Of a stretch of 64,000 bases of DNA, positions 1-64,000 are shown in pieces (positions within the stretch are counted from its first letter, which is position 1; every line of letters begins with the position of its first letter). Under the pieces are notes generated by a model. It worked only from the letters and a program-made list of their open reading frames with translations. It was not told the DNA's origin and made no database searches. The stretch is from an uncultured Bacteroides sp. (lineage in GTDB: Bacteria; Bacteroidota; Bacteroidia; Bacteroidales; Bacteroidaceae): positions 3,501,258 through 3,565,257 of the forward strand of contig NZ_OY782578.1 of NCBI RefSeq assembly GCF_963677945.1. The letters run 5' to 3'. The position numbers were made by a program, and so were the translations under genes.

Positions 1-30
1 ACTTTCTTTTAGATTTATATTATCTTTCAT
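1..30 (-). CDS. possible 5' end of a gene running off the left edge
   Basis: On the minus strand an ATG at position 30 opens a frame of ten codons (MKDNINLKES) that reaches the window edge without a stop. It lies 70 bases downstream of the PhoH-like gene and in the same direction, so it could be the next gene. Ten codons are too few to recognise a family; the call rests only on an open frame and position. Confidence 0.25.
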   Translation of the reverse strand, partial: MKDNINLKES

Positions 31-99
31 GCCTTTTAATATTTATCTATCATTCTATTAAAAGAGAATCATTTATTTAATATAGTTTCTATTCGAACT

Positions 100-1425
100 C
101 TACATCAAATTACTAGCCAACTCACTCAGCATACTACGTTCTCCTTTTACCAGATTAACATGAGCAAAGATATTCTGGCCCTTCATGCGGTCAATCATGT
201 AGACTAAGCCATTAGACTCGCTATCCAGATAAGGTTGGTCAATCTGTTGGATATCTCCGGTGAAGACCATTTTCGTTCCTTCTCCGGCACGGGTAATAAT
301 TGTTTTAATCTCGTGAGGAGTAAGGTTCTGAGCCTCATCTATAATGCAATAAGTTTCCGACAAGCTTCGTCCGCGGATAAAGGCCAGTGCCTCGATAACC
401 AGCTGACCACTTTTCTGCATATCGTCCAGACGTCTCAACTCTGTTGATGTTGGAGAAAACTGGTGTTTGATAACGTTCAGGTTATCGAAAAGAGGTTGCA
501 TGTAGGGTGCAACTTTGGCAGCTGCATCTCCGGGAAGAAAGCCCAGGTCTTTATTGGAAAGAGCCACAATAGGACGAGCCAATAGTATTTGCTTGTAATC
601 GTTCATATTGCTTAATGCAGATGCAAGGGCAAGCAAGGTTTTACCGGTTCCAGCCTTTCCGGTTAGAGCAACAAGCTTAATATCGGGATCATTCAGAATC
701 TCGAAAGCAAAGCTCTGTTCGGCGTTACGTGGTTCTATTCCATAGCTTTTTGCTTTAGTTACTCTGTGTACACTATGAGTAAACGGATTATATCTTGCCA
801 ACACACTGTTGCGTTCGCTCTTCAGAACAAAGCACTCATTAGGCTGCAAAACATTTCTTATTTCTAACTCACTAATATCTACTCCTTCTTTGGTCGAATA
901 AATTTTATCTATGAGTTCGGAGGATATTCCGTCATAGATTTCATTGGCCTTCTCAAAGATATCCACATTGGTAACCTTGTCGGTAATATAATCTTCAGAC
1001 AGCACTCCTATGGAACGGGCCTTCATACGTAAATTCACATCCTTAGTAACCAGAATAGTCTTAGTTTTTGGATATTTCTTTGCAAGAACATCTGCCGTGG
1101 AGAGAATTTCATGGTCGGCCTGACGCTCCGGAAAAGATTTTCGTACTGTTTCGGACTCCATCCCTCCGGTGAGTATAAAGAGCTTTCCCATACCTTCACC
1201 CAACGATGCTCCCTTAGTGAAAAGGTTATCGTCAGTAATCAAATCAAGTTCGCGAACAAACTCCCGTGCATTATAATTTATTTCCCCACTTCCCTTTTTA
1301 AATTTATCTAATTCCTCTAAGACAATAATAGGAAGGTAGATGTCATTTTCCTGAAAATTCTTCAAACAATCATGGTCGTGAAGAATAACATTAGTATCTA
1401 ACACGAAATTTTTCTTAGTTCCCAT
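100..1425 (-). CDS. phoH: PhoH-like ATPase with N-terminal PIN domain
   Basis: The protein joins a PIN-type nuclease fold to a PhoH-family P-loop ATPase, the PhoH2 arrangement linked to RNA handling. The PIN part is at the N terminus (FVLDTNVILHD gives the first metal-binding Asp). The ATPase half carries Walker A (LTGKAGTGKT, about residue 258) and a Walker B-like IIDEAQN. I chose the ATG at 1425 (MGTKKNFVLDTN) rather than the longer frame to 1491, because the extra 22 residues are hydrophobic, low-complexity and precede the conserved PIN start. At 441 residues it fits the family. It diverges from folC, 90 bases away. The family assignment is secure; the physiological substrate is not known. 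Confidence 0.93.
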   Translation of the reverse strand: MGTKKNFVLDTNVILHDHDCLKNFQENDIYLPIIVLEELDKFKKGSGEINYNAREFVRELDLITDDNLFTKGASLGEGMGKLFILTGGMESETVRKSFPERQADHEILSTADVLAKKYPKTKTILVTKDVNLRMKARSIGVLSEDYITDKVTNVDIFEKANEIYDGISSELIDKIYSTKEGVDISELEIRNVLQPNECFVLKSERNSVLARYNPFTHSVHRVTKAKSYGIEPRNAEQSFAFEILNDPDIKLVALTGKAGTGKTLLALASALSNMNDYKQILLARPIVALSNKDLGFLPGDAAAKVAPYMQPLFDNLNVIKHQFSPTSTELRRLDDMQKSGQLVIEALAFIRGRSLSETYCIIDEAQNLTPHEIKTIITRAGEGTKMVFTGDIQQIDQPYLDSESNGLVYMIDRMKGQNIFAHVNLVKGERSMLSELASNLM

Positions 1426-1515
1426 AATTTTTAGATTTAAAATGTTGATATTTGCATCTAATATAGTAATTAAAAGATTACGATATATCACTAAAAGGCT
1501 AAAATTTTTGAATAA

Positions 1516-2832
1516 ATGAATTATAAAGAGACTCTAAACTATTTATACGAAAGCGCTCCTTTGTTTCAGCAGATTGGGAAATCGGCATATAAAGAGGGGC
1601 TTAGTAACACTTATGAGCTGGATAAACATTTCAAACATCCACACAAAAACTTCAAGACTATTCATGTAGCAGGAACAAATGGTAAAGGATCCTGCTCTCA
1701 CACTCTTGCAGCTATTCTGCAATCGGCAGGATATAAAGTGGGACTCTACACCTCTCCTCACCTTATTGATTTCAGAGAAAGAATCCGTGTAAACGGAAAA
1801 CCTGTAACTGAAGAATATGTGATTAGCTTTGTAGAGAAGGAACATAAGTTCTTCGAACCACTTCAACCGTCGTTCTTTGAACTAACCACTGCAATGGCCT
1901 TTAAATATTTTGCCGATCAGAATGTTGATGTGGCAATAGTGGAAGTTGGTTTGGGCGGAAGATTGGACTGCACTAACATTATTAATCCGGACTTGTGTAT
2001 TATAACTAATATCAGTTTTGATCATACTCAGTTCCTCGGAAAGACTAAGGCGCTTATCGCCGGTGAGAAAGCCGGTATTATAAAGAAGAACATACCTGTA
2101 ATTATTGGAGAAACAAACGAAGAAACCAAACCTGTGTTTATACAGAAAGCAGACGAGGTTAAAGCTCCTATATTCTTTGCAGAGGAGGAACAGTTGCTCT
2201 GGCGATGGGAAATGAATAAAAGAGGACGATGGAATTACTTCACGGCCGATTATCCTCATCTGAAAGGTGAACTTGGCGGATTTTGCCAGATTAAAAACAC
2301 CAATACTATTCTTTTAGCTTTAAGATTATTGAAAAAAAACGGCTATAATATTCCTGATATAGCTGTAGAAAAGGGATTTGAGAAGGTTTGCGAACTTACC
2401 GGATTAATGGGGCGCTGGCAAAAACTAGGAATCAATCCGTCGATAGTTTGTGACACCGGACACAACGTTGGAGGTATAACTTATATTTCTGAACAACTAA
2501 GCAAGCAAAAATACAAGAAACTGCACGTTGTAATAGGAATGGTAAACGATAAAGATATCAGTGGCGTATTGGCTTTATTGCCCAAAGACGCTGTGTATTA
2601 CTTTACTAAAGCAAGTGTAAAGCGTGCGTTGCACGAAGCCGACCTGAAGTTTCTGGCAAGTAAAGCCGGGTTATATGGCAAAACCTACACTGATGTGCCC
2701 AAAGCATTTGAAGCTGCAAAGGCTAATGCTTCGAATAAAGATTTTATATTTGTAGGAGGAAGTAGTTTTGTTGTAGCGGATCTCCTCTCCTATCTTGAGA
2801 AGAACAAAAAGCAGGAAGAAGGTAAGGTCTAA
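1516..2832 (+). CDS. folC: bifunctional folylpolyglutamate synthase/dihydrofolate synthase
   Basis: FolC adds L-glutamate to dihydropteroate and to reduced folates in the cytoplasm, using ATP. The Mur-ligase fold is visible: P-loop HVAGTNGKGS near residue 51, the VGLYTSPHLIDFRERIRVNG segment that binds the pterin and nucleotide, EVGLGGRLDCTN, and ITNISFDHTQFLG. The C-terminal domain contains CDTGHNVGG. The length of 438 residues is normal. The gene diverges from the PhoH-like gene and converges on RidA, with a hairpin terminator between the two stop codons. Confidence 0.96.
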   Translation: MNYKETLNYLYESAPLFQQIGKSAYKEGLSNTYELDKHFKHPHKNFKTIHVAGTNGKGSCSHTLAAILQSAGYKVGLYTSPHLIDFRERIRVNGKPVTEEYVISFVEKEHKFFEPLQPSFFELTTAMAFKYFADQNVDVAIVEVGLGGRLDCTNIINPDLCIITNISFDHTQFLGKTKALIAGEKAGIIKKNIPVIIGETNEETKPVFIQKADEVKAPIFFAEEEQLLWRWEMNKRGRWNYFTADYPHLKGELGGFCQIKNTNTILLALRLLKKNGYNIPDIAVEKGFEKVCELTGLMGRWQKLGINPSIVCDTGHNVGGITYISEQLSKQKYKKLHVVIGMVNDKDISGVLALLPKDAVYYFTKASVKRALHEADLKFLASKAGLYGKTYTDVPKAFEAAKANASNKDFIFVGGSSFVVADLLSYLEKNKKQEEGKV

Positions 2833-2857
2833 AAAAAGAGCAATACTATGTTATATA

Positions 2858-2894
2858 AAGAAGAGAGATAACTTAAATTGATATCTCTCTTCTT
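2858..2894. terminator. bidirectional hairpin terminator between folC and ridA
   Basis: A perfect 13-bp inverted repeat (AAGAAGAGAGATA at 2858-2870, complement at 2882-2894) with an 11-base loop sits between convergent stop codons. It is followed on the plus strand by the T-rich AATTTCTTTC. Confidence 0.75.
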
Positions 2895-2928
2895 AATTTC
2901 TTTCAACGGAAAGTTTACTCGAACAAAC

Positions 2929-3306
2929 TTACTTCACAGCAATACATTCAATCTCCACCATTGCATTTTTAGGCAAAGCCTTTACTGCCACAGCAGAACG
3001 AGCCGGGAATGCACCATCAAAATAGGTTGCATAAACAGCATTCATCTCTGCAAACAGAGACATATCCGAAAGAAAAACGGTAGTCTTTACAATATTGGCA
3101 GTGGTAAGTCCAGCTTCTGCCAGAATATGTTTAATGTTCTCAAAAGATTGCTTAGTCTGTTCAGCCACTCCACCCGGAGCAAATTCACCGGTAGCCGCAT
3201 CCACTGGTAACTGCCCTGAAACAAACACCATGCCCCCGGCTTCTATAGCCTGACTGTAAGGTCCGATAGCACCAGGTGCCTTTTCACTAGAAATTACTTT
3301 TTTCAT
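2929..3306 (-). CDS. ridA: RidA family enamine/imine deaminase
   Basis: RidA (YjgF/YER057c/UK114) proteins hydrolyse reactive 2-aminoacrylate and related enamines released by PLP enzymes. At 125 residues the length is exact for the family. Recognisable parts are the N-terminal APGAIGPYSQAIEAGG, VFVSGQLPVD, the KTTVFLSDM strand, and the C-terminal ARSAVAVKALPKNAMVEIECIAV, which holds the conserved active-site Arg and Glu. It is monocistronic, converging with folC. The start codon is the first Met of the conserved block. Confidence 0.95.
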   Translation of the reverse strand: MKKVISSEKAPGAIGPYSQAIEAGGMVFVSGQLPVDAATGEFAPGGVAEQTKQSFENIKHILAEAGLTTANIVKTTVFLSDMSLFAEMNAVYATYFDGAFPARSAVAVKALPKNAMVEIECIAVK

Positions 3307-3405
3307 TATTTCAGCTATTTATTAGTTAATACTATTTTGTTTGCAAGTTAAACATAATTGCAAATAACTGCAACTTTTTTCCATTTCTCGTTTCATATTT
3401 TTAGC

Positions 3406-3485
3406 GAGCTGTGCAACTCATTAAAATAGCCTGCGCAGCTCATTTAATCGACCTGCGCAAGTCGAAAAAACGAGCTATGCAGGTC
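3406..3485. repeat. four-unit, 22-bp-period palindromic array (array A)
   Basis: Four near-palindromic 14-mers start at 3406, 3428, 3450 and 3472, exactly 22 bp apart: GAGCTGTGCAACTC, AGCCTGCGCAGCTC, GACCTGCGCAAGTC and GAGCTATGCAGGTC. The consensus GAGCTGCGCAGCTC is a perfect palindrome. The 8-base spacers are AT-rich (ATTAAAAT, ATTTAATC, GAAAAAAC). The array lies in the 371-base gap between divergent ridA and the sigma-factor gene, about 100 bases before the first and 200 before the second. Nothing else of note was seen in that gap apart from a weak -7 match before the sigma gene. Confidence 0.85.
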
Positions 3486-3689
3486 GCGGAGACAATCTCT
3501 TTAGTTTAATAAAGAACTTCACCGCAAAGAGAAAGGAATTCTTCCGGAAAATAAAATCACTGATGTAATAAAAATAAGAATTATCCAAGCATAATATCCC
3601 TTATAAAAATATTTTTTAGAAAAAAGAGTCATGCTTTAAGCAGTATATTATATATTCGTGCATTTATTAGTAAACACGTGTCAGATTTA

Positions 3690-4241
3690 ATGAGTGAAAC
3701 CGAATTGACAGAACGTTGCCGGGTTGGAGATAATACAGCTCGCAAGGAGCTTTATGAGCAATATGCAGGACAAATGTTCGGCATATGCTATCGGTATGCC
3801 GGTGATCGGGAGATTGCTCAGGACCTTCTTCACGACGGTTTTTTGAAAGCTTATTGCTCTTTTGATAAGTTTACCTATCGCGGAGAAGGCTCTCTTAAAG
3901 CATGGCTCAGCAGAGTAATGGTAAACATATCACTGGATTATCTGAGGAAGAATGATTCTGCCCGGCAAATGCTGCCGCTTGATCAGATTCCGGAGAACAT
4001 TGAAGAGCCTCGTGAGGAAGATATTTTTCAGGTTCCACACAAGGTTCTGATGAAATTTATAGCAGAATTACCGTCCGGATATCGAACCGTATTCAATTTA
4101 TATGTCATGGAACAACTTTCGCATAAAGAAATAGCTGAGAAATTGGGCATCAACGAAAAGTCCTCGTCCTCACAATTATTTCGGGCAAAAAAAGTTTTGG
4201 CAAAAGAGATAAATAACTATTTAAAGGAAAATAATCAATGA
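3690..4241 (+). CDS. ECF-family RNA polymerase sigma factor
   Basis: This is a small sigma-70 factor of the extracytoplasmic-function group. Region 2 covers roughly residues 25-90 of the frame (AGDREIAQDLLHDGFLKAY, then WLSRVMVNISLDYLRK), and region 4 covers the last 60 residues (LPSGYRTVFNLYVMEQLSHKE, then a helix-turn-helix ending SSSQLFRAKK). Two starts are possible: GTG at 3678 and ATG at 3690. I chose the ATG. A -7-like TATATTCG at 3651-3658 allows either. The stop overlaps the next start as ATGA, so the pair is translationally coupled. Its partner is probably an anti-sigma-type membrane protein. Confidence 0.9.
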   Translation: MSETELTERCRVGDNTARKELYEQYAGQMFGICYRYAGDREIAQDLLHDGFLKAYCSFDKFTYRGEGSLKAWLSRVMVNISLDYLRKNDSARQMLPLDQIPENIEEPREEDIFQVPHKVLMKFIAELPSGYRTVFNLYVMEQLSHKEIAEKLGINEKSSSSQLFRAKKVLAKEINNYLKENNQ

Positions 4242-5593
4242 AACAGGAAGACAAAGAAAAATGGATCACTGCCTTTCGGGAAAGTTTAGAAGATTATTCC
4301 GAACCACCTTTATTCAATGACTGGGAAAGGCTGGAAAAGGAACTCTCTGTTGTTCCTGTTGCCAAACCTAAGCGTTCATACATTATGTACTATTCGGCTG
4401 CGGCTGCAATTATATTGTTGTTAATTGCTTCGGCAACAGCAATCTATTTATTTGATAATTCATCGGATAAGTACTTTGAAACATCTCAACTTCCTGCCGA
4501 AATTGAGACGATAACTGACAAGAAGCCTCTGAAAGATGTGATTGAACCATTGATTAACGACGTTAACAAGAACGACAGATCTGCATTGAACAAATCGGCC
4601 GGGAAAAGCAGTGTGCTTTCTGGTAATAAGCTTGCTTTAGCCAATAGCGCTTCGGCTAACCAATCGTCTGCCCTTTCGGGAAATCAGAAGAATGTTGTAA
4701 AGACAGAAGCAGGTAAAGATAATGAAAGCAACAATGAAGATGTGACTTTAAGCAAGAATAATGCATCGGACTTGCAGCGCTCTGATGAAAGAAAAGCTAT
4801 TGAAGATCAAAAGTTGAATGACAATGGTGGTGAGAAAAAGAACGTCCCTCAACAAGGAGAAAATAACAAATCAAAGAAACAGGCTCTTAAAACATCTCCC
4901 AGAAAAGCAGAACGAGTAACCGAACTTTGGGAGCTTCCAAGAAAGAAAAAACAGAATAATCTTTCAATCGGAGTTTCTGCAGGAAACACTCTTTCATCTA
5001 ATTCCGAAGGTGGTGGTATGGAATATGCAATGAGTCCAAGTTACGACTATTTAAATTGTATGAATGTTGAAGAAGCAATTGCATCTAATTTATTAAAATC
5101 TACACCAGTTAAATGGAATCATAAGCAACCGGTTTCGTTTGGCCTTTCTGTCCGTAAATATCTGACACAAAGACTTGCCATAGAAAGCGGATTAATTTAT
5201 ACCCGATTGGAATCGGAATCATCCGGTAGCAAAAGTCACAATCAGAAGCTAGATTATATTGGTATTCCTGTAAAGCTGAACTATATGCTAGTGGATAAGC
5301 GTTATTTTACACTTTATCTATCAGGCGGTGGAATGGCTGAAAAATGTATATCCGGGAAATTAAACAAAAGAGAGCTTTCAGGAAAGGAATTGTCAGAGGA
5401 TGTAAGTGTAAAACCATTGCAATGGTCGCTTAACGGGGCTTTAGGAGCACAATACAACATTACTCCTAAAATGGGAATATTTGTAGAACCCGGAGTTGTT
5501 TACTTTTTCAATGATGGTTCTCAAGTGGAGACTATTCGCAAGGAAACGCCTTTCAACTTTAACCTGCAACTGGGATTAAGAATTAGTTATTAG
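4238..5593 (+). CDS. membrane-anchored protein with C-terminal outer-membrane-barrel-like domain
   Basis: A short charged N terminus of about 47 residues (WITAFRESLEDYSEPPLFNDWERLEKEL) is followed by one transmembrane helix at about 48-70. A Ser/Asn/Lys-rich linker runs to about residue 230. The C-terminal part, about 235-451, resembles the Bacteroidota porin-type or PorT-like beta-barrel domain (FGLSVRKYLTQRLAIESGLIY; ends in FNFNLQLGLRISY). It overlaps the ECF sigma gene by four bases. The N-terminal cytoplasmic piece plus helix suggests control of the sigma factor; that role is inferred from position. An inner-membrane helix joined to a barrel-like domain is topologically odd. Confidence 0.8.
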   Translation: MKQEDKEKWITAFRESLEDYSEPPLFNDWERLEKELSVVPVAKPKRSYIMYYSAAAAIILLLIASATAIYLFDNSSDKYFETSQLPAEIETITDKKPLKDVIEPLINDVNKNDRSALNKSAGKSSVLSGNKLALANSASANQSSALSGNQKNVVKTEAGKDNESNNEDVTLSKNNASDLQRSDERKAIEDQKLNDNGGEKKNVPQQGENNKSKKQALKTSPRKAERVTELWELPRKKKQNNLSIGVSAGNTLSSNSEGGGMEYAMSPSYDYLNCMNVEEAIASNLLKSTPVKWNHKQPVSFGLSVRKYLTQRLAIESGLIYTRLESESSGSKSHNQKLDYIGIPVKLNYMLVDKRYFTLYLSGGGMAEKCISGKLNKRELSGKELSEDVSVKPLQWSLNGALGAQYNITPKMGIFVEPGVVYFFNDGSQVETIRKETPFNFNLQLGLRISY

Positions 5594-5662
5594 TAAATCT
5601 GAAATTAAAAACGAGTCATAAATTAATAGACACACTTAGCTATTTTACAAAGTAGTTAACTA

Positions 5663-5697
5663 GAAAAAAGGATTACCGTGAGGCAATCCTTTTTTCT
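5663..5697. terminator. bidirectional terminator
   Basis: A-tract, GGATT(A)CC stem, GTGA tetraloop, GG(C)AATCC stem and T-tract form an intrinsic terminator that works on both strands. It lies between the stop of the barrel-like gene and the last gene of the dnaN operon, which converge here. Confidence 0.85.
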
Positions 5698-5717
5698 GTT
5701 TTATTAGAACTTACTTA

Positions 5718-7418
5718 TTACTTGCAATTTTTTTCAATCATTGGAATCACTGCTTCGTCTCCCAATTCCTTGGCTTTATTGAAGTTTTCACAAGCTTCGT
5801 TTTTCTTTCCTTGCTGCATCTGGCAGAAGCCAATTAAACGATAGCAAGCTGCGAATTTAGGATCAATAACCAAAGCATCTTTCAGATTCTTTATAGCTTC
5901 ATCATAACGGGCAATACGAAGATTAACCGCTCCATATTCTGCCAGATAATCTTTATTGGAAGGATCAAGCGTTACTGCCTTTTGAATATCTTCCAATGCA
6001 CGTTTAAAGTTCTTTGCTTTATAATTTGCCTGTTCGCGAAGATAGAAGAATGTAGAACTCACATTACCACCCATGGCTTGTTCAAAGTAGTCGTAATCAG
6101 CAACAGCTTCTTTATACATCTCTTTCTGAGTCTTAACCAAAGCACGTTCGGAAAGATAATTAGCAGCCTCTCTCGGATATGGAGCAGCATATTTATTTAC
6201 TGCGCTATCAAGTAAAGCAAGAATTTCTCCTAAATCACCGTTCATCATTTGCTTTGTCTTTGCAGCACTATAATAAGTTTCTGCAGAAGCCTGTGGAGAA
6301 TGGTTTATCTTATCGTAACATTCAAAAGCTTTATCATATTTAGTTGATGCAAAATAGATATCGCCTTGGTGCTGGATATAAATAGGAAGCGGATTAATAT
6401 CGATAGCTTTCTGAATCTCCTCAAGTGATTTTTCAAATGTCCAGTCTTTATAAGCACCATCCTTACCACGAAGAGCAACATAATATATCAGTCGTGAGCG
6501 ATTAAAGAAGGCATTATCTTTTTTATCAGCAGTTTTCAATGCTTTTTCAAGATCAGCCTCACCCAAAGCCAAATGTTCTGCATCAGTATAGCTGGTTACA
6601 TAGAAGTTAGCCCTGCGAATATATCCTTCTGAACTATTAGGGAACTGTTCAATAAAAGTGTCCAGCAAAGAGAGATATTTTTCTTTACTAACAGAAGAAG
6701 CCATATAAAGAGCAACTAAAGCCTGCTCTTCTGTATTAGGAAGAGCTTTTTTAATGCCAATACTATTCAGTTCGGAATTATTAAAATCGAGAGCATTAAT
6801 AGTCAATGCGTTGACATAAGGAGCACTAATGGCATAACAATGAGTTGTGTCATTAGATGCAGCTTTTTGTACTAACCCAAAAACCTCACCTTCTACATTC
6901 ATAACCGGACAGCTAACCATTTTGTCTTTCACCGAAATAATCAGCTTAAAGTATTTATGAGGACCGGAAAGATTAGAAACCTCTTCTACTTTTCCAAAGG
7001 TACATGAACGATCTTTCTTTGTAGAATAAGGAAGCATTACCGCTTCGGCATCTTTTGCAGGAATAGCAGTCGCCAAAGTCAGCGCGGCAGTGCTCTTCTT
7101 GCCCAAATCCACACTAAACTTAATAACATCGTACATAGAATTCATACCCAGAATAACTTTAACCGGCATCTGTTTACCTTCCGAGTTAATAACATCTGCA
7201 CGTGCTGCACCTTTAAACAAAGAATAGTCGGACAGCGCCACTCCATCTTCCGATACAAAGAAACCGTTGCCGGTATTGAGTAATTTGCCGTTAGTGTCGT
7301 AAGTCACCACAGAAAAGACAGCCTTTTTGGCTTTATCAACCCATTTGGGTGCCTCCTTCTGTGCCATTGTCCACTGAGAAAGCAGACAAAGGACTATAAA
7401 TAGTATTTTCTTTTTCAT
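5718..7418 (-). CDS. secreted TPR protein with degenerate trypsin-like domain
   Basis: A signal peptide (about 1-19, cut after TMAQ) is followed by a trypsin/DegP-like fold at about 25-210 and tetratricopeptide repeats from about 260 to the end. The protease segment keeps family landmarks (TGNGFFVSEDGVALSDYSLF, MYDVIKF, then SCPVMNVEGEVFGLV). However, the His position of the usual TNxHV block reads SDYSLF, and the GNSGGP serine block reads SCPVMN, so the catalytic His and Ser look lost. This should be a periplasmic scaffold rather than an enzyme. It is the last gene of the seven-gene dnaN operon, 21 bases after rlmB. Confidence 0.82.
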   Translation of the reverse strand: MKKKILFIVLCLLSQWTMAQKEAPKWVDKAKKAVFSVVTYDTNGKLLNTGNGFFVSEDGVALSDYSLFKGAARADVINSEGKQMPVKVILGMNSMYDVIKFSVDLGKKSTAALTLATAIPAKDAEAVMLPYSTKKDRSCTFGKVEEVSNLSGPHKYFKLIISVKDKMVSCPVMNVEGEVFGLVQKAASNDTTHCYAISAPYVNALTINALDFNNSELNSIGIKKALPNTEEQALVALYMASSVSKEKYLSLLDTFIEQFPNSSEGYIRRANFYVTSYTDAEHLALGEADLEKALKTADKKDNAFFNRSRLIYYVALRGKDGAYKDWTFEKSLEEIQKAIDINPLPIYIQHQGDIYFASTKYDKAFECYDKINHSPQASAETYYSAAKTKQMMNGDLGEILALLDSAVNKYAAPYPREAANYLSERALVKTQKEMYKEAVADYDYFEQAMGGNVSSTFFYLREQANYKAKNFKRALEDIQKAVTLDPSNKDYLAEYGAVNLRIARYDEAIKNLKDALVIDPKFAACYRLIGFCQMQQGKKNEACENFNKAKELGDEAVIPMIEKNCK

Positions 7419-7439
7419 GATTATAGGTTATATTAAATA

Positions 7440-8186
7440 TTATTCTTTTTCAAAGCCACGTTGTTTCACAGCCTCGTAAATCAATACCCCAGCTGCAACG
7501 GAAACATTCAATGACTCAATCTTTCCAAACAAAGGAATCTTTATCCACTCATCACACAATGCCAGGTGATCATAAGACACACCAGTATCTTCAGCTCCCA
7601 TAATTATACAGAGAGGATCTTTATAATTAGCCTTTGTGTAATCGTAATCTCCCTTTTCAGTAGCAGCAACTATCTTGAATCCGCTATCTTTTAAATATTT
7701 AATAGCAGTAGTCAGACTCTGTTCTTTGCATACAGGCAGTGTATGAAGTGCTCCGGCTGAAGTTTTCATAGCATCCGCATTTACACTCACACTATTTCTG
7801 GAAGGAATAATAATTGCATCCACACCAGCACAATCGCAAGTACGGGCAATAGCTCCGAAGTTACGTACATCTGTTACCCCATCAAGCATAACAAAGAAAG
7901 GGACTTTTCCTTCTTCGAAAAGAGTAGGAACAATATCCTCTACCTTATAGTAAGTCACAGCAGAAACAAAAGCAATAACTCCCTGATGGTTTTTAGTAGT
8001 TATTCTGTTGATGCGCTCTACCGGCACACGCTGAACAAATATATTTGTGCCCTTTACTGCAGCAAAAAGTTCTTTTGAAAGATCACTTTGAATATCTTTC
8101 TTTACCAGAATTTTATCAATTTCCTTACCCGCCTCAATGGCTTCAATCACGGCGCGTACGCCAAATATCATTTCATTTTTTTCCAT
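7440..8186 (-). CDS. rlmB: 23S rRNA (guanosine-2'-O-)-methyltransferase, RlmB/SpoU family
   Basis: SpoU-type (SPOUT, trefoil-knot) RNA 2'-O-methyltransferase. The N-terminal substrate-binding domain starts EMIFGVRAVIEAIEAGKEIDK. The three SpoU motifs are visible: DGVTDVRNFGAIARTCDCAG, then CIIMGAEDTGVS, then KIPLFGKIESLNVSVAAGVLIYEA. A length of 248 is standard. Its start overlaps the recN stop by 14 bases in another frame, which implies coupled translation. Target specificity (G2251 of 23S rRNA) is assumed from the family. Confidence 0.92.
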   Translation of the reverse strand: MEKNEMIFGVRAVIEAIEAGKEIDKILVKKDIQSDLSKELFAAVKGTNIFVQRVPVERINRITTKNHQGVIAFVSAVTYYKVEDIVPTLFEEGKVPFFVMLDGVTDVRNFGAIARTCDCAGVDAIIIPSRNSVSVNADAMKTSAGALHTLPVCKEQSLTTAIKYLKDSGFKIVAATEKGDYDYTKANYKDPLCIIMGAEDTGVSYDHLALCDEWIKIPLFGKIESLNVSVAAGVLIYEAVKQRGFEKE

Positions 8187-9843
8187 GCTGTTTTAATAAT
8201 TCTTTTGCGTTATTCATCGCAGCTTCCGTCAAAGTAGCCCCACTCAACATGTGAGCTATCTCCTCAATCCTCTCCTCTTCTTCCAATCGGCGGATATTAC
8301 TACTGGTCGATGTTTCGTTATCTTGTTTATATACTTTATAGTGTACTTTTCCTTTGGCTGCAATCTGAGGCAAGTGAGTAATGCTGATAACCTGCATACA
8401 TTGTCCCATTTCCTTCATAATCTCTGCCATTTTATCGGCTATTTCACCGGAGACTCCGGTATCTATTTCATCAAAAATAATAGTTGGCAACTGAGTTGCT
8501 CCTGCAATCATTGCTTTTATGGAAAGCATAACACGAGCGATTTCACCACCCGATGCTACCGATGATATACTTTGCAATGTAGCATTCTTATTAGCTGAAA
8601 AAAGGAAACTTACATTGTCTCCGCCGGTTGCGTCGAAGCTTATCTTCGGCGTAATCTGCACCTGAAAACGTACATTCGGCATTCCAAGAGGAATAAGTCG
8701 ACTCAGCATCTCATGCTCTACTTTCTTGGCGGCTTTCGTCCGTTTGTCGGTAAGCAATGACATTGCTTTTTTAACCTTATCAAGTAATACATCTTTTTGT
8801 TTCTGAAGCTCTTCAATCTGCTCTTCAACAGAACTAATGGCATTGAGGCGTGCACGAAAATCTTCCTGTACCCGTATCAATTCCTCGAGCGTACTTACAT
8901 GATGCTTTTTCTCCAGTGAATAGATTAAGTTGAGTCGCTCATTTACAAATTCCAGTCGGGACGGATCAACAGTTATATTATCTTCCTCTCTTGTCAAATC
9001 CCGGGCAACCTCTTTCAGCTCGATAGATAATCCTTCAATTCTGTCATATAATTCACCGGCTGTATTATAACGTTCTTTCAGTGAACGCAATATACCGGAA
9101 ACTCTTTTCATGTTGCTCAGCAATCCACCTTCATCTTCATAAAGAAGCTGATCGGCACTGAACAGTGCTTCCTTTATCTCTTCGGCATGACTAAGAAGTT
9201 CTTCTTCCTTTTCCAGTTCAACATCTTCTCCTTCCACGAGTTTTGCTTCATCAAACTGATCAAGTTGAAAACGGACATAATCTTCATCTGCCTTGCTTTG
9301 TTCTTCGAGTTCTATAAGTTTATCCAGCTCTTCAACAACCTTTCGGTAATTGTGATATGCTTCTTTATAATTGGAAAATTCTTTCTCGTCATTAGCCAAT
9401 GCATCCAGAACATTCAATTGAAAATCTTCTTTGCTCAACAGTAAGTTCTGATGCTGAGAATGCACATCAATCAACTGCTCGCCCAGCTCCTTCATCAAAG
9501 AAAGCGGAGCCGGAGAATCATTTATAAATGCACGCGATTTACCGGAAGACTGCAATTCTCTTCTCAGAATACATTCGTTGGAGTCATACTCCAACTCATT
9601 TTCTTCAAAGAAAGCCTTCATCTGATAGGATGATATATTAAAATGAGCTTCGATTATACATTTCGAGGCACCATTCTTTATAGCTTTTACATCTGCTCTT
9701 TGCCCCAATAGCAAGCCTATAGCACCTAGAATAATAGATTTTCCCGCTCCCGTTTCACCGGTAATAACAGAAAAGCCTTTATCGAAAGCGATATCAAGAG
9801 TGTCAATCAGCGCATAGTTTTGAATTGATATAGATTGCAACAT
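8173..9843 (-). CDS. recN: DNA repair protein RecN
   Basis: RecN is an SMC-like ATPase acting in double-strand-break repair. Walker A (VITGETGAGKSIILGA) is at about residues 28-42. The long central part is coiled-coil with abundant Glu/Lys/Leu. The C-terminal half carries the ABC signature (SSVASGGEIARVMLSIK), Walker B (PTIIFDEIDTGVSGEIA) and the D/H-loop segment (ISITHLPQIAAKG). A length of 556 is typical. It is separated from the DUF4835 gene by four bases and overlaps rlmB. Confidence 0.97.
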   Translation of the reverse strand: MLQSISIQNYALIDTLDIAFDKGFSVITGETGAGKSIILGAIGLLLGQRADVKAIKNGASKCIIEAHFNISSYQMKAFFEENELEYDSNECILRRELQSSGKSRAFINDSPAPLSLMKELGEQLIDVHSQHQNLLLSKEDFQLNVLDALANDEKEFSNYKEAYHNYRKVVEELDKLIELEEQSKADEDYVRFQLDQFDEAKLVEGEDVELEKEEELLSHAEEIKEALFSADQLLYEDEGGLLSNMKRVSGILRSLKERYNTAGELYDRIEGLSIELKEVARDLTREEDNITVDPSRLEFVNERLNLIYSLEKKHHVSTLEELIRVQEDFRARLNAISSVEEQIEELQKQKDVLLDKVKKAMSLLTDKRTKAAKKVEHEMLSRLIPLGMPNVRFQVQITPKISFDATGGDNVSFLFSANKNATLQSISSVASGGEIARVMLSIKAMIAGATQLPTIIFDEIDTGVSGEIADKMAEIMKEMGQCMQVISITHLPQIAAKGKVHYKVYKQDNETSTSSNIRRLEEEERIEEIAHMLSGATLTEAAMNNAKELLKQHGKK

Positions 9844-9847
9844 AATT

Positions 9848-10774
9848 TTATTTCGAAGACTTTATTTTATCCCATTCAGTACTAAGAGCGGGATTGATAT
9901 CAACTAACATTGAATATACTTGTTCTTTCTCAGTCTGTGTACCTTTTGAGTAAACATTGACCAATTCATCTTTCTTTATTTCAGTAAACAACTGTGGAAG
10001 AACAGACATTGGCTTATTTTCCTTTGCTTTTTTAAGTTCTTCCAAAGCCACAGTAATCTTAGCCCTTCCTCTATCTGCATTCTGAGCCATTTCATCCAAT
10101 CCCATGCGATGATAATCATAAATCATCTGGCGATAAGGTTTCATTTGCTCATCCAGATAATCAGTTATAATTCCATGTCGGTTACGACTGTCATCAAACG
10201 CTTTCCAACCAGCTTCAGGCATAGTCTGAGCAGCCGTTACAATACTTTCGGCTGTGCGTAAAATATCTGTTCCTCCCAGTGGAGCCATAGAGTCCATATC
10301 CATACCAATTATCAGGTAAGCATAGTATGCAATAACTACAGTAAGGTTACTGTCTATCTGATTTTCACGAAGCTCCAAAGGATCAAATTCCAGGTAAGTG
10401 AAATTAAAATTCACATCCTTGAAATTAAAAAGCGTAGTGTTATAGCTTGAATTGTAAACAGAACGATTAGCCTGAACCAGAAGCTCACATTTAAAAGCTC
10501 CATCCTCGGTGTGTTCCTTTACCGTAATATTCATGCTACAGGATATCTTCTCTGCAACAGTATATTGTGCGGAAGTCCATTTGCGATCATTGATAAATTC
10601 CGTTAAAGCTGTCTCTAATGTTTTAAAGACCTGAGTATTTGTTCCCTGAATCTTTGAATAATTGATATTCACCTTGCAATTCAGTTCCTGCGCTTTTCCT
10701 GCCAACGAAAATGATAGCAACAGAAAAGTAAAACAAGTAAAACGGAATATATTATGAATGATCCTTTTATTCAT
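9848..10774 (-). CDS. DUF4835 (PorD-like) secreted protein
   Basis: A 308-residue protein with a cleavable signal peptide (hydrophobic about 8-27, ending GKAQ). Its mature start, ELNCKVNINYSKIQGTNTQVF, and the later FTYLEFDPLELRENQIDSNL block are those of the DUF4835 family. Some members are annotated as type IX secretion protein PorD. The gene sits between coaBC and recN. I saw no other type IX secretion component here, so I keep the family name and treat a secretion role as unproven. Confidence 0.8.
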   Translation of the reverse strand: MNKRIIHNIFRFTCFTFLLLSFSLAGKAQELNCKVNINYSKIQGTNTQVFKTLETALTEFINDRKWTSAQYTVAEKISCSMNITVKEHTEDGAFKCELLVQANRSVYNSSYNTTLFNFKDVNFNFTYLEFDPLELRENQIDSNLTVVIAYYAYLIIGMDMDSMAPLGGTDILRTAESIVTAAQTMPEAGWKAFDDSRNRHGIITDYLDEQMKPYRQMIYDYHRMGLDEMAQNADRGRAKITVALEELKKAKENKPMSVLPQLFTEIKKDELVNVYSKGTQTEKEQVYSMLVDINPALSTEWDKIKSSK

Positions 10775-10786
10775 CTTCCTTCCTGG

Positions 10787-11983
10787 TTATTTAATCAGTT
10801 GCACCAATCGGTCAATGATATCTGTCGCTACTTCACGTTTATTCTTCAACGGATAATCCGTTTTCCCATTTCTATCTATAATTGAGATTTTATTTGTATC
10901 GTGGCGAAAACCGGCACCTTCGTCATTCAATGAGTTAAGAACAATGAAATCAAAGTTCTTTCGTTCTAATTTGCTTTGAGCATTCTGCAATTCATCATTA
11001 GTTTCCAAAGCAAAACCAGCTAACAACTGATCATCACGCTTCATTTTTCCTAGCGAAGCAGCAATATCGTGAGTAGGCTTTAAAACAACTGTAAGCTCAT
11101 CACCTTTACGTTTTATTTTCTTATCAGCTACGTGTTCAGGAGTAAAGTCTGCTACTGCCGCACATAAAATTCCGGCATCAGAAGATGGATAATTGGCAAC
11201 AGAAGCTTCATACATTTCCTGAGCCGATTCAACATCAATACGGTGAATATTAGGATGAATTGTTTTAATTTGAACCGGTCCGGCAATCAAAGTAACTTCA
11301 GCACCCCTGGCAGCACATTCTTCAGCTAAAGCAAATCCCATCTTTCCTGAAGAATAATTACCAATAAATCTTACCGGATCAATCTTTTCATAAGTTGGTC
11401 CCGCAGTTATCAGTATTTTTTTTTTTGAAAGATCTTGTTGATTGGCAAAGAACTCCTCAATTACACGGATAATAGCATCAGGTTCTTCCATCCTACCTTT
11501 ACCAACCAAATGACTGGCAAGCTCACCTTCTCCCGGTTCAATTATATGATTCCCGTATGAGCGAAGTATCTCCAGATTCTTTTGAGTAGAGGGATGAGCA
11601 AACATATCCAGGTCCATTGCAGGAGCAACAAAAACCGGAGCTTTTGCAGAAAGATAGGTTGTAATAAGCATATTATCTGCTATTCCATTGGCCATCTTCC
11701 CTATTGTAGAAGCAGTAGCCGGGGCAATCAACATAGCGTCAGCCCAGAGTCCTAAGTCTACATGGCTATTCCATGTGCCATCTCTTCCAGAAAAGAACTC
11801 GCTGATTACGGGTTTACTGGTTAGTGCAGATAAAGTGATGGGAGTAATAAATTCTTTTCCTGCAGGGGTAATCACCACCTGAACTTCTGCTCCCTTCTTT
11901 ATAAGGCCACGAATAAGATAAGCAGCTTTATAGGCTGCAATACTTCCGGTAATTCCTAAAACTATTTTTTTTCCTTTCAACAT
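10787..11983 (-). CDS. coaBC: bifunctional phosphopantothenoylcysteine decarboxylase/phosphopantothenate-cysteine ligase
   Basis: CoaBC carries out two consecutive steps of coenzyme A synthesis. The N-terminal flavoprotein (CoaC) domain has GITGSIAAYKAAYLIRGL, the catalytic His region (WNSHVDLGLWADAMLIAPAT) and the PAMDLDM block. The C-terminal ligase (CoaB) starts near residue 190 with KILITAGPTYEKIDPVRFIGN and contains AAVADFTP and LAGFALET. A length of 398 is normal. It is 12 bases from the DUF4835 gene and 18 from the exonuclease gene. Confidence 0.96.
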   Translation of the reverse strand: MLKGKKIVLGITGSIAAYKAAYLIRGLIKKGAEVQVVITPAGKEFITPITLSALTSKPVISEFFSGRDGTWNSHVDLGLWADAMLIAPATASTIGKMANGIADNMLITTYLSAKAPVFVAPAMDLDMFAHPSTQKNLEILRSYGNHIIEPGEGELASHLVGKGRMEEPDAIIRVIEEFFANQQDLSKKKILITAGPTYEKIDPVRFIGNYSSGKMGFALAEECAARGAEVTLIAGPVQIKTIHPNIHRIDVESAQEMYEASVANYPSSDAGILCAAVADFTPEHVADKKIKRKGDELTVVLKPTHDIAASLGKMKRDDQLLAGFALETNDELQNAQSKLERKNFDFIVLNSLNDEGAGFRHDTNKISIIDRNGKTDYPLKNKREVATDIIDRLVQLIK

Positions 11984-12001
11984 ATACCTATCCTAAGTAA
12001 A

Positions 12002-12772
12002 CTACTTTCCGTTAAATTCACGTAACTTGATTTTAGTAAGAACAGCTTTTGTGTTCAGAGTAAAATCACTATTTAGCATCCATGAATAGTATCCCGGATC
12101 TTTCTTAAAGACATCAGATACAGATATACCTTTATACTTTCCAAAATTAAACACTTCTACATCATTGTCATCAAGAACCACTCTTCCGGCAAAATCTACG
12201 TTCTTACTATAAGAAGAGAAATCTGCAAGGAAAGCCATGTCATTCTGCAATTCCGGATAGCGATCAAGCTGCGCTTTAAGCACCTCATATGTTGCACGGG
12301 TATCTGCCTCAGCTGTATGAGCATCATCGAGATTCCTATCGCAATAAAATTTATAAGCAGCAGAAAGAGTTCTTTGTTCCATTTTATGGAAAATAACCTG
12401 AACATCAATAAATTTACGCTTGCTCATATCAATATCCACTCCGGCACGAAGAAATTCTTCAGCAAGCACTGGAATATCAAAACGATTGGAATTAAATCCG
12501 GCAAGATCGGCACCTTCAATATCTCGGGCTATATTCTTTGCTACTTCTTTAAAAGTTGGACAATTAACCACATCTTCATCATAAATGCCATGTATATTTG
12601 AAGATTCTTCAGGAATATGCATTTCCGGATTTATGCGAAGAGTTTTAGACTCTTCATTCCCGTTAGGATGTACTTTTAAATAACAAATTTCGACAATTCT
12701 ATCAGAGTTTATATTTGTACCGGTTGTTTCCAAATCAAAGAAAACAACCGGATTTTTTAAATTCAAGTTCAT
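12002..12772 (-). CDS. DnaQ-like 3'-5' exonuclease
   Basis: A DEDDh exonuclease of the DNA polymerase III epsilon type. ExoI is VFFDLETTG near residue 10, ExoII is LAGFNSNRFDIPVLAEE, and ExoIII includes DAHTAEADTRAT with the catalytic His and Asp. A C-terminal tail of about 50 residues (FGKYKGISVSDV) is an extra domain common in Bacteroidota homologues. It lies nine bases downstream of dnaN, which fits a replication or repair role. Whether it is the true replicative proofreading subunit cannot be told from sequence. Confidence 0.88.
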   Translation of the reverse strand: MNLNLKNPVVFFDLETTGTNINSDRIVEICYLKVHPNGNEESKTLRINPEMHIPEESSNIHGIYDEDVVNCPTFKEVAKNIARDIEGADLAGFNSNRFDIPVLAEEFLRAGVDIDMSKRKFIDVQVIFHKMEQRTLSAAYKFYCDRNLDDAHTAEADTRATYEVLKAQLDRYPELQNDMAFLADFSSYSKNVDFAGRVVLDDNDVEVFNFGKYKGISVSDVFKKDPGYYSWMLNSDFTLNTKAVLTKIKLREFNGK

Positions 12773-12781
12773 TTTATATTA

Positions 12782-13906
12782 TTAGTCATTTAACATCATA
12801 GGCATCAACAGCATCAGCAAGTCATCATCTTCTTCTTGTTCCAATGGAACAAGAACGCCTGCACGAGAAGGATCAGCTAGTTCAATTATTACATCTGTAG
12901 ATGAAATATTATTTAAAATATCAATCAGGAAAGTTGATTTAAAACCAATACTCATTGGAGCACCCTGATATTGACAAACTAAAGATTCCTCAGCCGAAGT
13001 TGAGAAGTCAATATCCTGTGCTGAAATAACAACCAGATTTTCCTGCATACGAAGTTTTATTAAACTGCTTGCCTGTGAAGAGAAAATTGATACACGTTTT
13101 AGTGCACTGATCAACTGTAAGCGATCTATAGTTACTTTATGAGGATTATTCTGAGGAATTACTGAATTATAATTAGGAAAACGTCCTTCAATTAAACGAC
13201 AAACCATGCGGTAGTTTTCAAGAGTGAAGACTGCATTTCTGTCATCAAATTCGATTATTACAGAGCCCGATTCTTTTGGCAAAAGATTCTTCAATAAACT
13301 AGCCGGTTTTTTAGGTAAAATAAAAGCAGCTCTTTCGCTACCTTTGGCTGCAAAAGTCTTACTACGAGCAAGTTTATGTCCATCGGAAGCAACGAACGTA
13401 ATATCTTCTGTGGTAATATCGAAGTAAATACCGTTCATAACCGGACGAAGTTCATCATCGGCAGTAGCAAAAAGCGCACGATTTATACCTGTCAATACTA
13501 AATCTGCGTTCATTTCAAGGTGGACTGCATTATCTCCAAGTGACGGAGATTGAGGGTATTCATCTGCATTCTGACCTACCAAACTATATTTACCATTTTG
13601 GTATTGAACAGAAATCTCATAAGTTTCAACATTAACTTCAAAGCTTAGAGGTTGTTCGGGAATTTCCTTTAATGCATCTAAAATTGTTTTTGCACCAACG
13701 GCAAACGAACCGTTTGCATCACTTTCATTCACATCTAATGAAGTTACCATTGTCGTTTCACTGTCTGACACAGTTACAGAAAGCTTTCCATCTTCCAGTT
13801 CAAAAAGAAAACAATCTAAAATTGGTAATGCATTTTTAGAGTTAATTACACGGCTAATAGCTTGTAGATGACTAGACAGAGCCGTACTCGAAACGACGAA
13901 TTTCAT
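12782..13906 (-). CDS. dnaN: DNA polymerase III sliding clamp (beta subunit)
   Basis: Three tandem clamp domains in 374 residues, the usual length. The N terminus MKFVVSSTALSSHLQAISRVINSKNALPILDCFLFEL and the central RPVMNGIYFD and ASDGHKLAR blocks are diagnostic. The C-terminal segment has DPSRAGVLVPLEQEEDDDLLMLLMPMML, corresponding to the P-x-R motif region plus an acidic insertion. It is the first gene of the minus-strand operon that runs to 5718, and a strong promoter lies about 40 bases upstream. Confidence 0.97.
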   Translation of the reverse strand: MKFVVSSTALSSHLQAISRVINSKNALPILDCFLFELEDGKLSVTVSDSETTMVTSLDVNESDANGSFAVGAKTILDALKEIPEQPLSFEVNVETYEISVQYQNGKYSLVGQNADEYPQSPSLGDNAVHLEMNADLVLTGINRALFATADDELRPVMNGIYFDITTEDITFVASDGHKLARSKTFAAKGSERAAFILPKKPASLLKNLLPKESGSVIIEFDDRNAVFTLENYRMVCRLIEGRFPNYNSVIPQNNPHKVTIDRLQLISALKRVSIFSSQASSLIKLRMQENLVVISAQDIDFSTSAEESLVCQYQGAPMSIGFKSTFLIDILNNISSTDVIIELADPSRAGVLVPLEQEEDDDLLMLLMPMMLND

Positions 13907-13945
13907 ACTTATATCAGTTTAAATTATTATACTTATAATGAAAGA

Positions 13946-13976
13946 CAAAGATAAATAAAAAGATTCTCTAACCAAA
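13946..13976 (-). promoter_or_regulatory. Bacteroides-type promoter of the dnaN operon
   Basis: On the minus strand, TTTG at 13976-13973 is separated by 19 bp from TATCTTTG at 13953-13946. This matches the -33/-7 consensus of the Bacteroides primary sigma factor. Transcription would start near 13938, about 30 bases before the dnaN ATG. Confidence 0.8.
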
Positions 13977-14060
13977 TAAAAGAATAAAGAAAAAAAGTAA
14001 AACATTAGCTTTGTAAAACTTAAAATGTTATTTTCGCAGCCCGAATTATAAAACAAGATT

Positions 14061-14414
14061 ATGGAAATTAGTGGAAAAATAATTGCTATCCTACCTCTGC
14101 AAAGCGGAACTGGTAGAAATGGATCTGAATGGAAAAAACAAGATTATGTTGTAGAAACACACGATCAATACCCAAAGAAAATGTGTTTCAACTTATGGGG
14201 AGACAAAATTGATCAGTTCGCAGTTCAAATGGGAGAAGAAGTCACTGTAGCTTTTGATATAGACTGCCGTGAATGGAATGGCAAATGGTTTAATGATATT
14301 CGCGCATGGAAAATAGATCGTAATTCAGGTGCCAGCATGGACGCTCAACCGTTCCAGCAAGCAGCACCGGTAGAATTTACCTCAACAGACGCTAAAGACG
14401 ATCTTCCATTTTAA
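14061..14414 (+). CDS. DUF3127 domain protein (SSB-like fold suspected)
   Basis: A 117-residue cytoplasmic protein of the DUF3127 family, recognised by EISGKIIAILPLQSGTGRNG, then WKKQDYVVETHDQYPKKMCF, then FDIDCREWNGKWFNDIRAWKI. The tail is flexible and acidic and ends DDLPF, resembling the acidic C-terminal tip (DDIPF) of single-stranded DNA-binding proteins that recruits partner enzymes. Position opposite the dnaN operon also fits DNA metabolism. The SSB comparison is my inference from the tail and the OB-like beta pattern. A perfect hairpin follows the stop. Confidence 0.82.
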   Translation: MEISGKIIAILPLQSGTGRNGSEWKKQDYVVETHDQYPKKMCFNLWGDKIDQFAVQMGEEVTVAFDIDCREWNGKWFNDIRAWKIDRNSGASMDAQPFQQAAPVEFTSTDAKDDLPF

Positions 14415-14445
14415 TGAGAGATTTCATATAAGAGATTACATACAT

Positions 14446-14490
14446 AATCAGAGCCGATTTTCTTAAACTTTAAGGGAATCGGCTCTGATT
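14446..14490 (+). terminator. hairpin terminator after DUF3127 gene
   Basis: A perfect 14-bp inverted repeat (AATCAGAGCCGATT at 14446-14459, complement at 14477-14490) with a 17-base loop. The T-tract after it is short, so it may act partly as an RNA-stabilising end. Confidence 0.65.
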
Positions 14491-14540
14491 GCAATCTTGA
14501 CTGTCATTATTGAAATTAATTCAAAAAAAGACAAAGAAGA

Positions 14541-14572
14541 TTGTTCTATTCGGAATAAAAGATATACCTTTG
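14541..14572 (+). promoter_or_regulatory. promoter of DUF4348 lipoprotein gene
   Basis: A perfect -7 box TACCTTTG at 14565-14572 is preceded by TTG at 14541-14543, 21 bp upstream. Transcription would begin near 14580, leaving about 47 bases of leader. Confidence 0.65.
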
Positions 14573-14626
14573 CACGTTTTTTAATTGAGACGTTTTATTA
14601 TTAGGTTCGCAAGTATTGCAGAATAA

Positions 14627-15475
14627 ATGAAAAAGATAATTTTAGGTGCTATCACACTGTTTTTACTTACTTCTTGTAACGGTAAGAAACCAAAGATAGA
14701 TCCTTTTGAATCACTTACAAATTTAGTTGATTCTGCTTCAGCAGAAACAGACTCAACAGCTATCGATTCAGTAGAAGAAACTCCCAAGGCCACGAAAGCT
14801 GACGAAACCTTCGACGACTTTATTTACAGCTTTGCATCTGATAAAAAGATGCAACAACAAAGAATTCATTTTCCGCTTACTTTTATCAATGGAAATTCAA
14901 CAAGCAAAATAGAAAAACGTTTCTGGAAAACAGACCACCTGTTTACAAGACAAGATTATTATACTATGCTCTTTGACAATGAAGGGGACATGGACTTAAT
15001 GACTACCACCGCTCTCAAAGCGGCGCAGTTTGAATGGTACTACATGAGAACAAAAAAAATTAAAAAGTACAATTTCAGCCGCGAAAAAGGCGCATGGATG
15101 CTAAATTCTATTATTATAAGCGACATTAAAAACGATGAAAATGAGAACTTTATAGAGTTCTTTCATAAATTTGCTACTGATAGCATTTTTCAGCGTTCAC
15201 GCACTCGCGAACCTCTTACTTTCGTAACAACAGACCCGGATGATGATTTCTCTATTCTGGAAACTACTATGGAAGTTAATCAATGGTTTGCTTTTGCTCC
15301 CAGACTTCCGAAAGAAAAATTTTCAAATATAAACTACGGGCAAAGTAATTCAGAATCTTCAAATACAAAAATTCTTTCTTTGAAAGGGCTTGGCAATGGC
15401 TTTTCAAACACTTTGTATTTCAAACGACAGGGCAAGCTCTGGGAATTCTACAAGTTCGAAGATTTAAGTAACTAA
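14627..15475 (+). CDS. DUF4348 family lipoprotein
   Basis: A 282-residue lipoprotein: the N-terminal helix ends in LFLLTSC, a clear lipobox, followed by a Ser/Thr/Glu-rich linker. The folded part begins with ETFDDFIYSFASDKKMQQQRIHFP and contains EWYYMRTKKIKKYNF and RQGKLWEFYKFEDLSN. This matches the DUF4348 family as I know it in gut Bacteroides. No function is established. It appears to be a single-gene transcript, ending 132 bases before murB. Confidence 0.78.
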   Translation: MKKIILGAITLFLLTSCNGKKPKIDPFESLTNLVDSASAETDSTAIDSVEETPKATKADETFDDFIYSFASDKKMQQQRIHFPLTFINGNSTSKIEKRFWKTDHLFTRQDYYTMLFDNEGDMDLMTTTALKAAQFEWYYMRTKKIKKYNFSREKGAWMLNSIIISDIKNDENENFIEFFHKFATDSIFQRSRTREPLTFVTTDPDDDFSILETTMEVNQWFAFAPRLPKEKFSNINYGQSNSESSNTKILSLKGLGNGFSNTLYFKRQGKLWEFYKFEDLSN

Positions 15476-15580
15476 TTAAAGCTACATTTAACTATATCTA
15501 TTTGACTAATAATTCCTGTTATTCTTTATCACTATTTTAAAGATTTTGGGAATGTCACATAGTGTGTAATCGAAATTTTG

Positions 15581-15588
15581 TATATTTG
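15581..15588 (+). promoter_or_regulatory. -7 box of murB
   Basis: TATATTTG matches TAnnTTTG exactly; I see no convincing -33 TTTG at the right distance. It decides the murB start, because an alternative upstream initiation codon at 15578 would lie before the transcription start. Confidence 0.6.
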
Positions 15589-15607
15589 CCAGCAAATAGA
15601 TAACAAG

Positions 15608-16624
15608 ATGATTACAGTAAAAAAACAATATTCGTTACTTTCTCACAACACTTTCAGACTTAATATAAAAGCAGATACATTCGTTGAGTATTCATGTACT
15701 GATGATTTAAAGCAAATCATAAATGACAAAGAACTTATAAACGGCCCTTGTCTTCACATAGGGAGTGGAAGTAATTTGTTATTCACATCTGATTACAAAG
15801 GTACAATCCTTCATTCCCAAATACAAGATATTATAATAATAGAAAACACCAACGATTATATCTTAGTAAAAGTTGGAGCCGGCATGGAATGGGATGACTT
15901 TGTTGCTTACTGTGTTTCTCAAGAATGGGCCGGAGCAGAAAATCTATCACTTATACCCGGAGAAGTAGGTGCCAGTGCTGTACAGAATATCGGGGCATAC
16001 GGAGTTGAAGCTAAAGATCTTATTTATCAGGTAGATGCAGTAGAAATTGCAACAGGAAATGATCGCATATTCACAAATGATGAGTGTAACTACTCATATC
16101 GTCAGAGTATATTTAAATCTGATTTAAAAAATAAGTACATTGTTACTTATGTTACTTATAAGCTAAGCAAACATCCCGCATACAAACTCGAATATGGTAA
16201 TATAAAGGCTGAATTAGAAAAATATCCCGAAGTGTCATTGGCTACAATCCGTCAAGCTATTATTGACATTCGCAACAGTAAATTACCAGATCCTAAAATA
16301 GAAGGAAATGCAGGTAGCTTTTTTATGAATCCAATAATTCCGCGATCACAATTTCTGGAGTTGCAGACTCAATATCCTGAAATACCTCATTATGAAGTAA
16401 GCCAGGATCTTGTAAAGGTACCTGCTGCATGGATGATTGACAAATGTGGATGGAAAGGAAAAACATTAGGCCATGCCGGAGTTCATAGTCAACAAGCATT
16501 AGTGCTTGTTAATAGGGGAAATGCAACAGGAGAGGAAATTATAAATCTCTCACGTGAAATTCAAAAATCAGTAAAAGATTTATTCAATATAGAAATTCAT
16601 CCGGAAGTGAATTTTATCTCATAA
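15608..16624 (+). CDS. murB: UDP-N-acetylenolpyruvoylglucosamine reductase
   Basis: MurB reduces UDP-GlcNAc-enolpyruvate to UDP-N-acetylmuramate with NADPH and FAD. Landmarks are SLLSHNTFRLNIKADTFVEY at the start, HIGSGSNLLF (FAD binding), LSLIPGEVGASAVQNIGAYG, NYSYRQSIFK with the active-site Arg, GNAGSFFMNPI with the proton-donor Ser, and PAAWMIDKCGWKGKTLG. I start at ATG 15608 (MITVKKQYSLLSHNTF), not upstream, because the -7 box lies at 15581-15588. The 338-residue length fits the E. coli-type enzyme. The next gene follows after four bases. Confidence 0.95.
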   Translation: MITVKKQYSLLSHNTFRLNIKADTFVEYSCTDDLKQIINDKELINGPCLHIGSGSNLLFTSDYKGTILHSQIQDIIIIENTNDYILVKVGAGMEWDDFVAYCVSQEWAGAENLSLIPGEVGASAVQNIGAYGVEAKDLIYQVDAVEIATGNDRIFTNDECNYSYRQSIFKSDLKNKYIVTYVTYKLSKHPAYKLEYGNIKAELEKYPEVSLATIRQAIIDIRNSKLPDPKIEGNAGSFFMNPIIPRSQFLELQTQYPEIPHYEVSQDLVKVPAAWMIDKCGWKGKTLGHAGVHSQQALVLVNRGNATGEEIINLSREIQKSVKDLFNIEIHPEVNFIS

Positions 16625-16628
16625 TATA

Positions 16629-17390
16629 ATGGAAATTACAATTTTAGGAAGCGGCACATCTACAGGAATACCAGAAGTTGGTTGCACCTGCCCCGTATGT
16701 ACTTCTTCTGATCCACATGATAATAGACTTAGAGCTTCTGCCTTAGTTAAAACAAAAGGAACAAACATTCTGATAGATTGTGGTCCTGATTTTCGGGAAC
16801 AGATGCTAGTACATTCTAAGTATGGACGCTTAGATGGTGTACTTATCACCCATGAGCATTACGATCACGTAGGTGGTATAGATGACTTGCGCCCTTTTTG
16901 CCGCTTTGGAGAGGTTCCTCTCTATACAGAGGAAAATACCGCTCAACGATTGAGAACACGTATGCCTTATTGTTTTTCAGAACATAAATATCCTGGAATT
17001 CCTCAGATTTCAATAACTAATGTTAGTACTGAATCTCCTTTTCATATTGGAGATGTTGAGATATTACCTTTAAGAATCTACCACGGAAAGAGTCCAATTT
17101 TAGGATATAAAATTGAAAACATGGCATACATCACTGATATGCTAACTATGCCTCAGGAAGAATACAGCAAGCTAAAAGGTCTTGATTGTCTCATTATGAA
17201 TGCCTTAAGAATTGAGCCTCACATTACACATCAAACCTTGGACCAAGCCATTGAAAATGCCAGACGCATTGGAGCAAAGCAAACCTGGTTTATCCACATG
17301 AGCCACCACTTGGGATTGCATGCTGAGGTCGAAAAAAAACTTCCACCCAATATGCATCTTGCATATGATAGACTTGTGATTAAACCTTAG
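16629..17390 (+). CDS. metallo-beta-lactamase-fold hydrolase, PhnP-like
   Basis: A 253-residue MBL-fold enzyme. The metal ligands are in ITHEHYDHVGGIDDLRPF (HxHxDH near residue 75), the later conserved YITDM Asp, and the C-terminal HMSHHLGLH His cluster. The N terminus GSGTSTGIPEVGCTCPVCTSSDPHDNR, with paired Cys residues, is typical of the PhnP/YcbJ subgroup, which cleaves cyclic phosphodiesters. It is only four bases behind murB and probably co-transcribed. The substrate is not known; the fold assignment is firm. Confidence 0.9.
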   Translation: MEITILGSGTSTGIPEVGCTCPVCTSSDPHDNRLRASALVKTKGTNILIDCGPDFREQMLVHSKYGRLDGVLITHEHYDHVGGIDDLRPFCRFGEVPLYTEENTAQRLRTRMPYCFSEHKYPGIPQISITNVSTESPFHIGDVEILPLRIYHGKSPILGYKIENMAYITDMLTMPQEEYSKLKGLDCLIMNALRIEPHITHQTLDQAIENARRIGAKQTWFIHMSHHLGLHAEVEKKLPPNMHLAYDRLVIKP

Positions 17391-17418
17391 CATTCTTTTT
17401 GCGTCTAAGAAAATAGAA

Positions 17419-17431
17419 GTTCCGGCCGAAC
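17419..17431. promoter_or_regulatory. candidate operator GTTCCGGCCGAAC
   Basis: A near-palindromic 13-mer ends 31 bases before the first DUF4890 gene. The same TTCCGGYCGAA core appears in the opposite orientation before the second paralogue at 18221-18233, and I noticed it nowhere else near these genes. Confidence 0.5.
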
Positions 17432-17462
17432 TTATATTTAGTTTAATTTAAATAGACGTGAT

Positions 17463-17933
17463 ATGAAAACAAAGTTATTTATAACACTAGCCATAGTGTT
17501 AATTAGTGTCTGTTCTTCACTACAAGCCCAAGAAGTAAAAAAAGAACGTGTATTTCCTAATGAAAAAATGATTAAAGAGTTAAATCTCACAGATAAGCAA
17601 GTAGCAAAGCTTAAAGAGGGAGAAGCAGATCTGAAATCTCAAATGAAAGCGCTTCGTGAAAAAGAAATGCAATCAAAAAAAGAGATGAAAGAATCAATGA
17701 AAAAGCTAAAGGATACTCGTAAAGAAATGATAAGAAATAGCATGACTAAAGATCAGTATATCTCTTATCTTGAAATGCAAATTGACAGACTTCAGAAAAT
17801 GAATATGAAGAAGGATCAAAAGCAATTTGGATTTAAAGGACCAAGAGGATCTAAACACAGGTTTATGCACAGAAACCAAGCTCCACAAGGTGCTCCTGAT
17901 TTTGATAAAGCACCGGAGCCTAATAATAAATAA
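17463..17933 (+). CDS. DUF4890-like secreted helical protein (paralogue 1)
   Basis: A 156-residue exported protein: signal peptide of about 22 residues (ends SLQAQ), then a highly charged helical region. The motif KELNLTDKQVAKLKEGEADLKSQMKALREKE and a second MTKDQYISYLEMQIDRLQKM block resemble the Spy/CpxP LTxxQ layout of periplasmic chaperone-like proteins. The C terminus is rich in Gly, Pro, Arg and His. It is paralogous to the gene at 18277, which has an almost identical leader peptide and repeat plan. An envelope-stress role is inferred by analogy with Spy. Confidence 0.82.
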   Translation: MKTKLFITLAIVLISVCSSLQAQEVKKERVFPNEKMIKELNLTDKQVAKLKEGEADLKSQMKALREKEMQSKKEMKESMKKLKDTRKEMIRNSMTKDQYISYLEMQIDRLQKMNMKKDQKQFGFKGPRGSKHRFMHRNQAPQGAPDFDKAPEPNNK

Positions 17934-17950
17934 AGCTTTTATTTCTCAGA

Positions 17951-17990
17951 AAAAGGGATTGTTCTATTTTGAACATTCCCTTTTATTTTT
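17951..17990 (+). terminator. intrinsic terminator
   Basis: AAAAGGGATTGTTC pairs with GAACATTCCCTTTT (one mismatch) around a six-base loop and is followed by TTTTATTTTT. It ends the first DUF4890 transcript. The rest of the 343-base gap up to 18276 holds only AT-rich DNA and the operator at 18221. Confidence 0.85.
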
Positions 17991-18220
17991 CAAGTCTATC
18001 TCTGAGACTGTTTTAATATATTCAATTTCAAAAGACCTAAATTTACTTTTCTACAGTTTCATTCCTGGTCTGTATAACTATTCTTTTTGTCCTCATTATC
18101 AAATAACGTAATTAAGATAAAAAGATTAATGTTATGCAGCATAAGATTTCAGCTGTTACTTTTAAAAAAAATATCCACCATAAATTAAACCTTATTTGTT
18201 CATTTCAGTCAAATTTAAAA

Positions 18221-18233
18221 ATTCGACCGGAAT
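18221..18233. promoter_or_regulatory. candidate operator ATTCGACCGGAAT
   Basis: The reverse complement is ATTCCGGTCGAAT, matching the 17419-17431 site at TTCCGGYCGAA. It ends 43 bases before the second DUF4890 paralogue. Confidence 0.5.
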
Positions 18234-18276
18234 TATAAAACTTATGCAATTGTTTTATTTATAAAATGTATGTAAT

Positions 18277-18669
18277 ATGAAAACAAAATTTTTTATGACA
18301 TTAGTCTTGGTTTTAATGGGCATCTGCTCTTTGCAAGCTCAACCAGGACAAGGAAGAAGAGGTCCTGAATTTCCAAGCGAACAAATGATTAAAGAGTTGA
18401 AGCTTACTGACGAGCAAGTGGCAAACATTAAGAAAGACAATGAAGAACTTAGGGCTCAAATGAAAGCTTCCAGGGAGAATAAAGAGTTCTCTAGAGAAGA
18501 CATGAAAGCAATGATGGATAAAATGAGAGCAGCTCGCGATGAAATAATGAAGAAGAATCTTACTGACGAGCAATACAAAGCTTATGTTGAGTTTGAAAAA
18601 AATAATGCTAAAAACAGAGGACCAAGACCTGAAGGTAGAGGACCACAAGGTAATACACCTACTGAATAA
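18277..18669 (+). CDS. DUF4890-like secreted helical protein (paralogue 2)
   Basis: A 130-residue paralogue of the gene at 17463. The signal peptide (MKTKFFMTLVLVLMGICSLQAQ) differs at few positions. The charged helix has KELKLTDEQVANIKKDNEELRAQ and a second NLTDEQYKAYVEFEKNN, both LTxEQ Spy-like motifs. The tail is a Gly/Arg/Pro-rich low-complexity stretch. A tandem duplication that kept the operator-like site is likely. The product is probably a soluble periplasmic protein; its client is unknown. Confidence 0.82.
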   Translation: MKTKFFMTLVLVLMGICSLQAQPGQGRRGPEFPSEQMIKELKLTDEQVANIKKDNEELRAQMKASRENKEFSREDMKAMMDKMRAARDEIMKKNLTDEQYKAYVEFEKNNAKNRGPRPEGRGPQGNTPTE

Positions 18670-18690
18670 CAAAAATAGAAGAATTATATA

Positions 18691-18740
18691 AAAAAAGACT
18701 TCTGCTTTTTGCGTAATGCAATCAAGCAGAAGTCTTTTTT
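18691..18740 (+). terminator. strong bidirectional terminator
   Basis: A perfect 17-bp inverted repeat (18691-18707 with 18724-18740) begins with A6 and ends with T6. It serves both the DUF4890 gene and the converging dehydrogenase gene. Confidence 0.9.
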
Positions 18741-18772
18741 ATTATTCGAATCTATTTAATAATAAAAGTACA

Positions 18773-19726
18773 TTAGATATTTCTTGCTTTAAGCTTTTCT
18801 ATCATATCTATTGTCATGCTTTCTAAATTGAACTGAGGTTTCCAGTCCCACTCCTGACGAGCGCAAGTATCATCCAAACTATCCGGCCAACTATCAGCAA
18901 TAGCCTGTTTCAATGGATCAACATCATAAACCATTTCGAAAGTCGGGATATTTTTCTTAATTTCAGCATATATATTTTCTGGTGCAAAACTCATTGAAGC
19001 AATATTGAAGGCATTTCGGTGAACCAACCTTGAAGGATCAGCTTCCAATAGCGAAATTGCAGCATTCAATGCATCAGGCATATACATCATATCCATAAAA
19101 GTACCTTCCTTTATTGGACAAACAAATTTCTCACCTCTTACCGCAGAATAATAGATATCAACTGCATAATCAGTTGTTCCACCCCCAGGAGGAGTTACAT
19201 TCGATATTATTCCAGGGAAACGAACAGCACGAGTATCAACCCCATACTTATTAAAATAATAATCGCTAAGTAGTTCAGTAGTCACTTTTGTTACGCCGTA
19301 CATAGTACACGGACGTTGAATAGTATCCTGAGGAGTTTTAATGTGTGGAGTTGATGGGCCAAAAGAGCCAATTGAACTAGGAGTAAAAACAGAACAGTTA
19401 TTTTGGCGAGCAACTTCGAGTATATTCAGTAATCCATTAATACCAACATTCCATGCCAGCATTGGTTTGCTTTCTGCTACAACAGAAAGAAGTGCTGCAA
19501 GATTGTAAATAGTGTCAATCTTATATTTTTTTACAATCTCCAAAATCATATTCGGATCCGTAACATCAGCCACCTCTGATGGTCCCGAATCACGCAATTC
19601 TCCTTGAGGTGCTGCAGTTGGAATATATCCGGCAACCACATGATCGTTGCCATAACGCATTCGCAATTCCATAGTTAATTCCGAACCAATCTGCCCGGTA
19701 GCTCCAACTACCAAAATATTTTTCAT
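18773..19726 (-). CDS. epimerase-type L-threonine 3-dehydrogenase
   Basis: An extended short-chain dehydrogenase of 317 residues. The NAD site is VVGATGQIGSEL near residue 5. The catalytic Ser/Tyr/Lys are in TPSSIGSFGPSTPH and MYGVTKVTTELL, and the NAAISLLEADPSRL region belongs to the C-terminal substrate lobe. UDP-sugar epimerases share the fold, but the divergent neighbour is kbl, whose product uses 2-amino-3-ketobutyrate made by threonine dehydrogenase. That context favours threonine oxidation over sugar epimerisation. Confidence 0.88.
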   Translation of the reverse strand: MKNILVVGATGQIGSELTMELRMRYGNDHVVAGYIPTAAPQGELRDSGPSEVADVTDPNMILEIVKKYKIDTIYNLAALLSVVAESKPMLAWNVGINGLLNILEVARQNNCSVFTPSSIGSFGPSTPHIKTPQDTIQRPCTMYGVTKVTTELLSDYYFNKYGVDTRAVRFPGIISNVTPPGGGTTDYAVDIYYSAVRGEKFVCPIKEGTFMDMMYMPDALNAAISLLEADPSRLVHRNAFNIASMSFAPENIYAEIKKNIPTFEMVYDVDPLKQAIADSWPDSLDDTCARQEWDWKPQFNLESMTIDMIEKLKARNI

Positions 19727-19904
19727 TGTGTTAATTATTTAAATTTGTTAGAATTAGGCTGCAAAGTAAGCACATTTTTTTTTAATAAATACTTATAAGA
19801 CGTTGTTTATTCAAAAAATAATAATGACTTTTGTAAAGCAAACAAGTATAAATACAAGATACATTTAGCACTAATATATAAAACTAACTAATAATAAACG
19901 AATT

Positions 19905-21092
19905 ATGTACAGCAAAATGAAAGAATACCTCAGCAATACAATTGCTGAAATTAAAGAAGCAGGGCTTTACAAAGAAGAGCGATTAATTGAGAGTGCACAA
20001 CAAGCTGCAATTACTGTAAAAGGAAAAGAAGTGCTTAATTTTTGTGCCAACAATTATCTTGGATTATCAAACAATCCTCGATTAATTGCTGCCGGAAAAG
20101 AAATGATGGACAGACGTGGCTATGGAATGTCTTCAGTACGCTTTATCTGTGGAACGCAAGATGTTCACAAAGAACTGGAAGCTGCAATCTCCGATTATTT
20201 CAAAACAGAAGACACAATTCTCTATGCTGCATGTTTTGATGCTAACGGTGGAATATTTGAACCTCTTTTTGGACAAGAAGATGCTATTATTTCGGACTCA
20301 TTAAACCACGCTTCAATAATTGACGGGGTAAGACTTTGCAAAGCAAAACGTTATCGCTACGACAATGCATCCATGGAAGATCTGGAAAGATGTTTAATTG
20401 AAGCTCAGGAACAAAGGTTCCGCATTATTGTTACCGACGGTGTTTTCTCAATGGATGGTAATGTTGCTCCAATGGATAAAATCTGTGATTTAGCAGATAA
20501 ATATGATGCGTTGGTTATGGTTGATGAATGCCACTCCGCTGGTGTTGTTGGTAAAACCGGACACGGAGTGAATGAACAATTTAATACTTATGGTAGAATT
20601 GACATCATGACCGGAACATTAGGAAAGGCATTTGGTGGCGCAATTGGTGGGTTTACAACTGGCCGTAAAGAAATAATCGATCTGCTTCGCCAGCGTTCTC
20701 GTCCATATTTATTCTCCAATTCAATTCCACCAGCAGTAATCGGTGCCAGTCTGGAAGTATTCAAAATGTTGAAAGAAAGTAATGAGTTGCATGATAAATT
20801 AGCTGACAATGTAGCTTACTTCCGTACAAAAATGATCGAAGCCGGATTTGATATTAAGCCTACCCAAAGTGCAATTTGCGCAGTAATGCTTTACGATGCA
20901 AAACTATCACAGGAATACGCAGCCAAATTATTGGAAGAAGGTATTTATGTAACAGGTTTCTATTATCCTGTAGTACCAAAAGATCAAGCACGTATACGCG
21001 TTCAGATCTCAGCCGGACACGAAAGAGCTCATCTGGACAGATGTATCAACGCGTTTGTTAAAGTAGGAAAAGAATTAGGTGTATTGAAATAA
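19905..21092 (+). CDS. kbl: glycine C-acetyltransferase (2-amino-3-ketobutyrate CoA ligase)
   Basis: A PLP enzyme of the alpha-oxoamine synthase family, 395 residues. Key blocks are NFCANNYLGLSNNPRL, YGMSSVRFICGTQDVHKELE, SLNHASIIDGVRLCK, TDGVFSMDGNVAPMD, VDECHSAGVVGKTGHG and the PLP-lysine segment MTGTLGKAFGGAIGG. It splits 2-amino-3-ketobutyrate with CoA to glycine and acetyl-CoA. It diverges from the dehydrogenase and is followed by plsC after five bases. The first Met at 19905 is used; Met5 is a possible alternative. Confidence 0.96.
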   Translation: MYSKMKEYLSNTIAEIKEAGLYKEERLIESAQQAAITVKGKEVLNFCANNYLGLSNNPRLIAAGKEMMDRRGYGMSSVRFICGTQDVHKELEAAISDYFKTEDTILYAACFDANGGIFEPLFGQEDAIISDSLNHASIIDGVRLCKAKRYRYDNASMEDLERCLIEAQEQRFRIIVTDGVFSMDGNVAPMDKICDLADKYDALVMVDECHSAGVVGKTGHGVNEQFNTYGRIDIMTGTLGKAFGGAIGGFTTGRKEIIDLLRQRSRPYLFSNSIPPAVIGASLEVFKMLKESNELHDKLADNVAYFRTKMIEAGFDIKPTQSAICAVMLYDAKLSQEYAAKLLEEGIYVTGFYYPVVPKDQARIRVQISAGHERAHLDRCINAFVKVGKELGVLK

Positions 21093-21097
21093 TTCAA

Positions 21098-21853
21098 ATG
21101 AAGATATTATATTATATCTACCAAATTTGTATAGCACTTCCTTTACTACTGGTATTAACATTACTTACCGCATTAGTTACTACTGTGGGGTGTATGTTAG
21201 GAAGTGCACATTTTTGGGGATATCATCCGGGTAAAATATGGTCTCGACTTATATGCTTCTTTTTATTAATACACGTAAAAGTCAAAGGACGGGAAAATCT
21301 TAAAGGAAAAACATCTTATGTATTTGTAGCAAACCATCAAGGATCATTTGATATTTTCCTTATCTATGGCTATCTGGGACGCAACTTTAAGTGGATGATG
21401 AAAAAAGGAATACGAAAAATTCCTTTTGTCGGAAGAGCTTGCGAAGAAGCTGGTCATATATTTGTTGACCGAAGTGGTCCGAAGAAAGTTTTAGAAACAA
21501 TCAGAAAGGCTAAAGAAAGTCTTACTGAAGGTACATCTGTAGTTGTATTTCCTGAAGGCGCAAGAAGCTTCACCGGACATATGGGGTATTTTAAGAAAGG
21601 AGCCTTTCAGCTGGCAGACGATTTACAATTAGCAGTAGTACCATTAACTATAGAAGGCTCATTCGATATTTTACCTCGTACCGGAAAGTGGATTCATCGT
21701 CACAATATGACGCTAACTATCCACGAGCCAATCCTACCAAAAGGAAAAGGATTAAAAAGTATTCAGGAAACGTTATATCAATCTTATAAGATTGTAGAAA
21801 GTGCTCTTCCCGAGGAATTAAAGGGGATGGTTTACAATCCTGATCAGAATTAA
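21098..21853 (+). CDS. 1-acyl-sn-glycerol-3-phosphate acyltransferase (PlsC family)
   Basis: A membrane acyltransferase of 251 residues. A hydrophobic N-terminal helix (about 7-35) is followed by the catalytic VANHQGSFDIF (H-x4-D), then GRACEEAGHIFVDRS, then FPEGARSF (motif III) and VVPLTIEG (motif IV). It transfers an acyl chain to lysophosphatidate in phospholipid synthesis. It is five bases downstream of kbl, so probably co-transcribed although unrelated in pathway. It meets the following lipoprotein gene stop-to-stop with no intervening base. Confidence 0.9.
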   Translation: MKILYYIYQICIALPLLLVLTLLTALVTTVGCMLGSAHFWGYHPGKIWSRLICFFLLIHVKVKGRENLKGKTSYVFVANHQGSFDIFLIYGYLGRNFKWMMKKGIRKIPFVGRACEEAGHIFVDRSGPKKVLETIRKAKESLTEGTSVVVFPEGARSFTGHMGYFKKGAFQLADDLQLAVVPLTIEGSFDILPRTGKWIHRHNMTLTIHEPILPKGKGLKSIQETLYQSYKIVESALPEELKGMVYNPDQN

Positions 21854-22627
21854 TTAATGATTAACAGTAGTTGCAGCAGGCTGTCTTTGAGAAATCATTG
21901 CAGCTTGCTGTTCTTTTTGTTGCATCATCTGATTTTCCTGTATTGACTGCATATTATCATGCGCCTTACTCACATACTCTTTAATCAACGGATTATTTTT
22001 AAAAGAATCTGGAGCATTCTTCACTATGTCTTCCATAGCAGGAGTCATCAATGGATAAGGGAAATTACTACACATCATCATAAAGACTCCAGGGCCCAAA
22101 ACATTTTCATAATTTTCTGCTATAAACGATTTTACATAACCATTCATTTCATTCATTAGCTGATCACTTTCTTTTGTAAGGATCACATTAATTTCAGCAG
22201 GATCAACTCCATCAAGAATCATTTTTGCTTCCTTGTGTCCCAGTTCTTCACTGCGGGCATCCATAGATGCTTTTTTTTCTACAAATGCATATAATTTATC
22301 ATTTAAAGGAGTACCTTTTACTGTCAACTTTGTATTGGAAATATTAATATCGATACTTCCGCCTTCCAATACCATAGGCATGATATTTTCATCATCCATA
22401 AAAAGAGATACCATCTGAACAGAGTCTACACTTCCTTTCATTGTGAACTCTCCATGCACTACCTCAGCTGAGTCAACATTCACCCATTTTCCATCTTTAG
22501 CTACTTTAAGAAATAACATTTTCCCATCTAAGCTGGATACAGAAGATACACCTTTTATTTTATAGCTTTTGCTGCAAGAAGTCAGCGCTAACATAATGAG
22601 GATTAATGAGGAGTAAAATTTGATCAT
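21854..22627 (-). CDS. DUF4369-type lipoprotein
   Basis: A 257-residue lipoprotein. The lipobox is at MLALTSCSKS, and the next 90 residues form the beta-rich DUF4369 module (YKIKGVSSVSSLDGKMLFLKV, VVHGEFTMKGSVD, VLEGGSIDINI). The remainder is helical, with a Gln/Met-rich tail. DUF4369 modules often precede a thioredoxin-like AhpC/TSA domain; here no CxxC thioredoxin active site follows, so this is a stand-alone version. Its function is not known. It converges exactly on the plsC stop. Confidence 0.82.
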   Translation of the reverse strand: MIKFYSSLILIMLALTSCSKSYKIKGVSSVSSLDGKMLFLKVAKDGKWVNVDSAEVVHGEFTMKGSVDSVQMVSLFMDDENIMPMVLEGGSIDINISNTKLTVKGTPLNDKLYAFVEKKASMDARSEELGHKEAKMILDGVDPAEINVILTKESDQLMNEMNGYVKSFIAENYENVLGPGVFMMMCSNFPYPLMTPAMEDIVKNAPDSFKNNPLIKEYVSKAHDNMQSIQENQMMQQKEQQAAMISQRQPAATTVNH

Positions 22628-23001
22628 ATTTTGTCTGAATATATAATTCGTTATTAATAATTCAAGGCAAATGTAACACCAATAATTTAGTCAGAGAAAC
22701 ATTTTATTAATATTTAAAACTTTTACGGACGAATTTCCTGGAATCGCACTAAATATTAACTGAAAAATGGATTCATTTACTCCATTTAGACGAAGTTTTC
22801 GGACAAATTTTATGGCAGAAATCTATTTCATAATATAATTGAATTGAATTCTTCTTGGCCCATAATAATGAAATTTAATCTGCTAATCCATTAAACAAGC
22901 AATATGTAATCAGTAATCCGATAATGCATAAAGAATTATAAAAACTTCATTATATCAAAGATGTTATGAAAAGGTTTAAAGAATGAATAAACATTTAATT
23001 A
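22628..23001. other. AT-rich intergenic region before the S46 peptidases
   Basis: The start-to-start gap between the divergent lipoprotein gene and DPP7 holds no ORF I can support and no clear repeat. Only the DPP7 promoter at its right edge is recognisable. Confidence 0.5.
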
Positions 23002-23009
23002 TATCTTTG
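23002..23009 (+). promoter_or_regulatory. -7 box of the DPP7-DPP11 operon
   Basis: TATCTTTG is a perfect TAnnTTTG match 31 bases before the start codon. No exact TTTG sits at -33. Confidence 0.6.
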
Positions 23010-23040
23010 TATTTCAAAATAAATACTAAATATAAATTGC

Positions 23041-25206
23041 ATGAATAAATTAAAAACTTCTTTGTTCGTACTATTAGTACTGACATTTGTTTCTGCAAAG
23101 GCGGACGAAGGAATGTGGCTACTTCAGCTTATGAAGGAACAACACTCCATAGAAATGATGAAAAAGCAAGGCTTACTGATGGAAGCCGACGAGGTGTACA
23201 ATCCGAATGGAATTTCGCTCAAAGATGCTGTAGGTATTTTTGGCGGTGGATGTACTGGAGAGATTATTTCCTCTGAAGGATTGATTCTTACCAATCACCA
23301 TTGTGGTTATGGTGCTATCCAACAGCACAGTTCTGTTGAACACGACTATCTGACTAATGGTTTCTGGGCTAAAAATCGCAAAGAAGAGATTCCGACTCCG
23401 GGGCTAGCTTTTACATTTATAGAAAGAATTGAAGATATTACTGATATTGTTAATGCTCAGGTAAAGGAAGGAAAAGTCTCAGAAATTTATTCCTATACTA
23501 CTCCTTATCTTACAAAATTAGCAGATGAACTTTTAGCAAAGAGCGATTTGAAAGGCAAACCAGGCATTAGTGCTCAGGCTCTTCCTTTTTATGCAGGAAA
23601 TAAGTTCTACTTATTATATAAGAAAAAATACAGCGATGTACGTATGGTTGCTGCACCCCCTTCATCCATTGGTAAATTTGGTGGAGAGACAGACAACTGG
23701 ATGTGGCCTCGCCATACCGGAGACTTCTCTATGTTCCGTATTTATGCTGATGCCAACGGCGAACCGGCTGAATACAGCGAAAAGAATGTTCCTTTAAAAT
23801 GCAAGAAACATTTAAGTATCTCATTAAAAGGAGTTGAAGAAGGAGATTATGCCATGATTATGGGTTTTCCGGGAAGCACTTCACGTTACCTTACTGCATC
23901 TGAGGTAAAAGAACGTATGGAAGCTCTGAATGCACCGAGAATCCGTGTACGCGAAGCTCGCCAAAATGTTTTAAGAGCAGAAATGGCTAAAAGCGACAAA
24001 GTTCGTATCCAGTACGCAAGCAAATTTGCCAGTTCTAGCAACTACTGGAAAAACTCTATCGGAATGAATAAAGCTATTGTTGATAATAAAGTTATTGAAA
24101 CAAAATTAGCTCAGGAAAAAAGATTCCAGGAATTTGCAAAATCAAAAGGCAATCAGGATTACATGAATGTAGTTAAAGAGATTGATGATGCGGTTGCTAA
24201 AACATCAGCTATCAATTATCAATGGACTTGCTTCAGAGAAGTATTCATTGGAGGAATTGAATTCGGAACTCCATATTTATTATGCGATAAACTAAAAACT
24301 GCATTGAAGGATAAGGATAAAGCAAAAGCAGATTCTGTTATTACAGCTATGAAGAAAGTGTTTGCTGATATCCACAACAAAGATTACGACCATGAAGTAG
24401 ACAGAAAAGTGGCAAAAGCACTCCTTCCATTATATGCAGAAATGATTCCTGCCCAACAACGTCCGTCAATCTATTCTGTAATTGAAAAAGAGTTCAAGGG
24501 TGACTATAATAATTTTGTTGATGCTTGTTACAACAATTCTATTTTTGCCAATCAGACAAACTTCGACAATTTTATTAAGAGCCCATCTATTAAAGCTTTA
24601 GACAAAGACTTAATGACAACGTTCGTGCGTTCTAAAGACGAAATGAATAGTAAATTAAGTGACGAGCGCAACACGGTAACTGAACCACTTATATTACTTC
24701 ACAAGACTTATGTACGCGGATTGGGCGAAATGAAAGAACCTACCCCATCCTACCCTGATGCAAACTTTACCATTCGTCTCACTTATGGAAATGTAAAATC
24801 ATACAATCCAAAAGATGGAGTACACTATAACTACTTCACTACCATGAAAGGTATCATGGAGAAAGAAGATCCAAACAATCCTGAGTTTGTAGTTCCTGCA
24901 AAACTTAAAGAATTGTATAACAATAAAGACTTCGGACGTTATGCTTTAAAGAATGGTGAAATGCCAGTTTGCTTCCTTTCTACAAACGACATCACAGGAG
25001 GAAACTCCGGAAGTCCAGTAATCAACGGCAAAGGTCAGTTAATTGGTGCAGCATTTGATGGTAACTGGGAATCATTGAGCGGAGATATCAACTTCGACAA
25101 TGATCTTCAGAGATGTATCTGCGTAGACATCCGTTACATTCTGTTTATTGTAGATAAACTAGGCAACAGCAAACATTTGATTGACGAAATGACTATTGTA
25201 GAATAA
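23041..25206 (+). CDS. dpp7: S46 dipeptidyl-peptidase, DPP7 type
   Basis: A periplasmic serine exopeptidase that removes N-terminal dipeptides. The signal peptide covers about 1-21. The S46 catalytic set is present: [11 protein letters not shown] (His, about residue 86), [16 protein letters not shown] (Asp) and TGGNSGSPV with Ser656. The specificity position, 18 residues after the Ser, is Gly674. In characterised S46 enzymes Gly here goes with a hydrophobic or aliphatic penultimate residue (DPP7), whereas Arg marks DPP11. A length of 721 is normal. The DPP11-type gene follows after nine bases, giving complementary specificities in one transcript. Confidence 0.93.
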
Positions 25207-25215
25207 AATAGATAT

Positions 25216-27378
25216 ATGAAGAAAATTTTATTAGCAGCTACAGCATTTATGTACTTTATGGGCAGTTATGCTCATGAAGGCATGTGGATGCTTCCCGATT
25301 TGAAAGAACAAAATGCCGTAGCAATGTATGAGCTGGGGCTACAGGTTCCTATTGATTCCATATATAGCCCCAACGGCATTAGTATAAAAGACGCAGTTGT
25401 GCACTTTGGTGGAGGATGTACAGGTGAAATCATTTCATCCGAAGGCCTTATCTTAACAAACCATCACTGCGGATATAGTTATATACAGCAACACAGTTCT
25501 GTGAAACATGATTATCTTACTGATGGATTCTGGGCTATGAGTCGTGAACAGGAACTTCCCTGCAAAGACTTGACAGTAACATTCATTGATCAGATTCTGG
25601 ATGTAACTTCTTACGTACAGGATCGTCTGAAGAAAGATGAAGATCCTGAAGGTCTGAACTATCTTTCACCTAAATACCTGAAAACCGTAGCCGATAAATT
25701 CGCTAAAGAAAACAAAGTTGAGCTTACTCCTGCTACCGTTCTTGAGCTAAAAGCATTTTACGGTGGAAACAAGTATTACCTCTTTATAAAGACTGTTTAT
25801 AAAGACATCCGTATGGTTGGTGCTCCTCCTTCTTCCATTGGTAAATTTGGTGCCGATACCGATAACTGGATGTGGCCTCGTCAAACCGGAGATTTCTCTA
25901 TGTTCCGTATTTATGCCGACAAGAATGGAAAATCTGCCGAATACTCTAAAGACAACATACCATTGAAGGTTAAGAAGTACTTTACACTTAACATCAGTGG
26001 TGTGAAAGAGAAAGATTATGTTATGACTATGGGATTTCCGGGAAGTAACTGGCGCTACATGATTTCCGACGAAGTGGAAGAACGCATGCAGACAACCAAC
26101 TTTGCACGAGATACTATACGTGGTGTTCGTCAGACAGTAATGATGGAAGAAATGCAAAAAGATCCGGCCGTACGTATACAGTATGCCAGCAAATATGCTT
26201 CTTCTGCCAATTACTGGAAAAATGCCATCGGCATGAACGAAGGGCTTGTTCGCTTAAAGGTACTCAATACAAAGAAAGAACAACAAGAAAAGCTTCTTGC
26301 TTATGGCAAGGCTCACAATGATGATTCTTACCAGAAAGCCTTCGATCTGATTCATAAAATTGTTGCTCAACGAAGAGATGCCATGTATCATCAGCAAATT
26401 CTCACCGAGGCATTGTCACGAGGTACCGAATTTGCAAAAGTGCCTTCTACTTCAGCACTTCTTAATGCACTGAAGGGTAAGGATAAAGAAAAGATCAATA
26501 CAGAAAAAGAAGCTTTGATAAAAGCTGCTGATAAATATTTCGATAAGGATTATAATCCGGCAGTAGACAGAAAAGTATCAAAAGAGATGCTTAAGGTGTA
26601 TGCTGCATTAATTCCAGAAGGAAAAAGAATCTCTATCTTCAGCATTATAAAAGATCGTTTTAAAGGAAACTCTTCTGCATTCGTGGATGCTTGTTTCGAC
26701 AATTCCATCTTTGGATCTAAAGAAAACTTCAACAAGTTCATCGAAAAGCCAAGTATCTACAAAATAGAGAAAGACTGGATGGTACTTTATGGCATTTCGG
26801 TAGTTAATGGTTTGGAACAAACTGCATCGGAAATGAAGGAAATAAACAAAGCTTATGATGCAGCTCACAAAACATGGGTAAAGGGAATGATGGATATGAA
26901 GAAATCTGAGGGACAAGCCGTTTATCCAGATGCAAATTCAACTTTGCGCCTTACTTATGGACAAGTGCTGCCTTACGAACCTGCAGATGGTGCTGTATAC
27001 AATTACTATACAACATTGAAAGGCGTAATGCAGAAAGAAGATCCTAATAACTTCGAGTTTGTTGTTCCAGCAAAGCTGAAAGAGTTGTATAACAATAAGG
27101 ACTTCGGACGCTATGCCATGAAGAATGGTGAAATGCCAGTCTGCTTTATTGTAAATACAGACAATACCGGAGGAAATTCCGGCAGTCCGGTGTTTAATGG
27201 TAAAGGAGAACTTATTGGTACAGCATTCGACCGCAACTATGAAGGATTGACAGGCGACATTGCTTTCCGCCCTTCTTCACAGCGAGCAGCAGTAGTGGAT
27301 ATCCGCTATACTCTATTCATCATCGATAAGTTTGCCGGAGCTTCACACTTAATCAAAGAAATGACGATTAAGGAATAG
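25216..27378 (+). CDS. dpp11: S46 dipeptidyl-peptidase, DPP11 type (Asp/Glu-specific)
   Basis: The second S46 peptidase, 720 residues with a signal peptide of about 19. It has [27 protein letters not shown] and TGGNSGSPV with Ser655. The residue 18 further on is Arg673. These two numbers coincide with the catalytic Ser655 and acid-binding Arg673 known for Porphyromonas gingivalis DPP11, so Asp/Glu-specific dipeptide release is expected. The protein is clearly paralogous to the upstream enzyme; the pair probably arose by duplication and specialisation. Confidence 0.92.
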   Translation: MKKILLAATAFMYFMGSYAHEGMWMLPDLKEQNAVAMYELGLQVPIDSIYSPNGISIKDAVVHFGGGCTGEIISSEGLILTNHHCGYSYIQQHSSVKHDYLTDGFWAMSREQELPCKDLTVTFIDQILDVTSYVQDRLKKDEDPEGLNYLSPKYLKTVADKFAKENKVELTPATVLELKAFYGGNKYYLFIKTVYKDIRMVGAPPSSIGKFGADTDNWMWPRQTGDFSMFRIYADKNGKSAEYSKDNIPLKVKKYFTLNISGVKEKDYVMTMGFPGSNWRYMISDEVEERMQTTNFARDTIRGVRQTVMMEEMQKDPAVRIQYASKYASSANYWKNAIGMNEGLVRLKVLNTKKEQQEKLLAYGKAHNDDSYQKAFDLIHKIVAQRRDAMYHQQILTEALSRGTEFAKVPSTSALLNALKGKDKEKINTEKEALIKAADKYFDKDYNPAVDRKVSKEMLKVYAALIPEGKRISIFSIIKDRFKGNSSAFVDACFDNSIFGSKENFNKFIEKPSIYKIEKDWMVLYGISVVNGLEQTASEMKEINKAYDAAHKTWVKGMMDMKKSEGQAVYPDANSTLRLTYGQVLPYEPADGAVYNYYTTLKGVMQKEDPNNFEFVVPAKLKELYNNKDFGRYAMKNGEMPVCFIVNTDNTGGNSGSPVFNGKGELIGTAFDRNYEGLTGDIAFRPSSQRAAVVDIRYTLFIIDKFAGASHLIKEMTIKE

Positions 27379-27379
27379 T

Positions 27380-27421
27380 TTTTTGCATTATTAGCTCAGT
27401 ATTGAGCTAATAATGCAAAAA
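27380..27421. repeat. 19-bp perfect inverted repeat after dpp11
   Basis: Arms 27380-27398 and 27403-27421 pair perfectly around a GTAT loop, starting directly after the dpp11 stop. No T-tract follows on the plus strand, so this may protect the mRNA 3' end, with the true terminator being the next hairpin. Confidence 0.75.
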
Positions 27422-27433
27422 TGCCAACAATAT

Positions 27434-27470
27434 AAAAGGGGAAGAGTTAATCTTCTCCTTTTTTGTTTTT
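27434..27470 (+). terminator. intrinsic terminator of the S46 operon
   Basis: AAAAGG-GGAAGA and TCTTCTCCTTTT form a stem around GTTAA, followed by TTGTTTTT. Confidence 0.85.
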
Positions 27471-27674
27471 ATGGAGGTTTGTTTTGTATCTGCAAGCTAT
27501 TTGATAAGATAATGGTTACTTGATTTCAACGATTCCAGTGATAAATGCTCTGTGAGAGAGCAATATTTGTTATTTTTTGCACTATGATAGTGCATTTATC
27601 TAATGATGAGTTTAGTTGTATTAATAGTTAGATCCAGGAATTAGATATAAACCAATAAAAAAACATTATTTCTC

Positions 27675-27806
27675 AAAATCATCTCCCACATCTACCACCA
27701 AAACACACAAAAAGCCTTACAGCAAACACTTTCAACTTGTGGCAGATGCAAAATCATCTGCTACCAAATCTTGTTTATCTACCACTAAACAGTTACATCT
27801 ACTACT
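27675..27806. repeat. degenerate ATCTRCYACY repeat cluster (element C)
   Basis: The words ATCTCCCAC, ATCTACCACC, ATCTGCTACC, ATCTACCACT and ATCTACTACT recur, with GTGGCAGAT on the opposite strand. The right part is phased: units begin at about 27734, 27755, 27776 and 27796, i.e. 20-21 bp apart. AAAATCATCTCCCAC at 27675-27689 is repeated in inverted orientation at 29692-29706. No ORF lies here; this is part of the 712-base gap between dpp11 and the HU-like gene. Confidence 0.65.
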
Positions 27807-27911
27807 GTATTCTATATTCTTACATATATCAGTATCAAATATTGTCTTTACAACTTCATTCAGGAAATATAATTGATCTAAATAATTGAATCATAAGCAA
27901 CTATAGACATA

Positions 27912-27943
27912 TTTGCACAAATGAAATAGTTTTACTATATTTG
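27912..27943 (+). promoter_or_regulatory. Bacteroides-type promoter of the HU-like gene
   Basis: TTTG at 27912-27915, a 20-bp spacer and TATATTTG at 27936-27943 match the consensus exactly. Transcription should start near 27950, placing the repeat at 27961-28048 inside the 5' untranslated region. Confidence 0.78.
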
Positions 27944-27960
27944 TAAAAGAATATAAGTAA

Positions 27961-28048
27961 GCCCTCGGCAGAGTGCCTATGAGTTCATGAATAAAGACCC
28001 ATAAGTTCTCGACCGAGGGCTTATCGGTTCTCGGCCGAAGGCTTACTA
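27961..28048. repeat. four-unit, 22-bp-period array in the HU-like gene 5' UTR (array B)
   Basis: Units begin at 27961, 27983, 28005 and 28027, exactly 22 bp apart, with cores GCCCTCGGCAGAGTGCC, GTTCATGAATAAAGACC, GTTCTCGACCGAGGGC and GTTCTCGGCCGAAGGC. Their ideal form, GCCCTCGGCCGAGGGC, is a palindrome. TAAGCCCTCGG (27958-27968) is also perfectly complementary to 28013-28023, so the transcript can fold into an 11-bp stem enclosing unit 2. The array ends 42 bases before the start codon. Confidence 0.82.
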
Positions 28049-28090
28049 AATTATAAAGTAAAAAATTGATAATTAACCAAATAGAATACT

Positions 28091-28693
28091 ATGGCAGCAA
28101 CCTATGATTTAAGAGAGAACCCAAACCCTAAGAAAGACGGAAAGAAACAACCATTATACGCACGCATCGTATCGAAAGGTACAATTTCTTCGCGTGAATT
28201 GCTTGAGGATATCTCTTCGGGAACAACTTTTACTGTAGCCGATCTTGAGGGCGCAATTAGTGCGTTGGCTGAGAAAATGGCAACCCATCTGAAGAATGGA
28301 TATAATGTAGAACTTGGAAATATTGGATATTTTTCGGCCAAACTAAAAGCTCGTCCGGTAATGGAGAAGGATGAAATACGTTCGGCCTCTGTTGAATTTG
28401 ATAATGTGAACTTTCGCGCTTCTGCATGGCTTAAGAAAAATTCGCGCGGAGATTTGGAACGTTCCAGCAGAGGGTTCCAAACATCGGCAAAGCTTAGTGT
28501 AGAAGAACGAAGAAGTATGTTAGAAAAATACCTGGACGAGAACACTTACATTACTCGAACAGAGTACACAAAACTTACAGGGTTATTAAAGAATAATGCA
28601 ATGAAGGATTTAAAAGAGTTTGTAAATCAGGGAATCCTTGTTTCAAGTGGTCACAGAAATCAGATGATTTTTCTACGGGCTGCAAAGAAATAA
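28091..28693 (+). CDS. HU-family DNA-binding protein with C-terminal winged-helix domain
   Basis: A 200-residue protein. Residues about 1-125 form the Bacteroidota HU/IHF-like fold (YARIVSKGTISSRELLEDI, MATHLKNGYNVELGNIGYF, and NVNFRASAWLKKNSRG in place of the DNA-inserting arm). Residues about 140-195 form a second helical unit (ERRSMLEKYLDENTYITRTEY, LLKNNAMKDLKEFVNQGIL, then HRNQMIF) that reads like a winged helix-turn-helix. It is longer than classical HU (90 residues). Its 5' UTR carries array B, and inverted copies of a 15-bp word lie on both sides of the gene block. Confidence 0.85.
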   Translation: MAATYDLRENPNPKKDGKKQPLYARIVSKGTISSRELLEDISSGTTFTVADLEGAISALAEKMATHLKNGYNVELGNIGYFSAKLKARPVMEKDEIRSASVEFDNVNFRASAWLKKNSRGDLERSSRGFQTSAKLSVEERRSMLEKYLDENTYITRTEYTKLTGLLKNNAMKDLKEFVNQGILVSSGHRNQMIFLRAAKK

Positions 28694-28742
28694 GTCGGGA
28701 CGAAGAATAGTGAAATACACTATCAATAATCTTTTGTATTCT

Positions 28743-28794
28743 TTATTAGTTTTATGGAATGTGCAAAAAAATGCACATTCCATAAAACTAATAA
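28743..28794. repeat. 23-bp perfect inverted repeat
   Basis: Arms 28743-28765 and 28772-28794 are perfectly complementary around an A6 loop, 50 bases after the HU-like gene. The stem lacks a following T-tract but would form a very stable RNA 3' end or a DNA cruciform. Confidence 0.8.
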
Positions 28795-28861
28795 ACTATT
28801 GAAAACCATAACTTAATTTAATATACAGAAACAGCCACATTATATTATGCTTACACATACC

Positions 28862-28945
28862 ATGACGTACAAACAAATGCAAGAAGAATTTTTTTATGAT
28901 ATGAACAATCTTCTTTTGCCCCATTTAATAAATGGTATACGATAA
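28862..28945 (+). other. 27-codon ORF overlapping the next gene, possible lost N terminus
   Basis: ATG at 28862 opens MTYKQMQEEFFYDMNN followed by LLLPHLINGIR and a stop at 28943-28945. The frame differs by one base from the 28932-29558 ORF, which it overlaps. A single-base shift near 28935 would fuse the two into one protein of about 230 residues starting with an amphipathic helix. I read it as the probable original N terminus; it could also be a chance ORF. Confidence 0.4.
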
Positions 28946-29558
28946 AAGAGCTAAAAGAGCAATACTAAAAACAACTAAATTCCCTATAATTTTTAATCCT
29001 GTCTATTTTACAAGTAAACGACAAAACCGTTGGATAATTATGTATTATGCTATTGATAAAAAGCTTGCGCATGATGCATCCTGTGTTATTCTACTAACCG
29101 TAAATACTCCAGAAGGAGTATATGTTTACAGAAAAGATATGGGAACATTCGATATGCTGATAACAGTCTATCCACCACATTTCTTTTCGCGTTATCGCTC
29201 TCGTCAGCTTAAAGACAACTCATTAACCACCGAAGAAGTAATTATCAAATTTTTCAAGAATAATTTCGATGGCATAATTGCTCGTAGAGACAATATAGCC
29301 GAATCTGCTTTAAAAGAAGGATATGCATTAGGCGAAGTTTTAAGCAGGGAATACAATCTAACTATGATGAAAACCTTTATTACCAGTAAAATGCTAAGAG
29401 AAGACCAGAGCCTTGGGAAGATATGGCAAGATATGGATCAAGACGAAATAAACTTCCTTAAAAGAAGTGGTAACAATAAATTACTAGAAAAAATATATGA
29501 CAATATACAAAAAGTAAAAATTCAACCAGAAATAAAGGCTATGCCACCTGCGTTATAA
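28932..29558 (+). CDS. conserved-looking hypothetical protein, possibly 5'-frameshifted
   Basis: 208 residues, rich in aromatic and basic residues, no signal peptide or membrane helix. Visible segments are IIMYYAIDKKLAHDASCVILL, an aromatic stretch MLITVYPPHFFSRYRSRQL, and a Lys/Asp-rich C terminus. I do not recognise a domain. The N terminus as annotated (MVYDKRAKRAILKTTKFP) looks like the middle of a protein; the preceding short frame may supply the real start. It lies between the HU-like gene and element D, inside the pair of inverted 15-bp words. Confidence 0.65.
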   Translation: MVYDKRAKRAILKTTKFPIIFNPVYFTSKRQNRWIIMYYAIDKKLAHDASCVILLTVNTPEGVYVYRKDMGTFDMLITVYPPHFFSRYRSRQLKDNSLTTEEVIIKFFKNNFDGIIARRDNIAESALKEGYALGEVLSREYNLTMMKTFITSKMLREDQSLGKIWQDMDQDEINFLKRSGNNKLLEKIYDNIQKVKIQPEIKAMPPAL

Positions 29559-29587
29559 TAATAAGAAATTAAATGCCCGTTAATCCA

Positions 29588-29706
29588 GTAGCAGATACCA
29601 AATTTTAGTGGGAGATAAAATGTATATAAAGTTTATCTTCCACCAATATATTCAATTAGAAATCAAACCATTAACATAGATTTAGTAGCAGGTGGGAGAT
29701 GATTTT
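29588..29706. repeat. degenerate AGTRGSAGAT repeat cluster (element D)
   Basis: AGTAGCAGAT (29588), AGTGGGAGAT (29608), an inverted ATCTTCCACC (29636) and AGTAGCAGGTGGGAGAT (29684) recur. The segment at 29609-29620 pairs with 29633-29644 with one mismatch. GTGGGAGATGATTTT at 29692-29706 is a perfect inverted copy of 27675-27689 in element C. The region is non-coding and ends seven bases before the stop of the AraC-type regulator. Confidence 0.65.
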
Positions 29707-29712
29707 TATTTC

Positions 29713-30837
29713 TTAACCTTCAGTTCTCATTTTTATAAAATATTCTGTAGGTGTCATACCTGCTATTTGGCGGAAGTTGCGCAAAGCAGTGGCACGTGAG
29801 CGGAAACCAGCATCGTAAAAAGCCTGCTGAAAATTACCGGAACAGTTGGATGTTACACAATATACAAAATCGTCAAAGCGCAATTTGTTTATATATGTAG
29901 TGTAATTCCCGTATTCACTTTTCTGGATAGCCAGTGAAAGAGAGGTTCGGTTAGTATTCATTATTGATGAAAGTTTGTTTAAAGTAAGTTCTGGATCCCG
30001 CCATGCCGCATTCTTCTTCATATATTCATCCAGCCTGCTAAAAAGTTCGGAATTGTTATTTTCTAGTTCATCATAAAGAGTGTCAACTTCGCCCGAATCA
30101 CATGGTATTTCCTCGAAAACTTTACTTGGAATTTCAGGAAAAGGACTTTCAGATATCGGATTTCGGATAAAACGGGTGGATAATTCTCTATAGGCTATTA
30201 CTAAACTGCATCCTACGCTGATATAATAATATAATGTACTGGAAATTAAACTTCTATCCCATAATATCCATAAAAAAGCAATCGTGTTTATTGAAAAAAT
30301 AATCATGTATATCCACTTCCACCTATTGTCTACATTGCAATATTTTTTAGTGTAAGGCACAAAAAAGATAAAAAATACAGGACACAGTATCAATAAGCAT
30401 AATATAAACCGAAACCACACATCAAAGTCCGTTATATAGGGAAGCATTTCTTGCAATGAGCTAAAATCAGTATATTTAACTCCACACCACAATGTAATTA
30501 GCCATATTCCGTAAAGAACTCCAACTGGAGTATATAGCAGAACAATATGCTTAAAATTAAGCCAGCCGGGTGAAACAACCTCAATGGGATATATTATATA
30601 AGATGTGATCATGAATAAGGCTAGTAAAAGCACTGGGACTGATACTACTAACATTGGAACCTGCCCATGAGTAGCGGCCCAGTAACGGGGAACGTAATTC
30701 AATACGGAATAAAATATGATAACTGATAAAAAGATTCGTGAACGCTCACCCTCATCACGGCGTGCAAAAAGATAAATAGATGTTAAGAAGCAAACAATTA
30801 TTGCAGCAAAAATTGTATCTGAATAAAAATCCCACAT
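29713..30837 (-). CDS. AraC-family regulator with multi-pass membrane N terminus
   Basis: Residues 1 to about 220 hold about six or seven hydrophobic helices (for example IFAAIIVCFLTSIYLFA, MLVVSVPVLLLALFMITSYI, WIYMIIFSINTIAFLWILW). The C-terminal 100 residues form an AraC/XylS double helix-turn-helix: LTLNKLSSIMNTNRTSLSLAI, then NFQQAFYDAGFRSRATALRNFRQIAGMTPTEYF in the second half. This layout is frequent in Bacteroidota and suggests a membrane-embedded sensor acting directly on DNA. The signal and target are unknown. It starts opposite no gene and is monocistronic. Confidence 0.85.
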   Translation of the reverse strand: MWDFYSDTIFAAIIVCFLTSIYLFARRDEGERSRIFLSVIIFYSVLNYVPRYWAATHGQVPMLVVSVPVLLLALFMITSYIIYPIEVVSPGWLNFKHIVLLYTPVGVLYGIWLITLWCGVKYTDFSSLQEMLPYITDFDVWFRFILCLLILCPVFFIFFVPYTKKYCNVDNRWKWIYMIIFSINTIAFLWILWDRSLISSTLYYYISVGCSLVIAYRELSTRFIRNPISESPFPEIPSKVFEEIPCDSGEVDTLYDELENNNSELFSRLDEYMKKNAAWRDPELTLNKLSSIMNTNRTSLSLAIQKSEYGNYTTYINKLRFDDFVYCVTSNCSGNFQQAFYDAGFRSRATALRNFRQIAGMTPTEYFIKMRTEG

Positions 30838-30995
30838 AAATAGTTTAAGTCCCTTATTTTATGATTTTAGTTTGTGTTCTTTATATTTAAAATTAGAACA
30901 AAGATAAAAAAATAAAAATAGGATTTACGAATTTTAATTAAATTTATCAAACTATTTGATTGTAAGAATTTTATTTTTGATACACAATTGTTAAG

Positions 30996-31178
30996 TTATA
31001 CATAATCTTCTACCAGATACATATCACTGACATATTCATTTATACCTTCCTGAAGATATTCCAATGCTTCGTCAGGAGTATCTCCATAAGCACAACATTG
31101 CATATTATATGACAAATAAGCGTAATAACCACCATCAGTGGTACGCTCTAAAACATAATCTTCTTTTCTAAGTTTCAT
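30996..31178 (-). CDS. HicB-like small protein
   Basis: 60 residues with the HicB-type partial RNase H fold (ERTTDGGYYAYLSYNMQC, then GDTPDEALEYLQEGINEY). No HicA-like double-stranded-RNA-binding toxin lies on either side. It begins two bases after the glycosyltransferase stop on the same strand, so it is translated from the same message. It lacks the DNA-binding extension of classical HicB antitoxins. It may be an orphan or a domesticated single domain. Confidence 0.7.
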   Translation of the reverse strand: MKLRKEDYVLERTTDGGYYAYLSYNMQCCAYGDTPDEALEYLQEGINEYVSDMYLVEDYV

Positions 31179-31180
31179 AG

Positions 31181-32299
31181 CTAAAAATAATTAGATAGTG
31201 CCGGAATGGCAAAAATTGGATGTTTATCTTTTTTCTCTTCAAGTTCCTCAAGTAGTACTCTTTCACAACTATTCACCCAATAAACAAAAGAACGGTTGGG
31301 AGTATAATTCTTTGAGAATTCAATAAGTTCGTCCAGATCGAAAGAGTCGGAAGTAATACCTGCACCAGCGCGTACGGCATCATAAGCATTGCAATCCTGC
31401 TCTATATGTACGGGAACCATCATTACCGGTTTACCTATGTACATTGCTTCACAAATAGATTCGAACCCTGCGGTACTTGCATATGCCTTGCAACCACTCA
31501 TATATTTCAGAAAGTCGACATCGTTTAATGTATGAAAAGAAAGAGTCTCTGTTACTTTCATCTCATCCGGCGCATCGGGCTTATCCCAGAAAAAATGTAG
31601 CTGTAATTCCAGGTGATTGGAGTTAAACTCAGTAATATAATCCGCATAACCGGAATTTACCATATATCCGTGAATATAATTCCCTTGCTCAGGCTGAAGA
31701 GAGAAAACTTCACTGCGCAACAATGGAGGTACAACTGTTACATTTTCTCTTTTATCATCGCACATTCTGTAAAATGAGAGAGCCAATCTCTTTGAACTTC
31801 CTATGCTCGTAAGACGGGTAAAGAAGCGTAACAGGAAAAGATTCAAGGTGTTTTTCCGGGGGAATTCGAAATCACGGTGCAGAAAAAGATACTGGTGACC
31901 AATACACACATAAGGAATCCGGGGACGTAGAAAAGTGTAGGTAAGTCCCGTAAGTAGTTCGTAGAAGTTTATAACCACGTCGGCGCCGGATTCTTCTATG
32001 CGTTGTTTTATATAAATCATACTTTTAATATATGCAGGCGTCTGAAGCAAGTTATAGACTACACTTCTTCCAATATCTGCTCTTTTATTTTGTGCAGAAG
32101 GTAGGAAATTAGGACTCAAGAATCGCTTAACCGGCGCTTTTATACTTCTGTTAAAGAATCCCGGAAGTGAGCGTGAAGTGCTTTTTCCAACTAAGACTTC
32201 CACCACTTCATGCCCGTTTTTAAGCAACATTTCTTCTAATGTAATTGCCTGGGTAAAGTGACCTCTCCCCTCTCCTTGAACAATAAATAAGAATTTCAT
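31181..32299 (-). CDS. glycosyltransferase, MJ1255/GT28-like GT-B fold
   Basis: 372 residues. The N terminus KFLFIVQGEGRGHFTQAITL has the Gly-rich loop and His typical of GT-B enzymes that work on lipid or nucleotide sugars. The middle is VVINFYELLTGLTYTFLRPRIPYVCIGHQYLF, and the C-terminal donor site is FLKYMSGCKAYASTAGFESICEAMYIGKPVMMVPVHIEQDCNAY (split by many Gly/Glu positions). Its start overlaps the phosphoesterase stop by four bases. Together with that LpxH-like enzyme it probably modifies a glycolipid or envelope glycan; the exact acceptor cannot be read. Confidence 0.83.
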   Translation of the reverse strand: MKFLFIVQGEGRGHFTQAITLEEMLLKNGHEVVEVLVGKSTSRSLPGFFNRSIKAPVKRFLSPNFLPSAQNKRADIGRSVVYNLLQTPAYIKSMIYIKQRIEESGADVVINFYELLTGLTYTFLRPRIPYVCIGHQYLFLHRDFEFPRKNTLNLFLLRFFTRLTSIGSSKRLALSFYRMCDDKRENVTVVPPLLRSEVFSLQPEQGNYIHGYMVNSGYADYITEFNSNHLELQLHFFWDKPDAPDEMKVTETLSFHTLNDVDFLKYMSGCKAYASTAGFESICEAMYIGKPVMMVPVHIEQDCNAYDAVRAGAGITSDSFDLDELIEFSKNYTPNRSFVYWVNSCERVLLEELEEKKDKHPIFAIPALSNYF

Positions 32300-33096
32300 G
32301 AGGCTATGTATATTTCTTCTGTTATATCATTCAAATTTTCTTGTATCAACGCTCCTTCATAGTAGCGTACACTCCAGTTTCCTTTTTCATCCTCAACCAA
32401 AGCAGACAATGTTTCCACCCAGTCTCCGGAATTAAGGTAGTGTATCTCTTCATAATAGGTATTTTCCGGGTGATGAATGTGCCCGCAAATAATGCCATTG
32501 CATCGTTTTATCCGGGCAAGATCAACCAGTTCTTTTTCAAAATCGGAGATATAAGATACTGCAGATTTTACTCTTTGCTTAATTGTTTGTGAAAGTGAGT
32601 AATATGGTTTCCCTTGCTTTACTCTACGGGCATTATAGATTTTATTCAACCAAAGAAGCATTGAATAACCAATATCTCCCAGCTTAGCCAGCCATTTCAT
32701 CTGAGTAGTTACTGAATCGAAAACATCGCCGTGAGTAACATAATACCGATTGCCGTGACTTTCATAAATATAATCTTTTACTATACTAATATTATAGAGT
32801 GTCAGTGGGGCCAGATTATCTAGAAAATCATCGTGATTTCCTCTTACATAAATAACTTCCGTACCAAAGTTCTCCATCATTTTCATGATTACTTTAAAGA
32901 ACTCGGTATGCTTAGGTTTCCATTTATTCAGCCCGCCTTTTTGTAAATGCCAACCGTCAATAATGTCTCCGTTAAGAATCAGTTTATCACAATTAATTGA
33001 TTTTAGGAATTTAGTTACTTCCTCTGTTTTAGAGTGAGGAGTTCCCAAGTGAATGTCCGATAGGACTACTGTGGGGTAATAGTTTCGTAATTGCAT
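32296..33096 (-). CDS. LpxH-like UDP-2,3-diacylglucosamine diphosphatase family phosphoesterase (copy 1)
   Basis: 266-residue calcineurin-like metallophosphoesterase with the metal motifs in order: VVLSDIHLG (D-x-H), LNGDIIDGW (GDxxD), VRGNHDDFL (GNHD), VTHGDVFD, and CGHIHHPEN (GHxH). The family includes LpxH, the lipid A pyrophosphatase, but Bacteroidota carry several similar proteins. It is the first gene of a phosphoesterase-glycosyltransferase-HicB-like operon. A near-identical paralogue starts at 34041. Whether either makes lipid A or another glycolipid is open. Confidence 0.85.
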   Translation of the reverse strand: MQLRNYYPTVVLSDIHLGTPHSKTEEVTKFLKSINCDKLILNGDIIDGWHLQKGGLNKWKPKHTEFFKVIMKMMENFGTEVIYVRGNHDDFLDNLAPLTLYNISIVKDYIYESHGNRYYVTHGDVFDSVTTQMKWLAKLGDIGYSMLLWLNKIYNARRVKQGKPYYSLSQTIKQRVKSAVSYISDFEKELVDLARIKRCNGIICGHIHHPENTYYEEIHYLNSGDWVETLSALVEDEKGNWSVRYYEGALIQENLNDITEEIYIAS

Positions 33097-33202
33097 AAGT
33101 TTTTATTTTTTGCTCTACAAATATCATCTTATTACATTACAAAAGAGTGAACACAATATTACTATTCTATTAAGTTTAAGCGGCTAAATTCTCCAAAAGA
33201 AA

Positions 33203-33240
33203 TGAACGCAGGCAACTGATTATTCAATTACCTGCGTTCA
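33203..33240 (-). terminator. hairpin terminator after phosphoesterase copy 2
   Basis: TGAACGCAGG at 33203-33212 pairs perfectly with 33231-33240. On the minus strand it is followed by TTTCTTTT, ending the copy 2 transcript before copy 1 begins. Confidence 0.75.
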
Positions 33241-33282
33241 AATATAATTCTGCTATTTTCAGATTCAACTATTCCGGCTCAA

Positions 33283-34041
33283 TTATACTCCTGAGTCTTC
33301 ATAATAATGGTGTACTCTCCAGTTTCCGTGCTCATCTTCAACCAAGGCAGACAAAGATTCCACCCAATCGCCGGAGTTCAGATAATGAATATCTTCGTAA
33401 TATCTGTTTTCGGGATGATGGATGTGCCCACAAATAACACCATCACATTGCTTAACCCGGGCCAGAGATACCAGTTTATTTTCAAAATCAGACATAAAAG
33501 AAACAGCTTTCTTAAATTTCTGCTTTATTACTTTTGAAAAAGAATGATAAGGTTTGCCATGCTTTATTCTGCGGGCATTGTATTTTTCGTTTAGCCAAAG
33601 AAGTGCTGAATACCCCAGATCGCCAAGCTTTGCCAACCATTTCATACGGGAAGTTACAGAGTCGAATACATCTCCGTGAGTAACATAGTAACGTTTCCCA
33701 TGACTTTCGTAAACGTAATCCTTTACTATCTTGATATTATCGAGTGTCTTCGAAACAAAATTATCCAGAAAATCATCATGGTTTCCTCGGACATATATTA
33801 CTTCAGTACTAAAGCTATCCATCATTTTCATGACGTCTTTAAAGAACTGAATATGTTTTAGTTTTAATTTACTGAGTCCCTCTTTACTGAAGTGCCATCC
33901 ATCAATAATGTCTCCGTTAAGAATTAGTTTATCGCATTTAATGGATTTCAGGAATTTACTCACCTCCTCTTTCTTTGAATGAGGCGTTCCTAAATGAATG
34001 TCAGAGAGAACCACAGTGGGGTAATAAGTACGTAATTGCAT
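33283..34041 (-). CDS. LpxH-like metallophosphoesterase (copy 2)
   Basis: 252 residues, very similar to copy 1 along its entire length, with the same motifs: VVLSDIHLG, LNGDIIDGW, VRGNHDDFL, VTHGDVFD and CGHIHHPEN. I start at 34041 (MQLRTYYPTVVLS) because it aligns with MQLRNYYPTVVLS of copy 1; the longer frame to 34074 adds 11 unrelated residues. The C terminus lacks the last dozen or so residues of copy 1. A terminator separates the two, so the duplicates can be regulated independently. Confidence 0.86.
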   Translation of the reverse strand: MQLRTYYPTVVLSDIHLGTPHSKKEEVSKFLKSIKCDKLILNGDIIDGWHFSKEGLSKLKLKHIQFFKDVMKMMDSFSTEVIYVRGNHDDFLDNFVSKTLDNIKIVKDYVYESHGKRYYVTHGDVFDSVTSRMKWLAKLGDLGYSALLWLNEKYNARRIKHGKPYHSFSKVIKQKFKKAVSFMSDFENKLVSLARVKQCDGVICGHIHHPENRYYEDIHYLNSGDWVESLSALVEDEHGNWRVHHYYEDSGV

Positions 34042-34131
34042 AAGTTTCTGTTTAGCACTGCAAAGGTAATGCAATTACGTATAATATTGAATATCAGAAT
34101 ATTATTCTTATATAACTTTCTATTTTTTTAA

Positions 34132-35055
34132 TTACATCCAGCGTTTTTTCTTAAAGACCCAAAGGAATCCGGCACATACAACAACCGAGAATCCTACTAC
34201 AAAAGCAAATCCCCAGTTAGAGTTTTCAATACCATTTTTAATATTCATACCAAACATACTTGATATAAGCGTTGGGAACATTAATATAATAGAGATAGAT
34301 GTCAATATGCGCATGATGCTATTCACATTATTGCTGATAATTGAAGAGTAAGCATCCATCATTCCGCTAAGTATATTACTGTATATATTCGCCGATTCGT
34401 GAGCCTGTTTCAGTTCAATTTCAACATCTTCAATTAGTTCCACATCAAGCTCATCAACTGGTAATTTGAATTTCAGTTTGGCTAGTAATATTTCATTTCC
34501 TTTAAGAGAGGTTATAAAATAGGTAAGACAGTTCTCCAGATGGAAAAGAGCCAGCAATTCCTTATTTTCAATGGAACGTTCCAGTTCTCGTTTTACAACA
34601 TCAATCCGTTGATTTATAATTTTAAGTGATTTTAGATACCACACTGATGAAGAGAGGAATAGTTTAAAAATAAGATCTACCGAATCTGTAAAACCAAGGT
34701 TCTTACGTTCATAATACGTCAAGAAATCCTTAAGCATTACAGTTTGGTAATGGCATATGGAAATGCAGATATTATCTTTAAATATTATACCTAATGGAAC
34801 TGTTATAAAAGGCATTTTTGAATCTTCCTGCCGATGGGGAATTCGTAAGATAATAAACGTCCATTCGTCTTCTGTTTCTACACGCGGACGTTCATCAATA
34901 TCGGCAATATCCGAAAGGAAATACTCCGGAACGTTAAGTGTTTTTTGTAAGTAATTATAGTCCTCGGTATCGGGACAATCAATTTTAATCCAACAATTTG
35001 GCTCCCACTTAGAAATAGTCTCTAGTCCAAAGGCTCCCCTTAGAAAAGTTTTCAT
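34132..35055 (-). CDS. corA: CorA-type magnesium transporter
   Basis: 307 residues. The large cytoplasmic N-terminal domain is followed by two C-terminal transmembrane helices joined by the selectivity-filter motif GMN (ISSMFGMNIKNGIENSNWGF, near residue 275), and ends in the basic FKKKRWM. This is the pentameric CorA Mg2+/Co2+ channel. It diverges from the MgtE_N-NRAMP operon across 365 bases, which places two Mg2+ systems side by side. A GGAGGG sequence six bases before the start is unusually Shine-Dalgarno-like for this organism. Confidence 0.92.
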   Translation of the reverse strand: MKTFLRGAFGLETISKWEPNCWIKIDCPDTEDYNYLQKTLNVPEYFLSDIADIDERPRVETEDEWTFIILRIPHRQEDSKMPFITVPLGIIFKDNICISICHYQTVMLKDFLTYYERKNLGFTDSVDLIFKLFLSSSVWYLKSLKIINQRIDVVKRELERSIENKELLALFHLENCLTYFITSLKGNEILLAKLKFKLPVDELDVELIEDVEIELKQAHESANIYSNILSGMMDAYSSIISNNVNSIMRILTSISIILMFPTLISSMFGMNIKNGIENSNWGFAFVVGFSVVVCAGFLWVFKKKRWM

Positions 35056-35253
35056 GCTTTACCCTCCATTCATTATGAACAAAGGGATTCAGTCACGAAA
35101 TGCCTCTGTTCAGATTTTAGTCCTTACTATGATAATCGTCCATTTTGAAATTAAAATGATTACAGCAACAAAAATAGATAAAAATAAAGAATATCGGGCT
35201 TTAAAAAAGAAAAAATAAAAATTTAAATTCTTTCAATATTCTAATATTTAGCC

Positions 35254-35283
35254 TTGCTTTTTAAATTAAAAGAATTACTTTTG
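35254..35283 (+). promoter_or_regulatory. promoter of the MgtE_N-NRAMP operon
   Basis: TTG at 35254-35256, a 19-bp spacer and TACTTTTG at 35276-35283 match the Bacteroides -33/-7 pattern. Transcription is expected near 35290. The first start codon met is that of the 14-codon leader ORF at 35310, and the main gene starts only at 35421, leaving about 130 bases of leader RNA. Confidence 0.75.
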
Positions 35284-35309
35284 CGGCGCAAACCAAAATC
35301 ATTAAAAAA

Positions 35310-35354
35310 ATGGACGAAGGCCCTGCGGATATATTTAGTTTATTATTAACCTGA
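35310..35354 (+). CDS. 14-residue candidate Mg2+-sensing leader peptide
   Basis: ATG at 35310 opens MDEGPADIFSLLLT and a TGA stop, about 20 bases after the predicted transcription start and 66 before the MgtE_N gene. The acidic and Pro-containing opening (Asp-Glu-Gly-Pro-Ala-Asp) is of the kind that destabilises translating ribosomes at low Mg2+. In the enterobacterial mgtL leader, [17 protein letters not shown], this controls an Mg2+ transporter. Codons 6-7 form the left arm of a hairpin, so a ribosome here would change the RNA fold. The homology is functional analogy only; no experiment is known to me. Confidence 0.55.
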   Translation: MDEGPADIFSLLLT

Positions 35355-35420
35355 TGTAGTTAGGTTAGCATCCGCTTGTGCATGCTTCTTAATCTACATC
35401 ATAAAAAGAAAAAGAAGCAT
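35325..35420 (+). promoter_or_regulatory. structured mRNA leader with complementary loops and start-codon hairpin
   Basis: GCGGAT (35325-35330) pairs with ATCCGC (35370-35375). Inside it TAACCT (35347-35352) pairs with AGGTTA (35362-35367), leaving loop GATGTAGTT. Downstream, ATGCTTCTT (35382-35390) pairs with AAGAAGCAT (35412-35420), which ends at the base before the main ATG. The second loop contains CTACATC (35394-35400), perfectly complementary to GATGTAG (35353-35359) of the first, allowing a kissing-loop or pseudoknot. I found no match to the M-box or the yybP-ykoY manganese riboswitch. Confidence 0.55.
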
Positions 35421-36686
35421 ATGAACTCTTTTATGACGTTCTATCTGAGCCGTGTAATCGGAAGAAAGATCTTTGATGTAAACGGACAGTATATTGGTAT
35501 CGTAAAGGATCTGCTGGTTAATGCAGACAATACGAATCAGACTGAAAGACCCCTTGTTACAGGTATTAAAATAAAAAGTCCAGACAAAACCGGATTTTAC
35601 TCTTTTGAGCATTTTAAAGTTCAGAAAATCAATGGTAAACTCAAGGTCAGCTGTTCTCAACTTATTCAATTATCACAGGAAAATATTGATAACGACCTCT
35701 ATCTGGCCAGCGTAGTTCTCGACAAACAGATTGTTGATTTGAACGGAAGAAAGCTGGTTCGGGTAAACGACATCCGTCTTGTTTCAGTAGCCAATGGCAC
35801 TTTTGCCGTTGCGGTTGATATAGGCATCGAAGGTCTGTTAAGAAGAATCGGGATTGCCAAACCGCTTAAGATTTTCCTTTCTTACTTTAAAGTGAATATC
35901 CCTGCCAAATTTATTTTATGGGAAGATGTTGAAGCTATCGACTTTTCAAATCTGAATATCAAGCTATCGAAAATTCACTCCAAGCTACAAACGCTTCACC
36001 CATCGGACTTAGCCGATATTATTGAGGATTTAGGCAAGAAAGCCAGTGCCGATGTATTCTTATCACTGGATGAAGAAAGGGCTGCCGACGTACTTGAAGA
36101 GATGGAAGCCGATGCTCAGGTGCATATCATTGAAAGTCTTTCTATTGAAAAGGCAGCCGACGTGCTCGACAAGATGCCGGCCGATGAAGTTGCCGATATC
36201 CTTAATGCTCTTGAGGAAGAAAAAGCCGAACTTCTTCTTAATGAAATGGAGAAGAAAACCTCCGAAGAGGTGCGTGAATTGCTTGATTATCCGGAAGATT
36301 CTGTGGGTAGTCTTATGGCAACCGAAATTATTTCTTTCAGTAAGGAAAAGACGGTTAATGATGTACTCAACGAATTGAGAGAGAAAAAGCCGGAAGCTGC
36401 CACATTATATAATTTGTTTGTAACTGACGAAAAAGAAGAATTGATTGCAACCGTGTCGTTAAGAGACATAGTCGTTTCCTCGCCCGAGGCCACAATCAAC
36501 GAAATAATGAAGCCTTCGCCTGTTTGTCTGCGAGATGATCAGGATGTTGACGAGATTGCGGAAATTGTATCAAAGTACAATATGCTAGCAATACCTGTTG
36601 TGGATAATGCCAACGTACTACAAGGTATGGTTGTTATTGACGACGTAATTGAAGACTTAATTAACAAACGCAGAACTAACAAATAA
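35421..36686 (+). CDS. MgtE N-terminal/CBS-domain protein without a channel domain
   Basis: 421 residues, all soluble. The N-terminal 170 residues look like two PRC-barrel-type units (YLSRVIGRKIFDVNGQYIG; VLDKQIVDLNGRKLVRVNDI). Next come MgtE_N helical repeats (about 200-290: LHPSDLADIIEDLG, DEERAADVLEEM, KAADVLDKMPADEVADIL). A CBS pair follows (VGSLMATEIISF; INEIMKPSPVCLRDDQDVDEIAEI). In MgtE these parts sense Mg2+ and gate the channel, but here the transmembrane part is missing and an NRAMP-type transporter follows 18 bases later. ATG 35421 is chosen; in-frame ATG 35382 would add a Lys-rich stretch. Confidence 0.88.
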   Translation: MNSFMTFYLSRVIGRKIFDVNGQYIGIVKDLLVNADNTNQTERPLVTGIKIKSPDKTGFYSFEHFKVQKINGKLKVSCSQLIQLSQENIDNDLYLASVVLDKQIVDLNGRKLVRVNDIRLVSVANGTFAVAVDIGIEGLLRRIGIAKPLKIFLSYFKVNIPAKFILWEDVEAIDFSNLNIKLSKIHSKLQTLHPSDLADIIEDLGKKASADVFLSLDEERAADVLEEMEADAQVHIIESLSIEKAADVLDKMPADEVADILNALEEEKAELLLNEMEKKTSEEVRELLDYPEDSVGSLMATEIISFSKEKTVNDVLNELREKKPEAATLYNLFVTDEKEELIATVSLRDIVVSSPEATINEIMKPSPVCLRDDQDVDEIAEIVSKYNMLAIPVVDNANVLQGMVVIDDVIEDLINKRRTNK

Positions 36687-36704
36687 GAAAAACAGCTATT
36701 TCTC

Positions 36705-37949
36705 ATGTTTAAAAATAAAAAGAATATGTTTAGCCAGATTGCAATGTTTCTGGCTATCCTCGGACCAGGTATTATTACAGGAAGTGTAGATAACGACGCA
36801 GGTGGCATTACCACCTATTCTGTAGCCGGTGCTGTTTATGGGTATAATCTTCTCTGGACTCTTATACCATCATTCATTGTATTGATTGTTATTCAGGAAA
36901 TGAACGCCCGCATGGGTATTGTTACCGGTAAAGGATTGGCCGATCTGATCCGCGAAAACGCCGGTGTAAAGGTTACTTTCTTTATTTTCATCGGTCTTCT
37001 TGTTGCTGATATTGGTAATACAACAACTGAGTTTGCCGGTGTAGCAGGAAGTATGGAAGTATTTGGTGTGAGCAAATATATATCTGTACCCATAGTGGGT
37101 ATAATGGTGTGGGTACTTGTTGTAAAAGGCACGTACCAGATTGCAGAAAGGATATTCCTAATATTCAGTCTTTCGTTATTGATGTACGTGGTTGCAGCCA
37201 TCATGGGTAAACCGCAGTGGGGAGAAATAGGACATGCAATGGTTCATCCCGATTTAAAGGTCAATTCTCAGAGCCTGGCTATGGTTATCGGTATTATCGG
37301 TACCACAATTGCTCCGTGGATGCAGTTCTACATGCAGTCGTCTGTTATTGAAAAAGGGCTGACCATGAAGAATTACAAATATTCTCTCATTGATATTGTT
37401 GTAGGATGTATTGCTACAGTAGTTGTTGCTTTCTTTATTATCGTGGCCTGTGCCTCTACCTTGCATACAAACGGAATACAGATTAACGAAGCTAAAGACG
37501 CGGCACTAGCATTAAAGCCTCTTGCCGGAGAATTGTCTTCTCAATTATTTGCATTTGGTTTATTTGTAGCATCTATCTTCTCGGCTACTATTCTTCCACT
37601 GGCAACTGCATTCTATGTGTGCGAGGCCTTCGGTTTTGAAGCTGGTATAGATAAGAAATGGGATGAAGCCAAAGAATTTTATATACTTTATACAGGTATT
37701 TTAATTTTCTCAGTTCTTATCATCCTGATTCCTAATGCACCGCTTATCGCCATTTCATTGTGGTCACAGGTTATCAATGGAATGCTTCTTCCGGTTGTGC
37801 TTATCTGTATGATTCTGCTTGTAAACAACAAGAAGATAATGGGTAAATACGTAAACAAGCCTCTTAATAATATTATCGGATGGGGTACAATAACCATCCT
37901 GATTGTTCTGTCTGTAGTGCTACTTGTGTTACCGTTATTCAGCAAATAA
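36705..37949 (+). CDS. NRAMP-family transporter, Mg2+-type signature
   Basis: 414 residues with about eleven transmembrane helices. The first helix has GPGIITGSVDNDAGGITTYS where classical NRAMP has the DPGN site. The sixth has TTIAPWMQFYMQSS where classical NRAMP has MPHN, so the metal-binding Met is Ala. Loss of that Met is the hallmark of NRAMP-related magnesium transporters, which handle hard ions such as Mg2+ and Mn2+. Co-transcription with the MgtE_N/CBS protein and the neighbouring corA agree. The substrate remains inferred. Confidence 0.87.
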   Translation: MFKNKKNMFSQIAMFLAILGPGIITGSVDNDAGGITTYSVAGAVYGYNLLWTLIPSFIVLIVIQEMNARMGIVTGKGLADLIRENAGVKVTFFIFIGLLVADIGNTTTEFAGVAGSMEVFGVSKYISVPIVGIMVWVLVVKGTYQIAERIFLIFSLSLLMYVVAAIMGKPQWGEIGHAMVHPDLKVNSQSLAMVIGIIGTTIAPWMQFYMQSSVIEKGLTMKNYKYSLIDIVVGCIATVVVAFFIIVACASTLHTNGIQINEAKDAALALKPLAGELSSQLFAFGLFVASIFSATILPLATAFYVCEAFGFEAGIDKKWDEAKEFYILYTGILIFSVLIILIPNAPLIAISLWSQVINGMLLPVVLICMILLVNNKKIMGKYVNKPLNNIIGWGTITILIVLSVVLLVLPLFSK

Positions 37950-38111
37950 AAAATATTTTCCATATAATTGAAAATAAATAGCGTTAGGCTTATAAAATAT
38001 TAATAGGGAGAACAAATGGATAATTTCAGATGTTTTCCCTTAAATAATTTATAAGTTCTAAGCTCTTATTTAAAAATAAACAGTTATTTTTATTTCAAAT
38101 ATAAAGTAACT

Positions 38112-38408
38112 ATGGAAAAATTCAACGATGTAATAAAAAGCAATAATCCGGTATTAGTTGATTTCTTTGCTGAATGGTGTGGACCATGCAAAACAATGAA
38201 ACCCATTCTGGAAGATTTAAAAAAGCAAATTGGTGATTCTGCCAGAATCATCAAAATAGATGTGGATCAAAATGAAGATCTCGCTGCAAAATACCGCATT
38301 CAGTCAATCCCTACCTATATGATATTCAAAAACGGCGAACCATTGTGGAGGCAATCGGGAGTTATGCAGGCTGAAGATCTAAAAGAAATAATAGAAAAAT
38401 ATAAATAA
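38112..38408 (+). CDS. cytoplasmic thioredoxin
   Basis: 98 residues with the thioredoxin active site (FFAEWCGPCKTMKPIL, Cys about 29 and 32), cis-Pro loop IQSIPTYMIF, and the conserved C-terminal helix. No signal peptide. It precedes an exported thioredoxin by six bases, so one transcript supplies a cytoplasmic and an envelope form. The separate upstream gap of 160 bases holds no recognised promoter. Confidence 0.93.
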   Translation: MEKFNDVIKSNNPVLVDFFAEWCGPCKTMKPILEDLKKQIGDSARIIKIDVDQNEDLAAKYRIQSIPTYMIFKNGEPLWRQSGVMQAEDLKEIIEKYK

Positions 38409-38414
38409 GATTAC

Positions 38415-38882
38415 ATGAAAAAGATACTAATAATTGGGACTATAGTTGTTATTGCTATAGTTACTTATTCGTTTGCCATTCCTCAAGGTGAGAAGAAAGA
38501 CAAACCGGAAAAAGGAGTCGTTATTCAGATGAACAACGACTTATACCTGAAAAACGTAGCCGATTACAATAATACAAAAGAGTGGAAATTTAAAGGAGAT
38601 AAACCGGTAGTTATTGATTTCTATGCAGACTGGTGTGGTCCTTGCAGAATGGTAGCTCCGTTGATGAAAGAATTGGCAAAAGAATACGAAGACCAGATTG
38701 TAATTTACAAGGTAAACGTTGATAATGAAAGTGAATTAGCAACCGCTCTTGGTATCAAAAATCTGCCTACCATATTGTTTATTCCCCAAAAAGGTGATCC
38801 TCAATTAATTGTAGGATCGGCAGACAAGTCTACCTTTAAAAGAGCTATTGATCAGGTTCTTCTTGGAAAACCAGCAAAATAA
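38415..38882 (+). CDS. exported thioredoxin-domain protein
   Basis: 155 residues: hydrophobic N-terminal helix (ILIIGTIVVIAIVTYSFA), a charged linker, then a thioredoxin fold with YADWCGPCRMVAPLM and cis-Pro loop IKNLPTILFI. The enzyme should act in the periplasm on disulphides or as a partner for the preceding cytoplasmic thioredoxin. The helix may be a membrane anchor instead of a cleaved signal; no lipobox is seen. Confidence 0.9.
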   Translation: MKKILIIGTIVVIAIVTYSFAIPQGEKKDKPEKGVVIQMNNDLYLKNVADYNNTKEWKFKGDKPVVIDFYADWCGPCRMVAPLMKELAKEYEDQIVIYKVNVDNESELATALGIKNLPTILFIPQKGDPQLIVGSADKSTFKRAIDQVLLGKPAK

Positions 38883-38935
38883 AATCTTATCCTTATTTCT
38901 GAAAATATTATTTAAGCAAATAACTAGAAAATCAT

Positions 38936-41588
38936 TCAAAACCTATATTCTGCCTTTAACAAGATTAAAGTAGGCACAAGTTTATATCGAGTTTCCATCG
39001 AATAAAAATCATTTACTAAATAACTAGTAAACATTCTAGTATTTGTTAAATTATTAGCAGAAAGCAAAAATGAAAGCTTATTCTTTTTAACTACATATCT
39101 TGCTACAAAATCATGGAATGAATAGATTTTATTCGAGCCAATATTATTAAGTTTATATAATTCAGATGTAAAAGAAATATTAAAAGAATTATTAAACACA
39201 AAAGAAATATCTAAAAAAGTCTTGTTATTTGTGACTGATTTAATATAAGTTGATTTTATACAGCTAGTGCTCCACTTTGTACCAACATGGAAGTTAAACA
39301 AACTATGAAAACTTGATCTTAGCTCAACACCGTAGTTATAATTAAAAACTTTAATCTTTCTCAGATCTTCATTATTAATCTTACTTTGAGAATTTGATTT
39401 ATCAGCAGAAAATATTAATTTAAGATTTGTTGATATCGGATTTAGAAATTTATCTACTGTAGCTGATAAATTCAAATTATGCTGATTTTTAGCTATCGCC
39501 TTTTCTGATAATGAATAATCAGAAGTAAGAGTTGAATTTAAAAAGTAATAGCATGGACGTCGCTTATATAGAACCATTATATTTGCAAAAAACTCATCAC
39601 TCCAATTACCTAATTGATAGTTTAACAACGCCAAGGAACTACCTAGTTGATTAAGTTCGCCAGTGCCCTTATTTAAGGAATTAAAGCTTGTTAGTATATA
39701 ATGGCTGTAGTTATCAGCTATGTTAACATTTTCGTAGTTATATAAATACGAAGCTCGTAGAATCTGTCTTTTCTTTATTCGCCATTCAAAACTTAAAGAA
39801 GGATTCATATTAAATGGCTGTTTCCTTTTCTTTAACTCATAATCTGTCAAAAAAAATAAAATTATTATTGAGTCCAAGTTCTGCTGAAACAAGTATCTTC
39901 TTATAAGATAAACTGTATTTTGAATTAAAAAAAAGATTATTCGCAACACAAATTACATCATTTTCATATTTCTCAATATCTTTCATTGTAGTCTTATCTT
40001 GAATAAATGAGTCTAATACATCTTTTCTATAAGAATTACCAAGATGAAATTCAAAAAAAATGATATTATTTTGTTTTTTCATATAACAAATATCTACTCC
40101 AATAAATTTCATTCTATTATGAATGTATTGCCCAATTTCATCAGCCTTTTGAATATCAGGAAAAAGACGGGCATTAAATGGAGAGTTATTTGCATTATAA
40201 TTTTGAGGAATTTTATCCTGAATATAATTTGTTGTAATTTTTAATATTTGTTTATTCTTTGCCCTATACACAAATCGTATCTTCTGATTAAATAAAGTTC
40301 GATCTGTTTCCAAATGCTCTGCAACCTCTATGTCATTAAACAGATTATTATTAAGTCCTATATCGTATTCATTACGATAATTTGTTAAGATCTCTAAAAT
40401 ACTATTTAAATAAATATCATACGTAAGATCGACTTTTCCATAGCCAATCTTTGAATTACTGTGCAGTTTGGAATCAAGTGTATTTGTAAATGATAAGTTC
40501 TCAGTTCTATAATATCCAGAGGAATAACTAGTAAAATTATTTTTATTACGATCTGTCAAAAAAGACATTTTAATTTTAAGCTTTTGTAATGGCTTTAGTA
40601 TCGTATTTAAAGAAAGAAGATTTGTATTATTAAAATTAGTTCTTTTGCTCTCAAAACTCAATGGATCACTGGCAAATCTCATAAATCTAAAGGCAGATTC
40701 TCCATCCCCAATTTCATCTAAATTTTCTAACGAATTATTTGCAGCATAATCACCTATATCATATCCAACATTGTTTGTATTTGCTAAAAGATAGTATTTA
40801 TCCTTTTTTCCAAAATTCATTAAATTACCTTGGGCATCGTGTTTACTAAACTTATTCAACCCCAAGCCTATATCAGTATTTCCAAACCACTCCCTCTTAT
40901 TCTCATCTTTCAGCTTTAGATTTAAAGCAATTTTATCACTTTGTTCTATATCTTTCAATAGCTTATTATTAGAATATCGTTTCAATAGTTCAATTTTATC
41001 TATAGAACTAGATAACATACTTTTTGTTAGAAGCTGATATCCTTTTTCAAAAAAATCATCTCCTTCAACCATTACTTTTTCAATTTCCTTACCAGCAATA
41101 CTAATACGTCCATCCGAATCAATATGCAAACCCGGCAAATTCTTTAGCAAATCTTCAACAACATGTTCATTTCCTTTTGTGAAAGATTTTGCGTCGAATA
41201 TAATTGTATCCTTTTTAATAATTATAGGAGAATTAGGATGAATAACGACCTCTTTTAGTTCTACTAAAGTATTAGACAATACTGCATTTTGGGAAATTTC
41301 GGAATTGTTTCTATCTATGAAAATTGGTATTGTCTCCGTTTTAAATGACAAAGCAGAAAAAGATATATTATAACAGCCTGCTGTATTGATAGAAAGGCTA
41401 TAATAGCCCTCTTTATTCGTCTGGGTATATTTTACGATTTTTGCATTAACGGAATCTTTTAATATTACGTTGCAATATGGAACAGCAGTCAGATCCAGGC
41501 CTTTTACGCACCCTGAAAGTTTTACCTGTGCCCCCAAATTAAGACTTATAAAAAAAAGAAAAAAAGAAAAACAAGAATTACTCTTCAT
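38936..41588 (-). pseudogene. outer-membrane beta-barrel (TonB-receptor-like) gene split by a frameshift
   Basis: Two overlapping frames form one protein of about 880 residues. The first, 41588-39837, has a signal peptide, a carboxypeptidase-regulatory-like domain (VKLSGCVKGLDLTAVPYCNV), a plug-like region (VVIHPNSPIIIKKDTIIFDA, GLHIDSDGRISIAGKE) and barrel strands. It stops right after NNNFIFFDRL. The second, ending at 38936, resumes with LTDYELKKRKQPFNMNPSLSF and ends with a terminal aromatic YRF. The break is at eight T (minus strand; A8 at 39849-39856); seven T would restore the frame. The DNA is more AT-rich than the neighbours. A sequencing error or phase-variable slippage are both possible. 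Confidence 0.8.
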
Positions 41589-42327
41589 CCAACTCGATAC
41601 TTTTAAAATCAGATTTTGTAACTCCTATTTTGAATTCGCGATCCATTTTAGACGATATTCTACTTAATATATCAGATATGCTTTTCTTACATAATGCATT
41701 AAATTCTTTACGAGTAATATATTTATATTCAGGAATAGAATCTGAAATAAGGCAAGTACTATTTATTATTTTTTTTGCGTAAAAACGAACTTCATTCTTA
41801 TCATCACAAACTTCTAAAATAGCTCCAGGCAAACCATGAAGTTTCCACGGTCCAAAATTACAAGATATATCTTGGGTAAACCATGCTATATAGTTTCTAC
41901 CTTTAAACTGACATACAGCTTTTGTGCAAAGATGGGAGTCTATTTTTTTTGTTTCATTCATTATCTCCCAGTCAATCTTTCTTAAGCTATCTTTTATTAA
42001 ATATTTTCTATAATGATCTAAGCTTGCCTCCGACTCAATGATTGAATTAGTTTCCCTGTCTGTTTTTACAAAAAGAAGTGTTGTATCATTTACTACAGAA
42101 AAAAGATCGTCAGAATCGTCCTCTTTTGAAATATCTTGCTCCATATTAACGGATCTATATTCAAAGTGTGATTTCGTTTCATTAAAAAAAAGTGAAGATA
42201 CAAAATTACATTGACCATTAAAGTTTAATTGCATAGAATAGTCTATACGAATTGGATAGGGTGCAAGATTCTGGCTATATGTAATAGAGAAGAACAAACT
42301 AAAAAAAAATGATAACAGATATTTCAT
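41578..42327 (-). CDS. GLPGLI family protein
   Basis: 249 residues with a signal peptide (ends ITYSQN). It shows the family signature WFTQDISCNFGPWKLHGLPG followed by AILEV, in place of the eponymous GLPGLI. The first part contains NFNGQCNFVSSLFFNETKSHFEYRS. GLPGLI proteins are exported Bacteroidota proteins of unknown function often found next to TonB-receptor-like genes, as here: it overlaps the frameshifted barrel gene by 11 bases. The small cysteine protein at 42421 sits upstream behind a hairpin. Confidence 0.88.
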   Translation of the reverse strand: MKYLLSFFFSLFFSITYSQNLAPYPIRIDYSMQLNFNGQCNFVSSLFFNETKSHFEYRSVNMEQDISKEDDSDDLFSVVNDTTLLFVKTDRETNSIIESEASLDHYRKYLIKDSLRKIDWEIMNETKKIDSHLCTKAVCQFKGRNYIAWFTQDISCNFGPWKLHGLPGAILEVCDDKNEVRFYAKKIINSTCLISDSIPEYKYITRKEFNALCKKSISDILSRISSKMDREFKIGVTKSDFKSIELDEE

Positions 42328-42341
42328 ATTTGTATTTTTAT

Positions 42342-42402
42342 CTAAGGCTGAATTTCTATAAAATAATTATCTATATTAAATTATTAAGAAATTCAGCCTT
42401 AG
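42342..42402 (-). terminator. hairpin after the small secreted protein gene
   Basis: A perfect 16-bp inverted repeat, CTAAGGCTGAATTTCT at 42342-42357 with its complement at 42387-42402. It lies between the small-protein gene and the GLPGLI start. It could be a terminator, an attenuator within one operon, or an mRNA-end stabiliser. Confidence 0.6.
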
Positions 42403-42420
42403 TGTATTACTATAAAATTT

Positions 42421-42816
42421 TTACGAAAGTAACTTTTTTACCTCTGCTACTAGTTGGGTAGCCATTTTCCGAGCTTCAGCTCTAACTCTACTACAAGGTC
42501 CTGTTACGGTTGCTGTTACTGCAATAGTATTAGACCCTACACCAGCTGTAACAGTTACTGAAACAGTGCATTCAAGTTCAGCAGCCTGTGATTCATCTGT
42601 TTTTTGCTCTGGATACATGTTCTCAATACTAGTATCAATTTTATTCGCAATCTCAGACGACGATAAATTTGAAATATCTCCTAAGTTTACTGTTAAAGCT
42701 AACTTATTTTCCAAGTTTGAACTAAAGTTACTTTGTGAAACTTTATCTGCAGCAAATAATGTAGATAATGAAGCAGATAAAAAAGTAAATGCCAATAACA
42801 AAAAGATTTTTTTCAT
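42421..42816 (-). CDS. small secreted protein, unknown
   Basis: 131 residues with a clear signal peptide (about 1-22, LSTLFAA). The mature part is Ser/Asn/Glu-rich, then has two Cys, 31 residues apart, bracketing a Thr/Val beta-rich stretch (ECTVSVTVTAGVGSNTIAVT, VTGPCSRVR). It ends in a Lys/Ala helix. I do not recognise a family. The Cys pair suggests a disulphide in the periplasm or outside. It is the first gene of the AT-rich GLPGLI-barrel cassette and may be a substrate or partner of those proteins. Confidence 0.65.
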   Translation of the reverse strand: MKKIFLLLAFTFLSASLSTLFAADKVSQSNFSSNLENKLALTVNLGDISNLSSSEIANKIDTSIENMYPEQKTDESQAAELECTVSVTVTAGVGSNTIAVTATVTGPCSRVRAEARKMATQLVAEVKKLLS

Positions 42817-43143
42817 AATTGACTTTTTAAAAAGTTAATTATACATATTCATTAATATAAAAGAAAAGACACAAATAGTATCAAAATAAAACTAAAATAA
42901 ATTATGCATATATATAAATACATAAAATATTGATTTAAAGATAGAATCTATTGATATATGAAGTAAAATATATTAATTCATATTTAGATTTCCAAATCTA
43001 ATACAATAAATATAGTTCTAGCAAAGTAATATAATACTTTAACATTTTACAACAATTTGGAAAATTAAATCTCCAGGTAATAGTAATATATTTATTCAAT
43101 ATAGAGAGTGTTATCAGATCTGTTTTTAAGTTTAAATATAAAA
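42817..43143. other. AT-rich gap before the small secreted protein
   Basis: 327 bases with no ORF, no strong promoter match and no repeat that I can support. The base composition is among the most AT-rich of the window. Confidence 0.4.
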
Positions 43144-43437
43144 CTATTTCTGTAATATATGACGAAAAGCATCGAGAGGGTGATGAAAAAGCATTCGGGG
43201 ACCGGAGAATTTCATCACTCTCTTTATTTTTTCCCGCATCACTGGCTTATAACAATGGGTTGCACATTTACCACAAGCACCCTTTTTATCTCCATACTTA
43301 CATTTGTCTAACCTCAACAAAGCATAATCAAGCAACTCTCTGCATTCATCGCAAAGTTCTTCCTGATCATGCTTCGACCTGCAATAGATTCGGATCATCT
43401 TTTCTACTATCCTCTTTTCATAAACAATTTTACCCAT
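43144..43437 (-). CDS. YgbA-type nitrous-oxide-stimulated-promoter family protein
   Basis: 97 residues, rich in Cys and basic residues: YCRSKHDQEELCDECRELLDYA, then KGACGKCATHCYKPVMREK, then GPRMLFHHPLDAFRHIL. This Cys pattern and the FHHP ending identify the family known in E. coli as YgbA, which helps recovery from nitric oxide. The metal or cofactor is not known. It sits near the PerR/rubrerythrin genes, making a small reactive-species defence neighbourhood. Confidence 0.88.
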   Translation of the reverse strand: MGKIVYEKRIVEKMIRIYCRSKHDQEELCDECRELLDYALLRLDKCKYGDKKGACGKCATHCYKPVMREKIKRVMKFSGPRMLFHHPLDAFRHILQK

Positions 43438-43608
43438 TAAACCTCTATCTGATTACGAATTTATAAAATGCAAAAATAAAGTATCCTGCTAAGAATTACA
43501 AGGAAATAGATCTTTAGTGCAATGATTGAGCTAAGCTAAACTTAAATATCAGGATACAACAAATGAAGACTGTACAGATTATCAAAATAAGGTGTACATC
43601 TAAAAATA

Positions 43609-43650
43609 AGAAGGTCTACTCCTTTTATAAATAGGAAGTAGACCTTAAAA
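43609..43650 (-). terminator. hairpin terminator after rubrerythrin
   Basis: AAGGTCTACT and AGTAGACCTT form the stem (with a CC/GG extension) about 40 bases beyond the rubrerythrin stop on the minus strand, followed by T-rich DNA. Confidence 0.65.
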
Positions 43651-43686
43651 CAAATCTAATATAATGCAATCTATTAGCTCTGGTTA

Positions 43687-44235
43687 TTATTTGAAGTATC
43701 TGTTATATAAACCTTCAAATCCTTTACCATGACGAGCTTCGTCTTTACACATTTCATGAACAGTGTCGTGAATAGCGTCTAAGTTTAATTGTTTTGCACG
43801 TGTAGCAATACGCTTTTTATCTTCGCAAGCGCCTTGTTCTGCATCTTTACGTTTCTGTAAGTTTGTTTTAGTATCCCAAACAACATCACCTAGCAATTCA
43901 GCAAATTTTGAAGCATGTTCAGCTTCTTCCCATGCATATCTTTTGAAAGCTTCGGCAATTTCAGGATATCCTTCACGATCAGCCTGGCGACTCATAGCTA
44001 AATACATACCAACTTCTGTACATTCTCCCATGAAATGATTGTTAAGGTCTTTAATCATTTCTTCGTCGCAACCTTTTGCAACACCAACAACGTGTTCGTC
44101 AGCAAAAGTTAAAGCACCTACAGTTTCTTCTACTTCTACAAACTTGCTGGCAGGAGCCTTGCATAATGGGCATTTTTCTGGAGCTGAATCACCTTCATGA
44201 ACGTAACCGCAAACTGTACATCTAAATTTTTTCAT
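43687..44235 (-). CDS. reverse rubrerythrin (NADH peroxidase type)
   Basis: 182 residues with the rubredoxin domain first ([25 protein letters not shown], two CxxC pairs) and the ferritin-like diiron domain after it ([57 protein letters not shown] supply the Glu/His ligands). Classical rubrerythrin has the opposite order, so this is the reverse form that reduces hydrogen peroxide. It follows the PerR-like gene after 33 bases and should be co-regulated. Confidence 0.92.
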
Positions 44236-44268
44236 TTTCGTTGTGTTTTAATGAGTTAATCAATATTT

Positions 44269-44676
44269 TTATCGTTTTAGGCAATTCTTACAAATGCCTT
44301 TAAAATAGTAATGTATTTCTGTTATAACATGCCCGTCCGAGTTCAAACCACTAACTTCCTGCTCTGATGAAGATATAGGTAAATCATAAATCTTCATACA
44401 TTTTTTACACAGAAAGTGGGAATGAGGTGAAGTATCACCGTCGAAACAAACATTATTTTCATCAATAGTGAGCATCAATGCAGCTCCTTGTTCTGCCAGA
44501 AGTTTCAGCGTGTTGTACACTGTTGTTTTTGACAAAGTTGGTATTGATTTACTTAGAGCTGAATAAACAACATCAGCACTTGGGTGCGTACGATGTTTCA
44601 ACAAATAATCCATTATGGCAATTCTTTGCACTGATGGCTTAATGTTATATGTAATTAATTTATCGTATGCATTCAT
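44269..44676 (-). CDS. Fur-family regulator, PerR-like
   Basis: 135 residues. The N-terminal winged helix has ITYNIKPSVQRIAIMDYLLKH and LSKTTVYNTLKLLAEQGAAL. The metal-binding half has SHFLCKKCMKIYDL and the C-terminal GICKNCLKR, giving the two CxxC zinc pairs. PerR senses peroxide by oxidation of its iron-bound His. The assignment to PerR over Fur or Zur rests on the downstream rubrerythrin and on the PerR-like box 25 bases upstream. Confidence 0.87.
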   Translation of the reverse strand: MNAYDKLITYNIKPSVQRIAIMDYLLKHRTHPSADVVYSALSKSIPTLSKTTVYNTLKLLAEQGAALMLTIDENNVCFDGDTSPHSHFLCKKCMKIYDLPISSSEQEVSGLNSDGHVITEIHYYFKGICKNCLKR

Positions 44677-44700
44677 TTCTTTTTAGTTTTACTTCCAAAA

Positions 44701-44715
44701 TTGTAATCATTACAA
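44701..44715. promoter_or_regulatory. PerR box
   Basis: TTGTAATCATTACAA is a perfect 7-1-7 inverted repeat matching the PerR box pattern (TTATAATNATTATAA) except for one symmetric pair. It is 25 bases before the regulator start, implying autoregulation of the PerR-rubrerythrin unit. Confidence 0.75.
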
Positions 44716-44782
44716 TCTTATAACGATTGCAAAGGTAGAAACATTTCTGAATCTACCAAAGAATTTTGAATTATTTTTTTAT

Positions 44783-47700
44783 TTAGCCTTGCTTTTGATA
44801 AATAGAAGGTGCCATGCCAAACTGTGATTTAAAGCATTTACTAAAGTAGAAAGGATCGTTAATTCCCACTTTATAAGACACTTCGGCTACAGTCAGGTTT
44901 GTAGAGATAAGCAATTCCGCAGCTTTCTTCATACGAATAATCCGAAGATATTCATTTGGAGAATGCCCTGTGATACCTTTTACCTTTTTATAGAATACCG
45001 TTCTACCCAATTCCATTTTTGCAGCAAAATCATCAACTGAGAACTCTGCATTTGCAATTTCTCTTTCCAGAATTTCATGCAGTTTGTCAATAAATTCTTT
45101 ATCTCTGTCTGTAGAACAGATGGCTGGACGCTTTACTCCTGGTTCACTTGAAAACTTATCTCTAAGTTTTTCACGCTGTTCAATCAGCTTAGTTATACGA
45201 GTTAATAGTAATTTAACGCTGAAAGGTTTAGATATGTAGGCATCAGCACCACTTTCAATTCCCTCTAAATGATTTTCGGGAGTACCTAATGCTGTAAGCA
45301 AAATAATAGGAATGTGACTGGTCTGCAAATCTTCTTTCAGTTTCTTTGTAACATCATATCCATTCATTCTCGGCATTAACACGTCACACACAATTAAATC
45401 TGCATCATATTCTTGCAGCTTTTCAATTCCGGCAAGACCATCTTCGGCAGTTTCAACTTCAAAATAAACACCGATTTCTTCTTTTAAGAACTGACGTACA
45501 TCGTTGTCATCCTCGATAATAAGTATTTTGTAATTATTTAAAGGAGCCGCAGCCGCCATTTCCTGAGATTCCTGAGCTGTGAGCTTCACATTATTCATGA
45601 TATGCTCCTCTTTCAATAACACATTATTAGGAATCAGGAAGTCTGTTTCATTATAAACTTTTTCATCCAAAGGCAGAGTTACATTAAATACAGACCCGCC
45701 ACCTACATTTTCCTCATACCAGATTGTGCCTTTATGCACCCCTACCAGCTCATGAACAAGATGAAGACCTATACCTATACTATTACCTGAGAAATTACTT
45801 TGCATAAAACGGTTGAATAGTTCCGAACGTTTTTCCTTAGGAATACCTACTCCGGTATCTTTAACCTGTATAAGAAGATTATTCTTTACATTATCTACAG
45901 TAACAATCAAACTCACTGTCCCCTTAGAAGGTGTATATTTAAAGGCATTTGAAAGTAAATTATAGACTATCTTATCAAGTTTTTCCTTATCTATAAACAT
46001 TTTACAAGAATCTACTGATGAATTAAACTGAAAATCCATATTCTTTGATTCCGAAGTGTCGTTAAAACTCAAGAATATTTCATTTATAAATGCAATAACA
46101 TCCGTATTTTCCAATGAAAGTGCCAGTTTATTATTCTGCATCTTTCTGAACTCGAGTAACTGATCTATTAATCGAACCATACGGTTTGTACTTTTCTCCA
46201 TTGTTTGCAATGGATGTTCTAATTCACCAGGAACATGCTCCATACGCTGAATTCTCTCCAAAGCTCCTTTTATAAGAGTTAGCGGTGTACGGAATTCATG
46301 AGAGATATTGGTAAAGAATACCAGTTTATAATCTGTAAGTTGTTTTTCGACCTGAATCTTATTATGAAGTCGTGTAAAGTCACGTGCTATTTTATAAGCA
46401 AAATATAAAGCTGCTCCAAAAACAATAATATAAATGAGGAAAGCCCATGTAGTGCGCCAAAAAGGTGGAGCAATTTCAATATCGAGCGTTGTTATCCGGG
46501 AATCCCACACACCCGAACCGTTACACACTTTTACCTTTAATAAATATTCACCCGGAGGCAGATTTTTGTATGCAGCAAAGTTCAAAGATGTAGGCACACT
46601 CCAATCTTTATCATAATTTTCAAGCTTATATGAGTATCTTGTAAGTTCTGATTCATAGAAATTAAATGAAGAAAAATCGAGCACAAAAGAATTCTGAGAA
46701 TAGTTCAGCTTTATCTTGTCTGAATAAGATATTGATTGTTTCAATGGAGAATCCTGATCTTCCGGACTAACATTAATACCATTAATCTTAAGACTGGTAA
46801 ATACAACCGGAGAAGAAGTGAAAGGTCTTTTTATCTTCTTGGAATCGAATACTATTAAACCATAATTTGTTCCAAAAATAAGTTTTCCATCAGCACATGT
46901 ACTGGTACTGTTTTCACCATAAACATTACCTAACGCATAACTTGAGAAAAAATAATTCTCAAAAATCTTTGTTTCCGGATAAAACTTAGACATTCCATAT
47001 TCTGTAGCAATCCATAAGTTACCGCTTTTATCTTCGTTTATTGACTGAACAACATCATTCACTAATCCATTCTGGGTTGTATAATGGTCAAAAACAATCG
47101 ATTGATAATCTTTGCTTAACTGACAAGTACTAAATCCGGCACCCGAAGTTCCAATCCATATACGTCCGTTCTTATCTTCCATAATGGAACGAATTTCGTT
47201 ACTCTTTAGCTTGCCATTATTATAGTTGAAGGTATAATAAGCTCTTGGATTCTTTATTAGTAGATCGGGGTTAAAAACATAAACACCGGCACTGGTTCCC
47301 ATCCAAATCATTCCATTTCGGTCCTGTAAAAGAACTCTAACCTGCTTCTGGCCATAGAACTGATTTAAGAAATGCTTAAAAATATACTTGCCATTCTGTG
47401 GTACAGCCAAATCAAGCCCACCACCAAATGTAGCAATCCACATTCTTTTTTTACTGTCTTTTAATATAGCAAAGATATTATTCTCAGAAATTGAATTAAG
47501 ATTATTTGAATCATGTTTATACCAAACGTTATCAATACATAATCCGTCTCCCCGGCTTCCAATCCATATCTTCCCTGAAGCATCTTCTTTTACTGCGTAA
47601 ATGTTTGTATGAAAATTATGCATTACCAACTTCATATTTAAATGAGAGTTGTAAACATAAACAGATCCTTTTCTGGTACCTATCCATATATCTCCATTAT

Positions 47701-49036
47701 TCATCTTCGATATCATTCGAATGGTATTTGAACGGTCGGATAAAGATTTATCTTCCGGATAAATACGGTTAGTACTTTCATTCAGAACTGTAATTTTAGA
47801 AAGTCCCGCAAATTCAGAGCTCACCCAGATTTCGCCAGATTTATCTTCCATAACGTACTGAAGAAAATCAGAACTTATATGACTAAAGCCATCAATATTA
47901 GAAGTAAAATGATCTAATTCATCCTTTGCAATATTGTAAGCAAACAAACCATTACCATAAGTTGATATCCATATTATATTTCTGGAATCTTGTACAAAAT
48001 GGTATCGTTCATTATCGATATAGTTTATTTTATTTTGTGGAATAAGCTGGAAGCTTTTTACTTTTTTTGTGCGAACATTAACATACCACACTTTACCTGT
48101 ATGGTTATATACCCAGCAGTTACCTTTATTATCGATCAGAGTAGAACCCGAAAGAATTGTTTCATTAAATAAACTATTATTCTTATATAATTTTTTGGTA
48201 TCAAAATTAAATACATAGATACCATTGCTGGTAAAGATTATCCATTCGTTATTTAATTCGAGACAGCCGGTAGGAGTTGCAATTCCTTCGACAAGAGAAG
48301 ACGAGGCAATAGATTGTAACTTATTACTAACAGGATTATACCAAAGAATTTCATTTCTGTCGGTTAGAAAATAAGTTTGTCCTTTGTAAGTTGACAACTT
48401 GAAATACGATCTACTGCGATCTACTACAGTACTACTTCCTCCAGTTACTTTTGTAAGTCCACGCTGTGTTCCAATCCATATATTTCCTCTTGAATCTTCA
48501 GAAACAAATACGACCAAATCACTTGTCAGGTTTCCATTCTTTTTCTTATAAGTAACAGACGTGAAAGCGCCATTTTCATATTTCACCTGCCGGCAACCAT
48601 TTCCGGAATGCCATAACCATACATCTCCGTTTTTAGCAATATACTTTTTAGAATAGCTTTGTTTTAATTCTCCCTTTCCAGTGAAATCGACAAAGCAATC
48701 GTGCTTTAAATCATAGCAACTATAAAGCTCTGCAGAAGTATTTATCCATAAGAAACCATTTTTATCTTCTTCCAGATCATAAATCCGATGGTCTACCAAA
48801 GAGAGATTATTTCCAAACTGCGGTTTAAAGGTAAGAAATGAGTTTCCATCATAACGGCATAAGCCATTAAGAGTACCCATCCAAATAAAGCCTTTACTAT
48901 CCTGAAAAATATATCGAACAGAATTGTTAGCTAAGCCATTACTTGTAGTAATCTGTTTGGAGCGTATTTCTATTGACGCAAAAGAACGCAGTATAAAGAA
49001 TAAAAAAAGAAGTAAAAAAAGGGATTGCTTTTTCAT
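44783..49036 (-). CDS. hybrid two-component system regulator (HTCS)
   Basis: 1,417 residues in the standard HTCS order. A signal or anchor is at 5-22. Two-propeller sensor blades of about 700 residues repeat the IWxGT-type words (IFQDSKGFIWMGT, VSEDSRGNIWIGT, IMEDKNGRIWIGT). A Y_Y_Y domain follows (about 745-835), then a transmembrane helix (about 860-885), HisKA (ISHEFRTPLTLIKGAL, His about 915), HATPase (NLLSNAFKYTP, GVGIP), receiver (LIVCDVLMPRMNGYDV, Asp about 1215) and an AraC helix-turn-helix (AEVSYKVGINDPFYFSKCFK). It binds an oligosaccharide in the periplasm and activates its own enzyme genes; here the ligand is inferred to be rhamnogalacturonan-derived. Confidence 0.94.
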   Translation of the reverse strand: MKKQSLFLLLFLFFILRSFASIEIRSKQITTSNGLANNSVRYIFQDSKGFIWMGTLNGLCRYDGNSFLTFKPQFGNNLSLVDHRIYDLEEDKNGFLWINTSAELYSCYDLKHDCFVDFTGKGELKQSYSKKYIAKNGDVWLWHSGNGCRQVKYENGAFTSVTYKKKNGNLTSDLVVFVSEDSRGNIWIGTQRGLTKVTGGSSTVVDRSRSYFKLSTYKGQTYFLTDRNEILWYNPVSNKLQSIASSSLVEGIATPTGCLELNNEWIIFTSNGIYVFNFDTKKLYKNNSLFNETILSGSTLIDNKGNCWVYNHTGKVWYVNVRTKKVKSFQLIPQNKINYIDNERYHFVQDSRNIIWISTYGNGLFAYNIAKDELDHFTSNIDGFSHISSDFLQYVMEDKSGEIWVSSEFAGLSKITVLNESTNRIYPEDKSLSDRSNTIRMISKMNNGDIWIGTRKGSVYVYNSHLNMKLVMHNFHTNIYAVKEDASGKIWIGSRGDGLCIDNVWYKHDSNNLNSISENNIFAILKDSKKRMWIATFGGGLDLAVPQNGKYIFKHFLNQFYGQKQVRVLLQDRNGMIWMGTSAGVYVFNPDLLIKNPRAYYTFNYNNGKLKSNEIRSIMEDKNGRIWIGTSGAGFSTCQLSKDYQSIVFDHYTTQNGLVNDVVQSINEDKSGNLWIATEYGMSKFYPETKIFENYFFSSYALGNVYGENSTSTCADGKLIFGTNYGLIVFDSKKIKRPFTSSPVVFTSLKINGINVSPEDQDSPLKQSISYSDKIKLNYSQNSFVLDFSSFNFYESELTRYSYKLENYDKDWSVPTSLNFAAYKNLPPGEYLLKVKVCNGSGVWDSRITTLDIEIAPPFWRTTWAFLIYIIVFGAALYFAYKIARDFTRLHNKIQVEKQLTDYKLVFFTNISHEFRTPLTLIKGALERIQRMEHVPGELEHPLQTMEKSTNRMVRLIDQLLEFRKMQNNKLALSLENTDVIAFINEIFLSFNDTSESKNMDFQFNSSVDSCKMFIDKEKLDKIVYNLLSNAFKYTPSKGTVSLIVTVDNVKNNLLIQVKDTGVGIPKEKRSELFNRFMQSNFSGNSIGIGLHLVHELVGVHKGTIWYEENVGGGSVFNVTLPLDEKVYNETDFLIPNNVLLKEEHIMNNVKLTAQESQEMAAAAPLNNYKILIIEDDNDVRQFLKEEIGVYFEVETAEDGLAGIEKLQEYDADLIVCDVLMPRMNGYDVTKKLKEDLQTSHIPIILLTALGTPENHLEGIESGADAYISKPFSVKLLLTRITKLIEQREKLRDKFSSEPGVKRPAICSTDRDKEFIDKLHEILEREIANAEFSVDDFAAKMELGRTVFYKKVKGITGHSPNEYLRIIRMKKAAELLISTNLTVAEVSYKVGINDPFYFSKCFKSQFGMAPSIYQKQG

Positions 49037-49065
49037 GTTAAAAACATTAAGATTATATTGCTAAG

Positions 49066-49073
49066 CAAAAGTA
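49066..49073 (-). promoter_or_regulatory. -7 box of the HTCS gene
   Basis: TACTTTTG on the minus strand is a perfect TAnnTTTG match, 30 bases before the HTCS start. Imperfectly complementary 15-mers (ATTGCTAAGCAAAAG and CTTTTGCCTAACAAT) overlap and flank it. Confidence 0.6.
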
Positions 49074-49170
49074 TAAAAAATAATCATTAGCTTTTGCCTA
49101 ACAATATAAATCTTTTCAGAAAGTAAAAGTCTAAATCGTATTATTAACAAACTTCATCTAAAATACAATA

Positions 49171-49482
49171 TCAATCCATGTGAAAGACTTCCTTCAGAGG
49201 TATTGAAACCGGAGAATTATCCGGATTTGTATCCATTATATCGGCCATGTAATCCCACCATTTCTGAACAATCGGGTTATCTCCCTGATCTTGTGAACTA
49301 CCACCTTCTGTTTTTTGACATGCAAAAAGAATATTTGTATCCTTATCCCAATAAATAGAATAATCTGAAACGCCACCCTCCTGAAGCATTTTTTTCAATT
49401 CAGGCCAGATTGCCGCATGTCTTTTTTCATACTCTTCTTCGAAGCCAGGCTTCAGATACATTTTAAAAGCTTCTCTTTTCAT
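49171..49482 (-). CDS. rhaM: L-rhamnose mutarotase
   Basis: 103 residues, exact family length, with REAFKMYLKPGFEEEYEKRHAAIWPELKKM, then SIYWDKDTNILFACQK and the terminal WWDYMADIMDTNPDNSPVSIPLKEVFHMD. RhaM interconverts the alpha and beta anomers of L-rhamnose after its release from the polymer. It lies 24 bases after the tri-modular enzyme gene and is the last gene of the PL11 operon. Rhamnose is half of the rhamnogalacturonan-I backbone. Confidence 0.93.
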   Translation of the reverse strand: MKREAFKMYLKPGFEEEYEKRHAAIWPELKKMLQEGGVSDYSIYWDKDTNILFACQKTEGGSSQDQGDNPIVQKWWDYMADIMDTNPDNSPVSIPLKEVFHMD

Positions 49483-49506
49483 TGTGTTTTTCTTTTTAAT
49501 TTGTTT

Positions 49507-52500
49507 TTATCTTAGGTTAATGTAAACAGGTTTATCTCTGTCACATTTAATTTCTCCATTTTCATATTCTAGTTTTCCTACCTGAACGGAACTACGTCTG
49601 GTTTGGTAATTATCTAATTTACCGGATGGTGTAGCCACTCTTCCCGGATGTGTAAAATAGAAAATATACGCATTACCATTATTCACAACCACATCTGCAT
49701 GTAAACCATTGGTTCCATCATCAATTCCTTTACCGGGTTCTTTAAGAATATTATGCTCCTGACGTCTCCAGTTTTCCATATCATCTGATGAATAAACAGC
49801 CTGTCCGTTCCAGTTATCTACAATCATAAAATACTTTCCTTTCCATGCAAAAACCTTAGGCCCCTCACCTGCACGATCGCCAATAACTTTTCCTTTATTT
49901 TCCCATGTATTCAGATCCTTGCTTTGTGCGTAATAAATAGATTTATGATCTTTTTCATTGTTGTAATACATACGCCACATTCCATCTGGAGCTTTAACAA
50001 TGCAAGCGTCAATCACTTTATCCGAAGCTAAAGATATTTTAGAATTAAATTTCCAGTCTACCAAGCTTGAACTTGTAAGGTGAACTATCTCTCTTGGATG
50101 ACTCCAGTCTGTAAAGATACCGGGAACAACAGTAAGGAACATGTGATAAATTCCATTATTCTCAACAATATCCGGAGCCCAGTAAGTTACATCTTTTGAA
50201 CCATAATTAATATTGGCTGTGCCACGATACTTCCATGAAGTGCCATCTGTTGATTCAGCAATGCCGATCGGAGTTCCATGCACCCAGTCAACACCCTTGC
50301 TATTAGTCATATTTGCCCGTCTATTTGTATAGAACATAAACCATTTTTGTTCTTGCTTATTCCATACAACAATAGGATCAGCAGCTCCATCGTAAACCGG
50401 ATCTTTGAATAACGGCTTATCAGCAGCTTTATAATCTTTAGATAAAGCTGCCTTATTTACGTATTGATTTAAAGGGCAGTTTGGTAAATCAAGTACCCCT
50501 TCAACAGCTGACTTTGCGTTTAAAATAGCTCCATCAAAAGTAGTATGAACATTATCTTTATAATAAGCTTTTGTTTTTTCTATTCCAAGAGACTCGAACT
50601 TACGGGCACTACGATCATTCACGTCAATATAATATGCGCCTTCTTGTTCTGCAACCTCTTTTGACCATTTACCATAAGTTTCGTCGCAACGATCCATCTT
50701 TTCTCCTGTCCATCTATTACCTGGTGTATGAGAAAGTACAATAGGTATAGCACCATGTGCTTTTGCCTGGCGAATATACAAACGCAGATAATGTCCAAAA
50801 GTAAACACCTCTTCAGGGCCTCCGGTACGTTCCATTATTACAGTTTCTGAATCTTCACCACTACCTTTCAAAGAAGCACGGGCACGACCGGTATTCAACG
50901 GACCACAATCATTATGTCCAAATTGAATTATAAGATAATCTTCTTTTTTAATACCTGAAAGAACCTTTTCCCATAAACCAGCCGTTAGAAAAGTACGACT
51001 GCTCATTCCACCAAGGGCATGATTCTCTAGAGTAATTTTGTTTGTATCAAAGAAATTATCAAAAAAAGCAGCCCATCCCCACATGTCGCCATCACCTTTT
51101 CCCTGACCATTTTTCGCTGTTGAATCACCAATTACAAATATAACAGGGGCATTTTCAGTTTTTCTGCTACTGCCAGCAATAATTGTTTCAGGACTTCCAA
51201 CATTTGCATCTGCACTAAAAATTGGAGAAGTTGTATTCTGCGGAGTTGTATAATATTGTACTGCACTATCATTCATTCTAGGATACTGACTATTCAATAG
51301 TTTAATCATTTCTGCACCTGCCCATATAACAGGTCCGTAACCATGAGCTGCGAATGTATTTACCGGACGATAACAGTAATACGCCGGATCAAATCCCATA
51401 CCCGTACCCACACACGTACCTTCAACTTCGCCTTGTGCATTAATCTTTGTAGAAATAGCATGCCATCCAAGTTGAGCAACCGGACCATAAGCCACAGCAT
51501 CTACCCATCCCCTATTTATTGCATGAGCAATACAATAAACGTATATTGCAGTAGCAGAAGTTTCCAGATAAGAATCATTTCTGTCCAGAAGCTGGTGCCA
51601 AAAACCTTCACCTGATTGACATGCAGCCAAACCAGCTATATGAGCTTGCAATTGTTCCATTATTGCATCATACTGAGGATGAGACTGAGGCAATACATCA
51701 AGAGTCTCTACTAATGTAAGTAAAGCCCATCCATTGGCTCTTGCCCAATGAAAAGAAGGATGTTGCTTCATACCCTCTACCCAGCCATGACGATAAAGTC
51801 CTTTCTCTTTGACAAACATTCGTGATGAAAATTGCAGAATCTGCTTTACTGCTTCATTATAATATTTCTCTTCTCCTGTAAGTTTACCCATTTGAGCAAT
51901 AGCAGGCACAGACATAAACATATCGTCCAGCCAAAGCGTATTTTTCTGAGGACGATTACGTGCAAAGGTTCCATCTGAAAGACGATATTCATGATACATT
52001 ATGTAATTCATGTAATTGTTGATCAATGGATTAAGCTGTAATGAAGTATTCAGTCTGCTGGCTTTAATCATAGCCGCACACATAGCTCCTGCATCATCAA
52101 GAGCATGAGGAGCAAGGATTTGTCTCATCTGAGGATCTGTTGATCCTGTATTTTCCAATACTTTTTTAAAAGATGGAGCTACTTCAGATAAAAAGCGAAA
52201 TCGATTATAAACATAGTCGGAAAAGCGACTATCACCTGTTGCCAGACCAGCATCAAGCATTGCAGCATAAGTTACTCCCCATTCATAGCTGGCAAGTCTG
52301 AAAGCTCCTTTATCTAACTGAGCATTCTCATCAATTTTACTATAATCGGTTATAGTTTTTTGCGTGTTTTTATCAATAACCCGCGCTGGAGTTTCAGTTT
52401 CTAGATAAGTAAGAACACGGGAAAGATCTTTTTTTATTGCCCCCGTTGAAAGTTCGCCGTATGGAACTTTGTAAGCAGGTTGCAATAAATGAAGAGGTGA

Positions 52501-52599
52501 ATTGGAATCGTTTATTTTTTCTTTTTTCTGAGCATACAATGAAAATCCAGAAGTTATTTGCATTGCAGCAATCAGTAGTATTACTTTTTTCATATACAT
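49507..52599 (-). CDS. tri-modular GH105-CE12-GH43-like rhamnogalacturonan enzyme
   Basis: 1,030 residues, signal peptide at the start (Met 1 or Met 3). Module 1 (about 40-440) is a GH105 unsaturated rhamnogalacturonyl hydrolase (WLDDMFMSVPAIAQ with the likely catalytic Asp near 224, and WARANGWALL). Module 2 (about 480-720) is an SGNH esterase of CE12 type (VIGDSTAKNG, Ser near 492; FGHNDCGPL; DNVHTT). Module 3 (about 735-1030) is GH43-like (DPVYDGAADPIVVW, YWAPDIVENNGIYHMF, VIDACIV). One chain could thus remove acetyl groups and sidechains and cleave lyase products. It follows PL11 by 30 bases. Confidence 0.88.
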   Translation of the reverse strand: MYMKKVILLIAAMQITSGFSLYAQKKEKINDSNSPLHLLQPAYKVPYGELSTGAIKKDLSRVLTYLETETPARVIDKNTQKTITDYSKIDENAQLDKGAFRLASYEWGVTYAAMLDAGLATGDSRFSDYVYNRFRFLSEVAPSFKKVLENTGSTDPQMRQILAPHALDDAGAMCAAMIKASRLNTSLQLNPLINNYMNYIMYHEYRLSDGTFARNRPQKNTLWLDDMFMSVPAIAQMGKLTGEEKYYNEAVKQILQFSSRMFVKEKGLYRHGWVEGMKQHPSFHWARANGWALLTLVETLDVLPQSHPQYDAIMEQLQAHIAGLAACQSGEGFWHQLLDRNDSYLETSATAIYVYCIAHAINRGWVDAVAYGPVAQLGWHAISTKINAQGEVEGTCVGTGMGFDPAYYCYRPVNTFAAHGYGPVIWAGAEMIKLLNSQYPRMNDSAVQYYTTPQNTTSPIFSADANVGSPETIIAGSSRKTENAPVIFVIGDSTAKNGQGKGDGDMWGWAAFFDNFFDTNKITLENHALGGMSSRTFLTAGLWEKVLSGIKKEDYLIIQFGHNDCGPLNTGRARASLKGSGEDSETVIMERTGGPEEVFTFGHYLRLYIRQAKAHGAIPIVLSHTPGNRWTGEKMDRCDETYGKWSKEVAEQEGAYYIDVNDRSARKFESLGIEKTKAYYKDNVHTTFDGAILNAKSAVEGVLDLPNCPLNQYVNKAALSKDYKAADKPLFKDPVYDGAADPIVVWNKQEQKWFMFYTNRRANMTNSKGVDWVHGTPIGIAESTDGTSWKYRGTANINYGSKDVTYWAPDIVENNGIYHMFLTVVPGIFTDWSHPREIVHLTSSSLVDWKFNSKISLASDKVIDACIVKAPDGMWRMYYNNEKDHKSIYYAQSKDLNTWENKGKVIGDRAGEGPKVFAWKGKYFMIVDNWNGQAVYSSDDMENWRRQEHNILKEPGKGIDDGTNGLHADVVVNNGNAYIFYFTHPGRVATPSGKLDNYQTRRSSVQVGKLEYENGEIKCDRDKPVYINLR

Positions 52600-52629
52600 G
52601 TATAAACTTTTATTTGGATAAAATTAATA

Positions 52630-54483
52630 CTATTTATTCAAATTAAAATCATATCCTCTAAATACACCTTTCAAATCAGGACCAAAATAGAATCCAGGTT
52701 GAGTTGGCTGATTATATGCCACATTCTGAGTTGCAATACTAATGCGATAAACAGGATCTTCAAGGAATGTGTGAAAACGATACTCTGTAGGAATAGTTGA
52801 AACATATAACCTCAAAGCACTATTGTCTGAAGTTCTGAGCAATACTTCTTCTCTCCAGTCGCCAACAATATCTCCCTGCAAGCAAGGGGTTGACTTTGTT
52901 CCATTATTCCAGGAACACCCATCGGCAACAAAAAGAGGTCGACATTCACCTTCATTCCAGTAATATTTACTAATTGTAATCTTATCAAGAAGCTCACGCA
53001 ATAAATCACCATCCCACCACACTGCAGAATTTACAGGAAGTGTTTTTTTATCAGGATTAACTACCCCACCTTTTATATTGCGTATTCCACCACTTTCCAA
53101 TGACCACATTTCAACTCCCGGATTCCATGGATCTATGTCAGCAGCCATTGCACGCCCTACATCAACAGAACTCTTTACCTGAAAAATAACTTTTCCAGTG
53201 CGCGCATCTCTGAAAGAAGATCCATCGCGTTTGTTCTCATGACAATCCCACACCTGAAGCTCTTTACTTGAAGGATCAAAAGCTGTCATATGCATTGCAT
53301 CACCATGTCCCATTCCAGTAGTGTACAGTCCTTTACCATTATTGTCTATGGCACAAGCTCCATAGATAATTTCATCACAACCATCACCATCTACATCACC
53401 AACACGAAGATTATGATTTCCTTGTCCAGCATAACCTTCATTTCCTGGAATATTTGAATCAAAGGTCCAACGATTTTTCAACTCTTTCCCATTCCAGTCA
53501 AAAGCTGCAAGCACAGTACGTGTGTAATATCCACGACACATTACAACACTTGGGTGAACTCCATCCAGATAAGCTACACAAGCCAGGTAACGATCTGATC
53601 TGTTAGCATGATCATCACCCCATCCCATTAGATTTCCACGTTGCGGAATATAATCTATTGTAGACATGGCAGCTCCTGTCTGTCCATTAAAAACTGTCAG
53701 ATACTCAGATCCGGTAAGGATGCGACCGCTTTCCGCACGATAATCAGCAGTTGCATTTCCTATTATTTGGCCTTTGCCATCGACAGTTCCATCAGAGGTT
53801 TTCATCACAACCTCAGCTTTATTATCTCCATCCAGATCAAAAACCATAAATTGAGTATAATGAGCTCCTGCACGGATATTCTTTCCCAAATCAATTCTCC
53901 AAAGTTTTTCTCCGTTAAGGCGATAACAATCAAAATATACATTGCCGGTATATCCATTGTGTGCATTATCATGAGCATTGGAAGGATCCCATTTCAAAAT
54001 AATTTCATATTGGCCATCTCCGTCAACATCTCCAATACTAGCGTCATTCGGAGAATAAGTATACTTTTGACCATCCGGTGTAATACCGTCAGCAGGCTTA
54101 TCAAGAGGTATATTTAAATAGCCAACAGGAGCATTGGCTGGAAGTGTATATGAACCTGATAACTCTTCACTCTCTTTTCCCTTAATTACTGATTTTACAG
54201 TATAAACCCTCTTTGCGGAATCCGGATCAGAATCTCTGAAGAATGTACCTTTTACAATAGGTTCCTTAGTTATTTTTATTCCATCGCGATAAACATTAAA
54301 ACCTACATTCATCGGATCAGAAGAAAGATATCTCCATGAAACAAAAACATCCTTTGAATTTTCACGAACAGCTACTATTCCTCGTCCAAGCTTTTCACGC
54401 TTCATTGTAGAAAAGTTATAGTTAGGCTGAGCTGTCATCCATAAAGAGGATAATAAAAGCAGTGTTGTTAGAACTTTTTTCAT
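52630..54483 (-). CDS. rhamnogalacturonan lyase, PL11
   Basis: 617 residues with a signal peptide (ends WMTAQ). The N-terminal domain starts EKLGRGIVAVRENSKDVFVSWRYL and is followed by a large beta-propeller with repeated Asp-rich Ca2+-binding turns (IGDVDGDGQYEIILKWDPSN, VFDLDGDNKAEVVMK, VGDVDGDGCDEIIYG). This is the PL11 family, which splits the rhamnogalacturonan-I backbone by beta-elimination and makes the unsaturated ends that GH105 removes. It is the first gene of the operon PL11, tri-modular enzyme, rhaM. Confidence 0.95.
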   Translation of the reverse strand: MKKVLTTLLLLSSLWMTAQPNYNFSTMKREKLGRGIVAVRENSKDVFVSWRYLSSDPMNVGFNVYRDGIKITKEPIVKGTFFRDSDPDSAKRVYTVKSVIKGKESEELSGSYTLPANAPVGYLNIPLDKPADGITPDGQKYTYSPNDASIGDVDGDGQYEIILKWDPSNAHDNAHNGYTGNVYFDCYRLNGEKLWRIDLGKNIRAGAHYTQFMVFDLDGDNKAEVVMKTSDGTVDGKGQIIGNATADYRAESGRILTGSEYLTVFNGQTGAAMSTIDYIPQRGNLMGWGDDHANRSDRYLACVAYLDGVHPSVVMCRGYYTRTVLAAFDWNGKELKNRWTFDSNIPGNEGYAGQGNHNLRVGDVDGDGCDEIIYGACAIDNNGKGLYTTGMGHGDAMHMTAFDPSSKELQVWDCHENKRDGSSFRDARTGKVIFQVKSSVDVGRAMAADIDPWNPGVEMWSLESGGIRNIKGGVVNPDKKTLPVNSAVWWDGDLLRELLDKITISKYYWNEGECRPLFVADGCSWNNGTKSTPCLQGDIVGDWREEVLLRTSDNSALRLYVSTIPTEYRFHTFLEDPVYRISIATQNVAYNQPTQPGFYFGPDLKGVFRGYDFNLNK

Positions 54484-54565
54484 TATTTATTCTATTAAAT
54501 TTTAGGTAACAATTTATATTTTTTTCCTGTTTTAGTATTTAACTGTAAAAGTTATCACTTGGATT

Positions 54566-54596
54566 CAAAAATAGTTCATATTACTATATCAGGAAA
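54566..54596 (-). promoter_or_regulatory. promoter of the PL11 operon
   Basis: On the minus strand TTTC (54596-54593), 19 bp, TATTTTTG (54573-54566). This is one base off the consensus -33 and a perfect -7, about 80 bases before the start. Confidence 0.65.
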
Positions 54597-54642
54597 TGTA
54601 TTTACGTACAAATACATGTAAAAACAAGCAAAACTAAGTTAT

Positions 54643-54702
54643 TAAAATAATAAAGTGAATCCAAAAGTTATATTAAACTTTCAGATTCACTTTATTATTT
54701 TA
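54643..54702 (-). terminator. 19-bp inverted-repeat terminator after CE12
   Basis: Arms 54643-54661 and 54684-54702 are perfectly complementary with a 22-base loop. It separates the CE12 transcript from the PL11 promoter. Confidence 0.75.
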
Positions 54703-54750
54703 CATGAATGTACATTTGAATGGACTTTTTACAGGATAGAAAGTTTTAAC

Positions 54751-55485
54751 CTATTTCATGTGATTACATAATCCTTTTAATCTCAAATCCTTAATTCCTT
54801 CAGCCACAAATTTTGCTATTTGCATAGCTCCTGCCTCTAAAGAATGAGTATCATCCTTAGATCCATCGGGTTTTGAGGAATCAACTCCGGGTTCAAGCCA
54901 CATATAGAGAGACTTTGATTTTTCATCCCCCAACTTTAATACTAGGTCTCTTGTCTTTTGGTTGACATCAATCAGAGGCACATTATATTCTTTTGCAACT
55001 TCACGCGTAATACCCGGATATTGCTTGAGGCGATCGTCTACTAAAACTCCATCTTTAAATGTCCGCATAACTACAGGAGTGAGAAGGATTGAATTTGCTT
55101 TCTTCTGACGAACATCTGTAATAAACTTAATGAGGTTATTTTTGAAGTCTTCGGGCGAAGCATGGCGTTCAGGTTTATTGGAAGTATCATTATGTCCGAA
55201 TTGAATAATTACCCAGTCGCCTTTTCTTATATTCGAAACTATTTCAGTCCATCGTCCTTCATCCTGGAAAGACTTTGTACTTCTTCCAGCTTTTGCCTTA
55301 TTAACCACTTCGACCTTATCATTAAAATACAGAGATAAGAATTGCCCCCAACCTCTCTGTAATGTTTTTGTTGTATCGTATGACTGCGCTGTTGAATCGC
55401 CGGCAATATAAATACGCACTTTATTTGGTACACTTTGAAAACTAAGTAATACAGGGATTAAAATCAGTAATAAAATTCTTTTCAT
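54751..55485 (-). CDS. rhamnogalacturonan acetylesterase, CE12
   Basis: 244 residues of the SGNH hydrolase superfamily: signal peptide, then IYIAGDSTAQSYD (catalytic Ser), GWGQFLSLYF, KAGRSTKSFQ (block II Gly), IQFGHNDTSN (block III Asn) and KDDTHSLEAGA (Asp/His). I start at ATG 55485 (MKRILLLILIPVLLSFQ) because this begins the signal peptide; the frame extends to 55590 but the extra 35 residues do not look like coding. It removes acetyl groups from galacturonate in rhamnogalacturonan, as does the CE12 module in the tri-modular enzyme. Confidence 0.92.
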   Translation of the reverse strand: MKRILLLILIPVLLSFQSVPNKVRIYIAGDSTAQSYDTTKTLQRGWGQFLSLYFNDKVEVVNKAKAGRSTKSFQDEGRWTEIVSNIRKGDWVIIQFGHNDTSNKPERHASPEDFKNNLIKFITDVRQKKANSILLTPVVMRTFKDGVLVDDRLKQYPGITREVAKEYNVPLIDVNQKTRDLVLKLGDEKSKSLYMWLEPGVDSSKPDGSKDDTHSLEAGAMQIAKFVAEGIKDLRLKGLCNHMK

Positions 55486-55521
55486 AATATTGCGATATAC
55501 ATTATTTATATATATTCTGTG

Positions 55522-55529
55522 CAAAAGTA
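55522..55529 (-). promoter_or_regulatory. -7 box of CE12 gene
   Basis: TACTTTTG on the minus strand, 37 bases before the ATG chosen at 55485; a TTG lies 22 bases upstream. It supports the shorter start, because a longer protein would begin before the promoter. Confidence 0.6.
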
Positions 55530-55940
55530 GTTCTTTCCAGATTCTGGTTAACAATATAAAATCTCGACTAATAAAGCGGTAAAACAACAATCACCACTTT
55601 TTTACATAACATAGGCAAAGTTAAGGCTTTTAAAAATTACCAAAAATGTAAATTAGTACAAACAGATGGAATAAATGGCTATTTTCAATAGAAAAAGCGC
55701 AGGAAAACAGACAAATATTACAAGAGATAAATTCATTAAATACAGAAATAATAAAAGGTATTATTCTTTGCGAATAAGCATTAATAAATAAAACATATAA
55801 ACGAAATAGTAAATCTTATATTAAAATCGATTTTAAAAAGCAGATTGAATAATAACCATGTGCACTCATTTTTTATTCATAAATGAATTCTTTTAGATAT
55901 ATTCGTATAATATTCCATTTAAAGACTTAATAATTAAGTC

Positions 55941-55948
55941 TATTTTTG
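55941..55948 (+). promoter_or_regulatory. -7 box of GH105 gene
   Basis: TATTTTTG, perfect match; TTTA sits 20 bases upstream as a weak -33. Transcription near 55955 gives about 53 bases of leader. Confidence 0.6.
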
Positions 55949-56007
55949 CTTACATAATTTTACAAACAAACTTTTTTAATATTATTATAACATAAAAATT
56001 TATATAT

Positions 56008-57132
56008 ATGAAGAAAATATTGGTTTCAATATTACTACTTGGATTAGCATCGGTTCACACACCGGCTCAAACAGTTCCTGATCAGAAAGAAACTCTGAAA
56101 ACAACAATTTTGGTGAACGATTATTTCATGAAGAAATATGCAGACTGTACCACCCCTACTTATGTTGGAAAATTAAGATCCAGTAACCTTTGGACTCGTG
56201 CTGTATATTATGAAGGACTAATGGAACTGCATAAAATATACCCACGCGAGGATTATTATGATTATGCATACACATGGGCATCTTTCCACAAATGGACTCC
56301 AAGATATGGAAATACAACCAGAAATGCCGACGACCAGTGCTGCGGACAAACTTATATTGATTTATATAACATTTGCCCTTCTCCTGAGAAAATTAAAAAT
56401 ATAAAGATAACAATGGACATGCTGGTTAATACTCCACAGAATGATGACTGGTCGTGGATTGATGCCATTCAGATGGGCATGCCTATTTTAGCTAAACTTG
56501 GCAATACGTATAAAGAACAGAAATATTTCAATAAGATGTGGGATATGTATTCGTATAGCCGCAACAAACATGGAGTAAACGGATTATATAATGCTAAAGA
56601 AGGCTTATGGTGGAGAGATAAAGACTTTGTTCCTCCTTACAAAGAGCCTAACGGAGCTAATTGTTACTGGTCAAGAGGTAATGGCTGGGTATATGCTGCG
56701 TTGGTACGTGTAATGAATGAAATTCCGGCTAACGAAACTCACCGACAGGATTATATGAACGACTTTTTAGCAATGAGTAAAGCTTTAAAGAAATGTCAGC
56801 GTGAAGATGGATTCTGGAATGCCAGTCTGCTCGATCCATCAAACTTTGGAGGAAAAGAAACTTCGGGAACATCGCTCTTTGTTTATGGAATGGCATGGGG
56901 TATTAATAATGGTTACCTGAATAGAGCCGAATATCTTCCTATAGTAGTAAAAGCCTGGAATGCAATGGTTAAAGATGCTGTTCATCCTAATGGTTTCCTT
57001 GGTTATGTTCAGGGAACAGGTAAAGAACCTAAAGACGGACAACCTGTAACTTACGATCATGCTCCCGATTTTGAAGATTACGGTATAGGTTGCTTTATTT
57101 TAGCAGGAACTGAAGTTTATAAACTTAAATAA
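56008..57132 (+). CDS. GH105 unsaturated rhamnogalacturonyl hydrolase
   Basis: 374 residues with a signal peptide (HTPAQ end). The (alpha/alpha)6 barrel has NADDQCCGQTYIDLY, DDWSWIDAIQMGMP (candidate catalytic Asp at 152), YWSRGNGWVYAAL and the C-terminal GYVQGTGKEPKDGQP. This family removes the terminal unsaturated galacturonate left by rhamnogalacturonan lyase. It is the second GH105 here after the module in the tri-modular protein, but diverges in sequence, which suggests different chain-length or sidechain preference. Confidence 0.93.
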   Translation: MKKILVSILLLGLASVHTPAQTVPDQKETLKTTILVNDYFMKKYADCTTPTYVGKLRSSNLWTRAVYYEGLMELHKIYPREDYYDYAYTWASFHKWTPRYGNTTRNADDQCCGQTYIDLYNICPSPEKIKNIKITMDMLVNTPQNDDWSWIDAIQMGMPILAKLGNTYKEQKYFNKMWDMYSYSRNKHGVNGLYNAKEGLWWRDKDFVPPYKEPNGANCYWSRGNGWVYAALVRVMNEIPANETHRQDYMNDFLAMSKALKKCQREDGFWNASLLDPSNFGGKETSGTSLFVYGMAWGINNGYLNRAEYLPIVVKAWNAMVKDAVHPNGFLGYVQGTGKEPKDGQPVTYDHAPDFEDYGIGCFILAGTEVYKLK

Positions 57133-57199
57133 TTAGATTCATTAGTGTTAAAGTTGAAATAATCAGTGATTGATTATTAGATTATTTAGATTAGATGAC

Positions 57200-57237
57200 A
57201 GAGAGGAACAATCGTGAGATTTTTCCTCTTTTTTTAT
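57200..57237 (+). terminator. terminator of GH105 gene
   Basis: AGAGGAA (57202-57208) pairs with TTCCTCT (57223-57229), followed by seven T. Confidence 0.8.
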
Positions 57238-57318
57238 TGATGAATAAAAAAAATCTATTCACCAATAAACAAGATTTATTGCCCTATAAATAAAAATCAA
57301 TGGTGAATAAATAACCTA
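57235..57318. repeat. four-unit, 21-bp-period array (array E)
   Basis: Units start at 57235, 57256, 57277 and 57298, each with ATAAA at the same offset: TATTGATGAATAAA, TATTCACCAATAAA, TATTGCCCTATAAA and CAATGGTGAATAAA. The spacing of ATAAA is exactly 21 bp three times. The core resembles a palindrome TTATT-N4-AATAA. It lies directly behind the GH105 terminator and converges on GH42. Confidence 0.75.
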
Positions 57319-57321
57319 TTT

Positions 57322-57395
57322 AAGGAAAGGTTAACAACACGACTTCAGTTCTATATTACCCATTGAAATAATGTAAACCGAAAAGGAAAGGTTAA
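57322..57395. repeat. direct repeat AAGGAAAGGTTAA, two copies
   Basis: Copies at 57322-57334 and 57383-57395, 61 bases apart. They link array E to the GC-rich hairpin that follows. Confidence 0.6.
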
Positions 57396-57433
57396 AACTC
57401 CCGCCGGCTTTTTTTAAAAGCTGGCGGGAGTTT
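57395..57433. repeat. GC-rich hairpin
   Basis: AACTCCCGCCGGCTTTT pairs with AAAAGCTGGCGGGAGTT (one G-T wobble), loop of three bases. A second, weaker hairpin (AACATCC at 57438, GGATGTT at 57470) repeats the plan. Neither is next to a gene end. Confidence 0.65.
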
Positions 57434-57521
57434 GTTCAACATCCGGTTACGTTTTAAAAAAGACAGGCGGGATGTTTTGACGTTGTATTTTTGCGCCATC
57501 TTATTGAAAAACTAAAACCAT

Positions 57522-57838
57522 CCATCACTCCATCACTTTTTCTTGTAATGTATTTAAATATAGTATATTAAAAAGTGAGGGTAGCGTTTTGAACCCTCAC
57601 CAAGCCCTCACTTTTTGGGGCATCCCTCACCTTTTCGAGTTGTTTTTATCCAAATAGAATCAAACTCAACCTGATATTGTTGCTCAAGACAAATTAAGTC
57701 TGAAATCTGCTGAATGTGCTTAAAAAGGTGATGGTTGATGCCTTTTGGTGAGGGTTTGGTGATGGTAGAAATCAATCTATCACTTTGTAATTGACTGTTG
57801 TTTAGCTTATTGTGTAAAAAAGTGAGGGAGTGAGGGTT
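57522..57838. repeat. 317-base non-coding element with inverted ends and internal CCTCAC repeats (element F)
   Basis: The left end CCATCACTCCATCACTTTTT (57522-57541) mirrors the right end AAAAAAGTGAGGGAGTGAGG (57816-57835) with two differences. Internally, GTGAGGG or CCCTCAC occurs many times on both strands (57574-57645 and 57720-57770). The centre is free of repeats. No ORF of note is present. It lies between two convergent enzyme genes and resembles a miniature mobile or repeat-derived element, but I see no transposase. Confidence 0.65.
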
Positions 57839-57898
57839 GAAACTATTTTTTGTATATTACAGTAGGGAAATGATCTATATTTAATCATGCATGACACA

Positions 57899-57937
57899 AT
57901 AAAAAAAGGGTGAAAATCACATAAGCAATTCACCCTT
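57899..57937 (-). terminator. terminator of the GH43-GH42 operon
   Basis: AAGGGTGAA (57906-57914) pairs with TTCACCCTT (57929-57937); the minus strand then runs into seven T. Confidence 0.8.
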
Positions 57938-57960
57938 CTTTTCAAGTATGTATTGTATCT

Positions 57961-60036
57961 CTATTTAAATACTAAAACACCTGCAGTAGGAATTGTTGTT
58001 TCACCAATCAGCACTTTACTTCCTTTTGGTAATTGAAATTCATAAGGCTTATCGGAATAGTTAAGCACTATACCCAAACCGTTTCTATATTCCATGGTCA
58101 CTCCATAAGGAAGGTTCATTACCGGAATATTCAATGTTGCATACAGCTTTGTAAGCACATCTTTCTCCAGTGAACCATCTTTTGAATCAACACCAACGTA
58201 AGTTACAGTTCCTTTACCCAGATGACGCATGGTTACAGCAGGTTTGCCCTCATAGAATTCGCCGGTATAATTAGCCCATACTTCTGTACCTTTATCAGGA
58301 ATCAACATCTCTCCCCAAGTGTTCCAAGGATAGCTTTTTCCGTCCATCGCAACAGTTCCCGGGTCCTGAGGTAAAAGTAGGTCGTAAAAATCCATTTTAT
58401 TGCCGGCTAAATTATCGATTTTAGAACGGAATGCTGCTTCAAACAATCTTCCACTACGATCTTTATGTCCGGTACGGCAAGTAAGTATCAGGTTACCACC
58501 ATTCTTCACATATTCAGTCCAACGGGCAATCAAAGCATCATCAACCAACTGATAAGCAGGGGCTATCATCACAGGATATGCACTGAAATCCTTATCTTCT
58601 GTGATAAAATCAACAGGTGCACCAAAAGCTTTCAACTGGCGATAGTATTTCTCTACATGAGCCATCGTATTCCATGTCTGGTTCTGTTTCTGGCGTTCCA
58701 TGCTCCATGAATTATCATAATTGTAAAGAATAGCAGTCTTACGTGCGGTATACTCTTTTGGCTTATTTTCTCGTGGAGAAGACTCTTTGCGCAATAGCTT
58801 TACTTCCTGCATAAACTGCTGATATTCTTTTCCACCGGGAGTTACAGTTACTCCATCAGTTCCAACTATTCCGTAGTGATATTGCTCTGTTCCATACAAA
58901 GGTTGGCGATAACGGTAAGTGCAAACAAAATCACTACCTCCTGCAAATACACTCCATAACCAAAGTCGGACTGCTCCCGGAAGTGGCTGAGGATTAATTC
59001 CTCCCCAGTTTACTTGGCCAGGCTGAAGTTCCATTACACCGTATGTTCCGTTTACCGGACGGAAAAAATCATTTGCATAAGCTATACGTAGAGGATTTCC
59101 CACACGGTATCCTCTTCTGCCTATGCCTTCATTGTCTCCATAAACCATGTAGCGGGTGTAAGATACAAAATCTAAATCCTTACTTCCTCCAATATGTCCC
59201 TCTTCGTAATTTGGAATATAATTGGTAGTTACCCACTGATTTTTTACGTATTTCTTAATCAGCAAACATTGTTCATTCAGGAATGAGTTTGTCTGTTCTG
59301 CAGCAAAACGGCGATAATCAAGAATCTGATGATGATTCATAAACATCTGACGCATTTTAGGAAGCGTAATTTCATCAAATGAACTATATTGTTCACTCCA
59401 GAACGCTGTTCCCCAGGCATCATTCAATACTTTGATATCATTATTATACTTCTTACGCAGGAAATCACGGTATTGCAGTTCGGCTTTTGGATTAAAGTCG
59501 AACTGAACAGCTGGTTCATTATCCAACTGCCAACCTACAATGCGCGAATCGTTACCATAATGCTGAGCCAGTTTCTCTATCATTTTGAAAGAAAGTTCTC
59601 TGTAAAGCGGAGATGTAAAAGATGCATGTTGACGAGAACCATGATCTAGAACTGTACCATCTTCCTGTTTGAGAAGAATTTCCGGATATTTTCTACTGAG
59701 CCATACCGGAGGAGTTGCTGTTGAAGTACACATTACAACTTTCAGCTTATACTTGGCAGCCAAAGCAACAGCTCTGTCGAGCCATGCAAAATCGTATTTT
59801 CCTTCTTCAGGTTCCAGTTGCGCCCAGGCAAATTCGGCAAAGTGAGTAAACTCAAAGCCCAGATCGTGCATTTGCTTAAAATCTCTCTCCCACTGACTTT
59901 CGTTCCAATGTTCGGGATAATAATAAACTCCTGTCTGAATCAGATCTTTGTCTGAAAACCATGCCTTTTTATTCTGCGAAAACGAGAAAAGAATGCTCGC
60001 ACACAAACAGAATGAGAGTAAACAAAATCTTTTCAT
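57961..60036 (-). CDS. GH42 beta-galactosidase
   Basis: 691 residues with a signal peptide (LFSFSQN end). The TIM barrel begins QTGVYYYPEHWNESQWERDF. The general acid/base Glu is in GWQLDNEPAV (about 174) and the nucleophile Glu in GVMELQPGQVNWG (about 336). A trimerisation domain with AILYNYDNSWSME and MIAPAYQL follows. It trims galactose (or arabinopyranose) from rhamnogalacturonan-I sidechains. It lies 16 bases after the GH43-like gene on the same transcript. Confidence 0.93.
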   Translation of the reverse strand: MKRFCLLSFCLCASILFSFSQNKKAWFSDKDLIQTGVYYYPEHWNESQWERDFKQMHDLGFEFTHFAEFAWAQLEPEEGKYDFAWLDRAVALAAKYKLKVVMCTSTATPPVWLSRKYPEILLKQEDGTVLDHGSRQHASFTSPLYRELSFKMIEKLAQHYGNDSRIVGWQLDNEPAVQFDFNPKAELQYRDFLRKKYNNDIKVLNDAWGTAFWSEQYSSFDEITLPKMRQMFMNHHQILDYRRFAAEQTNSFLNEQCLLIKKYVKNQWVTTNYIPNYEEGHIGGSKDLDFVSYTRYMVYGDNEGIGRRGYRVGNPLRIAYANDFFRPVNGTYGVMELQPGQVNWGGINPQPLPGAVRLWLWSVFAGGSDFVCTYRYRQPLYGTEQYHYGIVGTDGVTVTPGGKEYQQFMQEVKLLRKESSPRENKPKEYTARKTAILYNYDNSWSMERQKQNQTWNTMAHVEKYYRQLKAFGAPVDFITEDKDFSAYPVMIAPAYQLVDDALIARWTEYVKNGGNLILTCRTGHKDRSGRLFEAAFRSKIDNLAGNKMDFYDLLLPQDPGTVAMDGKSYPWNTWGEMLIPDKGTEVWANYTGEFYEGKPAVTMRHLGKGTVTYVGVDSKDGSLEKDVLTKLYATLNIPVMNLPYGVTMEYRNGLGIVLNYSDKPYEFQLPKGSKVLIGETTIPTAGVLVFK

Positions 60037-60052
60037 AGTATTAGTATTTAAA

Positions 60053-60994
60053 TCAATTTTCTTTCAAAAGTTTTTTCAAAACCGATTTCTTAACCGGGAA
60101 TGCTGTTCCATGACGGGTTCCTTTAGGAAAAGAGACTTCATCCGATACATCTTCCCAGTGAATACGGTCTTTTGTACGTACCGCACCATATTTATGATTG
60201 CGATATTTATCAAAGTAAACATATAGATAATCACCTACCAATAGTGGAGAAGGTCCTTCTGCCCAATAATCACCAGTGATTGGTGCCGATACTTCTACAG
60301 GAAATCCCTCCTGAATATTTTTAGTTTTAGTTATGCGCAGGTTCTTTTCAGGAGGATTGGAATTTTCGTTCTTCACAACCATTATCAGCTCTTTATTCTT
60401 ATCCTTTACAATAGCAGCATCAATCACACTAAAATCAGGGTCAAAGAACATCTTTGTTTCCGAAAATGTTTCAAAATCTTTGGTTGTAACATAGTAAATG
60501 CGGTGATTCAATCCTTTTTCGCTTGCACTAGTCTGCACTTCTTTATGCCTGCCCGGAATTGTAGTAGCCCAGAAAATATAATAAGTCTTTGAAGGTTCAT
60601 CATAAAATAGTTCCGGAGCCCAACAATTGTGAGCATTAGGTTCATGCATCATTACCGGGATAGCTTTTTGTTCCGACCAGTGTATCAAATCTTTTGAAGA
60701 AGCATAACCAATAATACGATCTGTCCAACTGGAAGTCCACACCATGTGAAAGGTTCCATCTGGTGCCTGACAAATGCTTGGATCTCTCATTAATTTATCT
60801 TTGCCAACTGTAGCCGATAAAAATGACTTTCCATTTTTCAGAGCGTTCCATGTTAATCCGTCATAACTATAAGCCAGATGAAGCCCATCTTCACTATTGC
60901 CTGTGAAGTATGAAAATAGATATGTTTTCCCCCTCGCATGAAGAAATGTTACGGCAAATAAAAACAGAAAAGAAAAAGCGAATAATTTTTTCAT
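60053..60994 (-). CDS. GH43-like secreted glycoside hydrolase
   Basis: 313 residues: signal peptide to about 21, then a five-bladed propeller pattern with YLFSYFTGNSEDGLHLAYSYDGL, LMRDPSICQAPDGTFHMVWTSS (Asp as base), CWAPELFYDEPSKTYYIFWA (Glu region) and FSVIDAAIVKDKNKELIMV. It resembles the third module of the tri-modular enzyme (about 735-1030). Probable arabinofuranosidase or galactosidase on sidechains; the precise subfamily cannot be told by eye. First gene of the GH43-GH42 operon. Confidence 0.85.
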   Translation of the reverse strand: MKKLFAFSFLFLFAVTFLHARGKTYLFSYFTGNSEDGLHLAYSYDGLTWNALKNGKSFLSATVGKDKLMRDPSICQAPDGTFHMVWTSSWTDRIIGYASSKDLIHWSEQKAIPVMMHEPNAHNCWAPELFYDEPSKTYYIFWATTIPGRHKEVQTSASEKGLNHRIYYVTTKDFETFSETKMFFDPDFSVIDAAIVKDKNKELIMVVKNENSNPPEKNLRITKTKNIQEGFPVEVSAPITGDYWAEGPSPLLVGDYLYVYFDKYRNHKYGAVRTKDRIHWEDVSDEVSFPKGTRHGTAFPVKKSVLKKLLKEN

Positions 60995-61019
60995 AAAACA
61001 ATAAAATTAGACGTAAGAA

Positions 61020-61049
61020 TTAATAAGTGTACAAATATACACTTATTAA
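61020..61049. promoter_or_regulatory. palindrome overlapping the GH43-GH42 promoter
   Basis: TTAATAAGTGTA (61020-61031) and its exact complement (61038-61049) flank a six-base centre. The centre and right arm give TATATTTG on the minus strand (61039-61032), a perfect -7. A protein on the palindrome would block or alter this promoter. It sits in the divergent region with the GH2 gene. Confidence 0.6.
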
Positions 61050-61233
61050 AATGAAAGGAAAAAGGAGATATATGAGAATATCATAGAAAGTAGGGTAAAA
61101 CAGATGTAAAATTGTACAAATGGCTTTAAATCGAAGCATAATTATACGAAATTCTATGTTTATGTACTACTTTCTATTTATACAAATTTAGAATGCCAGT
61201 ATCTTAGCAACATGTAAACTATACAATTAAATT

Positions 61234-64000
61234 ATGAAAAAAATAATTTCATCTATCATCTTATCTTTAATATTCACTCATGTAATTTTTGCTCAGAATA
61301 GCATTGATCTTTCAGGAAAATGGAATTTCCAGATAGACAGAAAAGATGCGGGTGTTGTTGAACAGTGGTTCAAAAAACGACTGAATGAAGAAATTAACTT
61401 ACCAGGTTCAATGCCTGATAAATTAAAGGGAGATGATGTAACTGTACGAACCAAATGGACAGGCAGTCTTTACGACAGTTCTTACTATTATAATCCATAC
61501 ATGGAAAAATACAGAGTAGATGGAAAAGTTAAACTACCTTTTTTCCTTACTCCGGATAAACATTATATAGGTGTGGCATGGTATCAGAAAGAAGTTACTA
61601 TTCCCTCTTCCTGGAAAGGAAAACGAGTAGTTCTTTTTCTTGAACGTCCTCACATAGAAACAACCGTTTGGGTTAATGATAAGCAAGTGGGTATGCAAAA
61701 CAGTCTTTGTGTGCCTCACGAATACGATCTTACCAGCTATATCCGTCCGGGAAAATGTAAAATATCTATTCGGGTAGACAATCGTTTGAAAGAAATTAAT
61801 GTTGGACCGGATTCACACAGCGTAACCGACCAAACTCAAGGTAACTGGAATGGTATTGTTGGCAAAATGAATCTCACAGCAGGCTCAACCATTCATTTTG
61901 ATGATATTCAAGTATATCCTGATGTAGCAAATAAAAAAGCATTGGTAAAGATTCAGATAAAATCAGATAAGCTAAAGAATGTATCAGCTAAAGTAACGCT
62001 ATCTGCCCAAAGCTTTAATACAGAAAAGAACCATACTCTCCTACCCATATCAAAAGATATTGTGATTAAAAACAATACTCTTTCTATAGAAATGGAACTT
62101 CCAATGGGTGACAACATGCTTACCTGGGATGAATTTGATCCTGCTTTATACAAACTGAAAGCAAAAATTGAATGCGGTAAAAACAGTGATGAAAAGGAAG
62201 TTCAGTTTGGTATGCGTGATTTTACAATCAAAGGAAAATATTTCTATGTAAACGGCAACAAAACAATGCTTCGCGGAACTGTTGAAAACTGTGATTTTCC
62301 TTTAACCGGATATGCTCCTATGCAAGTTGAAGACTGGGAAAGAGTTTTTCGTATTTGCAAGAATTATGGATTAAACCACATGCGTTTTCACTCTTTTTGT
62401 CCTCCAAAAGCTGCATTTGAAGCTGCCGACTTAGTTGGATTCTACATTCAACCGGAAGGACCAAGCTGGCCTAACCATGGTCCGAAACTTGGAATGGGAC
62501 AACCAATTGATAATTATTTGATGGATGAAACAATTCGCATAGCTAAGGAATATGGCAATTATGCATCATTCTGTATGCTAGCTTGTGGCAATGAACCTGC
62601 CGGACGCTGGGTTGCCTGGGTAAGCAAATTTGTTGATTACTGGAAAGAAAAAGATCCACGAAGAGTATACACGGGAGCTTCTGTTGGTGGCAGCTGGCAA
62701 TGGCAGCCAAAGAATCAATACCATGTAAAAGCAGGTGCACGTGGACTGGACTGGGCTAGCTCAATGCCGGAATCAATGTCCGACTATCGTGCAAAGATTG
62801 ACACAGTTTCTCAACCTTATGTATCTCATGAAACCGGACAATGGTGTGCTTTCCCAGATTTTAATGAAATAAAGAAATACACCGGAGTAAATAAAGCTAA
62901 GAACTTTGAAATATTCAAAGATTTGCTGGAAGATGGAAAAATGGGAGATCTGGGACATGAGTTTATGATGGCATCGGGAAAACTACAGGCTTTATGCTAC
63001 AAAAACGAAATAGAAAAGACTCTTCGCACTCCCAACTATGCCGGATTCCAATTATTAGCTTTGAACGATTATTCGGGTCAGGGAACAGCATTAGTTGGTT
63101 TATTGAATGTATTCTTTGAAGAAAAAGGCTATATCAATGCTCCGGAATTCCGTCGTTTCTGCAGTCCTACTGTACCTTTGGCAAGAATTGAAAAGTTTGT
63201 ATACAAGAATAACGAAACTTTCCAGGCAAATATAGAAGTGGCTCATTTTGGAAAGACAGCAATAAAGAATGCAAATACAACTTATAAGATTACAGATGAA
63301 TGGGGAAAAGTACTTGCAAAAGGTACTCTCATCATCAAAGATATTCCGGTAGGTAACTGCTTCAGTCTAGGTTTAGTGAAGTTTCCTCTAGGATCTATTG
63401 AAAAAGCTCAGAAACTAAATCTGGAAGTAGCTATTGAAGGAACCGAAGCAGTGAACGACTGGAATTTCTGGGTATATCCTGAAACCGTTACTCTTGAGAA
63501 AGGATCGGTTTATGTAACTGATTCTGTTGATGCAAAAGCTACTGAAATATTGAAAAACGGTGGAAATGTATTGCTTACAGCTGCCAGAAAAATATCATAC
63601 GGTAAAGATGTACAGCAATATTTCACTCCTGTATTCTGGAACACATCATGGTTTAAAATGCGTCCTCCTCATACAACAGGTATCTTCGTGAACAATTATC
63701 ATCCTCTTTTCAAAAACTTCCCTACCGATTATTATAGTAATCTACAATGGTGGGAACTTCTTAACAGAGCACAGGTTATTCAGTTCACTGATTTCCCTGC
63801 AGATTTCCAACCATTGGTACAAAGCATAGACACTTGGTTTATAAGCCGCAAAATTGGTATGCTTTTCGAAGCCAAAGTTTTGAACGGAAAGCTTATGATG
63901 ACAAGCATGGATATTACTTCCAATCTGGACAAAAGAATTGTTGCCCGTCAGATGAACAAAGCTATTCTGGATTATATGAATTCCGACAACTTCCGTCCAC
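61234..64000 (+). CDS. GH2-family glycoside hydrolase, truncated by the window edge
   Basis: The frame is open from ATG 61234 to the end, about 922 codons. Signal peptide MKKIISSIILSLIFTHVIFA. The sugar-binding domain starts SIDLSGKWNFQIDRKDAG and includes HYIGVAWYQKEVTIP and ETTVWVNDKQVG. An immunoglobulin-like domain follows, then the TIM barrel with RGTVENCDFPLTGY, LACGNEPAGRWVAW (acid/base Glu, about 452) and YVSHETGQW (candidate nucleophile Glu, about 531). The unusually long C-terminal part has YFTPVFWNTSWF. It diverges from the GH43 gene, so it likely belongs to the same locus. Substrate unassigned: beta-galactosidase, beta-glucuronidase or similar. Confidence 0.88.
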   Translation, partial: MKKIISSIILSLIFTHVIFAQNSIDLSGKWNFQIDRKDAGVVEQWFKKRLNEEINLPGSMPDKLKGDDVTVRTKWTGSLYDSSYYYNPYMEKYRVDGKVKLPFFLTPDKHYIGVAWYQKEVTIPSSWKGKRVVLFLERPHIETTVWVNDKQVGMQNSLCVPHEYDLTSYIRPGKCKISIRVDNRLKEINVGPDSHSVTDQTQGNWNGIVGKMNLTAGSTIHFDDIQVYPDVANKKALVKIQIKSDKLKNVSAKVTLSAQSFNTEKNHTLLPISKDIVIKNNTLSIEMELPMGDNMLTWDEFDPALYKLKAKIECGKNSDEKEVQFGMRDFTIKGKYFYVNGNKTMLRGTVENCDFPLTGYAPMQVEDWERVFRICKNYGLNHMRFHSFCPPKAAFEAADLVGFYIQPEGPSWPNHGPKLGMGQPIDNYLMDETIRIAKEYGNYASFCMLACGNEPAGRWVAWVSKFVDYWKEKDPRRVYTGASVGGSWQWQPKNQYHVKAGARGLDWASSMPESMSDYRAKIDTVSQPYVSHETGQWCAFPDFNEIKKYTGVNKAKNFEIFKDLLEDGKMGDLGHEFMMASGKLQALCYKNEIEKTLRTPNYAGFQLLALNDYSGQGTALVGLLNVFFEEKGYINAPEFRRFCSPTVPLARIEKFVYKNNETFQANIEVAHFGKTAIKNANTTYKITDEWGKVLAKGTLIIKDIPVGNCFSLGLVKFPLGSIEKAQKLNLEVAIEGTEAVNDWNFWVYPETVTLEKGSVYVTDSVDAKATEILKNGGNVLLTAARKISYGKDVQQYFTPVFWNTSWFKMRPPHTTGIFVNNYHPLFKNFPTDYYSNLQWWELLNRAQVIQFTDFPADFQPLVQSIDTWFISRKIGMLFEAKVLNGKLMMTSMDITSNLDKRIVARQMNKAILDYMNSDNFRP

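Follow-up and report, generated by a model that had tools for sequence, protein, structure and literature searches.

Comparison of homologous loci shows that a conserved short open reading frame (ORF) beginning M-D-[D/E], together with three predicted pairing strands designated X, Y and Z, precedes Mg2+ importer genes in Bacteroidota. With a tiny acidic leader joined to an RNA switch, these bacteria may read their magnesium level from a ribosome's success or failure in finishing a tiny gene. The arrangement is probably a cis-acting translational attenuator in which the translating ribosome would be the Mg2+ gauge and which stands as a cassette before four importer families. With somewhat less assurance, we favor the wider reading that Bacteroidota possess a widespread Mg2+ regulon with the ribosome as its sensor, and that the portable cassette before the four families is independent of the enterobacterial mgtL, corL and mgtQ.

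The Bacteroidota are major members of the gut flora. Neither a description of Mg2+-uptake control in this phylum nor one of such a leader was found in the open-access literature, in agreement with the initial annotation of this DNA, which knew of no such leader there. If the proposal is correct, Mg2+ sensing by nascent-chain-driven ribosome drop-off would span two distant phyla rather than being an enterobacterial peculiarity. Because the same cassette stands before four non-homologous importers, it would offer many natural replicates for the study of ribosome-destabilising N-terminal residues outside E. coli. For metal transporters whose substrate is uncertain, the leader could also serve as a marker of those that carry Mg2+.

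The NRMT operon and its leader

The window, i.e. the whole 64-kb stretch of DNA that was analysed, contains an operon for an NRAMP-related transporter and its partner protein, preceded by a promoter and a leader ORF:

35254-35256, + strand: TTG promoter element of the NRMT operon, 19 bases before TACTTTTG
35276..35283, + strand: -7 box TACTTTTG of the NRMT operon, Bacteroidota-type, assigned from sequence
35310..35354, + strand: leader ORF MDEGPADIFSLLLT, 14 codons plus TGA, with M-D-[DEG]-x-P conserved in homologous loci
35421..36686, + strand: PRC-barrel, MgtE_N and CBS protein (Pfam), the NRMT partner
36705..37949, + strand: NRAMP-related transporter of the NRMT kind (Pfam Nramp; PDB match 7qia)

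The promoter (TTG, 19 bases, box) and the 14-codon ORF, separated by 66 bases from the main ATG at 35421, lie exactly where the initial annotation had placed them; the ORF includes three consecutive TTA codons for Leu. The TACTTTTG-type box (TAnnTTTG), which we take to be the Bacteroidota promoter motif, is present 15-60 nt 5' of the leader ATG in 51 of 65 NRMT homologues, against 4.2 expected. The top PDB match of the transporter is 7qia (E value 4.9e-114; runner-up 3.1e-26), presumably EleNRMT, and in the alignment to it the two site positions are occupied by DAGG and TTIA. In the available portion of PMC8806188, the NRMT site motif consists of DxxG (helix 1) and TxxA/T (helix 6). Judged by this motif, which DAGG and TTIA fit, the transporter is assigned to the NRMT clade, and the operon is likely to be a Mg2+ importer. 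On the 3' side of the operon (38112-38882) are two thioredoxin-fold genes, one with an N terminus that by eye is signal-like. Positions 32296-34074 of the - strand hold two adjacent, very similar ORFs that by eye are metallophosphoesterase-like (VVLSDIHLGTPHS, GNHDD), apparently a tandem duplication.

By count, M-D-[D/E] short ORFs are not rare: the window has six ATGGAYGAN ORFs of <=20 codons, and dinucleotide shuffles have 3.0 on average. The decision was therefore left to conservation. In four other genomes, orthologues of the MgtE_N protein (51-86% identity) each have a short ORF ~110-126 nt upstream (MDEGPADIFKFILLT, MDDGPARYQLLIKSQI, MDDLPANIQSLTSLHRRII and MDEGPAGLSPNITKLD). The larger NRMT sample comprised the best 79 loci listed from a scan of named genomes plus L003-L007, i.e. 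84 loci, of which five with <150 nt upstream (L047, L052, L063, L084 and L109) were left out. Among the 79 loci counted are the copy in the window itself (L003) and a leader represented twice (L102, equal to L005); Bacteroides luti (98%, L036) is the closest relative among the matches listed. Among these listed matches, an M-D-[D/E/G]-x-P short ORF starts 93-126 nt upstream in 69 of the 79 loci, or in 70 if L086, the start of which was re-placed, is counted. Three loci have variant leaders (MEEGSS in L087 and L092, MDPYPA in L108), at the NRMT partner of L081 the leader codons GAT GAC GAC CCT GCG are preceded by ATA, not ATG, and five loci (L045, L093, L095, L096 and L103) have no leader ORF. 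The initial annotation had counted homologous operons lacking any leader ORF as evidence against a leader peptide; in this sample such operons are the five just named, and the outcome speaks mostly for the leader. Two of them, L045 and L093, come from bins that carry the labels Verrucomicrobia and Deltaproteobacteria, which points to transfer of the partner genes or to mis-binning. The NRAMP homologue is present in 75 of the 79 listed loci and absent from L007, L057, L081 and L098. In another class of the same phylum, the NRMT operon L239 has the leader MDDDPGGLTNLNNHE. A leader was sought and not found in three more distant relatives (L240, L241 and L242), M-D-D being present in L242 solely at the apparent end of an upstream gene.

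The NRMT leaders have 9-21 residues in total, and good conservation is limited to the first six codons; many of the tails are Ile- and Leu-rich. Four loci (L005, L100, L102 and L107) were left out of the 65-sequence NRMT set, and L040 and L050 also from the codon counts. In the resulting 63 leaders, the base entropy at the three positions is 0, 0.20 and 1.44 bits for codon 3 and 0.45, 1.15 and 1.86 bits for codon 4, with a bias in the first two bases of codons 2, 3 and 5, since these codons were used in selecting the leaders. At the level of sequence, such third-base-heavy entropy is a mark of coding, and the start is conserved as peptide, the third bases of codons 3-5 being variable. In 100 of 102 leaders, Asp2 is followed by an acidic residue at codon 3, which largely reflects how the leaders were picked; the M-D-[DEG]-x-P start in 70 of 79 NRMT loci is free of that selection. 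The Asp2 codon is GAC in 94 of 102 leaders, whereas GAC accounts for 37 of the 153 Asp codons of eight window genes, and Ala6 is encoded by GCG in 54 of 55 NRMT leaders; both preferences may reflect some RNA-level or decoding constraint besides the peptide.

Leaders before other importer families and their specificity

A sequence model of 65 NRMT leaders, the window's included, was searched in 395 genomes of the class and matched 31 of them at E <=0.01 (matches from 21 of the 31 genomes, and a second match in G229, were left out of the reading). All eight matches <1e-4 are before Mg importers: six NRMT operons, including that of the window, one full MgtE (leader MDDVPDSCCRKRSN) and one CorA (leader MDDYPADGNQRVKP). 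The two next-best matches are within ordinary genes. These matches led to the window's own divergent CorA gene, before which a second leader, MDDYHSKD, was found. Neither this leader nor the X/Y/Z switch appeared in the initial annotation. The features of the CorA gene are as follows:

35169..35176, - strand: -7 box TATTTTTG of the divergent CorA gene, TAnnTTTG type
35117..35143, - strand: second leader ORF, MDDYHSKD, starting 88 nt upstream of CorA
34132..35055, - strand: CorA-family Mg2+ transporter, divergent from the NRMT operon (Pfam CorA 3.9e-49)

The same type of -7 box accompanies 21 of 25 CorA leaders, against 1.2 expected. Within the order, CorA is present in 35 of 159 genomes; an M-D-[D/E] leader starts 60-135 nt upstream in 21 of the 30 loci read (5 of the 35 gave no locus), three have plausible leader variants (L200, L214 with MDGVPDNLENNPA, and L216), and six have none. 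In the window's genus, CorA occurs in 45 of 80 genomes, and 21 of the 30 loci read (15 of the 45 gave no locus) have a leader, mostly of the MDDSNPRTCNSIN kind, while nine do not; leader-bearing CorA is thus common in the genus, so that laboratory strains should be amenable to tests. In the class, a leader was found in 6 of 17. The CorA leader of L204 (MDEVPLCRLFF..) was left out of the 25-sequence CorA pairing set, and the CorA loci L246, L247 and L261 have no leader. Two CorA loci of the window's genus, L246 and L250, keep X/Y/Z-like strands with no M-D-[D/E] leader and may represent natural leaderless variants. At five CorA loci from two other families of the class (L182, L183, L184, L186 and L188), ATGGACG, ATGAACG or ATGGAAG stands out of frame 7 nt 5' of the CorA ATG, so that an overlapping ORF opens M-[D/N/E]-D-D; this is possibly an acidic leader of a different, overlapping type, or else a chance feature inherited from a common ancestor.

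In one taxonomic family, the close MgtE homologue was found in 10 of 40 genomes, with a leader in 10 of 10 (MDEGPYNS.., MDDVPS..). MgtE genes of other clades were rejected as leader targets: no leader was found in 30 loci of the class, no M-D-[D/E] in the 23 inspected of 25 loci from the relatives sample, where the single filter match was MKEETDK (L026), and no M-D-[D/E] leader before 31 housekeeping MgtE genes. MgtA was found in 8 of 198 genomes, with a leader (MDDGPFSRKNAVTTTHQ) before one. As read from these loci, the acidic leader cassette is a feature preceding four unrelated predicted importer families: NRMT, CorA, MgtE (a single clade) and MgtA (at least one gene).

The initial annotation had emphasized a Gly-Pro and acidic opening. 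The acidic start has proved to be conserved, but Pro is not universal. Codon 5 is Pro in 10 of 10 MgtE leaders not chosen by Pro and in 8 of 25 CorA leaders, while 9 of the 25 CorA leaders have no Pro at all (e.g. MDDYHSKD, MDDYYLCC). Pro was therefore rejected as a required residue, and the acidic residues are the shared feature.

A gene-blind pattern derived from known leaders, MD[D/E]GPY, was searched in 198 genomes of the order. It gave 10 matches, eight of which are leaders of CorA (4) or MgtE (4), the remaining ones being one within a long gene and one without context; three of the eight come from genomes already seen (G569, G497 and G520), and five of the seven others are new leaders. 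The reversed control pattern gave nine raw matches in the same table, i.e. nearly as many, so it is the genomic context and not the number of matches that is telling. A broad pattern, ATGGAYGANNNNCCNGCN, matched 154 of 295 genomes and was discarded as too unspecific for use. The 922 genes of >=150 codons in the window and all loci were also sorted by BLASTP against five reference proteins. An M-D-[D/E] short ORF was found 60-135 nt upstream of 129 of 241 Mg importers or partners vs 1 of 681 other genes, the importer rates being inflated since the loci were fetched partly via leaders, and the other genes being their neighbours. By class, the leader precedes 68 of 89 NRMT partners, 46 of 75 CorA, 14 of 37 MgtE and 1 of 9 MgtA-like genes. 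An ATG short ORF of any kind is found in the same interval before 427 of the 681 other genes.

Pairing strands, the proposed switch and its alternatives

The strands considered in the two leader RNAs of the window are:

35325..35330, + strand: N strand GCGGAT, left arm of the earlier-proposed hairpin, codons 6-7
35352..35364, + strand: X strand TGATGTAGTTAGG of the NRMT leader, which overlaps and follows the stop; 5' arm of the anti-sequestor hairpin
35370..35375, + strand: M strand ATCCGC, right arm of the earlier-proposed hairpin
35380..35401, + strand: Y strand of the NRMT leader; 35388-35401 (inner 35380-35386) pairs with X and 35382-35390 with Z
35412..35420, + strand: Z strand AAGAAGCAT, the ribosome-binding region just before the start codon, hidden by Y
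35103..35111, - strand: X strand GAACAGAGG of the CorA leader, 9 bp with Y
35077..35086, - strand: Y strand CCCTTTGTTC of the CorA leader, common to both helices
35062..35071, - strand: Z strand GAATGGAGGG with the CorA ribosome-binding site, 10 bp with Y

For the piece of the window's NRMT transcript that ends before the ribosome-binding site, the best fold is the X:Y hairpin (-20.0 kcal/mol). The RNAalifold consensus of the whole NRMT leader was nearly empty (-2.0 kcal/mol), so a swap test was used in its place, in which the pairing energy of native strand combinations was compared with that of swapped ones (2000 permutations). In the NRMT set (65 sequences), the native and swapped energies are -19.1 and -13.9 kcal/mol for X:Y (0/2000 permutations) and -16.3 and -12.7 kcal/mol for Y:Z (0/2000). 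The corresponding values are -15.7 and -9.3 kcal/mol (0/2000) and -13.8 and -8.6 kcal/mol (0/2000) for CorA (25 sequences), and -17.2 and -15.7 kcal/mol (14/2000) and -15.9 and -13.5 kcal/mol (0/2000) for MgtE (14 sequences). X:Z and N:Y gave no signal in the NRMT, CorA or MgtE sets, nor did N:Z in NRMT. The hairpin inferred in the initial annotation has both of its arms at the claimed positions, GCGGAT at codons 6-7 and ATCCGC at 35370-35375, but its role appears secondary. N:M is weakly favored over swaps (-7.0 vs -6.2 kcal/mol; 0/2000 permutations), and as a key structure this hairpin is demoted in favor of X:Y and Y:Z as the main switch. M:Y and X:M also exceed their swaps in NRMT, M overlapping both X and Y.

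In the NRMT X:Y core (65 sequences), 8 of 9 pairs show two-sided changes, with 55 two-sided cells vs 14.0 when shuffled and 14-21 when slid; by these counts, X:Y covaries strongly in NRMT leaders. For Y:Z, there are 19 two-sided cells vs 7.6 shuffled, but 10-21 when slid. The numbers of its pairs and types are unremarkable, and 79.1% of its cells pair vs 38-58% when slid. In MgtE leaders, X and Z are almost one word (CTCTGTAAGG, TGTAAGGAG), and Y is thus limited to pairing with one of them at a time. The 8-bp X:Y core of the window's NRMT leader does not overlap the Y:Z arm, but the extended X:Y hairpin does. As predicted helices, X:Y and Y:Z are mutually exclusive, by shared bases in CorA and MgtE and by the extended hairpin in the window's NRMT leader. 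A strict pseudoknot was rejected for the window CorA and MgtE leaders, where Y serves both helices; the NRMT core helices might still form one. In folding models of the NRMT leader, a ribosome at codon 5 favors X:Y, with the ribosome-binding site open, a ribosome at the leader stop favors Y:Z, with the site hidden, and the model with no ribosome leans to Y:Z. Pair counts were used here since the first measure of openness of the ribosome-binding site (0.31 at codon 5, 0.21 at the stop and 0.22 for the X-shuffled control) was too blunt.

In the proposed mechanism, a ribosome would reach the leader stop and cover X when Mg2+ is ample, Y would then pair with Z, and the importer start would be hidden. 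When Mg2+ is low, intrinsic ribosome destabilization by the acidic N terminus would set in during the first codons, and the ribosome would drop off or linger early and leave X free. X:Y would then form as the RNA is made, Y would be kept from Z, and the importer would be translated. Early ribosome loss would thus open the importer and full translation close it, a sign that fits a Mg2+ importer if low Mg2+ causes the loss. In the part of PMC9718836 available, N termini rich in Asp and Glu are associated with early ribosome loss in E. coli and eukaryotic systems, countered by high Mg2+.

The leader might instead sense another cue by arrest or slow decoding (Pro and EF-P, tRNA charging or another ion) and not by Mg2+-dependent drop-off, which we regard as unlikely. 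Such a cue would suit the constant Pro at codon 5 of the 10 MgtE leaders, the Ile/Leu-rich tails of many NRMT leaders with the three TTA Leu codons of the window's, and the ability of an NrmT to carry Mn2+ (PMC4072509, in part). It is at odds with the CorA leaders, just 8 of 25 of which have Pro at codon 5 and 9 of which have none, with the rarity of one residue, Asp aside, occurring three times in a row (6 of 104 leaders, that of the window included with its LLL), and with the fact that the shared residues are acidic and the downstream genes Mg importers of four families. To our knowledge, CorA and MgtE are not Mn importers. An amino-acid (trp-like) attenuator was rejected, residue runs being found in those 6 of 104 leaders and a run of T ahead of the start in a single one of the 104, and the downstream genes being transporters. 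A riboswitch, in which the RNA itself would bind Mg2+, perhaps as an X:Y/Y:Z pseudoknot, with the ORF secondary, is distinctly unlikely. Nucleotides conserved beyond the need of the peptide (GAC as the second codon of 94 of 102 leaders; GCG as the sixth), the pseudoknot-like position of the NRMT core X:Y helix in the Y:Z loop, and the retention of strands without a leader in L246 and L250 would accord with it. However, the leader start is conserved as peptide, with variable third bases in codons 3-5, and recurs before four unrelated genes whose RNAs are otherwise dissimilar, and the sharing of Y by both helices excludes a pseudoknot in the window CorA and MgtE leaders. Moreover, no Rfam family reached its gathering score in the 64-kb window, where relaxing the threshold to E 5 brought up just two weak sRNA matches well short of their cut-offs, and 15 homologous loci gave a single tRNA and no other match; known riboswitches, including the M-box, were therefore rejected.

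We give slightly less credence still to transcription attenuation, Rho-dependent or intrinsic, in which leader translation would decide termination and not the hiding of the ribosome-binding site. The action of mgtL and corL through Rho (PMC11552253, in part) speaks for it, as does the CorA leader of L211, where the Y:Z hairpin is followed by seven T. These lie directly before the start codon, resembling an intrinsic terminator, and at this locus the leader may act on transcription. It is hardly credible that the leader is an ordinary unregulated ORF that merely aids re-initiation or coupling: short ORFs are indeed common, as the 427 of 681 other genes attest, but outside Mg importers the M-D-[D/E] start is almost absent (129/241 vs 1/681), and the covarying, competing helices call for explanation.

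Comparison with known systems

The same class of operon, with an MgtE-like partner and an Nramp-related transporter, is elsewhere under leader-RNA Mg2+ control: according to the part of PMC4072509 available, the M-box Mg2+ riboswitch precedes NrmT operons mostly in Clostridia and Deltaproteobacteria, and the ion carried by one characterised NrmT that has an MgtE-like partner was Mn2+, not Mg2+. Here, the M-box or any other Rfam family at gathering score is absent, and a leader peptide cassette is in its place. An mgtE RNA motif is reported, in the available text of a survey of 50 genomes, solely from Thioalkalivibrio (PMC11109978). The transcriptome map of B. thetaiotaomicron describes leader-like short ORFs in long 5' UTRs, while the portion of its main text available has no match for corA or uORF (PMC7366714).

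In enterobacteria, mgtL and corL are likewise leader ORFs before Mg2+ importers, including CorA, and their translation is inverse to importer expression, as in our proposal; mgtL has acidic and Pro residues (PMC11552253, in part). According to the same source, both use Rho-dependent termination, whereas the anatomy here points to translational control, and CorL is reportedly poorer in acidic and Pro residues, whereas the CorA leaders described here open M-D-[D/E].

The closest parallel is mgtQ of the Salmonella mgtCBRU operon, like the present leaders a very short ORF before a Mg2+ transporter, with Asp2, Pro4 and Glu5; in the available part of PMC8092293, it is argued to act on mgtB translation via Asp2 and Glu5, not Pro. 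Its stems 2:3 and 3:4 free or hide the transporter ribosome-binding site, as X:Y and Y:Z would here, and its stem 1:2 has at most a counterpart in the GCGGAT/ATCCGC hairpin. Early ribosome loss is thought to switch the gene on, as proposed here, and no translation leaves it off, as in the NRMT folding model (PMC8092293). A further trait of the mgtQ type is reduced translation of the leader owing to its acidic residues, an effect that bL31 counters. mgtQ lies between mgtC and mgtB and serves mgtB (PMC8092293), whereas the leader here is 5'-terminal in the predicted transcript; unlike mgtQ, it belongs to another phylum and its cassette stands before four unrelated importer families. Since the sign fits a Mg2+ importer and mgtQ provides a precedent, we hold that the leader would work like mgtQ, and claim no common descent.
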